From: an uncultured Bacillota bacterium
GTDB lineage: Bacteria > Bacillota_I > Bacilli_A > Culicoidibacterales > ZOR0006
Reading direction: 5' to 3'
DNA length: 43,334 nt
Assembly (NCBI GenBank): GCA_945956935.1
Contig: CAMFJD010000014.1
Span: 1 to 43,334, forward strand
This document shows, one piece after another, positions 1-43,334 of the stretch. A program made the position numbers and the translations under genes. The first letter of the stretch is position 1. Each line of letters opens with the position of its first letter. A model generated the notes under the pieces. That model saw only the letters and a program-made list of their open reading frames with translations. It made no database searches and had not been told where the DNA came from.

Positions 1-139
1 CATCATTTCTTTCATTGACCTTTTCAAATATTTCTCCCAACTTACGCTGTTCCCATGAAAGTACTTTATGAAAGCGAGTAAAATCTTTTGTATTAAGTAT
101 TAGCTGATTTACTAATATTGCTAATTTTACTTCGTAATA
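1..139 (-). pseudogene. hsdS: Type I restriction specificity subunit (hsdS) fragment, 5' end missing
   Basis: Reading the minus strand from 139 down to base 1 gives an open frame whose last part is SWEQRKLGEIFEKVNERND. The WEQRKLGEI stretch is the signature at the start of target-recognition domains in Gram-positive HsdS proteins, which choose the DNA site of type I restriction-modification enzymes. The frame is closed upstream by TAA at 140-142 and holds no ATG or GTG, so no proper start exists here. The residues before the motif do not resemble a normal HsdS N-terminus. The rest of the gene lies outside the window. It may be a silent hsdS cassette of a shuffling locus or a deletion remnant. 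The family call is fairly sure; its intactness cannot be judged. Confidence 0.6.
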
Positions 140-146
140 TTATAAT
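118..146 (+). promoter_or_regulatory. Promoter of the kinase-KAP operon
   Basis: TTGCTA (118-123), a 17-base spacer and a perfect TATAAT (141-146) form a sigma-A-type promoter about 70 bases before the kinase start. It overlaps the hsdS fragment on the other strand. The leader from 147 to 205 is almost pure A/T. Confidence 0.6.
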
Positions 147-218
147 TGGAATTATAAAAAATTATAAAAATATAAAAACAATACTAATCATATTAGTGCT
201 ATGATAGGAGTTGCAATA

Positions 219-1412
219 ATGAAACTGCTTAACTACATTGAATCACAAATGAGGGAGCTTGACTTAACAGTTGGCTATCAAAACGAATATAGTAACTTAT
301 ATGCGAACTTTGAAAATGTAAAATTACGAGCTATTTTCGCATATCTACACGAAGAATATGTACGGCTATTTGAAACATTGAATAAAAGGTTGCCAACGGG
401 AGAAGAATCGGCACATTTTTGGGCTGATGAAAGTCGAGAATTGATGAATATTATCAAAATCACTTTCGATATGCTAGAAAAATTGAAAAATACAGAATTT
501 GCTTTTGAAGTTGATTCGGAATACTTAATAATTATACAAATGTGTCAAAGATTTTTAGTGCAGTATAGGGGCAGTGAGATACCACCAAACACAAAAAGAG
601 TTGAGATTTATTACGAAATACCGATTTTCTTAAGTAATGAGACAATTAGTATAAGTCTAGGCGAAAAAACAAGAATTGAAAATTTAAAACTTATTGGGGA
701 AGGTTCATATGCAAAAGTTTTTAAATTCAAAGATTCATTTTATAACAAGACATATGCGTTGAAACGAGCTAAAAACAATCTTGACGATAAGGAAGTGCAG
801 CGATTTAGACGTGAATTTGAAGAAATGAAAAAATTAAGTTCACCATATATTTTGGAAGTTTATGCGTTTAATGAACAAAAGAGTGAATATACTATGGAGT
901 TTGTCGATTGTACTTTGGAGCAATACATGAATGAAAATAATTCAAAGCTTACTTATGACAATCGATTGAAAATAATTGCTCAATTACTACAAGGATTTCA
1001 TTATTTACATTCAAAAGATTTATTTCACCGCGATATTAGTTACAAGAATGTGCTAGTGAAACAATACGATGCAATTAATGTATTTAAAATTGCAGATTTT
1101 GGTCTAGTCAAAACGATTAATAGTGACTTAACTTCATTACAGACAGAAGTTAAGGGCTTTTTGAACGATCCGGCACTGATGATGCGAGGATTTAGTTCAT
1201 ATGACTTACTAGATGAAATTTATGCGCTTACGCAGTTGTTTGCGTACATTTTGAGCGGTAAGACACAGTGGGCAAATCTTAAAAGTGATCACATTGAAGA
1301 GTTTATGGAAAAAGGGATGAATCCAGATAGGAAAAAACGTTTTCAAAATCTTAAAGAAATGGAAACAGCTATCGTTACATGCGTGAATGAATTGAAAGCA
1401 GTACAAGAATAG
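219..1412 (+). CDS. Hanks-type serine/threonine protein kinase
   Basis: This is a cytosolic eukaryotic-like protein kinase of 397 residues. The kinase domain begins near residue 158 with the glycine-rich loop GEGSYAKVF. It continues with the ATP-binding lysine in ALKRA (about 181), the catalytic loop HRDISYKN (about 270) and DFG (about 293), so all core catalytic residues are present. The first 150 residues are helical and unrecognised. There is no membrane segment and no PASTA repeats, so it is not a PrkC-type wall sensor. The ATG at 219 is chosen because AGGAG (206-210) sits 8 bases before it; an in-frame ATG at 201 lacks such a site. It is the first gene of an operon with a helical protein and a KAP NTPase. 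Soluble kinases of this type occur in phage defence (for example Stk2 of staphylococci), but a defence role here is inference. Confidence 0.9.
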   Translation: MKLLNYIESQMRELDLTVGYQNEYSNLYANFENVKLRAIFAYLHEEYVRLFETLNKRLPTGEESAHFWADESRELMNIIKITFDMLEKLKNTEFAFEVDSEYLIIIQMCQRFLVQYRGSEIPPNTKRVEIYYEIPIFLSNETISISLGEKTRIENLKLIGEGSYAKVFKFKDSFYNKTYALKRAKNNLDDKEVQRFRREFEEMKKLSSPYILEVYAFNEQKSEYTMEFVDCTLEQYMNENNSKLTYDNRLKIIAQLLQGFHYLHSKDLFHRDISYKNVLVKQYDAINVFKIADFGLVKTINSDLTSLQTEVKGFLNDPALMMRGFSSYDLLDEIYALTQLFAYILSGKTQWANLKSDHIEEFMEKGMNPDRKKRFQNLKEMETAIVTCVNELKAVQE

Positions 1413-1424
1413 GGGGTATTTAAA

Positions 1425-1895
1425 GTGATAGTAGATGAGACAGTAGTGAAATTAGGAACAGATTTAGCAATGCTTGCAGTTAATGGTACTATACAGGCTG
1501 TAAATACAAAAAGAACAATGCTAAAATCAGAAAAATCGGCTGAAAAACTCCGTCAAGAATACGATGAAATTGTGAGTCAACTCATAAATGAGAGAGCAGA
1601 AGCAATTTTATTAGCACAAACGTATAAAGCAGAACTTGATCGTATCACAATTAGTGACGATGACATTACCCATTTGCACAATACATTGAAAATACTCGTA
1701 AATTTGATAGCAGCTGGGAATCAAGAACAATATGATAAATTTTTAGCACTTGTAAACAAGGACACGTTAAAAACAATGCAGTTACTTGGATTTAATTACA
1801 AAGCAGCAATCGGTGAGCCACTCACTGAAATTTGTGCCACAAAACTTAAAAAATGGGCTAATAGTGCAAATAAAAACCAAAAAGGGAAACGTTGA
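1425..1895 (+). CDS. Small helical protein of the kinase-KAP operon
   Basis: I do not recognise this 156-residue protein. It starts with GTG at 1425, preceded by AGGGGGT (1411-1417), directly after the kinase stop. Residues of about 25-80 are rich in Lys, Glu, Gln and Leu and look like a coiled coil. The rest is also mainly helical, with a basic tail ending KNQKGKR. There is no signal peptide or membrane segment. Its last codons overlap the start of the KAP NTPase gene, so the two are probably translated together. An adaptor between the kinase and the NTPase, or a substrate of the kinase, is possible but unproven. Confidence 0.75.
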   Translation: MIVDETVVKLGTDLAMLAVNGTIQAVNTKRTMLKSEKSAEKLRQEYDEIVSQLINERAEAILLAQTYKAELDRITISDDDITHLHNTLKILVNLIAAGNQEQYDKFLALVNKDTLKTMQLLGFNYKAAIGEPLTEICATKLKKWANSANKNQKGKR

Positions 1896-4429
1896 TAAAA
1901 ATGAACAAAAAAACTATACAACTAGCTTTATGGATATTATTAGGTTTAGCAATAATTGATATTTTAAATGTACCGAGTATAGTTATCAATCAAATACAAC
2001 TAAATTTTGAAGAAATTAGTCTTGTAGGACTAATAATTATAATTGGTGTTTTGTTGGGTATCAGTTATGTCCAGTGGTTTAAAACGATGCGGACAAAGAT
2101 TTTGGAAATGACTGATAAGTTCCCAATTGTATTGCTTTCAATAGTAATATTCTATGGGATAATTAATATAATGATTGGATATGAATTAATAGCATTCAAA
2201 TTTCAATTGTTATTTATGCTAGTCGTTATGTTGATGTGCACTATAGCTTTGTTGCAGATGCGCAAACAATTTCCAAATCCAGAAGTATCAGGGAATACTT
2301 TACAAACTGTATTTGACTTACATGATTTATATGATGGTAATAAATTTGTAAACTGGAATCCTGAGCAATTTATTCTTTTAAAAGAAACTACAGTTACGAA
2401 AGATTTGCTGAATAGGGAGCAGACAATAGTTCCGGAGCTGAAAAGAACGATTACCAATTGCTATTATCCAGAGGGAGGATTTGTAATAACTTTGACAGGA
2501 TCTTGGGGAAGTGGCAAAACAACGGTTATTAATATGGTTACTGACGAACTAAAAGAATTAACTCTTATCAATGATTTTTCGTTTTGGAAATATGAAAATA
2601 AAGAAGCATTACTTAAAGCAGTAATTGAACGATTGCTAGAAGAAAGTGATTCGGTACTCAACTTTCGTGAAAGACAAGCGTTTATTCAGTCTGTTCTAGA
2701 AATGGTGAGTGATAAAAGTGGCTTTAACTTCGTCCGTCTATTTGCAAATGGCGATGAGTTAAGCAGAGCAAAAAATAAGCTAAGTACACATTTAATTGAA
2801 AACAACAAACGAATTCTTTTTGTTGTTGATGATTTAGAACGGACAAATTCCGAGATTGCAATTATGATTTTCAAAGTGATTGCTACTGTGCTAGATATTG
2901 GAAATGTTATTTATTTGGTGAGCTATGATGAAGTGGAAATGAAAAAACATTTTTCAAATGTCGGCATTGAATTTAACTATCTAGATAAGGTTATCAATCA
3001 AAAATTTACGCTTCCTCAAATCTCTGAAGCAAATATTGCAGATGAGACGAAAAAAGCAATGTTAAGTTTAGCGCAAATTTATGGCCGCACAGATGAATTG
3101 AAAAATGTTATTGATGAGGTTGCGAAATTACTTCCAATTGAAAATATACGAGACCTCAAACGGATGCTAAATTCATTAATGCCCTATATACAAAAAAATG
3201 AGTTAGGTTTAAACGAACGCGATCGCCTGTTAATCAATTATATTAAGTTTAAAGATTATGGATTGTGGACAGAATTATTTGAAAATGGACACTATTTGGC
3301 AAGTTTTTATTATGTTGATTCAAGAAAATCGAAGCAAAGAGAAGAACATAATGTTTCCAAAGGTTTTAATCCAGATAAAGAAACTGATTTTGAACACAAT
3401 CGGACAGAATGGATTGAAAAAATACAAGCAGATTACAAGCAGTATCTCGATATACTGAAAAAATTATTTAATGATTTCAAAATGAAAGGAGATTATACGC
3501 AGAGTATTGAAAATGATCGCAATTTTAATATTTTGAATGGTAATTATTTTCTGATGTATTTCATTGAAGAAAGTAGTGACATACATCAAACGAAAAAAGC
3601 AATAAATCAATTTTTATCGCAAGAAAATATCGAAAAAGTTAAGATAACTGCTGAAGTTGAAAAACAAGCTGTAAAAGAATTATTCGAACAGAATGCCAAT
3701 CAACAGAACGCGATGTTTTTATACCTTCAAAGGCAGGAACAACATTTTGGTATTTTAAATGTAGTGATTTTACGCTATTTAATGGCGCCAGAAGGAGATA
3801 AGAACAAGGATGGCAATATTTTTCATAAGCTTGTTGAATATTGTGCACTAATTATCCTTCGATATTGTTTAGTAGAAAATTTTGAAAGTATTTTAGCTAA
3901 AGTTGATAGTGATTTTATAAATTTCTATTTCCATAAAAAGATAGTTGAAAAGTTAACGAGTGAAAGTTGGTGGAAGCAACATACAGCAGAAATCAAAGAA
4001 GACAAAAAAGAAATAATAAATCAGTATCATGAAATTGTTAAAAAACAGTTCTTAAAAGTTTGGGAACATGAAAGTATCACAGACGAAAATTTAAAAACAA
4101 TGATAGAAATTTATTTACATAACCCAGATTTTTATGGAGAGAAAACACAATCTGAGTGGCAAACATGGTTTCAGAATAAGGTAAAAACAAACAGTGTTGT
4201 ATTTTTACAACAGTTATATAACTATTCTTCTACCAGTGAAGGACCTGATTTTGATGAGTATGCTAAAGTTTTACAAGAATTAGGAATTTTGGAGCAGTTA
4301 AAACAACTAGATATTGATGCTTTGAAAAATAATTATTCATTTGAAAACACCACAGGAATTTCGGAGCTACTTGCAATAAAGAGATATCAAGATTTTATTA
4401 AACAACAAGAGAAAGGCCTCACTTCATGA
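1892..4429 (+). CDS. Membrane-anchored KAP-family P-loop NTPase
   Basis: This 845-residue protein has four hydrophobic segments near residues 8-25, 43-61, 78-97 and 101-121. A P-loop NTPase domain follows, with Walker A GSWGSGKTT near 204 and a Walker B strand ILFVVDDLER near 307. The DDLER form matches the DD-L-D/E-R signature of KAP NTPases. The C-terminal 400 residues are helical and charged without a recognised domain. KAP ATPases are membrane-associated STAND-like NTPases, and several occur in bacterial conflict systems. The start is TTG at 1892, overlapping the previous stop as TTGA and preceded by AAAGGG (1881-1886); an in-frame ATG at 1901 is the alternative. The gene ends with an ATGA overlap into the GIY-YIG gene. 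The hydrophobic block lies before the P-loop here, whereas in many KAP proteins it is inserted inside the NTPase domain. Confidence 0.85.
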   Translation: MIKMNKKTIQLALWILLGLAIIDILNVPSIVINQIQLNFEEISLVGLIIIIGVLLGISYVQWFKTMRTKILEMTDKFPIVLLSIVIFYGIINIMIGYELIAFKFQLLFMLVVMLMCTIALLQMRKQFPNPEVSGNTLQTVFDLHDLYDGNKFVNWNPEQFILLKETTVTKDLLNREQTIVPELKRTITNCYYPEGGFVITLTGSWGSGKTTVINMVTDELKELTLINDFSFWKYENKEALLKAVIERLLEESDSVLNFRERQAFIQSVLEMVSDKSGFNFVRLFANGDELSRAKNKLSTHLIENNKRILFVVDDLERTNSEIAIMIFKVIATVLDIGNVIYLVSYDEVEMKKHFSNVGIEFNYLDKVINQKFTLPQISEANIADETKKAMLSLAQIYGRTDELKNVIDEVAKLLPIENIRDLKRMLNSLMPYIQKNELGLNERDRLLINYIKFKDYGLWTELFENGHYLASFYYVDSRKSKQREEHNVSKGFNPDKETDFEHNRTEWIEKIQADYKQYLDILKKLFNDFKMKGDYTQSIENDRNFNILNGNYFLMYFIEESSDIHQTKKAINQFLSQENIEKVKITAEVEKQAVKELFEQNANQQNAMFLYLQRQEQHFGILNVVILRYLMAPEGDKNKDGNIFHKLVEYCALIILRYCLVENFESILAKVDSDFINFYFHKKIVEKLTSESWWKQHTAEIKEDKKEIINQYHEIVKKQFLKVWEHESITDENLKTMIEIYLHNPDFYGEKTQSEWQTWFQNKVKTNSVVFLQQLYNYSSTSEGPDFDEYAKVLQELGILEQLKQLDIDALKNNYSFENTTGISELLAIKRYQDFIKQQEKGLTS

Positions 4430-5307
4430 AAGTAAAAAACTTAAATTTATTTTTGATGGATGGAACAGCGACAGGACGAGTGAAATGTACGCTTGCCAAT
4501 TGGACGGGGGTCGTGTATAAAATTCCGCGCTTGCTCCTAGAACAATCGAGTCAACGTGATGATCTCAAATTCAGTGGTGTCTACTTTTTATTTGGCAACG
4601 ATGAACAAACAGGGAATCCGGTTGTCTATGTCGGGCAAGCAGGAAATCGAAAAAACGGTGAGGGGATTTACCAGCGTTTGCTTGAACATCGTAATAATGG
4701 TGACAAAGATTATTGGCAAGAAGCAGTTGTGGTGACTACGACAAATAATATTCTCGGACCAACGGAAATTAGTTATTTGGAAAATCGTTGTTGTTTACTA
4801 GCAACATCCGCAAATCGCTACGAAATCAAAAATGGTAATGAACCAAGTAGTGGGAATGTCACCGAAGAAAAGCAAGCTGAACTGGAAGAATTTATCGAAT
4901 ATGCCAAACTTGTTGTTGGCACACTTGGATATCCCGTCTTTGAACCGTTACGGAAGCCAACAGTTGCTGATGACGAGGTAGCAGCGCAAACGCCAGAAAT
5001 TCCAATTCTATATCTCAAACGCAAAAGTCGCAAGAGCAATCAAGTGATTAAAGCCCAGTGCCAACAAACATTGGAAGGTTTTGTTGTGCTAGCCGGAAGT
5101 CAAATTGAAGTGATCGATTCGGATAGTATTTCTGAGACGGTTCAAAAACGGCGGCAACAAGCGAAAATCAGCGCTGGAATCTTGCAAAAAGATGAACTCT
5201 TTAAAAGCCCATCATATGCTGCCGGTTTTGTCATTGGTGGATCAGTGAACGGATTAACTGTGTGGAAAACAGCGGATGGGAAAACGTTGAAAGAATTAGG
5301 CATTTGA
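4426..5307 (+). CDS. GIY-YIG nuclease family protein with C-terminal DUF4357
   Basis: This 293-residue protein has a GIY-YIG-like core near residues 48-125: the first strand is GVYFLFG, the second VYVGQAGN, then a helix with QRLLEH and a conserved Glu in the PTEISYLENR helix. The C-terminus, with SPSYAAGFVIGGSVNGL, is a DUF4357 domain. Such proteins are often found beside restriction systems and may cut or bind DNA. The start codon overlaps the KAP stop (ATGA, 4426-4429), which couples its translation to the KAP gene. Base composition is visibly richer in G and C than in the three genes before it, so it may have joined the operon separately. The motif is GVY/YVG rather than the textbook GIY/YIG, which is usual for this subfamily. 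Confidence 0.85.
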   Translation: MKVKNLNLFLMDGTATGRVKCTLANWTGVVYKIPRLLLEQSSQRDDLKFSGVYFLFGNDEQTGNPVVYVGQAGNRKNGEGIYQRLLEHRNNGDKDYWQEAVVVTTTNNILGPTEISYLENRCCLLATSANRYEIKNGNEPSSGNVTEEKQAELEEFIEYAKLVVGTLGYPVFEPLRKPTVADDEVAAQTPEIPILYLKRKSRKSNQVIKAQCQQTLEGFVVLAGSQIEVIDSDSISETVQKRRQQAKISAGILQKDELFKSPSYAAGFVIGGSVNGLTVWKTADGKTLKELGI

Positions 5308-5371
5308 GTTGTGTAAAAACCGAGAGGGTATTATTTTATTATAAATTTATATTTTTGAAAGGTGGGCAAAC

Positions 5372-5944
5372 ATGGCAATTAGGTATAAACAATGTCCGCA
5401 ATGTGGTTCGACTAAGGTACTTGATATTCTGTATGGAATGCCGACAATGGAAGCCTTTGAGCTGTATGAACGTGGGGAAATAAAGTTAGGCGGTTGTTGT
5501 GTTACGGATGCAGATCCACAATATTATTGTCGGGAATGTGAAAATGAATGGGATCGTGAAGTGGCGATTGAGCATGCTTATCGTGAAATTCGGGGAATCA
5601 AAGCGATAATCCACAATGATTTCCAGAGTGTTATTGAAATTACAATTGATTTTGAAACTGGGAATGCCAATTGGATCCATCATGGGTCTGATGAGAAGAG
5701 AGTAGGAGAGCAGCGATTAACACCAAAACAACAAGAAGTAATCCGCAAAGAGTTCAGACGCTTAAAGATGCTCAATTGGAAAGCAAAGTATGTTAATGCT
5801 GATCTCAGCGATGGTCCGCAATGGCAGCTAGAGATAATTAGAACTGGTCGAACACTCAAAAAACGGGGTGACAATGCTGGTCCAACACAATGGGCTGCGT
5901 TTTACAATGTTCTCACACAAGTATCAGGTAAGATGGTTGATTGA
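5372..5944 (+). CDS. Zinc-ribbon protein of unknown function
   Basis: This 190-residue protein begins with a likely zinc ribbon: Cys8 and Cys11 (CPQCGS) pair with Cys53 and Cys56 (YCREC). Between them is the well-conserved-looking stretch YGMPTMEAFELYERGEIKLG, and Cys42-Cys43. The second half (about 90-190) is a separate domain ending GPTQWAAFYNVLTQVSGKMV. The start has a ribosome binding site AAGGTGG at 5360-5366. It lies 64 bases after the GIY-YIG gene on the same strand with no terminator between, so it may be read from the same operon. Its G+C-richer composition matches the GIY-YIG gene rather than the kinase. No function can be assigned; nucleic-acid binding is a guess from the ribbon. 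Confidence 0.75.
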   Translation: MAIRYKQCPQCGSTKVLDILYGMPTMEAFELYERGEIKLGGCCVTDADPQYYCRECENEWDREVAIEHAYREIRGIKAIIHNDFQSVIEITIDFETGNANWIHHGSDEKRVGEQRLTPKQQEVIRKEFRRLKMLNWKAKYVNADLSDGPQWQLEIIRTGRTLKKRGDNAGPTQWAAFYNVLTQVSGKMVD

Positions 5945-5973
5945 AGCAATGATAACTTTGTCATAAAATATGA

Positions 5974-6174
5974 AACGAATTTAAAATTTCAAGCATTGCT
6001 GAAGTCAAACAATATCCGAATTGCACTGGCGGAAAACCAGAAAAGTGAGTTGAACAGATAGAAGTTCAGCTCGATTTCTTCCGCAATAGGAGTATCACAA
6101 AGTGGTTGCAAAGACTCGAGGCGATTGAACGTGAGCTGGAGCAAGGTAGCTTCAATAAAAAAGCTCTGTTTTAA
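5974..6174 (+). pseudogene. Decayed gene tail with internal stop
   Basis: One plus-strand frame is open from 5974 to TAA at 6172-6174 apart from a single TGA at 6046-6048. The part after the TGA reads like a genuine charged helical C-terminus (for example KWLQRLEAIERELEQGSF). A good terminator follows at 6191, as expected for a real gene end. No start or ribosome binding site is visible. I do not recognise the family. Confidence 0.4.
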
Positions 6175-6190
6175 ACCAATGTTGATAATA

Positions 6191-6225
6191 AGTGGACACT
6201 TAATAGATTGTCCACTTTTATTTTT
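6191..6225 (+). terminator. Rho-independent terminator
   Basis: The 8-bp perfect stem AGTGGACA (6191-6198) and TGTCCACT (6209-6216) is followed by TTTTATTTTT. It would end transcription from the zinc-ribbon/decayed-gene side and may also stop the YrvL-like gene coming from the other strand. Confidence 0.75.
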
Positions 6226-6258
6226 AAAACATCGTAGAATATGGCCAATTAAATATAA

Positions 6259-6668
6259 TTATTCATTCAAATCATTCAATGATAAAAGTGCTATTATAAA
6301 TGATATTGCAAATATAGATATATCTGATGCAGATACACTCCCCATGAAATAATCAACCAAGGCCAGTGTAAACATTGTTGATAATGTGTCTAATGTAACA
6401 AATAGTATCTTTGCAAATTTTAGCGTAATTTTATCTAGCGATAACAATGCTTTCGGAAATGCTGAGGCAAAAATTTCTATTGGAAATCCTACTATGGTTA
6501 CTATAATGAAAAATATAATAATACTCTTTATGGAAGTATATTCGAAACCAAATAATTTCATTATCCCCCCCCCAATATGGCGATAACAGAAATAACTACT
6601 ATTAAAACGAAAGATACAAGTCCATAACCGATAATGGGTTCTATTATTTTTTTAAGTTTGTTTATCAT
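6259..6668 (-). pseudogene. YrvL-like membrane protein, frame split at a run of nine G
   Basis: Two minus-strand frames together make one small membrane protein. The first starts at ATG 6668, with AAAGGAG at 6678-6684, and encodes MINKLKKIIEPIIGYG plus a hydrophobic helix, stopping just after a tract of nine G (6565-6573). The second (6561-6259, 100 residues) continues with KLFGFEYTSIKSI and ends with LSLNDLNE. It contains PKALLSLDKIT and VDYFMGSVSASD, which resemble the YrvL family, small membrane regulators of about 135 residues. Adding one G (or removing two) restores a single frame of about 136 residues. As read, the stop and the second ATG overlap as TAATG, so reinitiation is also possible. 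Whether this is phase variation, decay or a base-calling error cannot be told here. Confidence 0.6.
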
Positions 6669-7147
6669 GTTATCCATCTCCTTTGGTAGATATCTTCTTG
6701 GTGTCTATTTCGGTAATTATTGAACCTATAAACAAAAAATAGCCATCCATACCAGCGAAGTTTGCGATGACTATTTTTGTTTATCTAACTTAGCCAACAT
6801 ATTGATGGGCTGTACGAGAACGGAGTGTTAGCGCACTGCGTTGTTTTCTATTTGAGTATAATATGATTACAAATGAATCGCAAGTGAAAAAGTATGTGGA
6901 AATCATCTTAGATCATGTGACGCAAATCATTTTCCTTTTGCTCGAATTATTTTAATCATAAAAACAGAAGCAGCATATAAATAGAGTATTCTTAACGAAT
7001 ATCTTGAAGTGAGTCGGCTTCGCTTGCTGCACTAGAAAGCTACCATTTTGCATAATTTCTTTGATTTTTTCTCGCAGTGACATATGCTTTTTACGAGTGA
7101 AAAGCATAAACTATAGGTGATTATTCAATCCAAAGGGAGTTGTTTAT
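6669..7147. other. Gene-poor stretch with decayed frames
   Basis: About 480 bases without a convincing gene. It holds the inverted repeat at 6730-6782. It also holds a short plus frame at 6863-6955 (30 residues, MITNESQVKKYVEII) and a minus frame at 7083-6952 (43 residues, MSLREKIKEIMQNGSFLV). Both look like starts of genes that have lost their bodies, and neither has a good ribosome binding site. The stretch probably marks old insertions and deletions between the YrvL-like gene and the helicase fragment. Confidence 0.4.
6730..6782. terminator. Inverted repeat, probable bidirectional terminator
   Basis: AAACAAAAAATAGCCATC (6730-6747) is nearly the reverse complement of GATGACTATTTTTGTTT (6766-6782). 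The hairpin has a T-rich exit on both strands. No intact gene is left that clearly uses it, which supports loss of genes here. Confidence 0.55.
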
Positions 7148-8494
7148 ATGAAACAAAAACTGGATTTTTTTAAAGACAAATTGAGTGATTTAAGTCGACG
7201 AAATCGTTCAATCCGCTTGATGAAACTTTATGATAAATACACTGTTGATATTTATGAATTAATAACGGCGGAAGCGAGTCCTACTCCGAACTTATTGGAA
7301 GCACTTCTTCAAGGGAAAACGAAGCAAATGCATATTGTTGCTCGTGACAGTCAAATAGAAGCTCAACAAATTCTGTCACAAAAGCTGACAACCTTATATC
7401 GTAATTTGAAGGCAATTGAAGAAGAAACTGGGATATATGATTTTTCTTTTGGTTATCCTTTTTTGACGGGAGCGATGCAAGATGGCACGTTCTTTCGTGG
7501 ACCAGTATTTCTTTTCCCGTTCCGACTCGAGAAGACAGCACGGTATTGGGTTTTAGAGCGAAGTGATGAGGAACCAATTGTGAATCGAACACTCCTGTTG
7601 GCATTGAAAAAGTTAAATCAATTTGCAATTGATGATAGTATGTTTGATGAAACGACACCAGTCGCGATTCAAAGTATTACAGATGCGCAACGTTGGTTTC
7701 AGCAATACGAGTATCATTTCCCTATTGCGAGCGAAACTTTGCAAAAATGTAAAAATTATACTTTGAAAAGTGTACCAGAGTTAGAAAAAGGGCATATTTT
7801 CTTAGATAACCTCGCCGTTTTAGGCTTATTTCCTCAAGGAAGTTCCGCCATTCAAAAAGACTATGATTTATTGAAGCTGAAATCTGATCAAAGTCAAAAT
7901 TTAGGCATGATTTCACAGCTGCTCTTTGATTTAGAAACAAACGAAGCCTATGATGCACTAACACCACCTGTAAAACTAGAGACACAAAATGAAATTCCTG
8001 AAGTAGAGCAATTATTCTTATTGCCAACGGATGGTTCGCAGGAACAAATTTTACAATTAGTGCGCTCAGAAGAGGGATTAGTTGTGCATGGTCCACCGGG
8101 AACCGGGAAATCACAAGTCATCGTCAATTTAATTACTGATGCCTTGAATCAAGATAAGCGGATCTTAGTTGTTTGTCAAAAGCGAGCCGCCCTCGATGTT
8201 GTGTACCAACGATTAGATAGTCTTGGGCTAGGTAGTATTACCAGTCTGATTCATGATGAAAAAAATGATCGCACCAAACTGTATCAGAAATTAAAAACGG
8301 GCCTTGAGGCTACTTGGCGTGAAGAAGAAGTGAGTTTACTTGAATATCAACGTGTCAGTGAAAAAGTCGCCAATTATGAAGCCAGACTTACCGCTATTGC
8401 CGAGGCGTTATATTTAAAAATGACAAAAAAAGTGCCAAATATGTCAACTAGCTTGTTCATGTCACTTAAATATAATAGAATTATTTTAAATTGA
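7148..8494 (+). pseudogene. Superfamily-1 helicase (DUF4011-like), truncated after Walker A
   Basis: The first 420 residues match the start of large DNA2/NAM7-type helicases found in accessory regions: KDKLSDLSRRNRSIRL at the N-terminus, a domain with YPFLTGAMQDGTFFRGP, then the P-loop HGPPGTGKSQVIV near 314 and motif Ia (LVVCQKRAALDVV). Family members normally exceed 1,000 residues. Here the protein ends at 448 and lacks motif II (Walker B) and every later helicase motif, so it cannot be a working helicase. The last 25 residues or so, after IAEALYL (around 8412), look like read-through into unrelated AT-rich DNA in front of the surface-protein gene. The start at 7148 has AAAGGGAG at 7132-7139. 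Confidence 0.75.
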
Positions 8495-8514
8495 AATAAA
8501 AAGGAGTATAAAAA

Positions 8515-11500
8515 ATGAATAAAAAAATTATTACCTTATTAGCATTAAGTATGGTTATTGCTGGAACACCAACATACCATGCACATGCAAACAGCAAGCA
8601 GCCAAATGACAACATCGAAACAATGGTAAATGATCAACAAACTGTTGGATCAACATATTTTTTATTCAAAAATATTTGGGGAGGTGAATCGTTACAGTTA
8701 GCATTTGACTTGCAAACGATGACGATTCAAGCAACGGCAAAATCAGGCAATTTTAGTAATGCTGATAATAACTTCACATTGCAACTTATCGATGCGACAA
8801 GTGCTACACAACTTATATCAGTACAAGCAAATACAAAATATGTGCGTGATTTTGTGACAAAGATACATAATCAATCTTTCAAATTAGGCGATATTGTGGC
8901 ATTAAATATTGATCCAACATCTGGGATGAGTAGTCCGAGCGTGTATGTAGATTCGGTGGCAACAGGTACGAATTGTGTTGGGAAAACGCAATATTTTACA
9001 ATTACAACGCAAGGGTTACAACCATATACACCGAATATTCAAGTAAATCCGATTAAAATTTTAGGTCAAGAATTGATTCATACAACGACAATCTCAGGAA
9101 CGACGTATCAAAATGCCGAAATTTCAGCAACTGTAGAAGGTCAAACGTTTACAACAGTTGCAGATGCATCAGGTGCTTTTCAACTTGAAATTCATTCAGA
9201 ACAAGGTTTTACAGCGAGAACAGCGATTCAACTTCATGTAAGTGAATTACAAATAACAGTGTATCCTGATTTATTAGCCCAACAAAATATGTATCAAGAA
9301 ACAAATACAGGCTATCAATATGTGTTAAATGCAGATTTACAAACACTCACAACACCATTTCCTAGTGAAATTATGTATGGAAGAAATTTATTGAGTGAGA
9401 GTGGTAAAAAAGCGTGGGATATCGCGTATGCCGCATTATTGAAATACGATAATACTGCCGATGCCTATCCGCGTGATTCAGCAGGAAATGTTGAATTTTA
9501 TGTTGATTATGAATCACATGGCATTCAAATTTCGGCGAATGAAGCCCAATATATTCAAAATTATTTAGTCAAAAATGAACCACGCATGTTTTTATTAAAA
9601 GATTGGAGTGCTAAACCAGTTTATAAAGATAATGTCATTATTGGTCAAAAGTTCTATATTGGAAATAGTGCTCAAAATGGCAATGATTATCAGCAACAAT
9701 TATTAGCAACAGAACAAGCGGTATCATTTATTTTAAGTAAGATTACGCCTGATATGGATATGTATCAAATCATTAAGACAATTCAAGTCGAATTTGAAGC
9801 ATTAGTTGACTATAAGAATGCTGGAACACCTGGAGATATTCGTGGAACATTCATTAATAATTATGCGATTTGTGGAGGGTATTCGAAAGGATTTGAATAT
9901 TTATTACAACGTGTAGGTATTGAAAACATTTGGGTAACTGGTCAAGCTGGTGGATACCATGCATGGAACAACATTAATTTGTATGGTGATTGGTATTTAG
10001 CGGATTCAACTTGGGGTGGTAAAAACTGGTATTTACGCGGAAGTAAAGGAACAGAGAATCATCAAGTACAAAATACATACTATATTATGCCAACGTTACA
10101 AGTTGAAAGTATTCCTTGGGAGTTAGGAGATATCGGGCAAACAATTGCGTATTTAACAGGTTCTGTTTCCTATGAAAATCAAAATGATGGCAAACTAGTT
10201 GTGACATATGAAGATCCTACCAAGCTAAATACGACAATGACTATTCGTACAAGTATCAATAATTATGAGCCAATGGAAATGACACGTGATGAAGCTGGAA
10301 ATTGGCGTGCTATTATTGAGTATGATGCGAATCATGAAGAAACCGTTGATTTTTTCTTTACTGTTGATGGAAAATTTCACACAATTGGTAATGTAAAAGC
10401 ACATGATCTTAGTGTTGAAAATGTTGGAAATGGTATGAAAAACATTGTTGTTGCAACAGCAAAAATTGATCGCTCAACATTACAAGAACTGATTGATGCG
10501 ACAGATTATGATGCAAGTGCGTATACACCGACAAGTTTTGCACAGTTTGCGGCAGCTCGTGAGCAAGCAAAAGCAGTTATTGCTGATGATAAAGCAACTG
10601 AATTAGCGTACTCACAAGCATATCGAGCATTACAGCAGGCAATTGACGGATTGATTAAAGCGAATACAATTGAATTCAAAGGATATAACAATGTTGTATT
10701 CTTGACATTAGAATTTGATACTATCACAAAACAATTTAAAGCTGTTTCAAATGGAGAAATGGTCCATCCTTATCAATATGCCCGTGTGTATGCAAAAGTA
10801 GATCACTATGATCAAAAAGGGAATTTAAAAGGTAGCTATCAAGCAATTGCGAATCAAACTGCGGATGAGATGGCAGCAGGATTGAATGGTGCGACGTATG
10901 AGTCAGGGGACTATTTACAATTGAGTCATTTAGAAAAAAATAATCGCCTCGTTATTCAAGGGTATGTGAATAATGCACCATATGATTTAAGTACTGGATC
11001 AACAGCATTAGATTTAGCAACAGCACGTTTCTATCTTGATGGTGAAAGCTTAAGTTATAGCGATACCGCATTAGATTTATCAGCTGATAAATCAGCATTA
11101 CGAACAAAAATCGCTGAGCTTGAGCAAATCAGTGGAGAAGAATATACACAAACAAGTTTTGCAAGTTTGCAACAAGAGCTTCAGTCAGCACGGGCACTCA
11201 TCGAGCAAACAAGTGTCTTTGCAAGTGAATTAGATGAAGCAATTACACGCCTAGATAGTGCACACGCTGATTTAAAACGTATCAATACAATTATTTTTAA
11301 GGGATATAACAATAATGAATTTTTGACGGTTCGCTTTAATAGTGAGACACAGCAATTACAGGCTATGTCAAATGGACAAGTTGCTAATCCTTATTCGAAT
11401 GGAACGTATGCAAGTATCAAACATTTTGACAAACAAGGGAATGTGAAAGCAACGTACAATGTGTCAGCCAACCAAAATGCCGATGCTATTGCGGCTCAAC

Positions 11501-14169
11501 TTGATGGAACTCACTATGAAACAGGTGATTACTTACAGTTGACACATAAAGAGCAAACAGGACGGCTTGTTATTCGTGGATATGTGGCTGATGCACCAAG
11601 TGACTTTAGTAATGGGGTCCAAACACTGGATTTAACAACAGCACGTTTCTATCTCGATGGTGAAAGTTTCAAATTCAGTACTGAAGCACTGGACTATACA
11701 GCTGATACGACGGAGTTGCAAACATTAGTAGCTCAAGCAAATACTTTAACTGCAAGTGATTATACAGCAACAACATATGCTAATGTTATTGAAGCACGTG
11801 ATAAAGCACAAACAGTTATTGAGACGTTCAATGTGACAGATGCAGTTGTTCAAGCAGCGACTGAAACATTGCAACAAGCGATTGGTAGATTACGTTTGAT
11901 CAATGAAATTCAAATCAAAGGGTATAATAACGAAATTGCTCTACGTGTGCAGTTTAATCCAACGACACAAACATTGCACGCTGTTTCTAATGGGCAAGTT
12001 GTGCACCGTTTCCATAGTGGAACGTATGCGAGTATGAAGCATTATGATCAACAAGGAAACGTAAAAGCAATCTATAATGTGATGGCGAATCAAACTGCGG
12101 ATGAAGTAGCGGCTCAAATTGAAGGAAGTATGTATGTAACGGGTGATTATTTCCAATTCACGCATAAAGAACAAGCCAATCGTTTGGCTATTACTGGCTT
12201 TATGAGCGATGCACCCGCTGACTTTACTCAAGGTGTGAAAACACTTGATTTAACGACAGCACGCTTCTATCTTGATGGTGAAAGCTTTAAATTCAGTACT
12301 GAGGCACTAGACTATACAGCTGATACGACGGTCTTACAAACATTAGTAGCTCAAGCAAATACTCTAACTGCAAGCGACTATACGGCAACAACATATGCCA
12401 ACGTTATTGAAGCACGTGATGCAGCGCAGGTAGTTATTGAGACGTTTAATGTGACAGATGCAGTTGTTCAAGCAGCAACTGAGACATTGCAACAAGCGAT
12501 TGATAGCTTACGTTTGATCAATGAAATTCAAATCAAAGGATATAATAACGAAATTGCTTTACGTGTGCAGTTTAATCCAACGACACAAACATTGCATGCT
12601 GTTTCTAATGGGCAAGTTGTGCACCGTTTCCATAGTGGAACGTACGCGAGTATAAAACATTATGATCAACAAGGAAATGTGAAAGCAATCTATAACGTGA
12701 TAGCGAACCAAACAGCGGACGAAGTAGCAGCCCAAATTGAAGGAAGTACGTATGCAAGAGGTGATTATTTCCAATTCACGCATAAAGAGCAAACGAATCG
12801 TTTGGCTATTACTGGCTTTATGAGTGATGCACCCGCTGACTTTACTCATGGTGTTCAAACACTTGATTTGACAACAGCACGCTTCTATCTTGATGGTGAA
12901 AGTTTCAAATTTAGTACTGAAGGTGTTGATTATACAGCCGATACAACCGGGCTACAAACATTAGTAGCTCAAGCAAATGCTTTAAATGCAAGTGACTATA
13001 CGGCAACAACATATGCCAACGTTATTGAAGCACGTGATGCAGCGCAGGTAGTTATTGAGACGTTTAATGTGACAGAAGCAGAAGTTCAAGTAGCAACTGA
13101 TACGCTTCAACAAGCAATGGATACGTTAATTCGTGTAAATACGGTTGAATTGAAAGGCTATAATAATGTTGTCTTTTTAACACTTACGTTTGATCCGACA
13201 ACACAAACACTGCATGCTGCTTCAAATGGAGAGATGGTTCATCCATACCAGTATGCACGTGTCTATGCAACAGTTGAACATTATGATCAACAAGGAAAGC
13301 TCAAAGGAAGTTATGAAGCAATTGCGAATCAAACTGCTGATGAAATGGCTGCAGGATTAAACAATTTAGTATACGAGACAGGGGATTATTTACAGTTCAA
13401 TCATTTAGAAAAAAATAACCGTCTAGTCATTAATGGGTACGTAAATAATGCACCATATGATTTAAGTACAGGTGCGTATGATTTAGATTTAACAACAGCA
13501 CGCTTCTATCTTGATGGTGAAAGTTTCAAATTTAGCAGTGAGGCCCTTGATTATACGGCGGATACAACTGAGTTACAAGCATTAGTAACAACGGTTGATA
13601 CGTTAGTTTCAAGCGATTATACGGCAACAACATATGCTAATGTTATTGAAGCACGTGATAAAGCACAAACAGTTATTGAGACGTTTAATGTGACAGAAAC
13701 AGTTGTTCAAGCAGCAACTGAGACACTTCAACAAGCGATTGATAGCTTACGTTTGGTCAATGAAATTCAAATCAAAGGATACAATAACGAAATTGCTTTA
13801 CGTGTGCACTTCGATCCAACAACACAAACATTACATGCTGTTTCTAATGGGCAAGTTGTGCACCGTTTCCATAGTGGAACATATGCAAGTATGAAGCATT
13901 ATGATCAGCAGGGGAATGTGAAAGCGACGTATAACGTGATAGCGACTCAAAATGCGGATGCTGTAGCTGCTCAAATTGATGGAAGTACATATGAAAGTGG
14001 CGATTATCTACAATTTACGCACAAAGAACAAACAAATCGTTTGGCGATTACAGGATATATTACTGATGCTCCAAATGATTACAGTTATGGCGTTCAAGAT
14101 CTCGACTTAACAACATCATACTTTTACTTTGATGGAGAAAGCTTTAAATTGAGCAATCAATTACAATAA
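8515..14169 (+). CDS. Large secreted repeat protein: transglutaminase-like domain, spacer domains and six mucin/sugar-binding-like modules
   Basis: The 1,884-residue product has a signal peptide ending near AHA (26). Residues 40-160 form a first beta-rich domain and about 175-255 an Ig-like domain. A transglutaminase-like (papain-fold) domain follows with Cys453 (AICGGYS), His482 (GYHAWNN) and Asp497 (LADSTWGG) in the expected catalytic order. From about 660 to the end run six units of about 206 residues. Each has a 70-residue helical FIVAR-like spacer (DYTATTYANVIEARD) and a 135-residue module starting KGYNN, similar to the putative mucin/carbohydrate-binding module of enhancin-type proteins. 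KGYNN occurs near residues 722, 929, 1135, 1341, 1547 and 1754. There is no LPXTG signal or C-terminal membrane anchor, so it is released or held by binding. It has its own ribosome binding site AAAGGAG and starts 20 bases after the broken helicase. Its role is probably adhesion to host or wall glycans, with a possible cross-linking or peptidase activity. Confidence 0.85.
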   Translation: MNKKIITLLALSMVIAGTPTYHAHANSKQPNDNIETMVNDQQTVGSTYFLFKNIWGGESLQLAFDLQTMTIQATAKSGNFSNADNNFTLQLIDATSATQLISVQANTKYVRDFVTKIHNQSFKLGDIVALNIDPTSGMSSPSVYVDSVATGTNCVGKTQYFTITTQGLQPYTPNIQVNPIKILGQELIHTTTISGTTYQNAEISATVEGQTFTTVADASGAFQLEIHSEQGFTARTAIQLHVSELQITVYPDLLAQQNMYQETNTGYQYVLNADLQTLTTPFPSEIMYGRNLLSESGKKAWDIAYAALLKYDNTADAYPRDSAGNVEFYVDYESHGIQISANEAQYIQNYLVKNEPRMFLLKDWSAKPVYKDNVIIGQKFYIGNSAQNGNDYQQQLLATEQAVSFILSKITPDMDMYQIIKTIQVEFEALVDYKNAGTPGDIRGTFINNYAICGGYSKGFEYLLQRVGIENIWVTGQAGGYHAWNNINLYGDWYLADSTWGGKNWYLRGSKGTENHQVQNTYYIMPTLQVESIPWELGDIGQTIAYLTGSVSYENQNDGKLVVTYEDPTKLNTTMTIRTSINNYEPMEMTRDEAGNWRAIIEYDANHEETVDFFFTVDGKFHTIGNVKAHDLSVENVGNGMKNIVVATAKIDRSTLQELIDATDYDASAYTPTSFAQFAAAREQAKAVIADDKATELAYSQAYRALQQAIDGLIKANTIEFKGYNNVVFLTLEFDTITKQFKAVSNGEMVHPYQYARVYAKVDHYDQKGNLKGSYQAIANQTADEMAAGLNGATYESGDYLQLSHLEKNNRLVIQGYVNNAPYDLSTGSTALDLATARFYLDGESLSYSDTALDLSADKSALRTKIAELEQISGEEYTQTSFASLQQELQSARALIEQTSVFASELDEAITRLDSAHADLKRINTIIFKGYNNNEFLTVRFNSETQQLQAMSNGQVANPYSNGTYASIKHFDKQGNVKATYNVSANQNADAIAAQLDGTHYETGDYLQLTHKEQTGRLVIRGYVADAPSDFSNGVQTLDLTTARFYLDGESFKFSTEALDYTADTTELQTLVAQANTLTASDYTATTYANVIEARDKAQTVIETFNVTDAVVQAATETLQQAIGRLRLINEIQIKGYNNEIALRVQFNPTTQTLHAVSNGQVVHRFHSGTYASMKHYDQQGNVKAIYNVMANQTADEVAAQIEGSMYVTGDYFQFTHKEQANRLAITGFMSDAPADFTQGVKTLDLTTARFYLDGESFKFSTEALDYTADTTVLQTLVAQANTLTASDYTATTYANVIEARDAAQVVIETFNVTDAVVQAATETLQQAIDSLRLINEIQIKGYNNEIALRVQFNPTTQTLHAVSNGQVVHRFHSGTYASIKHYDQQGNVKAIYNVIANQTADEVAAQIEGSTYARGDYFQFTHKEQTNRLAITGFMSDAPADFTHGVQTLDLTTARFYLDGESFKFSTEGVDYTADTTGLQTLVAQANALNASDYTATTYANVIEARDAAQVVIETFNVTEAEVQVATDTLQQAMDTLIRVNTVELKGYNNVVFLTLTFDPTTQTLHAASNGEMVHPYQYARVYATVEHYDQQGKLKGSYEAIANQTADEMAAGLNNLVYETGDYLQFNHLEKNNRLVINGYVNNAPYDLSTGAYDLDLTTARFYLDGESFKFSSEALDYTADTTELQALVTTVDTLVSSDYTATTYANVIEARDKAQTVIETFNVTETVVQAATETLQQAIDSLRLVNEIQIKGYNNEIALRVHFDPTTQTLHAVSNGQVVHRFHSGTYASMKHYDQQGNVKATYNVIATQNADAVAAQIDGSTYESGDYLQFTHKEQTNRLAITGYITDAPNDYSYGVQDLDLTTSYFYFDGESFKLSNQLQ
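10675..14160 (+). repeat. Six tandem ~620-bp coding repeats
   Basis: Repeats of 618-621 bp inside the surface-protein gene begin near 10678, 11298, 11919, 12537, 13155 and 13776. By sequence they fall into three types. Units 1 and 5 share NGEMVHPYQYARVYA; units 3, 4 and 6 share NGQVVHRFHSGTYAS; unit 2 is intermediate. Units 3 and 4 are nearly identical at DNA level, which indicates recent duplication. Such repeats can change number by recombination. Confidence 0.9.
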
Positions 14170-14177
14170 CACTACGA

Positions 14178-14215
14178 TACAAGCGAACATTCATTTTGAA
14201 TGCTCGCTTGTTTTA
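14178..14215 (+). terminator. Terminator of the surface-protein gene
   Basis: AAGCGAACATTCA (14181-14193) pairs with TGAATGCTCGCTT (14197-14209) with one mismatch. The stem can be extended by CA/TG outside, and TGTTTTA follows. It lies 10 bases after the stop codon. Confidence 0.85.
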
Positions 14216-14216
14216 T

Positions 14217-14591
14217 GATAATTCTATGTACCTGTGAAAAAATAGTTGTGCAGATGTAAAACAAGCACCGAATGGACGAGCGAAAATGCGTCAATGCTTA
14301 GATGAATATGTTACGGTCGTGCTGGATTTGTATGATGTAACTACGTGAGCGGGTTTTGTGGATAGCTTCTATGACGGTATGGGTAGTTTGGGAACAGTTA
14401 AATGAAATATTGACTAGGCAAATATTGCTATATTCATTTTGGAATGAATTACATAATATTTGCCTAGTCAGTTTTAGGATGGAAAACAATCAACACATAT
14501 TGAAATTGTAATAGACTTTAAATGTCGAAATTGATTAAAACGGTTACCTACTGTTTTTTATTGACATTTCTTGATGGGAAGCGACTTTTTT
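14217..14591. other. Non-coding stretch with a gene remnant and a long inverted repeat
   Basis: A plus frame at 14238-14348 (36 codons, no start) reads as a plausible protein piece (RAKMRQCLDEYVTVVLDLYD), then stops. The inverted repeat at 14411-14470 follows. The rest is AT-rich and holds no gene that I can support. The piece is not recognisable and may be debris from the gene(s) replaced by the surface-protein gene. Confidence 0.35.
14411..14470. repeat. 60-base nested inverted repeat
   Basis: TGACTAGGCAAATATT (14411-14426) is the exact reverse complement of 14455-14470, a 16-bp perfect stem. Inside the loop a second stem, ATTCATT/AATGAAT (14432-14438 and 14443-14449), surrounds TTGG. No long T-run follows, so it is not a typical terminator. 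It could be a structured RNA, a small mobile-element end or a weak bidirectional terminator. Confidence 0.6.
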
Positions 14592-14620
14592 TTGCAATTC
14601 ACTAAGAATTCATTTAAAAT
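14592..14620 (+). promoter_or_regulatory. Promoter of the alpha-CTD/sigma-like protein gene
   Basis: TTGCAA (14592-14597), 17 bases, then TAAAAT (14615-14620), 32 bases before the start codon. The ribosome binding site is AAAGGGG. Confidence 0.5.
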
Positions 14621-14652
14621 AGAAAGAGGAAGTAGGAAAAAGGGGCGACAAC

Positions 14653-17286
14653 ATGGAAACAAAGACAATAACATATCATGAACAAACATTAACAATCATT
14701 GAGCCTTATTATTCACAAGCACTTCATGAATTTGAGTTTACTTCATGTTCAACATTAATCCATCATCTTGAGACGATGATGAATGTTGAAAAATTAGGGG
14801 ATTTACCGGAAAACTTTGTTTATTTGCCTTTTCATGTTAGTGAGAAGAAAATATTGAAGTTTTTTGAACAGTTACGACAATTTACATTCGTTTCTCCACC
14901 AGAAACGTTTAGTTTATTATTTTCTGGACGTATTTTAACTTTACCACCATCACTTGTCCCACAAGAGATTAACGGAGAGGATTATGAAACGTGTCCAATT
15001 GTGCTCCAACGGTTACAATCAGAGGGGATTATCCGTTATGAGCAATTGCCGCCACAACTTGATCGTTTGACAACGATGCGATCAATTGGTCAAAAGGCAT
15101 TAGAAAAATTTGTCCTCCATTTAGAATCAGTTATTCAACGAGAGGTTGCTCATGTCCAACGGGTTGCTGCTGCACAAACATCAACATTGTCGGAGCAAGT
15201 TGATCGCGAACTTGTCAGAATCTACAACGATTTCCAGCAATATACGAGTGAAAGCTTTAGTGATCGTGATTTGTTTATTTTTGAGAAGTTTTATGAGCAA
15301 TACCAAACCGATTTTCGGTGGACATTAGAATTGATTGGCCAAGCTTTAGGAGTGACACGCGAACGAGTTCGTCAAATCCACCAAAAAAACAAACGGCGCT
15401 TGTTAACAATTGCGCAACCAGTTGTGCCGTTATTACAAGCATTACTTGAGGAAAATGCTGGCTTTGTCCGCTTACCATTTTTTAAAACGTTAGATTTTAC
15501 GAAGTTTTTACTCGCCGAAGTATTATATGAAGTTGAGTTGTATGTATATAGTGAAGAATTAGCAATTTTAACGAATTATGATAAAGTTGCGCTCAAACAA
15601 CTTGAACAAACGTTAGCTATCTATGTGGAAGAGCATGCGCAGTATCAACTATTGACGAGTTCACAAGTACAGCGAATCGGGAAGCAATTACGGAAAGAAT
15701 TTCAGATTCAGTCTCCGATCTTCATCCAAGAGCAGCTGCGCCAATTATTTTTACAAACACAAAATCGTCAATTTGTATTACGAACAATTACGAAGGCTCA
15801 AATTGTAGATATTGTATTACAACAATTTCCACAAGGAATTGAGTTGTATAAAAATGAAGAGATGATTCGTCAATTAGCGAATGAAGTTGTTGCACAAACG
15901 TTTACAGTTGAGCGTGATCGAGCTATCGTTGGTTTAATTCAGCGTGAAGAGTTACAAGATCGCATTTTGCTTTGGGGACGTGGATATTATATTCATCGTA
16001 ACTTTGTTACTTGGGATCAGACAATCTTTCAAGAAATTCATGAATATGTTGAACAATTATTGATGAGAATTCCATCAACAACAGCAGAACACGTTTACGA
16101 ACAATTTGAAGCAATTTTGCAGCAACAAAACATTCCAAATAAATATGCGTTGTATACATTGTTGCGTATGTCGAATTTATCGTCAATGATTGCGTATCCA
16201 GAATTCCCTAAAATTATGCATATTGAAGCTAAGGGGAGTTATGATAATCGCTCACAACTTGTCCAATATTTACAAGCTTGCGGAGAACCAGTTTCTACAG
16301 AACAGTTACGGAAAGAGTTTGTTGAGCTACGCGGCTGGAAAATGTACACATTGACCGCTACATTAGCATATAGCCAGGAAGTGATTTCTACAAATTATAG
16401 CGAATACGGTTTGTTGAGTTTTTATAAACAATACACCAAAGCTGATTTGGCTGAAATTGTAGCATTAATTCAAACAAAACTTTCAGAACAAATTATGGTT
16501 GCAATCGATGGAATTTATTATGATCAGCAAGTATTTTTAAATAAAAAAGGGATTCACACGAGACAATTATTATATTCATTATTGAAATATTACTACCATG
16601 ATATGTTCCGCTTTACGCGTTATCCGCATATTGTGAGTTGTAATTACCATGATGATATTTCATTTGCTAAAGTAATCGAAGAATACTTGTATGAAGCTGG
16701 TCAACTAGTCAACCGAACACAAGTTTTAGAATGGTTATCACAAGATGTTGGCGCCAATAGTCGTACATTTGATGCTATTTTACAAAAATCTCAAGCAATT
16801 ATTGCGTATACAAATGGTCAAAGTGCTCAATATATCCATCGTGATGTGCTAGGATGGAATGATGAGTTGCAAATCAAGCTTGGACAACTTGTGCACGAGC
16901 ATATGCAACAAAAACCATCAACCTTTGTTAGTGCTCAGTGGGTTATGGCAAAATTTCAATTGCCAAAATTAGCAAAAGGATACGGTTGGAATAAAGAGTT
17001 ACTTATTAATTTGCTCAAGCGTGATCCTAGTTTTATTTTAATCGGTTCTGAGTCTCGGATTATTGTTGAAAAGGATAATATTCAAGGTATTCATTCGAAT
17101 ATGACATTTATTGCACATGTGATTCGTCGAAAATTTAATGGTAAAACAACTATTGCTCAATTACGGTATAAATTAAAGTCATACAATTTTTCAAGAGATG
17201 GTGATTTTCTCGAAGATACACTGAAAGCTTTAAGTCAAAATGAGGCACCTTTTGAAATTGATGGCGATAGTATCTATCTAAAATAA
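14653..17286 (+). CDS. Large DNA-binding protein with RNAP alpha-CTD-like and sigma region 4-like motifs
   Basis: The 877-residue soluble protein has two motifs known from transcription proteins. Near residues 115-160, MRSIGQKALEKF within a helical stretch resembles the helix-hairpin-helix of the RNA polymerase alpha C-terminal domain. At 223-250, TLELIGQALGVTRERVRQIH is a clear sigma-70 region 4-type helix-turn-helix, the part that reads a -35 box. The remaining 600 residues are mostly helical, with several weakly similar winged-helix-sized blocks and no enzyme motif. No sigma region 2 is seen, so it is unlikely to be a complete sigma factor. It is more likely a regulator or DNA-binding platform. 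Proteins of this layout are known only as sigma factor-like HTH proteins. It is single, with its own promoter, and the SBP gene follows after about 100 bases. Confidence 0.75.
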   Translation: METKTITYHEQTLTIIEPYYSQALHEFEFTSCSTLIHHLETMMNVEKLGDLPENFVYLPFHVSEKKILKFFEQLRQFTFVSPPETFSLLFSGRILTLPPSLVPQEINGEDYETCPIVLQRLQSEGIIRYEQLPPQLDRLTTMRSIGQKALEKFVLHLESVIQREVAHVQRVAAAQTSTLSEQVDRELVRIYNDFQQYTSESFSDRDLFIFEKFYEQYQTDFRWTLELIGQALGVTRERVRQIHQKNKRRLLTIAQPVVPLLQALLEENAGFVRLPFFKTLDFTKFLLAEVLYEVELYVYSEELAILTNYDKVALKQLEQTLAIYVEEHAQYQLLTSSQVQRIGKQLRKEFQIQSPIFIQEQLRQLFLQTQNRQFVLRTITKAQIVDIVLQQFPQGIELYKNEEMIRQLANEVVAQTFTVERDRAIVGLIQREELQDRILLWGRGYYIHRNFVTWDQTIFQEIHEYVEQLLMRIPSTTAEHVYEQFEAILQQQNIPNKYALYTLLRMSNLSSMIAYPEFPKIMHIEAKGSYDNRSQLVQYLQACGEPVSTEQLRKEFVELRGWKMYTLTATLAYSQEVISTNYSEYGLLSFYKQYTKADLAEIVALIQTKLSEQIMVAIDGIYYDQQVFLNKKGIHTRQLLYSLLKYYYHDMFRFTRYPHIVSCNYHDDISFAKVIEEYLYEAGQLVNRTQVLEWLSQDVGANSRTFDAILQKSQAIIAYTNGQSAQYIHRDVLGWNDELQIKLGQLVHEHMQQKPSTFVSAQWVMAKFQLPKLAKGYGWNKELLINLLKRDPSFILIGSESRIIVEKDNIQGIHSNMTFIAHVIRRKFNGKTTIAQLRYKLKSYNFSRDGDFLEDTLKALSQNEAPFEIDGDSIYLK

Positions 17287-17383
17287 CACATTGCTGCTTC
17301 CTGTGATGAATGCTTAATCATCTGTTGGCAGCAATTTTTTGGGTAGAAGCAGTAGAAGTAGTAAAAGAAGAAGAGGAAATGAT

Positions 17384-18682
17384 ATGTATTTAATAATAAA
17401 AAGAATAGGCATAGGTATTGTGGCGGCTATCATCGCTTTTTGTGGTGTTTTTTTAGCGAGTATGTTTGCTACAAGTATTGAGGATCAACGTGTGCTCCAT
17501 TTTGCCACATGGTCAGCTTCACCAGTTGAAAATATGATATATGATCGAATTATTGAAGAATTTACAAATAAAACTGGTATTTATGTTGAACGAGAATCTT
17601 TTTCACAACATTATTTAGAAATTATGAGCAAGCAATTTCGTAATCATGATGGATATGCAGATGTTTTTCTCGTTTCACCAGCTTTATACGATTATTGGCA
17701 AGCAAATGATTGGTTATTACCACTGGATGATTTAATTAGTGATGAAGAACAAGCTGATTATTGGCCTATTTTCAATGAAGAATTTCGAAGTGAAGATGGA
17801 GCTTACGCTATTCCTAGAGATTTGAGTACTTTAATGCTTTACAAAAATCAAACGATTTTACAAAATTTAAATATATCAAATCAATCCATTCCAAATAATA
17901 TTACGGATTTTGTCACTTTTTTAATCGATTTACAGTCTAAGCTTCCTGAGGGTATCACTGCGCTTGTTGTGGATGCAAAATATGAAAATTTCATGCCTAT
18001 ATTGGCAGCTTTAGATAAAGAAGCATACGATACGTATTCAATGGGGTCTGTCGATGGGATAGATGATTTGTTTGCTGCTATTAGACAACTGATTGATGCA
18101 AAAGCAGTTGTGTTTACATCCGATCAAAATGCTGCTGAAGCATTCCGAAATGAGAAAGCTGTTTTTACTGTTCAAGGGAATTGGTTTCATGCAACATTAG
18201 AGCATTACTGGACACCTTTTCACTATGAAGTATCAAAATTACCAACGATTTATGATCAAGAAATGACAACGGCTATTTTGAGTGCTTATGCAGTTGCTGC
18301 TGAAACACATTATCCTGAAGAAGCGAAGGAATTTGTTGAATTTTTGACAACTGAAGTTGATTATTATTTACAAAAAAATGGGAAGTCAGTACCAGCAAAA
18401 CAATCAACAACTTATCGGCTCCAGAATCCTAAATATCAACTTGCACAAATTCAACAGGAATTGTCACGTCCACTTCGTGATACAGCTGTTTGGATGGAAG
18501 ATGTCCACTCAATGATGTATAGTTATTTTTTTGCGAATAAATTTTTTGATTTAGTAAATGAGCCTGATCAAATTCATGATATATTTGAACAAATGAAACA
18601 AGATACTGATACAACACATCAATTTATTGTTGATTTAAATTTACAGCGGAAGGAGCAAGAGCGTGAACAAGCAAACAAATAA
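17384..18682 (+). CDS. Membrane-anchored extracellular solute-binding protein (family 1-like)
   Basis: The product of 432 residues has one N-terminal membrane helix (IGIGIVAAIIAFCGVFLAS) and an outside domain of the sugar-type binding-protein fold: HFATWSASPVENMIYDRIIEEF near the start, VFLVSPALYDYW, IPRDLSTLMLY and the late helix EEAKEFVEFL. ATG 17384 is preferred, with GAGG at 17374-17377; the longer reading from 17339 has no site. A cysteine in the helix (AFCG) does not fit a lipobox well, so an uncleaved anchor is likelier than a lipoprotein. No ABC permease or ATPase genes lie nearby, so it may serve a distant transporter or act as a sensor. The next small gene overlaps its end by 20 bases. 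Confidence 0.75.
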   Translation: MYLIIKRIGIGIVAAIIAFCGVFLASMFATSIEDQRVLHFATWSASPVENMIYDRIIEEFTNKTGIYVERESFSQHYLEIMSKQFRNHDGYADVFLVSPALYDYWQANDWLLPLDDLISDEEQADYWPIFNEEFRSEDGAYAIPRDLSTLMLYKNQTILQNLNISNQSIPNNITDFVTFLIDLQSKLPEGITALVVDAKYENFMPILAALDKEAYDTYSMGSVDGIDDLFAAIRQLIDAKAVVFTSDQNAAEAFRNEKAVFTVQGNWFHATLEHYWTPFHYEVSKLPTIYDQEMTTAILSAYAVAAETHYPEEAKEFVEFLTTEVDYYLQKNGKSVPAKQSTTYRLQNPKYQLAQIQQELSRPLRDTAVWMEDVHSMMYSYFFANKFFDLVNEPDQIHDIFEQMKQDTDTTHQFIVDLNLQRKEQEREQANK

Positions 18683-18854
18683 AAAATGGCGGGAATCACT
18701 CATTATTACAGGAATACTAGCTATTCTTGTAATAGTAATGACTCAATTCCAACGTGATATCGTCATCTTTGTTGCCATTTTCTTCGTGTTAGAATGTTTG
18801 TACTTAGGAATTCAAGCATTGCACGAATTCCGTAAAAGCAAAAAAAACCACTAA
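18663..18854 (+). CDS. Small two-helix membrane protein
   Basis: This 63-residue protein starts with GTG at 18663, with AAGGAG just upstream inside the end of the binding-protein gene, and overlaps that gene by 20 bases. It has two hydrophobic helices (IITGILAILVIVMTQF and IVIFVAIFFVLECLYLGI) with basic ends, and a terminator follows directly. The overlap suggests it works with the solute-binding protein, for example as a membrane partner. No family is recognised. Confidence 0.65.
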   Translation: MNKQTNKKWRESLIITGILAILVIVMTQFQRDIVIFVAIFFVLECLYLGIQALHEFRKSKKNH

Positions 18855-18871
18855 AATTTTTGATCTCTTTT

Positions 18872-18899
18872 TAAAACCGCGTTAAATCGCGGTTTTTTT
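18872..18899 (+). terminator. Terminator of the solute-binding protein operon
   Basis: AAACCGCG (18873-18880) pairs perfectly with CGCGGTTT (18887-18894), followed by a T-run. Confidence 0.85.
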
Positions 18900-19270
18900 G
18901 TTCAATTTTTCTTTCGTCGTCTTTTTGATTGATTCATTCTATGACTTTAATCTATATTTGTAAAAATATACAAATCAATCTACTTTATAACAAAATATTA
19001 AAAATATATTATGTCAATATATTTAATCTTTTATGGTATAAATAACTATAAAAGATTCTTTTAGAGGTGTATTTTTGGTTATTAGTTGTAAATTTTTATA
19101 AAAACTAAAGTAATACAATAAGTAAAGTTATTTATTTATTGTAATTAATATGTGAATTATAACAATAATAATATATATAAATAGTGATTAATTACATAGT
19201 TAATTTAATATATATGGAAATTATCATTTTTCTTGGTTTACATAATATACATTATCGGAAGTAACAGAAA
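18900..19270. other. Very AT-rich intergenic stretch, no gene seen
   Basis: About 370 bases of extreme A/T content with no frame longer than a few dozen codons. A -10-like TATAAA lies near 19036, and a GAGGTG followed by a short TTG frame near 19065, neither convincing. Because a good terminator closes it at 19271, an untranslated small RNA read on the plus strand is possible. Confidence 0.3.
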
Positions 19271-19303
19271 AACCAGTCTCAAATTGAAACTGGTTAGTTT
19301 TTT
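19271..19303 (+). terminator. Terminator without an upstream gene
   Basis: AACCAGTCTCAA pairs with TTGAAACTGGTT around a 1-2 base loop with one mismatch (19271-19295), followed by AGTTTTTT. The nearest plus-strand gene ends 400 bases upstream and already has a terminator. Confidence 0.7.
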
Positions 19304-19466
19304 GGCTATATAAAGTGATATATAAATAATAGTTAACTTGCTCACTACTTTCTTTCACTGTGCAAAAGAAAATTTATGCTTTTAGTATAACATACTTTGC
19401 TTTGCATACGCAAGAGATTCCTTGGACGATTGATTTGTAAAAAGATGATGAAATGAAAAAGAGTAG

Positions 19467-19823
19467 TTATTCGATGAATTGTACATGGTTAAGCGGGAAC
19501 CAACCATATGTATGGTCATGCTGCTTGTAACACCAAATCCAACCGTTGAGTTCATAATCAGCGATAATAATTTCGCCAATGTGTGCACTGAGCTCTGTTG
19601 GATCATAGTTATCCTTAGCAATTGCACTACTCGCGTGAACATTCAATAATTGAATTGGCGTCCAATGTTCATATGTATCTCCATTCGTACAGTATACCCA
19701 ATTATCCCATTCACTGTGTGGAGATGAATATTTTATAATCTGAACATGTTCTCCTTTTTTTAGTTTTTCTGCTTGCAATGTATTGCCAATATACTGTTTA
19801 ATAACTCGATATTGTTTTTTCAT
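19467..19823 (-). CDS. Small protein with two SH3-like domains
   Basis: The 118-residue protein looks like two copies of a 55-residue SH3-like barrel. The first carries KKGEHVQIIKYS and WVYCTNGDTYEHWTP; the second carries IGEIIIADYELNGWIWCYK and YGWFPLNHV. GWFP-type ends are typical of bacterial SH3-variant domains that bind peptides or wall material. There is no signal peptide, so it is probably cytosolic. AAAGGAGAGGGG stands before the ATG, and TATAAT lies in the 35 bases upstream on the minus strand. It is a single gene. Confidence 0.7.
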   Translation of the reverse strand: MKKQYRVIKQYIGNTLQAEKLKKGEHVQIIKYSSPHSEWDNWVYCTNGDTYEHWTPIQLLNVHASSAIAKDNYDPTELSAHIGEIIIADYELNGWIWCYKQHDHTYGWFPLNHVQFIE

Positions 19824-19901
19824 TATTCCCCTCTCCTTTGTAGTTTGATTATACTATAGAAAAAGAGGATGAAATCTTAAAGTTTTGCAAAAGTCTCGCG
19901 C

Positions 19902-20450
19902 TCACTTCATATCAATCCTTGCTATTTGTTTGTAGATAAATGTTTGAATCGTTTGTTCATAGTCATGATCAATGAGTATATGTGGTATATCTGTACTTAA
20001 ACATGTTTGTAGCGCAATTGTATTATCAAGAATCATTTCTTCTAATGGATATGTATAGGGTAATCGCTGTTCAATACATGTTGCATGGTGAAGAATTTTC
20101 TCATAGTTTACACGAATGTACGCTTCACTTAAAATAAGTCGAAATGCGTATATATTGTTTAAGTATTCATTTGAGAAAGTCAACTCCCAATCATAAGGAA
20201 TATAACACCCCTCAACAATTAAATTTTGCTCATTTTCAATTGCGGTTTTAATTATTTCTGAGACAATTGGCCAAATAATCTTTGTAATCATTTGATTGCT
20301 ACTGGTCGGTGTAATGCATGCGTTTCCACTACGAATGAGTCCCATTTTGAGGTGATCAAGTGAAAGATATGGATAATAATAGGTTTCTAGCAACTTTTGT
20401 GCAATCATTGTCTTACCAGTATGAGAACAACCGGTTATTAAAATAATCAT
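19902..20450 (-). CDS. P-loop small-molecule kinase
   Basis: The product of 182 residues starts MIILITGCSHTGKT, a Walker A loop at the very N-terminus. It continues with YLSLDHLKMGLIRSG and LIVEGCYIPYDW, a pattern of adenylate kinase-like and 2-phosphoglycerate kinase-like phosphotransferases. The substrate cannot be told. The ATG at 20450 is preferred over 20495 because AAGGA lies 11 bases before it and the P-loop then sits at the usual distance from the start. It follows the terminator of the 20547-23008 operon, so it is expressed separately. Confidence 0.7.
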   Translation of the reverse strand: MIILITGCSHTGKTMIAQKLLETYYYPYLSLDHLKMGLIRSGNACITPTSSNQMITKIIWPIVSEIIKTAIENEQNLIVEGCYIPYDWELTFSNEYLNNIYAFRLILSEAYIRVNYEKILHHATCIEQRLPYTYPLEEMILDNTIALQTCLSTDIPHILIDHDYEQTIQTFIYKQIARIDMK

Positions 20451-20484
20451 CGTACTTACTTTCCTTCCACTCTGGTTTGATAGT

Positions 20485-20531
20485 AAAAACATCACAAATA
20501 TTGATGTGTACTCAATATTTGCGATGTTTTT
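20485..20531 (-). terminator. Terminator of the 23008-20547 operon
   Basis: Twenty-base arms 20485-20504 and 20512-20531 are reverse complements apart from one mismatch, around a 7-base loop. On the minus strand the hairpin ends in a T-run. Confidence 0.8.
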
Positions 20532-20546
20532 GATACATGAATTCTA

Positions 20547-21833
20547 TTATTGTAATGGTGCACTCGATATGTGGGTGATATTATGCCAAGTTATTTGGCT
20601 AAAGCCTGTAATTAAGCTATCAATCGCTGCATCCATTCGTTGACGTTTTTTAAAATCAGTACCACCGAATAATACGTTTTGTGTTGAAAATAAAAATTGT
20701 GTATGTGTATCTGTGACTGAAACTGTATCAAATGTTGCTGTTTCGACTTCTGTTGCTTGTATAAATGCACCTGTAATTGGAAATAGTTCAATTTTCGTTT
20801 GAACATTAGGTTTTACTTCACCTAAATCGAGTATAAAATTGTTTTCATAAATAGTGCATTGAGCCATTGTAACTGATTTTACATTTTTATAGACAAAAAA
20901 GTTCGGTGAGTGAGTTGTTTGGATAGTCAGCTGTTTAAACTCGCATTGTGACCATGTAACATCCAAACAGTTTGTAAGTGTAAATGCATTGATAAGATTT
21001 ACAGGTGCACTAGTAGTTACGATACAATTGTGAAATGCTATACGTTCGCAGCCTTTTGCTACAACTGGTGTTTCGAGTGCATTGAAATCAAATAACGCAC
21101 CTGTAATTGATACATATTTACTTGTAATGTGTACATAGTGGCTTGGGAATGGTGTTTGCTTACTCGTACTAAACATAAACGCATGTTCATTTGCTACAAG
21201 TAAACCATCAACAAAATGTTTTGTATAATAAATAACAAGATCTAAATAATGACTCAAGCGATTGAATTGAGCTTGAAAGACATGTGAATCTGCTTGAAGA
21301 ATAATTCCAACTAAATCGGTAATGATTTGTAATTCTGTTACTGGAATATGGAAAATAGTTGCGAGTTCAGCTAAATAATGTAGTACAGATTTTGTCGGTG
21401 TATCGCAACAACTTAAGACTAAAGCATCGATAATAAAGCTATATTTTGTCCGTGGATAGTGTTGAAAAAATGGTAATAATTCGTCTAAAAGTTGCATATC
21501 GATTTGTTGTGCTGATTCTAATAAAACGAGCAGTGGTTCTTTCACTTGTAGTGCTGATGTTAAGCGTTGAAATAGTACGAGTTGATTGACATTTGGTTCT
21601 TGTGCTTCACGTACAACAGTTGCTAAAAATAAACAATAGAGTTGTTGAAAACGCTGTGGAAGCATTCGCATAGGGTGTTCATTATAACTGATTTGATCAG
21701 CATATTGTTTAATTTGGTCAAAATTTATTGATTCATATGAGTGATTATCAGTATGAGTTGTTAATAGTTCTTGAATTGTATAGGCATGTTCGCATAATTG
21801 GTTAATTTCTGCTTGAATTGTTGTTGTTTTCAT
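20547..21833 (-). CDS. Unrecognised protein with helical N-half and beta-repeat-like C-half
   Basis: I do not recognise this 428-residue protein. Residues 1-200 are helical; the stretch FLATVVREAQEPNVNQLVLFQRL recalls TerB-like domains, but weakly. Residues 225-400 contain recurring short beta stretches with turns (VHITSKYVSITGALFDF, IAFHNCIVTT, VTWSQCEFKQLTI, VTMAQCTIYENNF), like a small right-handed beta helix. There is no signal peptide or membrane helix. Its ATG overlaps the end of the preceding gene (21830-21833), so the two proteins are made together and probably form a complex. Confidence 0.6.
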   Translation of the reverse strand: MKTTTIQAEINQLCEHAYTIQELLTTHTDNHSYESINFDQIKQYADQISYNEHPMRMLPQRFQQLYCLFLATVVREAQEPNVNQLVLFQRLTSALQVKEPLLVLLESAQQIDMQLLDELLPFFQHYPRTKYSFIIDALVLSCCDTPTKSVLHYLAELATIFHIPVTELQIITDLVGIILQADSHVFQAQFNRLSHYLDLVIYYTKHFVDGLLVANEHAFMFSTSKQTPFPSHYVHITSKYVSITGALFDFNALETPVVAKGCERIAFHNCIVTTSAPVNLINAFTLTNCLDVTWSQCEFKQLTIQTTHSPNFFVYKNVKSVTMAQCTIYENNFILDLGEVKPNVQTKIELFPITGAFIQATEVETATFDTVSVTDTHTQFLFSTQNVLFGGTDFKKRQRMDAAIDSLITGFSQITWHNITHISSAPLQ

Positions 21834-23008
21834 ATTGCTTCTTCCTGACTGTCTTCTTGAATAGTTTGTACAAATAATTGATTTGTAAAGTTTGTGCTAT
21901 TTGCTAGTTGTTCCCATTGATTTTGGAACATATCAAAGAGTTGTTCACTCGCTTTTGGTGAAATAGGAACTATAAATGGTTCAATTCCTACAAATTGTTC
22001 AAAAGGATGCTCATGAAACACACAAAGTTGCTGCTGCTTTTGTTGCATATATTCACTGAGTACTTGGTGAATATGTTTGGTTGTTGTTAATAGCGGAAAT
22101 GCTTGTTGTGTGCGTTCGTCATATAGTTGGCAACATGTGCGAAAAGCATTATGTAATTGGGTCCATTGTTGCATTTCACCTAGTAAAGGGAGTTGTGTAT
22201 AATCTTTTTTTTGACGTTGTTCAATTAACTGTGTTTGATTTGTTTTTTGTTCGGCTAAATAGAGCATTTGTAATACATGATCATGTTGTTGAAAGTATTG
22301 ATCCATTTGCTGTAAATAATCAAAACGGCTATATTTTGTTAATGAAATAGCGTGCTCACTCAATTGTTCTAATGAGTTTAGTAGTAACGTATTGGCTAGC
22401 ATCGGAACGGTTTGATGTGCTGTACAGTAATTCAGTACAAATAATGTTGTGAAATCTTGGCGTTGAAGCAATTCAGTATATTCTCCATATGTTTCATCAG
22501 TTAAAATAAATAATTGATAATCTGTTTTTAAATATGCCTGATCCTGATTTGGAATAAAGAGATTCACATTTGGTAGAGGTATTTCTAAACAGAGATGATG
22601 AAAAATATGAGGAAGCTCCACTGTCTCGCGAATGTCCGTTTCATCTGCAATAATGCTTTGTTGAAAACAATTCATCCCTTGCCAGAGCAACTGACGAGCC
22701 TTTGATGGTAATAACAGTAATGAAATGTCTTTTGGAAACCATGCTAGATCAAAAATAGGCATCAACAAACCTGTATCACCTAATAGTGTGATTGTCGGTG
22801 ACTGCTCGTATTGTTCATATAATGTAGAAAAAAGTAACTGCTTTGCATCTTTTTGCATCTTTAAGGATAATGGTCGTACTTGTGGTGATGCCATTGATTG
22901 TAATGTTATCAATTGTTGATGGAAAATTGTCTGAAAAGATTGTGCAAGTTGTGTAAGCTTTTCAGTATTATTAATAAATAAGAGTTCCTCCCAATGAGTA
23001 ACTGTCAT
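21830..23008 (-). CDS. Unrecognised protein, possibly a degenerate dynamin-like pseudo-GTPase
   Basis: This is the first gene of a two-gene operon; the product is 392 residues. ATG 23008 is chosen because AGAGGT lies 9 bases before it. Residues 1-65 are helical, followed by TITLLGDTG. That stretch stands where bacterial dynamin-like proteins have the P-loop, but the GK[ST] is missing. Later DYQLFILTDE and TTLFVLNYC occupy the positions of G-domain strands without a DxxG or NKxD motif, and a long glutamine-rich helical region follows. The likeness is one of layout only and is my inference. No enzyme motif, signal peptide or membrane segment is seen. Confidence 0.55.
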   Translation of the reverse strand: MTVTHWEELLFINNTEKLTQLAQSFQTIFHQQLITLQSMASPQVRPLSLKMQKDAKQLLFSTLYEQYEQSPTITLLGDTGLLMPIFDLAWFPKDISLLLLPSKARQLLWQGMNCFQQSIIADETDIRETVELPHIFHHLCLEIPLPNVNLFIPNQDQAYLKTDYQLFILTDETYGEYTELLQRQDFTTLFVLNYCTAHQTVPMLANTLLLNSLEQLSEHAISLTKYSRFDYLQQMDQYFQQHDHVLQMLYLAEQKTNQTQLIEQRQKKDYTQLPLLGEMQQWTQLHNAFRTCCQLYDERTQQAFPLLTTTKHIHQVLSEYMQQKQQQLCVFHEHPFEQFVGIEPFIVPISPKASEQLFDMFQNQWEQLANSTNFTNQLFVQTIQEDSQEEAI

Positions 23009-23190
23009 ATATATCAAACCTCTATTCATTTAAATTTATTAATCTCATGCCTATTTTATCATTATTTTTTATTTATTAATAGAATTTCACAACAAAAAGC
23101 AAGGTTTGTTAATAGTTTTTAGGTGTTCCTACTTATTTTTTGGTCACTGTGTAGAAAAAGCTCCTTTTTCTTTCAGTCTATTGTGACTTT

Positions 23191-23199
23191 TGATATAAT
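23191..23199 (+). promoter_or_regulatory. Extended -10 promoter of the amino acid transporter gene
   Basis: TGATATAAT contains the TGn extension directly before TATAAT (23194-23199). The -35 position has only TTTCAG at 17 bases. The start codon is 45 bases downstream with AGAGGTG as ribosome binding site. Confidence 0.55.
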
Positions 23200-23244
23200 A
23201 AGGGGAAACTTATTGTAAGTTCTATTTTTAAAAGAGGTGAATCT

Positions 23245-24633
23245 ATGGAAAAAAATTTAACAACAGGTTTGAAAAAATCAATTAGTTTATGGGGTGCAAT
23301 GAGCCTTGTCATCGGAACAGTAATTGGGAGCGGTATTTATTCAGTACCAGCGTCAGTCCTTGCAAGTACAGGAACACCAACAAATGCATTATTTGCTTGG
23401 TTAGTTGGTGGAATTATTACAATCTTTAGTGCACTGACAGTCGCTGAAATTGCGACAATCTTCTCTACTGATGGAGGAATTGTTACATATATGCGTGAAG
23501 CGTATGGAAAAATGGCAAGTGCCTTAACAACATGGGTTTTTGCAATTATTTATTACCCTGCAATTTTAGCAGTCCTTGCAATTGTTGCTGGTGATTATAC
23601 GCGCGCATTATTTAATTTGCCAGCGGAGTTGAATGGTTTTCCAATTAATGTACTTATTGGAATGGGTGCAATTTTATTTATTCTACTTGTAAATATTTTA
23701 AGTACGAAGTTGAGTAGCCAATTTCAAATTGTTGCTTCATTTGCAAAATTATTACCAATTATTGCTTTATCAATCGCAGGTATCGCTTTCGCATTTCAAA
23801 ATGATACAGCCGTTAACTTTACACAAATTGCTTCGGGTGCAACACCACTCACCGTTGCAACATTTGGTACTGCTGTTGCATCGACATTATTTGCTTATGA
23901 AGGATGGATTGGTGTTGGTGCTATCGCAGGTGAAATGAAAAATCCGCAACGTGATTTAATGCGCTCTATTGTTATTGGAGTATTTATTGTTATTATTGCG
24001 TATGTGTTGATGAACTTAACATATTTCTTCTCAATGTCTCCAGATCAAATATTAGCTTCGGAAGCATTAGGTAGTGATGTAGCAACATTATTACTAGGTT
24101 CCACAGGATCACGTCTTGTTACATTGGCTATTGCTATTTCATTATTCGGAAGCTTAAATGCCTATTCAATGATTGCGAGTCGTTTCTTTTTACAAGCAGC
24201 AAAAGATCGTGAAATTCCATGTAGTCGCTTTTTAGATAAAGTTCATCCAAAAACAGCAACACCGATTCGTGCGTTACTCGTAGTTGTTATACTTTCATTT
24301 ATCTTTATCTTCTCAAATAGCTTTAATTTCCTACTCGATATCATTGTAACAGCGAGTTGGATTATTTATGCCGCAATTATTTTTGCTGTTTTCCGATTCC
24401 GAAAAACACATAGTCATATCGAGCGATCATTTAAAGTTCCTTTTTATCCAGTTGTACCAGCGTTAGCATTTGTTTCAGCAATTTATATTATTGCATCAAA
24501 ATTTATTCCTTCAATTATGAGTCTGACAACTTCACAACCTGACTATACGGCAATTATTACCTTCATTATCTTTGCGTTAGGAATTGTGATGTATGTACCA
24601 GTTTCTCGTTATTACATAAATGATAAAAAATAA
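23245..24633 (+). CDS. APC-family amino acid transporter (SteT/LAT-like)
   Basis: The 462-residue protein has about 12 membrane helices. The first carries the APC hallmark MSLVIGTVIGSGIYSVPA, with the unwound GSG substrate-binding segment. WLVGGIITIFSALTVAEIAT and the cytosolic GEMKNPQRDLMRSI loop follow, both typical of the LAT/SteT branch of amino acid exchangers in Bacillota. The substrate is probably a neutral amino acid such as serine or threonine, taken up or exchanged across the plasma membrane. The gene is single, with its own promoter and a shared terminator, so no pathway context narrows the substrate. Confidence 0.9.
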   Translation: MEKNLTTGLKKSISLWGAMSLVIGTVIGSGIYSVPASVLASTGTPTNALFAWLVGGIITIFSALTVAEIATIFSTDGGIVTYMREAYGKMASALTTWVFAIIYYPAILAVLAIVAGDYTRALFNLPAELNGFPINVLIGMGAILFILLVNILSTKLSSQFQIVASFAKLLPIIALSIAGIAFAFQNDTAVNFTQIASGATPLTVATFGTAVASTLFAYEGWIGVGAIAGEMKNPQRDLMRSIVIGVFIVIIAYVLMNLTYFFSMSPDQILASEALGSDVATLLLGSTGSRLVTLAIAISLFGSLNAYSMIASRFFLQAAKDREIPCSRFLDKVHPKTATPIRALLVVVILSFIFIFSNSFNFLLDIIVTASWIIYAAIIFAVFRFRKTHSHIERSFKVPFYPVVPALAFVSAIYIIASKFIPSIMSLTTSQPDYTAIITFIIFALGIVMYVPVSRYYINDKK

Positions 24634-24644
24634 ATAGATACAGC

Positions 24645-24676
24645 AAAAAACGTATGATACGAAATCATACGTTTTT
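24645..24676. terminator. Bidirectional terminator between convergent genes
   Basis: AAAAAACGTATGAT (24645-24658) and ATCATACGTTTTT (24664-24676) form a perfect stem with T-runs on both strands. It serves the transporter gene and the HdeD-like gene. Confidence 0.85.
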
Positions 24677-24683
24677 CTTATTA

Positions 24684-25994
24684 TTATTGTTTTAATTTAG
24701 AATAGATATTACGAGCAATAATTTCAGTATCGTCTGAAGAGTTTACTTCTTGTTCTAGAAATTCCATATAATCACCTGGAGAAAGTACACCACCAATGTG
24801 TGGATCTTTAATCCCTAAACGTTCAAGGAATTGTTCTGTCATTCTAACACAGTTACTATTTAATGCAAAATAATATTTAAAGCGTCGGCTTTTAAACTTA
24901 TAAAACGTAGCACCTGTAATACGATACAACTGAGATGCTGCATCATCTGCTTTTGAATCAGTTGCCCCTGGTGGCTGCCAGTCATATGTATTTTCGAATA
25001 GCTCAATTAAGGCAGGTTGAATTTGCTCTATTTGCTCAGGTGTCAAGTTAATTGTATATCCGAGTAATACTTTATTTTCTATCTCTGTCGCATATTTTAA
25101 ATATTTATCACGTGTCGTTACAGCTAGGACACCTTCACTGATTAAACCACCTAGTTTTAAACTACTTCCATCATACGTTCCATAAGATAAAACAAGATCA
25201 CCTATTGCAAAGTCCGTATGACCCATCATAAATAAATCATTTTCCCAACTGTGAATGAAAACTTCAATCTGCACCGCAGATTTCTCAGTTGTTTTAGTTA
25301 TTGTTTGTTTGTCTAGATATTTCTCAAAATTTTGTTGCTCTTTTTCAACACTTCGGTATTTATTCATAAGTTTTCGCGGGAATAGAGCTGCCTTTAACGT
25401 TTCAGTTCGCATAAAGAAATAGCCACCTTTTACCCGTTGGCGAGTTTTATCAAGAGATTGGCCTTTAAATAAGTTATCTAAAATAGTACTGATTCCTTGA
25501 AAAACAAGACCACAACCAACAATGAGCAAGAAAAATTTTGTGCTAAATTGACTAGAAAAGATAAACAAACCGACAAAAATAAAAGAAGTAAAGGATGACC
25601 CTAGCATAGCCCACCAATTTGTTTCACCAGAGCGACGATATTGATTAGCAATAATGAGTTTGATAAATCCGTCAATAAAGAACCAAAATCCAAGTAAGAG
25701 TGCTAGGAGCGTAGTACTAAGACCAGGATATGCCCAAATGAGTCCACAAATTGCTAAATAAGCAACGCCGCCAATTCCAACAATGAAACGATTTGTGATA
25801 GGATAGAAAATTGCACGAATAAGTAAGGTGACTCCATTAATTACTCCAGCTAAAACTAATACTAAAATGATAAATGATAGACTAAATTTACTTTCAAAAA
25901 TAATAAGTAATCCAATGAAAATAATAAAGATATTTGTAAAAAAAGAAAAAATATCTGTTCCTATTTCACGCTTTTTATATGTTGTGTTATTCAT
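24684..25994 (-). CDS. HdeD-like membrane domain fused to a DUF4105-like cysteine-peptidase-fold domain
   Basis: The 436-residue protein begins with six membrane helices in pairs (residues 15-190), like HdeD/DUF308 acid-resistance proteins. Residues 240-410 form a soluble domain with FMMGHTDFAIGD, YGTYDG, VLLGYTINLTPEQ and ALNSNCVRMTEQFL. Its order (His early, YGT, then NC before a helix) matches DUF4105-type domains related to papain-like peptidases, with His and Cys as the likely active residues. The domain is probably cytosolic or at the membrane face; its substrate is unknown. AGAGAGG precedes the ATG. It is a single gene. Confidence 0.65.
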   Translation of the reverse strand: MNNTTYKKREIGTDIFSFFTNIFIIFIGLLIIFESKFSLSFIILVLVLAGVINGVTLLIRAIFYPITNRFIVGIGGVAYLAICGLIWAYPGLSTTLLALLLGFWFFIDGFIKLIIANQYRRSGETNWWAMLGSSFTSFIFVGLFIFSSQFSTKFFLLIVGCGLVFQGISTILDNLFKGQSLDKTRQRVKGGYFFMRTETLKAALFPRKLMNKYRSVEKEQQNFEKYLDKQTITKTTEKSAVQIEVFIHSWENDLFMMGHTDFAIGDLVLSYGTYDGSSLKLGGLISEGVLAVTTRDKYLKYATEIENKVLLGYTINLTPEQIEQIQPALIELFENTYDWQPPGATDSKADDAASQLYRITGATFYKFKSRRFKYYFALNSNCVRMTEQFLERLGIKDPHIGGVLSPGDYMEFLEQEVNSSDDTEIIARNIYSKLKQ

Positions 25995-26117
25995 AGTAGC
26001 GCCTCTCTTTCCTATGAATTTATTTTAACAATTCAACTATTAAATAACTAGTATTTTTAGTTGATTTAAGCAAAAGTAACGGTTTTTTTCTCGCTTTATT
26101 CAAAATGATAAACGTAT

Positions 26118-26155
26118 AAAAAAAACGCATGAAAATTTACTTCATGCGTTTTCAG
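26118..26155 (-). terminator. Terminator of the nicotinamidase-like gene
   Basis: AAAACGCATGAA and TTCATGCGTTTT (26122-26133, 26141-26152) form a perfect 12-bp stem with a T-run on the minus strand. Confidence 0.85.
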
Positions 26156-26163
26156 CAAAATAC

Positions 26164-26721
26164 TTAGATAATTTCGACCCCAACATTTTTCATTAAATTG
26201 AGAGCCATTTCGTTGTACGTCTGTGCATCATGTGTTGGGCTGTCATAGGTAGCAACAGCTTCATGAATCACTTTAACAGTAATTGAGACATTACGATCAT
26301 GTAAATATGTTTGTAAATTTAAGACAAATTGCAAGACACAGATATCTGTGCAGCAGCCGACAACATACATTTCTTCAATGCCATCATCAATCATCTGGTC
26401 AACGATTAAACGTGTATAAATACTATGCCAGGCATTTGTTGTACTTTTGTAAACAACATTTGCTTTATGAAGTAATGGTAAGATTTCTGGAATCACCTCT
26501 GACTCATGGCTATCAATCAGGCAATGTTCTGGATACACAGAAAATTCGAGACTGTTTATTTCGTGTGCATCTGCAAAAGCATATACTGGATGCTTGTGTT
26601 TTCGGAATTGTTTTGTTAATTCTACTATATATGGGACAATTGCAGCCACATTTGGACTACTCATTGGCCCATCATAAACAAATCCATTAACCATATCAAC
26701 AATAAATAACGCTTTTTTCAT
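26164..26721 (-). CDS. pncA: Isochorismatase-family hydrolase, probably nicotinamidase
   Basis: The 185-residue protein carries the family's catalytic triad: Asp9 (FIVDMVNGF), Lys92 (VYKST) and Cys128 (TDICV). It also has Asp51 and His53 (FADAHE) and His67 (YPEHC), which in PncA bind the metal, and the EF-x-x-YP-x-HC stretch seen in nicotinamidases. It would convert nicotinamide to nicotinate for NAD salvage in the cytosol. Length is slightly short but normal for Bacillota versions. Some family members act on other amides or on isochorismate, so the symbol is the best guess. It is a single gene. Confidence 0.75.
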   Translation of the reverse strand: MKKALFIVDMVNGFVYDGPMSSPNVAAIVPYIVELTKQFRKHKHPVYAFADAHEINSLEFSVYPEHCLIDSHESEVIPEILPLLHKANVVYKSTTNAWHSIYTRLIVDQMIDDGIEEMYVVGCCTDICVLQFVLNLQTYLHDRNVSITVKVIHEAVATYDSPTHDAQTYNEMALNLMKNVGVEII

Positions 26722-26845
26722 AGCTCTACTCCCCTTTAATAATAACGGTATTACACTTGTTATTATATCGTAATGGAATCAAAAAAACTATCTTTTTTGT
26801 TGTACTCTACATGTATATTTCATGAATTTCTAACTGATAGGTTCT

Positions 26846-27748
26846 TTATTTTTGAATCTGTTTTTTCATTCGTTTATTTTCATACATTATTTGATCAGCT
26901 CGCGCTAAAATTGTTTCACATGTATCATCAGGTAATGAAAAAGTAATCCCTACACTTGTTTGTATTGATACACACACACTGTTTTGAATGCAGATGCAGG
27001 TTTCTTCGATAGCTTTTATCATTGAAGCAACCCGATTAATTACTATTTGTTCAGTTGCTGCTTCTAAAATAAAAACGAATTCATCGCCACCAATACGTAC
27101 CATCCATTCTGCATGTGGATGAATGACAGATCGAATTGACTCACCGATTTTACGTAAAATTTTATCACCGACAATATGCCCAAAAGTGTCATTAATTTCT
27201 TTAAAATTATCTAAATCAAACACTGCCACTGCTAATTTTTTTTGTACGTTCAATGTTTGTTGAATGAGCAAAACAGGTAATCGATTGAATAAATATGTTC
27301 GATTATAGCAACTTGTCAGTTGATCTTTTATCAGCTGTTCATTAAGATCATTAATTTCATTTTGAATTTCATTCCTTGTTTTCTGCTTTATTTTTTCAAT
27401 AATAGTTGAGTCACTGATGTTTCGTAATGCTTCGACAATATAACTCTCTGTTCCAACACTAACAGGTGTCGCTAAAACTAAAAAAATAGTACCATCAACA
27501 TATTCAAGTTTTTCAGTTGCAGTCTGAGTACGCAGTGCTTGCATTGCAATACAGTTTTCACATACTGCATGCTTTTTCCAAAACGCATAGCACGTATCTT
27601 TTGGTACATGAGATAATTTTGTTTGTTGTTCTTTGTGCATAATAACATCGTGTGTCTGTGGATCAACGATTCGTACTCCATCAAAAAAATTGAGTAGTGG
27701 CATCAGTTGCGCTTCTAGTTGTTTTTCATGTGTAGCCACTTGAGTCAA
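26846..27748 (-). CDS. Diguanylate cyclase with Cys-bearing PAS-like sensor
   Basis: This 300-residue soluble protein ends with a GGDEF domain: DQLTSCYNR, FDLDNFKEINDTFGH, then the intact active-site RIGGDEFVF. It should make cyclic di-GMP. No RxxD inhibitory site is seen five residues before GGDEF. The N-terminal 120 residues look like a PAS-type sensor with a CENC pair (HAVCENCIAMQA) plus an earlier Cys, which could bind a metal or respond to redox state. A short coiled-coil linker (KIKQKTRNEIQNEINDLNEQ) joins the halves. It is a single gene. Confidence 0.85.
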   Translation of the reverse strand: MTQVATHEKQLEAQLMPLLNFFDGVRIVDPQTHDVIMHKEQQTKLSHVPKDTCYAFWKKHAVCENCIAMQALRTQTATEKLEYVDGTIFLVLATPVSVGTESYIVEALRNISDSTIIEKIKQKTRNEIQNEINDLNEQLIKDQLTSCYNRTYLFNRLPVLLIQQTLNVQKKLAVAVFDLDNFKEINDTFGHIVGDKILRKIGESIRSVIHPHAEWMVRIGGDEFVFILEAATEQIVINRVASMIKAIEETCICIQNSVCVSIQTSVGITFSLPDDTCETILARADQIMYENKRMKKQIQK

Positions 27749-27863
27749 CTCCTTTAGTTAAAAATAAGTAATATAACGTAAAGTATAACTTTTTTATTTG
27801 AATTTTCATACTAAAAGATTGAATTTTCATTTAAAATGACAATGTTTTCTCTAATTTGACAAT

Positions 27864-27891
27864 AAAAAACCGCTAATAATTAGCGGTTTTT
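27864..27891 (-). terminator. Terminator of the nuclease gene
   Basis: AAAAACCGCTAAT pairs with ATTAGCGGTTTTT (27865-27891), a perfect stem with a very short loop and T-runs. It lies directly after the minus-strand stop. Confidence 0.85.
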
Positions 27892-27896
27892 ATGTA

Positions 27897-28547
27897 CTAT
27901 TCCGATTCGTTTGCGAAATCAAATTGTTTATATTGACCATCAGCAATCATTTCATAACTATAGTAACTAGGTGTTTGTGTCTGTAGATTATCGTATTCAA
28001 TAACTGCTTTAAAATCAGTTATTACACCATTATTATAGAGTGTTTCGCGCATGAAACGTTCCATTTCTGCTTGAGCACCATTTCGATTTGTATATGAATC
28101 TTGCGGTGTTATGTTGTAAGCATTTCCAACCCCACCTAAGCTATCGGCAATAACATGGCCTTCATCTAGCGTACTAGATTCAGTACCCGGTACTTTTGCT
28201 TCATCATTACAATACCGTTTTTTCCCTTCAGCAAGCTCATCATCGGTTTGAAGTCGAATTTCAGATGCTTCAACGTAGACGAGCTGACCTACTTCGTTGG
28301 TGTACGCATAATATTCGCGATCACCGTAGCCAATATCAACTTTCACATTCGCTTCACGTTTACCGCTCAAACTGCATGCTTCTTGATTAATTACTCGATT
28401 ATTTGTGTAGTCATTTGTTAACGATGTTTGCTGAGTAAATAAATCAACTGGATCTAAAACTCCAAACCCGACAAGAATAACAACAATAATAAATCCTATA
28501 ACTTTTTTCCAATTCATTTTTTGCATTTGTTCATTCATCTCCATCAA
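27897..28547 (-). CDS. Membrane-anchored DNA/RNA non-specific endonuclease
   Basis: The product of about 210 residues has one N-terminal membrane helix (VIGFIIVVILVGFGVL) and an extracellular nuclease domain. The core is DEGHVIADSLGGVGNAYNITPQ, with the catalytic His in the G-H-V/L-I-A-D-S-L-G-G motif of the EndA/NucA-like Endonuclea_NS_2 group and a following Asn (NRNG) for the metal. It would degrade DNA or RNA outside the cell, for nutrition, competence or biofilm remodelling. Several ATGs lie near the start (28547, 28541, 28526, 28517) and the correct one is uncertain. No immunity gene or secretion module lies beside it, so it is probably not a contact toxin. Confidence 0.8.
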   Translation of the reverse strand: MMEMNEQMQKMNWKKVIGFIIVVILVGFGVLDPVDLFTQQTSLTNDYTNNRVINQEACSLSGKREANVKVDIGYGDREYYAYTNEVGQLVYVEASEIRLQTDDELAEGKKRYCNDEAKVPGTESSTLDEGHVIADSLGGVGNAYNITPQDSYTNRNGAQAEMERFMRETLYNNGVITDFKAVIEYDNLQTQTPSYYSYEMIADGQYKQFDFANESE

Positions 28548-28621
28548 TAATTCAGTTGCTATTATAGCATGATTATGTCGAAATGACTACAAGTAAATTG
28601 ATGAAGCTACAATCTTATTTA

Positions 28622-29152
28622 TTATTTTAGATGTTTAATATAACGAATATCTGCATACGACTGACCTTCGTAGTATACAAAATCATGAATGAAACAAAGT
28701 TGCTCATATCCAGAACGTTCGTATAAAACTTTTGCAAAATGATTATAAGCAAATACACCTAATTCAATTGTTTTAAATCCGTGATTTTTGGCAATTTCTT
28801 CGATAAAGCATAATGCTTGTTTACCAATTCCACGACCTTGATATGCTGTTTCACCAATACAAATACTCATCCAAGCAGCATCCATTGTCGATTGTAATGC
28901 AAAAAAATGACGCTCAATACTAACAACACCAACTTTTACACCGTTAGCACAAATGAAATATGACCATTTATCAGTTTTACGAGTTGAGTATGCTAGTTGT
29001 AGTTGTTCTGCCGTTACAAGTGGTAAAGGTTTATTAGGATCAAAATTTGGACGGTGCAAATGAGCAATTGATAGATTATTATCCCATTGTGCTAATAATT
29101 CGAAAGCTGTTTTATCTTCCGGATGAATAAATTGAAATGTAATCATATCCAT
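28622..29152 (-). CDS. GNAT-family N-acetyltransferase
   Basis: This 176-residue protein has the acetyl-CoA site YQGRGIGKQAL (Q-x-x-G-x-G) followed by the helix CFIEEIAKNHGF and the typical LGVFAYNHFAKVLYERSGYE. It probably acetylates an amino group of a small molecule or protein N-terminus; the substrate is not predictable. AAGGAG lies 4 bases before ATG 29152 and 10 before ATG 29146; either may be used. It ends short of the nuclease gene on the same strand. Confidence 0.85.
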   Translation of the reverse strand: MDMITFQFIHPEDKTAFELLAQWDNNLSIAHLHRPNFDPNKPLPLVTAEQLQLAYSTRKTDKWSYFICANGVKVGVVSIERHFFALQSTMDAAWMSICIGETAYQGRGIGKQALCFIEEIAKNHGFKTIELGVFAYNHFAKVLYERSGYEQLCFIHDFVYYEGQSYADIRYIKHLK

Positions 29153-29200
29153 AGCACTCCTTTTTTAAATATGCAGGAAATAAAGCATAATAATGTATAA

Positions 29201-30100
29201 TTATTTAATTGAATGACCAAGTTTTGCTTGATAAATTTCAAACCATTGTTGTGTTGTTAAGTCAATATTTTGCGCTTGGATAGCAGCTTCAATGCGTGGG
29301 AGTGAACCAGATCCAACAATTGGCATGAGTAAGTGTGGAAATTTATATAGCCATGCATACAGAAGCACATCCATGCTTACACCGTATTGGTGGGCAATTG
29401 ATTGTACACAATGGGCAGTACGCTGCTCTTGTTCAGTCTTGGGATTAAAAATACGACCACCTGCTACGGGTGACCATATCATTGGAGCAACATTATTCCG
29501 CTGTAAAAAATCGAGGTTATTATTATCAATATGTTCATGATTCAAGACAGATAACTCAATTTGGTTTGTCACAAGCGGTTGATTTAATGCTTGTTCAATT
29601 AATAAAAACTGCTCTTGCTCAAAATTTGAAACGCCAAAGTGGCGTACTTTCCCTGCACGTTGTAAATCTTGGCATGCTTTTGCAATAACTTGGGCATCCA
29701 TAATTGGCGAAGGACGATGAAGTAATAGTACATCAATCATTTCAATATTCAAATTTATAAGTGAACGATCAACTTGTTGAATTATGTAGTCGTAATCATA
29801 ATTGTAATGATTAATATATGTTTTAGGATAGTATTTATTTGGAAATTGAATACCGCATTTTGTCACAATTTCGAATTGATCACGCAGATTTGGAGCTTGC
29901 TTAAAAACCGCTCCTAAAAATGCCTCTGCTTCAAATCCCCCATAAATATCAGCATTATCTAATGTTGTGATTTCACGTGCTAATAGTTGCTCAAGTAATG
30001 CTTGATACTCAGTAACATTTATTCCCCATTCAAGCGATCTCATTTGGCCGTGAATAACGTGTGAAAAACTAAAATCTTCACAGACATGTATACGTTTCAT
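29201..30100 (-). CDS. Aldo/keto reductase (YdhF-like)
   Basis: The product of 299 residues is an NADPH-dependent oxidoreductase of the aldo/keto reductase superfamily. It has the catalytic set Asp and Tyr in TLDNADIYGG, Lys in IVTKCGIQ and His in LLLHRPSP, with the cofactor end MPIVGSGSLPRIEAAI. The form with RSLEWGIN early and DNADIYGG is that of the YdhF branch. ATG 30100 is chosen because GGAGGG lies 6 bases before it. The physiological substrate is unknown. It is a single gene. Confidence 0.9.
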   Translation of the reverse strand: MKRIHVCEDFSFSHVIHGQMRSLEWGINVTEYQALLEQLLAREITTLDNADIYGGFEAEAFLGAVFKQAPNLRDQFEIVTKCGIQFPNKYYPKTYINHYNYDYDYIIQQVDRSLINLNIEMIDVLLLHRPSPIMDAQVIAKACQDLQRAGKVRHFGVSNFEQEQFLLIEQALNQPLVTNQIELSVLNHEHIDNNNLDFLQRNNVAPMIWSPVAGGRIFNPKTEQEQRTAHCVQSIAHQYGVSMDVLLYAWLYKFPHLLMPIVGSGSLPRIEAAIQAQNIDLTTQQWFEIYQAKLGHSIK

Positions 30101-30166
30101 AAAAAACCCTCCTATATTCATTTTCATTATACACTAGTTCAATGCAAAAAAATAATAAAATATAGC

Positions 30167-30204
30167 AAAAACGGTTGCATTTTGATAGGATACAACCGTT
30201 TTTT
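30167..30204 (-). terminator. Terminator of the LRV-repeat operon
   Basis: AAAAACGGTTG and CAACCGTTTTTT (30167-30177, 30193-30204) form a perfect stem with T-runs on both strands. It follows the minus-strand stop at 30212. Confidence 0.8.
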
Positions 30205-30211
30205 GTCATCA

Positions 30212-31804
30212 TTAATTACTATCTTGGTATAAACGATCGAAAGTTCGAAGCGCATTTTTACGTACTAATGGATCTGTGTCTTCAGTAAGCAAGTGAAGAA
30301 TATGTACTGGCGTATGAGTATGTTTAGCAACACATTCGCGCACACTTGCTTTGGGATCACGTGCTAATATCTGTAATAAGTATTCTGGTGTCTTAGGGTT
30401 TTTTGCAACGTTTCGACGAAAAAGCGGCAAATCACTTTTACTGTAGTATACGAGTGATTTTTCTGGAACGAGCGGATGGGATAATGCGACAGCACGTACA
30501 CTCTCATCTTCTGCGTGTAAAGCAATCGTTAATAAATAGGGAGGTAATTGTGGATTTTCAGCCAATGCTCTTCGGACACTTGGTATATCATAATTTAATT
30601 TTTCTAAAATTGCCCAATTTGTTTTTGGATTACTCGCTACTGCTCGTCTAACATAACTAAAGGAATCATTTGTGAGAAATAATAGTGTAGCTTGGTCCGT
30701 TTGATCACTACTTGCCACAGCTCGCCGAACCGTTTCGTTATCATGAAAAGCAAATCGTTGAACAAGTGTTGGTGGAAAAATATGACGCTTAATGAGGCGT
30801 ACTAATGTTTTTTCTGGTAAGAGAGTAATTGCATCAAAAAAATCTTGTTCAATCATATCCATACTTGCTGTATAAGGCAAAGAATATACTGATCGATGTC
30901 GGAAGAGCTGGCGTAAACTCGTTGATAAACTTGGGTGTAAGTACACTTGTTTTCGAACGCGACGATCAGAATCATTTGCTAAATAGTATAAACAAGCAAG
31001 TGGAATATGTGGATTTTTTGCAAAAGCGATACGAATCTCACTTTCATCATGAAAAAGAAAGAATCGATACCATGATTTTGGTAACTGTGGGTTTTTTGCA
31101 CATGCTTGAATAATGTAAAACCGTTGTGTTTGCATAAGAAGAATGAGGAGTTCTTCGGCTAATGCTGGATTACTAGCTAATGCGTGATGGAGTTGTGGAT
31201 CACTCTCAAAATAAGTGACAAGAACCCATTCAGGAGTAATCGGATTTTTGGCCACTGCTTCTCTCACATATGAATTTTTATCATTTGACAGGTGAATAAG
31301 TGACTCAATGGGTGTGTTGAGGTGTTTGGCCACTGCTTCTCTCACATAGTGATTGTGATGTGCACTCAAATATTGCAGGATAGCTGCAGGTGTCTGTGGG
31401 TTACTTGCAATAGCGCTAGCAATATGTGAATCTTGCGTTGTCATCAGTTGCTCGAGTTGTTCAATTGGAAAGTTTGGATGAACAAGTGACAGCAATTGTA
31501 AATTATGTGGGAGTTTCTTCCAGTGGTACTTTAGGAAACTACTAGGAACATGCGGGTTTTGTAAACAATATTGTTGAATTATTCTATCGCCACTCATTAA
31601 AAGTTGTACAAGCAGCTCAGTTTCCAAATTTTGATGCATCATCGTTAAATGACGAACCCGTTCATCTGAATCATGTAAAAGCACTACTAATAATTCGTGT
31701 TTTGTTTTGGCATATTTTGCAACTTTTCGTCGTTGATGAACATCGTCACTTTTCGCAAGTTCACGTAATGTTTTATTACTAATAGTACCAAGCCAATCGA
31801 TCAT
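30212..31804 (-). CDS. Leucine-rich repeat variant (LRV) solenoid protein
   Basis: This 530-residue cytosolic protein is made almost wholly of about 20 repeats of 23-25 residues of the type VREAVAKNPxTP..L..L..D. Examples include YVREAVAKNPITPEWVL, YVRRAVASNPKTNWAIL, VRRALAENPQLPPYLL and VRECVAKHTHTPVHIL. This is the LRV fold (alternating alpha and 3-10 helices), used for protein binding. The best-conserved repeats lie near 130-190 and 380-520; the middle (about 290-350) is degenerate. No iron-sulphur Cys cluster, seen in some LRV proteins, is present. It lies 37 bases downstream of the 157-residue protein gene and probably forms an operon with it. Confidence 0.8.
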   Translation of the reverse strand: MIDWLGTISNKTLRELAKSDDVHQRRKVAKYAKTKHELLVVLLHDSDERVRHLTMMHQNLETELLVQLLMSGDRIIQQYCLQNPHVPSSFLKYHWKKLPHNLQLLSLVHPNFPIEQLEQLMTTQDSHIASAIASNPQTPAAILQYLSAHHNHYVREAVAKHLNTPIESLIHLSNDKNSYVREAVAKNPITPEWVLVTYFESDPQLHHALASNPALAEELLILLMQTQRFYIIQACAKNPQLPKSWYRFFLFHDESEIRIAFAKNPHIPLACLYYLANDSDRRVRKQVYLHPSLSTSLRQLFRHRSVYSLPYTASMDMIEQDFFDAITLLPEKTLVRLIKRHIFPPTLVQRFAFHDNETVRRAVASSDQTDQATLLFLTNDSFSYVRRAVASNPKTNWAILEKLNYDIPSVRRALAENPQLPPYLLTIALHAEDESVRAVALSHPLVPEKSLVYYSKSDLPLFRRNVAKNPKTPEYLLQILARDPKASVRECVAKHTHTPVHILHLLTEDTDPLVRKNALRTFDRLYQDSN

Positions 31805-31841
31805 AGCAACATCCTCTCTCCTTTATACTTTGTAACAGTAA

Positions 31842-32315
31842 CTATGACTGACTAACTAGAATATCAACAATTTGCATATCTAATAAAATATCTTTCAATA
31901 GTTGACCAGCAAATGAATATGTGTTTAGTGCTTCTTCCGGTGTTTTTACAGTTTTACGTGTACTGACACGTCCTTTTTCATATAACACAAATCCATTTTC
32001 ATTTGGTTCAATTATCAGTGTTTTTTGGTGTAATTTGCAGACAAGTCCAAAATCACGATTTATAATATCGATAAATTCATCAAGTGATTCTAATTGAACT
32101 GGTAACGATTGTAAGTATTCAATGAAAGCATCGTACTGTACCCCTACTGCTGTTAATACATCATTTTCATCACTATTTTCATTGACAAGGTTTGCAAATG
32201 TTGTCAGCATCGTTTCAATTTCAGTATCACTATAATTGTTATCCATATGGACAGGTAATCCTGCTTGTGTTAATAAATTTTGTTGGTGTTGTGTTAATTG
32301 AATAATTTCTTTCAT
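31842..32315 (-). CDS. Hypothetical protein upstream of the LRV gene
   Basis: This 157-residue acidic soluble protein has no family I recognise. The N-terminal 90 residues are helical (TEIETMLTTFANLVNEN, DAFIEYLQSLPVQLESLDEFIDII). The middle forms beta strands (LVCKLHQKTLIIEPNENGF, VLYEKGRVSTRKTV), and a hydrophobic helix ends it (AGQLLKDILLDMQIVDIL). AAGGAG is present before the ATG. It is first in a likely two-gene operon with the LRV solenoid and may be its partner. Confidence 0.65.
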   Translation of the reverse strand: MKEIIQLTQHQQNLLTQAGLPVHMDNNYSDTEIETMLTTFANLVNENSDENDVLTAVGVQYDAFIEYLQSLPVQLESLDEFIDIINRDFGLVCKLHQKTLIIEPNENGFVLYEKGRVSTRKTVKTPEEALNTYSFAGQLLKDILLDMQIVDILVSQS

Positions 32316-32489
32316 TTTGAAGACTCCTTCTTCGGTTTAGCTATGTATATATGTACTAAAATACTGGCGACTCTAGTCATATGTGGTGTAAGTGCCATTT
32401 TATTATACACACTTTTAATGTTTGAGACAACGTGCTAACAATAAAATGTTGGAATGGCTTTCTTACCGAAGTATCTTTTTTATAACTAT

Positions 32490-32518
32490 TTTACTTTCAA
32501 ACAGTATTTTGTTACAAT
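32490..32518 (+). promoter_or_regulatory. Promoter of the small membrane protein gene
   Basis: TTTACT (32490-32495), 17 bases, then TACAAT (32513-32518), 21 bases before the start codon. Confidence 0.5.
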
Positions 32519-32539
32519 AAAATAAAAAGGAGGAAGTAT

Positions 32540-32752
32540 ATGAATAGGTATGTAAAAGCACTGATACTGTTTGGAGGAACTTTTTTAGGCACAGCTTGTT
32601 GCTTGTTGATTGTATCTCAATCAGATGTTGGGTATCTTGATATTGACGGAATACAGAAAACAGTTATTATGGCAGGATCACTCATTGCTGCTATATTAAC
32701 AACGTGTACATATTATTTAAAAATACAGATACTAAAAATAAAAAACACGTAG
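32540..32752 (+). CDS. Small two-helix membrane protein
   Basis: This 70-residue protein has two membrane helices (LILFGGTFLGTACCLLIV and VIMAGSLIAAILTTCTYYL) and a short basic tail. It has a strong ribosome binding site AAGGAGG, its own promoter and a terminator, so it is a real gene although unrecognised. It stands between two minus-strand genes. Confidence 0.65.
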   Translation: MNRYVKALILFGGTFLGTACCLLIVSQSDVGYLDIDGIQKTVIMAGSLIAAILTTCTYYLKIQILKIKNT

Positions 32753-32753
32753 T

Positions 32754-32789
32754 AAAAAGCATTCCTGAGTGAAACAAGGAATGCTTTTT
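32754..32789. terminator. Bidirectional terminator
   Basis: AAAAAGCATTCCT (32754-32766) and AGGAATGCTTTTT (32777-32789) form a 13-bp perfect stem between convergent genes, the small membrane protein and the glucosidase. Confidence 0.85.
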
Positions 32790-32797
32790 GCTTTCAA

Positions 32798-35152
32798 TTA
32801 TATCCATTTAATTGTTGAAATTTTCACTGGTGTTGTAAACTTCACACCACGCGATGTTTGTTCAAACGACACTTCGCAATTATCGATGAACAATGTTGTT
32901 ATAAATACGCCAATAATTGTACATGTATATGTTTCATATGTTGAAGTGTATCCACAATGCTGTGCAGTAATATGAACCATATTCTCGGATATATCAAAAC
33001 GTGTTTCATTATACATACCCATTTCATAATCAAAACTTTCACCATCATCTTCATAATGGATATATGTTCCAATTCCTGGGACGATATCTAATATTAAATT
33101 TATAATTGTTTGTTCACCAACATAACGTTGAACAGGGTAGTGGGGAATGATAGTTCCTTCACGTATATACATTGGAATTTCGTGAAGTTTTCCGCTAACG
33201 ATATGAGAATTTTCTCCCTTATATAATTCACCACTCCAGTAATCATACCAATTTCCTTCTGGTAAGTACACGATACGCTCACGCATACCCTGCTCAATGA
33301 TTGGTGCAACTAAAAGTGATGCTCCGACAAGAAATTGACTGTTTAATTCTTTTACATACGCATCATTCTGATAATGTAAACTTAGCGCACGTAAGATTGG
33401 GAGGCCATCGTGTTGCATTGCCCATAATAAATCATAAAAATATGGTAATAACCGATACCGAAGACGGATTGCATCACGTACATGTACCATTGTTGTTTCA
33501 TCAAAAGCGAATGGTTCTTGACTACGTGTCATAACTGAACTATGATTGCGAAATAAAGGTGAAAATGCGCCTAATTGTGTCCACCGAATAAGTAATTCAG
33601 CGGTCGTATCAGAGCCAAATCCACCAACATCTGTACCAACTAGCGAAAATCCACTCATACCAAGATTCAGTTGTTGTGGAATAGCTAATTGCAAGTGATC
33701 CCAAAAACTATGGTTATCTCCGGTCCAAAAAGTTGTGTATCGCTGTGTTCCAGCATACGCTCCACGAGTAATCACAAATGGACGTCTATTTGTTGCTGCC
33801 TTCAAACCATTGTATGTTGCTTCGCACATAAAGTGACCATAAACATTATGAATTTCCGCATGAGTACTCGGTCGACCATTATTGTTAAACTGGACGTCAA
33901 GAGGTAGTTCACCCTCAAAACTTGCAGGTTCATTCATATCATTCCAAATTCCAGCAACACCTGTCAATGCGTGTGTTTTCACATGATTTGCCCACCACTC
34001 ACGGACATCTGGATGACTGAAATCTGGAAAAGCAGCAGCGCCAGGCCAGACTTTATTAATATAAATTAATCCATCTTTATCGGTCGCAAAAAAATTTGCT
34101 TTGAGTGCTTGATCAAAAGCGAAGTAACCCCGCTCTTTTTTTAGTGCAGGGTCAATAATTGTCACAACTTTTACCCCTTCTTTTGCTAAATCAGCTAGTA
34201 ATTCTTGAGGATTTGGAAAGCGCTCTGGATGCCAAGTAAACACTTTGAATGCATCCATATAATCAATATCTAAGTGAATTACATCAAGAGGGATGTCGTA
34301 GGTGTGGAATTGTTCGACAATTGTTTTCACTCGTTCTTCATTTTCATATGACCAACGGCTTTGTTGATATCCTAATGTCCAACGTTGTGGTAATGGTGAG
34401 CGACCAGTGAGATACGTATATCGTGTTAACACATCGGTACTTTTGGGACCATTGATAAAATAATAATCAATATTTCCATCGTTAGCACTAAAATAATAGT
34501 ACTCTGTATTCTCTTTGCCTAAGTCGATAAAGCTGCGGAATGTGTTATCAAAAAATAGGCCAAAAGCACCTTGATTTCGTACTGTCAGCAAGAAAGGTAC
34601 TGATTTATAAAGTGCTTTATGGCTATCAACATGTGGTGTTGGATCATCAGTGTTCCACATTTCATACGCATAGCCACGTTTATTTAAAAAGCCAGTTTTA
34701 TCACCTAATCCATAAAAATATTCATCTCCCTGCATTGATTTGACAATTTCAATGAGATGATCAGGCGTGTTTTTTTCAATGAGATGACCCTCTTCATGAG
34801 CATGCTCATTTGCACCATGACGAATAAATCCGGAACGAGTTCCACGATAGTCTGTTACAATTGGTGTACCATCAAGTGTAAAAAAATCAACATAACCACC
34901 ATCAGCAACAGTTATTTTAGTCGTAGCCGTTTCTATATTAATATGACCAGTATATTGCTGAGTACTTATTGAAATACTGTTTAATTCCCTAGGTATGACG
35001 GCATTAGAAAAATGATCAGCATAACGTAATCCGGTGAAAATATTAATGATATCCTCGCTCAAACATGTAATTGTTATTGAGTGCTGTTCAAAATGAACGG
35101 TGACACCATTATCAAATTTCATCATCGAGCGAATTTTTCCATAAGTTAACAT
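32798..35152 (-). CDS. Glycoside hydrolase family 31 alpha-glucosidase
   Basis: This 784-residue protein is a full-length GH31 enzyme that removes alpha-linked glucose from oligosaccharides. It has the N-terminal beta domain (YFYGLGDKTGFLNKRG), the barrel with PLDVIHLDIDYMDAF, the catalytic nucleophile Asp405 in GIWNDMNEPASF and the acid/base Asp479 in TGDNHSFWDHL. RNHS and the C-terminal beta domains follow (VYLPEGNWYDYWSGE). There is no signal peptide, so it is cytosolic and would act on imported maltodextrins or isomaltose. GAGGAGGAC precedes the ATG by 4 bases. No transporter or regulator adjoins it. The orphan solute-binding protein at 17384 is too far away to link. Confidence 0.95.
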   Translation of the reverse strand: MLTYGKIRSMMKFDNGVTVHFEQHSITITCLSEDIINIFTGLRYADHFSNAVIPRELNSISISTQQYTGHINIETATTKITVADGGYVDFFTLDGTPIVTDYRGTRSGFIRHGANEHAHEEGHLIEKNTPDHLIEIVKSMQGDEYFYGLGDKTGFLNKRGYAYEMWNTDDPTPHVDSHKALYKSVPFLLTVRNQGAFGLFFDNTFRSFIDLGKENTEYYYFSANDGNIDYYFINGPKSTDVLTRYTYLTGRSPLPQRWTLGYQQSRWSYENEERVKTIVEQFHTYDIPLDVIHLDIDYMDAFKVFTWHPERFPNPQELLADLAKEGVKVVTIIDPALKKERGYFAFDQALKANFFATDKDGLIYINKVWPGAAAFPDFSHPDVREWWANHVKTHALTGVAGIWNDMNEPASFEGELPLDVQFNNNGRPSTHAEIHNVYGHFMCEATYNGLKAATNRRPFVITRGAYAGTQRYTTFWTGDNHSFWDHLQLAIPQQLNLGMSGFSLVGTDVGGFGSDTTAELLIRWTQLGAFSPLFRNHSSVMTRSQEPFAFDETTMVHVRDAIRLRYRLLPYFYDLLWAMQHDGLPILRALSLHYQNDAYVKELNSQFLVGASLLVAPIIEQGMRERIVYLPEGNWYDYWSGELYKGENSHIVSGKLHEIPMYIREGTIIPHYPVQRYVGEQTIINLILDIVPGIGTYIHYEDDGESFDYEMGMYNETRFDISENMVHITAQHCGYTSTYETYTCTIIGVFITTLFIDNCEVSFEQTSRGVKFTTPVKISTIKWI

Positions 35153-35307
35153 AAAAGTCCTCCTCTTTTTGTTGTCCTATTTTAGTATACAAAGAAAGAG
35201 CTTTCAAACAAAGGGATAAAATTAACCAAAAATAAGTAAAAATTAAACTTGAGTGTTCTAACAATCATGTCAAAAAAATCAAGCATAAACTAGGTAGCAA
35301 GACGACA

Positions 35308-35351
35308 TAAAAAAACGCACAAACTCGTATATTTATTGTGAGTTGTGCGTT
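35308..35351 (-). terminator. Terminator of the 37251-35357 gene group
   Basis: AACGCACAAACTC (35314-35326) pairs with GAGTTGTGCGTT (35340-35351) with one bulge; T-run on the minus strand. Confidence 0.75.
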
Positions 35352-35356
35352 AGGGA

Positions 35357-35728
35357 TTATATATTGGTATGTTTTTGTTTATTTTCTTTTGAGCGGAATA
35401 TAACAATCTGCGTAATTAAATCAATTGGTAAAGGTTGATCCAATGGAAACTGAATTGAACCCTTCGCAAATGTATACCCTCTGGCAATAAGTTCATCTTG
35501 GACATAACTGACACCTGATGGACCAGGATACAACCCAATATGGTTTTTGAAAGCAGCAAAATGGATGAGATTACCAAATAAATAAAAAGTTGGCATCTGA
35601 TAACTTATTTTTTCAGTTGCTTCTGGAACTAATGTTTGAATGAGTGTTCGTAATTGAACGAGTTTAACTTGTGTTTGCTCATCTGTTTGTGAAATATATT
35701 CATCAATCGCTGAATTTATGGGCTTCAT
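35357..35728 (-). CDS. DUF1801 (YdhG-like) protein
   Basis: This 123-residue protein belongs to the DUF1801 family, small alpha/beta proteins that include the iron-chaperone-like Fra/YdhG. The hallmarks are IDEYISQ at the start, VPEATEKISYQMPTFYL and HIGLYPGPSGV. The C-terminal half carries FAKGSIQFPLDQPLP, the usual end of the domain. It lies one base after the gene before it and so is the last gene of a three-gene group starting at 37251. The molecular role is not known with certainty. Confidence 0.85.
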   Translation of the reverse strand: MKPINSAIDEYISQTDEQTQVKLVQLRTLIQTLVPEATEKISYQMPTFYLFGNLIHFAAFKNHIGLYPGPSGVSYVQDELIARGYTFAKGSIQFPLDQPLPIDLITQIVIFRSKENKQKHTNI

Positions 35729-35729
35729 T

Positions 35730-36224
35730 TTATATCATCCCTTCGTTTTTCACTGGAATAGTCTCAGCTAAGGACAATTCGGTCCCTAAAATAGAGCTAA
35801 TCTCAGGATAAAGTACATCGTTTATGTACTCAGCCATAAAATTATATGTAAAAAGAATTTGTTGTACATCTTGTATTGCTTTTGCAGGTTCATGATAACG
35901 AAAAATAATTTCATCACACTCATCTTCACTATCAATTGGTGATAAAATAGTTGAAAAAGCTGTTGCATCACTATTTAACACATTGAAAAATTCTAACATT
36001 GTCCAACGTGTTTCAGGCATCAATTTTTCACAAATGAGAACATATTCAATTGACACTATTTGTTCATTTATTAAAATAATCGTCTGTACGATACTATTTT
36101 CATCACAAGATAAAATTTGATCACATTCAAAAAAATCAGTTTGCTCAAACGAAGATTGTGAAAACATATCAATACTATTTCGATTTAAGTAATCATTCAA
36201 TTTATTTGCTAATAAAGTTATCAT
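35730..36224 (-). CDS. Hypothetical protein coupled to the LD-carboxypeptidase
   Basis: The product of 164 residues begins MITLLANKLNDYLNR. ATG 36224 has AAAGGAG 6 bases before it; longer readings to 36290 lack a site. The gene overlaps the end of the LD-carboxypeptidase gene by 23 bases. The protein is acidic, mixed alpha/beta, with SIVQTIILINEQIVSIEYVLICE and a helical C-terminus, and no signal peptide. I do not recognise the family. Co-translation suggests a link to the peptidase or a shared regulation. Confidence 0.6.
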   Translation of the reverse strand: MITLLANKLNDYLNRNSIDMFSQSSFEQTDFFECDQILSCDENSIVQTIILINEQIVSIEYVLICEKLMPETRWTMLEFFNVLNSDATAFSTILSPIDSEDECDEIIFRYHEPAKAIQDVQQILFTYNFMAEYINDVLYPEISSILGTELSLAETIPVKNEGMI

Positions 36225-37251
36225 AAGCATCTCCTTTTTCATTCGGATTATCATTTTCAGTAAGGATTGTAAGTGTAACGTTTGTGGCATCTAATTGTAC
36301 AGTTGCACCAATTGGTAATGTAATTATCGGATGTGTGTGTGCACAATCAAAATCAACAATGACGGGGAATGTAGGAATGCCTATGATTTCTAATAGAACA
36401 TCTGCTGTACAGCGACCACTTCCTTTGTCATCAAATTGTTCGTGTTTTCCAATAATAAGACCTGCAATACGTTCAAAAACACCTGAAAGATATAATAAAG
36501 TTAAACTCCGCTCAACAGTAGCTATATCTTTATATGAATCTTCTATAAATAAAATATCTCCTGTTTGAATATATGGAAAATATGGTGTACCATATATCCC
36601 TTGAAAAGTATTTAAATTCCCTCCGATTAGTCGACCCGAAACACGACCCGGTTGCAAACAACGGATTGTATTATGTCTCTCTATTTTGGCACGTGTCTGT
36701 TGCTCCCATTCAATTCGCTCTTCACTCCACATAACTGGAGATTCAATCTGATAGGGGAATTTCGCACTGATACCGACAACATTGAGAAAGTAGTGAAATG
36801 TTTGCTCAACAAATGGTGGAAACTCTCCAAACGAGGCGACAACGGTAGGGCCATAATAAGTTATAATTCCCGTTTTTTCATAAATACCTAGTAAAATTGC
36901 TGTAACATCTGAATAACCAATAATAATTTTAGGATGTTGTTTTAGTGCTTCATAGTCAATGTAAGGCAATAAAGCATTACTGTTCATTCCTCCAATTATG
37001 GCCATAATACATGTTACATTCGGATCACGAATCAGACTATTTAGTTCTTCAGCTCTTGCTTTGATCGAACCAGACCGATAAAAGTCTTGTTTTCCAACTA
37101 ATATACCTTCTTTAATTTTGAAGCCTTTTGCTCGCAAAAATGTGAGTGCCCGTTGATAACGTATTGGAGCTGTGGCACTTGCAGGTGAAGATGGTGAAAA
37201 AATTCCAATTGTATCTCCTTTTTTCAATTTAGGTGGAATCACAGTGATCAC
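36202..37251 (-). CDS. S66-family LD-carboxypeptidase / MccF-like peptidase
   Basis: The 349-residue protein has the serine-peptidase triad of family S66: Ser114 (IIGYSDVTA), Glu237 (LFIEDSY) and His305 (AHTHPIITLPIG). The N-terminal GDTIGIFSPSSP and IIGGMNSN are also typical. S66 enzymes trim the terminal D-amino acid of recycled wall peptides (LdcA) or cleave microcin C-type antibiotics (MccF). The length and the long insert with WSEERIEWEQQ favour the MccF-like branch common in Bacillota. There is no signal peptide, so it acts in the cytosol. It is first in a group of three genes. Confidence 0.9.
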   Translation of the reverse strand: MITVIPPKLKKGDTIGIFSPSSPASATAPIRYQRALTFLRAKGFKIKEGILVGKQDFYRSGSIKARAEELNSLIRDPNVTCIMAIIGGMNSNALLPYIDYEALKQHPKIIIGYSDVTAILLGIYEKTGIITYYGPTVVASFGEFPPFVEQTFHYFLNVVGISAKFPYQIESPVMWSEERIEWEQQTRAKIERHNTIRCLQPGRVSGRLIGGNLNTFQGIYGTPYFPYIQTGDILFIEDSYKDIATVERSLTLLYLSGVFERIAGLIIGKHEQFDDKGSGRCTADVLLEIIGIPTFPVIVDFDCAHTHPIITLPIGATVQLDATNVTLTILTENDNPNEKGDAYDNFISK

Positions 37252-37550
37252 ATCCCTTTTATCTTTGTATCGTTAATTATTAGTATACAAAAAATAAGCA
37301 TTAAATACTATGTTTCACATATATTTTAGTAGCAATATATCTTAATCAAGCCACCAAGTCAGTGATCAACAAGTACTTCTTGTATAATGATAGGGCTACT
37401 TTTGGCAATCATTCATTACATAATTGTGAAAGGGTGCAGCTTTATATCGACTCTGTTTTAAAATTACTGTATGATAGTACTTAGTTTTATAGAACAATAT
37501 TTTTAATATAATGAGTGTTGTATACTTTCAACCCAAATGGAGGATTTCAT
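37252..37550. other. Intergenic stretch between divergent genes
   Basis: About 300 bases, AT-rich. It must hold the promoters of the LD-carboxypeptidase group and the acetyltransferase. On the plus strand TATAAT at 37507-37512 lies 38 bases before the acetyltransferase start but with a poor -35. No hairpin or frame stands out. Confidence 0.4.
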
Positions 37551-38186
37551 ATGAAAATAATTATTCGTAACGAACAAAAAAAAGACTATCGTATTACTGA
37601 ACAGTTAACACGTGATGCATTTTGGAATAAATATGTACCTGGTGCGAGTGAACACTATCTTGTGCATACAATGAGAACACATCCTGACTATGTCAAAAAT
37701 CTTAGTTATGTTTTAGAAGTTGACGGTATAATTCGAGGCGCAATCTTCTACACTCATTCACACATTATTCAAGCAGATGGTACAAAACTACCAACAATTA
37801 CATTTGGTCCAGTATGTATTGATCCTAATTGGCAAAACCAAGGCCTTGGTCGTAAGTTAATCGAATTCTCGTTAGCAAAAGCAAACGTAGGTGGGTATGC
37901 TGCCGTTATGATTCTTGGTGATTGGAATTTTTATGAACACATTGGTTTTAAACGTGGGAAGTGTTATGGTGTTATGATGGGTGATGGACATTTTTATAAA
38001 GGTTTATTGCTTTATCCTTTGAACGAAAACACATGTGATTTATCAGGAGTAGCACATTTCTCAACAGTGTTTGAATATGATCCACAAGCAGTTGAGGATT
38101 TCGATGCTAATTTTACTCCAAAAGTAAAGCAACACCAACTCAGCCAAGATGAATTTGCACAACAATCGATTGAAAAAGATGAATAA
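37551..38186 (+). CDS. GNAT-family N-acetyltransferase (YhbS-like)
   Basis: The product of 211 residues matches the COG3153-type acetyltransferases: it begins IIIRNEQKKDYRITEQLTRDAFW and has LPTITFGPVCIDPNWQNQGLGRKLIEF with the acetyl-CoA motif Q-x-x-G-x-G. FYEHIGFKRGK closes the fold. ATG 37551 is preferred because GGAGG lies 7 bases before it. The C-terminal 60 residues are longer than the minimal domain and end in a charged tail. The substrate is unknown. It is a single gene. Confidence 0.85.
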   Translation: MKIIIRNEQKKDYRITEQLTRDAFWNKYVPGASEHYLVHTMRTHPDYVKNLSYVLEVDGIIRGAIFYTHSHIIQADGTKLPTITFGPVCIDPNWQNQGLGRKLIEFSLAKANVGGYAAVMILGDWNFYEHIGFKRGKCYGVMMGDGHFYKGLLLYPLNENTCDLSGVAHFSTVFEYDPQAVEDFDANFTPKVKQHQLSQDEFAQQSIEKDE

Positions 38187-38189
38187 AGA

Positions 38190-38262
38190 AAAACCTTACT
38201 TTTCTAAATTAACGAGTATCGGATAATATGATACCTAGTTAATATAAAGTAAGGTTTTTTAT
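38190..38262. terminator. Bidirectional terminator with long nested hairpin
   Basis: AAAAACCTTACTTT (38190-38203) pairs with AAAGTAAGGTTTTTT (38247-38261). The 43-base loop has further pairing (ATTAAC/GTTAAT and TATC/GATA). It serves the convergent acetyltransferase and HAAS-protein genes. Confidence 0.75.
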
Positions 38263-38276
38263 CATTCATTACACTA

Positions 38277-39239
38277 TTATTTTTGGTTATTATTGTTATT
38301 TTCAGGCATAGAAAGTACCTTATAAATACTTACACCAATTTCAACGAGCGTACTGACCACAATGATGACAATTAAAAAATCAATCAATGTCTGGATTGTA
38401 AATCGTGTATACATTTGCAGAGCTGATACTAGGCTCTCATCAAATAAGTTCGGTATAGTAATAAAAATTATTGCAAAAATAGCAGAACTTATTGCAAAAA
38501 GTGCATTGATTATTACTCGTTTGTATGTCCAAAAACCCCAGAATACTTTGCAAAATTCTTGAATCAAAGCTAATAACAAACTCATAATAGCTAACCATTG
38601 ATATATTTGAAAAACTTGATGATTAAATAATAAAAATATGAATGTATCTTGGAAATAAAATGTAAATAGTCCTTGCGAAATAAAAAAAGCAAAAAGAAGG
38701 AATACACTTAGAAATATGATGGAAAAAATAGCATCGCTACGTGAAATCTGATTTTTTGCTATTTTAAATCGTTGACTTTTAGGGACCGAAAGTATATCTA
38801 AATGGATATTATTAGACTCTAGTAATACAAAAACAAGTGTAATGATAACAAATGCTTGTATTAGCGTTTGCCAAAGCATACTCATGTATGTGCCAAAAAA
38901 TTGTATAAATGATACAGAACTTATTGCAAATAAAACTATATTTACAATTGTAATACTAATAATAATCGAAAAACCAGCAATTCGTAACGTTTGTATATAG
39001 TTGGGGAAATATGTTGGTCCAATTAATGAACGATTTGCTTTTAAGTACTGTTTCGCAACACGTTTTGGCTCACCAAAATTATTTAAAACTCGTTTTATTT
39101 CTTGTTCATTCTGATCAACTACTCCTTCCTTGTAAAGTTGCGTTTGAATATCTTTCCGAATTTTCATTTCAACTAATTCACGAGAATGAGTAGGAACATA
39201 TTGAACAACATCAATAATATATTGTTCGATTAATTTCAT
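38277..39239 (-). CDS. HAAS-domain membrane protein
   Basis: The product of 320 residues starts with an 80-residue helical domain (MKLIEQYIIDVVQYVP, VEMKIRKDIQTQLY, VLNNFGEPKRVAKQYL) of the HAAS type, found in membrane proteins usually paired with PadR regulators. About six membrane helices follow in residues 85-310. ATG 39239 is chosen because GGAGG lies 8 bases before it. No PadR gene is next to it, which is unusual. The role is probably membrane signalling or envelope stress, by family only. Confidence 0.7.
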   Translation of the reverse strand: MKLIEQYIIDVVQYVPTHSRELVEMKIRKDIQTQLYKEGVVDQNEQEIKRVLNNFGEPKRVAKQYLKANRSLIGPTYFPNYIQTLRIAGFSIIISITIVNIVLFAISSVSFIQFFGTYMSMLWQTLIQAFVIITLVFVLLESNNIHLDILSVPKSQRFKIAKNQISRSDAIFSIIFLSVFLLFAFFISQGLFTFYFQDTFIFLLFNHQVFQIYQWLAIMSLLLALIQEFCKVFWGFWTYKRVIINALFAISSAIFAIIFITIPNLFDESLVSALQMYTRFTIQTLIDFLIVIIVVSTLVEIGVSIYKVLSMPENNNNNQK

Positions 39240-39372
39240 AACACATACCTCCATTTACCCCTATTTTCTTTAAATTTGTCAACAGTATACAACGCTTACA
39301 TACAAATGTAAATAAAAAATACTCCGCAAAAAAATCTATACGATGACTGAAAAACATCGTATAGATTCTAAT

Positions 39373-41424
39373 TTAGTGTGTATCTGTTTTGTTATTGTCG
39401 AGATATGGTCGTTTATTTTTCGTTACTAACAAAGAAGCAATAACAGCTACACCCCCTATTAATAAAGATAATTCGAATACTTCAAATCCAGTTTTTAATA
39501 ATGTCACTTCCTTTTCTTTAAGAGGTGTCATGCTATTATTCGTTTTAGTTGTTTGAGTTTCTTCACTCTCAACAATAAGTATTGATTCATCTGAAACACT
39601 ATTAGTATTTTCAGTCGGATTGTTACGTCTATCAACATTAACAATTAATGTAGCTGTCGACGAACTTCCATTTAGCCCTGTAACACGGTATGTAACTGCA
39701 TAGCGACCAGGAACAGCAGTGTTCACTGTATTTTCAATTATTTCAATATCTGTTAAAGGATCGGATACCGTAATCCACATACTTGCATCAAATCTATCTC
39801 CAACCTTAAGTGAAATTTCTTTTTGAATGAAGGTAAGTGTTGGAATAGTTTGAATAGAAATAAGTTCTTGTCGAACGGTAATAGTTCGAGTTACTTCAAC
39901 AAGATTTCCTACCGAATCAGTAACTGAATATGTCAATACGTACACGCCCGATTTCATCGTATCTACCGTTCCACTAACGACAATATTTTTCGTTATATCA
40001 CCATCTTCGGCATCATGTGCGTGTACATGTGCTAATGGATCAAATATTTCACCAACTTTGATGACACTATCTGTTATACCTGTAAAAGTGGGCAAGTCAT
40101 CAACATTAACAATTAATGTAGCTGTCGACGAACTTCCATTTAGCCCTGTAACACGGTATGTAACTGCATAGCGACCAGGAACAGCAGTGTTCACTGTATT
40201 TTCAATTATTTCAATATCTGTTAAAGGATCGGATACCGTAATCCACATACTTGCATCAAATCTATCTCCAACCTTAAGTGAAATTTCTTTTTGAATGAAG
40301 GTAAGTGTTGGAATAGTTTGAATAGAAATAAGTTCTTGTCGAACGGTAATAGTTCGAGTTACTTCAACAAGATTTCCTACCGAATCAGTAACTGAATATG
40401 TCAATACGTACACGCCCGATTTCATCGTATCTACCGTTCCACTAACGACAATATTTTTCGTTATATCACCATCTTCGGCATCATGTGCGTGTACATGTGC
40501 TAATGGATCAAACATTTCACCAACTTTGATGACACTATCTGTTATACCTGTAAACGTTGGCGATTGGCTGAAACGAATTGGTTGAATAATTTGACCTGAA
40601 TACATGGCAGTTTCACCTGTCTGTAATTGGATGAATTGTTTGATTTCAGGATAGTTTGCGATCCCTTGTTCTCCATAAAACGAAAATGAATCGGAAATCA
40701 GTTGTTGATCCGAGTTATTTGAGAAACTGATAATTGGATTTTGAATCATGAGTTCTGTTGTACTTAGAGCAATATCACGCTGTGGTAGAATAAGTCGTTG
40801 ATTAGATATCATCACTTCTTCTAATGTTGGATGTGATTCAAAGGCACGCAAATCAGCAATATTATTTTCGTTAACATATATACGTCTTAGACGTGGAACC
40901 GATGCGATTGCATCCACAGTAGCAATTGTATTTTTATTTGCACTAAAGACATCGAGCCTTCTCAGGGAAGCAATAGGCGATACATCGCTAATATTATTTT
41001 CATCAACATTCAGGAAAGCAATTTGCAAATGTGTAAGTGGTGATAAATCTGACACGTTATTATCACTGATATCTAGATATAGTAAATTTGATAAATATTG
41101 TAATGGTGATAAGTCACTCACCTTGTTATGTTCAAGCGAAATAATCGCAACATTTTCTAAATATTCTGCTCCTGTCAGATCGTGAATATCAAGATTTTGC
41201 AACGATAGTGATGTAATTGTTGCAAGCTGATTTCGTGTAAGCTCAGAAGTTATTGGTTGATTGAGTTGTTCATTTAAAGCCCCTTTAAAGTTTTTATCTG
41301 GAATATGAACAGGTTGCTGTTCAATCATTGTAGAATTTATAATTGATTCATTCGCCACTATATGTAGTGGAATATTTACTAGCAATGCTGTACTTAATAA
41401 AATAACCCCCAGTTTTTTATTCAA
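39373..41424 (-). CDS. Internalin-like LRR surface protein with duplicated Ig-like units and LLKTG anchor signal
   Basis: This 683-residue protein starts at TTG 41424 with AAAAAGGGGGT upstream. It has a signal peptide (ends near HIVA), then about seven 22-residue leucine-rich repeats of internalin type (NKVSDLSPLQYLSNLLYLDI, NNVSDLSPLTHL) at about 60-210. Two near-identical 156-residue units follow, each with a DUF5011/HYR-like half (AEDGDITKNIVVSGTVD) and a second Ig-like half (YAVTYRVTGLNGSS). The end has LLKTG, a hydrophobic helix (LSLLIGGVAVIASLLV) and a basic tail KNKRP, the layout of a sortase signal with Pro replaced by Leu. It is probably displayed on the wall as an adhesin. The tail after the helix is longer than usual. 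Confidence 0.85.
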   Translation of the reverse strand: MNKKLGVILLSTALLVNIPLHIVANESIINSTMIEQQPVHIPDKNFKGALNEQLNQPITSELTRNQLATITSLSLQNLDIHDLTGAEYLENVAIISLEHNKVSDLSPLQYLSNLLYLDISDNNVSDLSPLTHLQIAFLNVDENNISDVSPIASLRRLDVFSANKNTIATVDAIASVPRLRRIYVNENNIADLRAFESHPTLEEVMISNQRLILPQRDIALSTTELMIQNPIISFSNNSDQQLISDSFSFYGEQGIANYPEIKQFIQLQTGETAMYSGQIIQPIRFSQSPTFTGITDSVIKVGEMFDPLAHVHAHDAEDGDITKNIVVSGTVDTMKSGVYVLTYSVTDSVGNLVEVTRTITVRQELISIQTIPTLTFIQKEISLKVGDRFDASMWITVSDPLTDIEIIENTVNTAVPGRYAVTYRVTGLNGSSSTATLIVNVDDLPTFTGITDSVIKVGEIFDPLAHVHAHDAEDGDITKNIVVSGTVDTMKSGVYVLTYSVTDSVGNLVEVTRTITVRQELISIQTIPTLTFIQKEISLKVGDRFDASMWITVSDPLTDIEIIENTVNTAVPGRYAVTYRVTGLNGSSSTATLIVNVDRRNNPTENTNSVSDESILIVESEETQTTKTNNSMTPLKEKEVTLLKTGFEVFELSLLIGGVAVIASLLVTKNKRPYLDNNKTDTH
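39630..40554 (-). repeat. Two near-identical 457-bp direct repeats, period 468 bp
   Basis: Bases 39630-40086 and 40098-40554 match almost perfectly; the only difference I see is T versus C in the codon giving GEI or GEM. They encode the two Ig-like units of the LRR surface protein, so the copy number may change by recombination without breaking the frame (468 is a multiple of 3). Confidence 0.9.
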
Positions 41425-41607
41425 ATTATTATACCCCCTTTTTGATTAGGTCTGTAAAAATTTAGTAAAGATACGTTTCATATATTCCCTAAAATCTTAC
41501 AGCCTATCCAAAGGATAATGAATTTTATTGAAATTATCAAATAAAATACTTTGAAATTCATTTCCTAATTCATGTATAATATATGACCAATTAAATCTAT
41601 ATCTAAT

Positions 41608-41670
41608 CAAAAAGGTTAGTCAACAAACCTACTCCATTTAACAATGAAGAGTTATATTAACTAACCAACA
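41608..41670 (-). terminator. Possible terminator of the GGDEF-EAL gene
   Basis: GGTTAGT (41614-41620) and ACTAACC (41660-41666) form a 7-bp stem over a 39-base loop; on the minus strand TTTTTG follows. The long loop makes it weak. Confidence 0.4.
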
Positions 41671-41687
41671 TACATCTGTATTATTTG

Positions 41688-43193
41688 CTACGTTTGAATA
41701 TACTCATTTATAAGACATGTAAATTCATGTACTTGCATTGGTTTACTAAAATAATATCCTTGAGCGTGGAGACATTGCAAGTTACGTAATAAATTTATTT
41801 GTTCTTGCGTTTCGACACCCTCTGCAATCACTTGAACATCTATACTCTTTGCAAGTGCAATAATTCCTTGGACAATTTTTGTATTGAATTCTGTTTGATC
41901 AAGCTCGCAAATTAACTCTCTGGCAATTTTCAAGCGATGAACTGGTAAATGTTTCAAATAACTAATTGATGAGTAACCAGTACCAAAATCATCAATTGCA
42001 ATCGAGAAACCTAGTTGAGCTAATTCATGTAAAATTGCGAGCACATCTTTTTCTTGATTAATACGTACTGTTTCTGTTAATTCAAATTCAATCCATTCTG
42101 GATAAATGCCGTACAAACTAATTAATTGATGGATACGAGGTAAGAAATTAACATTGCGTAACTGTTTAGGTGATAAGTTAATCGCCATTACTATTGGTAT
42201 TTCTCGTTTATGATTCCAGTATGAAATCTGTGAAAAAGCTTTTTCAATTACCCAATCGCCAAGTTCATAAATATATCCAATCTCTTCTGTAAGCGGAATA
42301 AAATTGGCTGGTAAAATGATTCCTAATGTTGGATGATTCCAACGTATTAGCGCTTCACACCCTGTTACGTTTCCTGAATTTAAATCTATTTGTGGGTGAT
42401 AATATAATTCAAATTGCTCGTTAAAGTTTACAAGTTTTATGTCATGTTCGAGTATGAGTTGTTGATTATGACCTGAATCATAGTATCGCCAACAGTTTTT
42501 ACCAGCAGATTTAGCACGATATAACGCAATATCAGCAAATTTAGCAGCTTCCTGATACGTTTTTGCTTGTTTTGGTACATGTGTTATACCGATACTAAAT
42601 GTACTTAATATTTCAGTTGTATGTAGCGTAAAAACTTGCTGAAATGAAGCAACTAACTGTTCAAGATAAGTATCTATGTGGCAATCATCTGGCCAAACAA
42701 TGATAAATTCATCTCCACCTTGGCGTGCAAAAAAAGTACCTTTAGGCAATAATGTAGTGATGCGCTGTGTCACTGCTATTAACAGTTGATCTCCCACATC
42801 ATGACCAAACCAATCATTCACAGCTTTAAAGCGATCTAAGTCAAGATAAGAAAAATAAAATGCTGTTTGATTCGTAATCAATTGCTCGCAGTATGACTCT
42901 AAATACCGACTATTTGCTAAATGTGTTAATGAATCATAATTCGAAATGTATTCAAGTTGTTTGTTTTGTAAAACTAATTGTTTTGTCCGTTGTTCAACCA
43001 GTTGTTCCAAGTGTGAATTTACCTCTTCATACTGTGCTAAAATTCGAACTTTTTCATCAAATACAAACATAAATCGTGTCATAAAGAAATACAAACTCAA
43101 TAATAAAGCTATAAAAAGTATTGCAACAAAATCGAAATGCAACAAAGCGGCAACAAGAATACCGATAAAGAAAATACACCGGCTACGTTTCAT
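41688..43193 (-). CDS. GGDEF-EAL cyclic di-GMP enzyme
   Basis: The product of 501 residues has a membrane hairpin (FFIGILVAALLHFDFVAILFIALLLSLYFF) and a coiled-coil linker. A GGDEF domain follows (LDLDRFKAVNDWFGHDVGD, RQGGDEFIIV), then an EAL domain (GCEALIRW, ELTETV, IDDFGTGYSS, VIAEGVET). Both active-site motifs are intact, so it could make and break cyclic di-GMP; one activity usually dominates. ATG 43193 is chosen because AGGAG lies 5 bases before it; the frame runs on to 43322, but those 43 residues have no ribosome binding site. It may regulate the neighbouring adhesin by way of c-di-GMP, but no riboswitch for it is visible upstream of that gene. Confidence 0.9.
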   Translation of the reverse strand: MKRSRCIFFIGILVAALLHFDFVAILFIALLLSLYFFMTRFMFVFDEKVRILAQYEEVNSHLEQLVEQRTKQLVLQNKQLEYISNYDSLTHLANSRYLESYCEQLITNQTAFYFSYLDLDRFKAVNDWFGHDVGDQLLIAVTQRITTLLPKGTFFARQGGDEFIIVWPDDCHIDTYLEQLVASFQQVFTLHTTEILSTFSIGITHVPKQAKTYQEAAKFADIALYRAKSAGKNCWRYYDSGHNQQLILEHDIKLVNFNEQFELYYHPQIDLNSGNVTGCEALIRWNHPTLGIILPANFIPLTEEIGYIYELGDWVIEKAFSQISYWNHKREIPIVMAINLSPKQLRNVNFLPRIHQLISLYGIYPEWIEFELTETVRINQEKDVLAILHELAQLGFSIAIDDFGTGYSSISYLKHLPVHRLKIARELICELDQTEFNTKIVQGIIALAKSIDVQVIAEGVETQEQINLLRNLQCLHAQGYYFSKPMQVHEFTCLINEYIQT

Positions 43194-43334
43194 TTGTTCT
43201 CCTAAAGTTGTTGCTTCAAGTGATTGGGTTGTCAAAACGTCATATGAATCGAATTTATATGTATAACATAAAATAATAAAACCTAAATTGGAATAACAAA
43301 TTGCACTATTTTCCAATACCATTTATTTGATTGA

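Follow-up and report, generated by a model that had tools for sequence, protein, structure and literature searches.

Four co-directional genes in a Bacillota genome are probably a stack of separate defence modules

Four genes that follow one another in an uncultured Bacillota bacterium, encoding a protein kinase, a small helical protein, a membrane KAP NTPase and a GIY-YIG nuclease, are probably separate defence modules stacked in one direction, and not one four-part machine. They lie near the left end of the window, meaning the whole stretch of DNA that was analysed (43,334 nucleotides, equal to the whole of contig C14). A stack of separate defence genes is the most likely explanation because relatives show each gene travelling separately. 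A sequence-only reading had proposed a single relay from the kinase through the helical protein to the NTPase, with the nuclease as effector. The gene-level observations behind that proposal were confirmed and the single-system interpretation is not supported, while the predicted defence setting of the four genes is strengthened beyond the earlier reading. The features of the region are as follows.

1..118, minus strand: hsdS′ segment, headless, running off the contig's left end; the frame reads ...FHKVLSWEQRKLGEIFEKVNERND
118..146, plus strand: promoter-like site, TTGCTA-17-TATAAT (consensus scan only)
201..1412, plus strand: soluble protein kinase, Hanks type, whose N-terminal domain (~150 residues) is mostly helical; start probably at 219
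1425..1895, plus strand: 156-aa helical protein, family unnamed (from relatives' loci, alignment and AF2)
1892..4429, plus strand: membrane KAP-family P-loop NTPase (PF07693); start at TTG 1892 or ATG 1901
4426..5307, plus strand: GIY-YIG nuclease with DUF4357, PADLOC PDC-S14 (from profile matches)
5372..5944, plus strand: zinc-ribbon-like protein of 190 aa, function unassigned, behind the nuclease gene in both this and a sister species
7148..8494, plus strand: DUF4011/AAA helicase, truncated; what remains of an anti-phage helicase of the ProA/Hhe type

The four open reading frames run end to end from 201 to 5307 on the plus strand with spacers of 12, −4 and −4 bp, which bears out the tight order described earlier, including the ATGA overlap between the KAP and nuclease genes (1892-4429 and 4426-5307, −4 bp). 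The TTGA overlap claimed for the helical and KAP genes is uncertain because the KAP gene may start at ATG 1901 instead of TTG 1892. For the kinase, ATG 219, which has AGGAG in front of it, is a more likely start than ATG 201, which lies upstream of AGGAG. A single promoter had also been proposed, and a site at 118-146 matches by consensus only; the surrounding region has 46 such matches, where 31.4 were expected. G+C content was alike in the kinase, helical and KAP genes (30-34%). The arrangement as a whole is ordinary in kind.

Outside the window, none of the 102 helical, 25 kinase, 13 KAP and 24 GIY-YIG match loci carried more than one of the four families; these sets are partly overlapping or duplicate and some loci have short flanks, making this strong evidence, short of exhaustive, that the families occur independently. 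A scan of 84,980 genomes yielded loci for the helical protein only. The window's taxonomic order is represented by just four genomes. Among all loci sampled, the four-gene order was unique to this genome, an outcome named beforehand as speaking against a single system, and the different nuclease junction of a sister species also speaks against the relay. We found no tie between the kinase and the other three products in this analysis. A literature search returned no paper describing the gene set, consistent with the earlier remark that no described system has exactly this composition.

The fourth product is, as proposed, a GIY-YIG/DUF4357 protein: it matched DUF4357 in Pfam (3.3e-14), its residues 2-291 matched the PADLOC PDC-S14 profile over the full length (positions 15-294 of 301, 9.9e-103), and G51/Y53, Y68/G70, R84, E119 and N138 were intact and invariant in five homologues. 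Its relatives are solitary or lie within restriction-modification (RM) loci. In the sister species, contig C57 carries a decayed copy that is 88% identical to the window, with homology beginning at position 4414, or 12 nt before the nuclease start codon. Upstream of this copy we observed an unrelated 255-aa gene, which likewise overlaps the start of the nuclease gene and stands behind a type III-like RM locus (helicase, DUF4391, methyltransferase and Res); downstream, the 3′ end of the zinc-ribbon gene is conserved. The sister species has a second nuclease copy, located after hsdR. In the window, G+C content steps from 30.2% in the KAP gene to 41.8% in the nuclease (core genes, 34.1 ± 2.3), and the zinc-ribbon gene has the same composition as the nuclease (41.5%). 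Given the sister junction and the G+C step, the KAP-nuclease overlap is poor evidence of a dedicated partnership. Judged from these junctions, the nuclease gene brings its own ribosome-binding site and acts like a movable 3′ tail. Tight order with start-stop overlaps is the usual mark of a dedicated multi-gene system, yet it can arise from insertion of a portable gene at a ribosome-binding site, and the mining of genomes for defence systems calls for caution where gene overlaps may mislead about partnership.

An hsdS piece had been noted beside the four genes, and it is real. The minus strand of window positions 1-55 reads WEQRKLGEIFEKVNERND, the same hsdS segment as on contig C21, and the 54 bases at positions 2-55 recur unchanged at the start of C21, where hsdS begins. 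The C21 copy has a complete start (MEKIKKCPKLRFPEFSETWEQRKL) and lies behind DUF3644, hsdM and hsdR. In the sister species, which belongs to the same genus, the gene beside C21 position 14313 and an 877-aa gene (window position 14582) are just 1.3 kb apart; from this synteny, and from the shared repeat, we infer that reversed C21 joins the left end of the window and that hsdS/hsdS′ is invertible. The type I RM locus (hsdR-hsdM-DUF3644-hsdS/hsdS′) would then be phase-variable, and the four genes would lie within an inserted island of ~29 kb (up to ~14.3 kb of C21, 14.6 kb of the window and the gap between them). The corresponding site in the sister species is without the island.

Besides the four genes, the island as joined by sister synteny contains hsdR, hsdM, DUF3644 (PDC-S19), hsdS/hsdS′, an AbiLi-like ATPase with a 241-aa partner, the zinc-ribbon gene and the truncated DUF4011 helicase, which matched NF058533 (5.4e-42, profile positions 396-778 of 1903) and PDC-S37 (1.5e-39). 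The suggested association with defence genes is supported by this predicted neighbourhood, in which the RM locus, AbiLi-like ATPase and helicase remnant lie alongside, as well as by the PDC-S14 identity of the nuclease. The more general claim that such parts occur in conflict settings also stood, with relatives of the helical protein, KAP NTPase and nuclease found in RM operons and kinase relatives carried as plasmid or prophage cargo.

Residues 160-371 of the kinase matched Pfam Pkinase (5.5e-31), and its catalytic residues (K188; HRD at 276-278, with D278; N283; DFG at 299-301, with D299) were invariant in 15 aligned sequences. The AF2 model (pLDDT 84) had kinases as its top PDB folds, including S. 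aureus PknB. The intact residues and predicted fold agree with the earlier description of an apparently active Hanks kinase. Relatives are 37-46% identical, have the N-terminal domain in common and occur as lone genes on plasmids of Sarcina, Campylobacter, Priestia, Geobacillus and Lactococcus, as well as in prophages; no relative of the N-terminal domain was found in phage GenBank records. For the third gene, a Pfam KAP_NTPase match (PF07693, 1.8e-30), Walker A (GSWGSGKTT) and Walker B (VVDDLER) motifs and four hydrophobic segments ahead of residue 125 in the hydropathy profile substantiate the proposed membrane KAP NTPase. Its full-length relatives are few, 22-25% identical and uncharacterised, and are either solitary or located directly after hsdS (6-bp gap in Lactobacillus intestinalis). 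A KAP scan of the 84,980-genome collection gave no loci, and phage GenBank records contained no relative.

The helical protein was the unexpected part of the locus: an unnamed family found beside many different restriction and defence enzymes, which merits its own follow-up. AF2 predicted an all-helix structure of moderate quality (pLDDT 72, pTM 0.40), and a fold search with this model against PDB and BFVD gave no significant match. The protein reached no curated cut-off in Pfam or NCBIfam, had no PHROGs match, only a weak PADLOC match and no relative in phage GenBank records. We read a profile match to IpaB (2.9e-6) as coiled-coil resemblance, and rejected it as an identification since the fold search gave no support. 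The protein has the C-terminal motif DTLKTMQLLGFNYKxAIGxPLT, and the core residues of QLLGFNYKxAIGxPLT were invariant across 61 aligned family members.

Relatives of the helical protein are numerous (102 loci) and their neighbours varied. Some lie between hsdS and hsdR (hsdM-hsdS-[helical]-hsdR) and others have type ISP enzymes 4-6 bp upstream; further neighbours include FokI, D12 and other methyltransferases, RloB with an AAA gene, DUF4435-AAA, YhcG, AbiGi and Fic genes. Of 475 genes lying no more than three positions from a helical relative, 24 carried methyltransferase motifs, compared with 6 of 576 genes more than five positions away (Fisher p ~1e-4; loci partly related). The conserved C-terminal motif and this genomic link place the protein in an RM-linked family. 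In a tree of 78 members, partner classes required 11 changes, against a minimum of 5, and members of the supported clade that contains the window copy have type I, RloB or other methyltransferases as partners, a pattern that suggests exchange of partners among type I, type ISP, FokI and other methyltransferase systems, RloB/AAA and Fic. Prophage copies lie directly before HNH and terminase genes. Because some relatives adjoin housekeeping genes (for example, GMP synthase and glutamine synthetase), the helical gene must also travel alone. One tentative possibility, towards which we do not lean, is that the family is a general, partner-swapping accessory of RM and defence enzymes, in the window of the kinase/KAP genes, with one common function; prophages carry copies near packaging genes. 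That function could be, for example, to shield the partner enzyme from phage inhibitors or to act as a back-up once the partner is blocked, and the idea could be tested with one well-studied partner, either a type ISP or a type I RM enzyme.

The leading alternative is that the kinase, helical and KAP genes belong together as a genuine, if rare, unit, as their tight packing and similar G+C content could suggest. In such a three-gene phage defence, the kinase would sense infection and activate the NTPase by way of the helical adaptor, with the nuclease added later; the 12-bp gap, the possible 4-bp overlap, the shared low G+C (30-34%) and the sister-species homology break, which falls exactly between KAP and nuclease, all fit. 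Nevertheless, we consider it unlikely, given that no two of the three were together at any other sampled locus, that helical relatives otherwise flank RM or other defence genes and that the kinase is otherwise alone. Extending the unit to one dedicated four-gene system, in which the kinase is the relay, KAP sits at the membrane and the nuclease is the effector, would account for the order and overlaps in this genome and for enzymes that all look active. It is highly improbable in view of the unrelated gene that the sister nuclease overlaps, the G+C step at the nuclease and the lack of a second example at any sampled locus.

The adjacent type I RM locus offers another explanation, namely that the four genes are its accessories, for example by tuning restriction or by causing cell death once restriction is inhibited. 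hsdS′ is adjacent and the genes share an island with hsdR-hsdM-DUF3644-hsdS, and in other genomes the helical gene is found between hsdS and hsdR, the KAP gene directly after hsdS and the nuclease directly after hsdR. Yet each gene also occurs without type I RM genes, the kinase was not seen with type I RM elsewhere, and here an inverted hsdS cassette intervenes and the four genes have their own predicted promoter, leaving this explanation improbable. We give least credence to the four genes being cargo with a signalling or DNA-repair function and no defence role: none of the proteins has a known phenotype, but the island position, RM neighbours, PDC-S14 identity and relatives on prophages and plasmids make this a very remote prospect.

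As a stack of separate modules, the four genes would share a direction, and perhaps a transcript, without requiring a common mechanism. By analogy with Stk2, or with KKP kinases (PMC11341870), the kinase could be a self-contained abortive-infection kinase whose N-terminal domain senses infection and which phosphorylates host or phage proteins. The KAP protein may be a membrane ATPase akin to PifA, which would respond to infection by damaging or sealing the membrane; both likenesses draw on general background on the functions of Stk2 and PifA. The GIY-YIG/DUF4357 protein would act as a restriction-like nuclease against invading DNA. The helical protein would serve many RM and defence enzymes as a shared, non-enzymatic accessory and would bind either partners or DNA.

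Comparison with defence profiles yielded no named system that fits the whole set, although the nuclease alone matched one candidate over its full length. The kinase shares the Ser/Thr kinase fold and active-site residues with Stk2, PD-T4-6 and KKP, and its relatives are likewise lone genes or prophage cargo. However, its PADLOC matches to Stk2 (5.7e-33) and PD-T4-6 (9.5e-30) are confined to kinase-domain residues 155-400, its N-terminal domain being its own, and we therefore did not assign it to either. KKP has a partner kinase/phosphatase (PMC11341870), which the window kinase is without. The KAP protein has a KAP domain with membrane segments in common with PifA and other KAP P-loop NTPases, but its PifA match is partial (residues 282-603, 1.7e-22) and we did not assign it to PifA. 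MADS (methylation-associated defence system) contains loosely similar parts (methyltransferase, kinase and ATPase), and mad6 was the top PADLOC match of the kinase (5e-37), with similarity in the kinase domain only. The mad1-mad8 set is absent and the hits are paralogous: hsdM fits a type I methyltransferase (4.5e-171) far better than mad2 (8e-57), and the island AAA gene fits AbiLi better than mad3. SNIPE is a GIY-YIG nuclease that acts at the membrane during injection and combines the nuclease with DUF4041 and a membrane anchor in a single polypeptide (PMC13190303). SNIPE-like action in the window would need the membrane KAP protein to position the nuclease at phage entry sites. Unlike SNIPE, the nuclease carries DUF4357, with no DUF4041 found by Pfam, and its relatives show no tie to KAP, so it was not assigned to SNIPE. 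The nuclease is instead a full-length match to PDC-S14, a PADLOC guilt-by-embedding candidate that consists of a single gene and has no known tie to kinases or KAP NTPases; one paper reports overlap between PDC-S14 and the restriction-like system GAO_29 (PMC10855318).

Downstream of the nuclease gene in the window, and on two other contigs of the same genome, lie the following features.

Window 6272-6892: short stretches that match several separate sister-species contigs (C2, C11, C40 and C57) at 76-89% identity
Window 7148-8494: 448-aa ORF, matching no more than a portion of the DUF4011 anti-phage helicases of ~1900 aa (ProA, Hhe)
Window 8515-14169: surface protein of 1884 aa, containing transglutaminase-like and FIVAR sequences plus six mucin/carbohydrate-binding repeats
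Contig C21 (L036 7645-9700): AbiLi-like AAA ATPase and an overlapping 241-aa gene, within the same island as the four-gene set
Contig C48 (L311; 4.9 kb): second hsdM of this genome, 42% identical to the first

The 448-aa ORF, which ends abruptly, is a truncated remnant of a DUF4011 anti-phage helicase, and the repeat-like stretches located between it and the nuclease block are remnants of dispersed repeats or mobile elements. The surface-protein gene occupies the same island as the four-gene set and is absent from the corresponding site in the sister species. On C21, the ATPase and its 241-aa partner possibly constitute a new AbiL-type pair. On C48, the second hsdM is neighbored by an hsdS-like gene and transposase-like genes.

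Members of the kinase family are common on conjugative plasmids of Campylobacter (62 Campylobacter plasmid records in all), including L015, where the copy (5959-6969) is shortened with an altered C-terminus. At another locus (L293 1070-7998), a 265-aa protein corresponding to only the N-terminal part of the kinase has as neighbors a 1053-aa Eco57I-type methyltransferase and a large gene resembling helicases, so the N-terminal domain may be able to exist apart from the kinase. In prophages of the Bacillus/Paenibacillus type (contigs L207-L218), relatives of the helical protein are encoded a short distance upstream of genes for HNH endonuclease and terminase.
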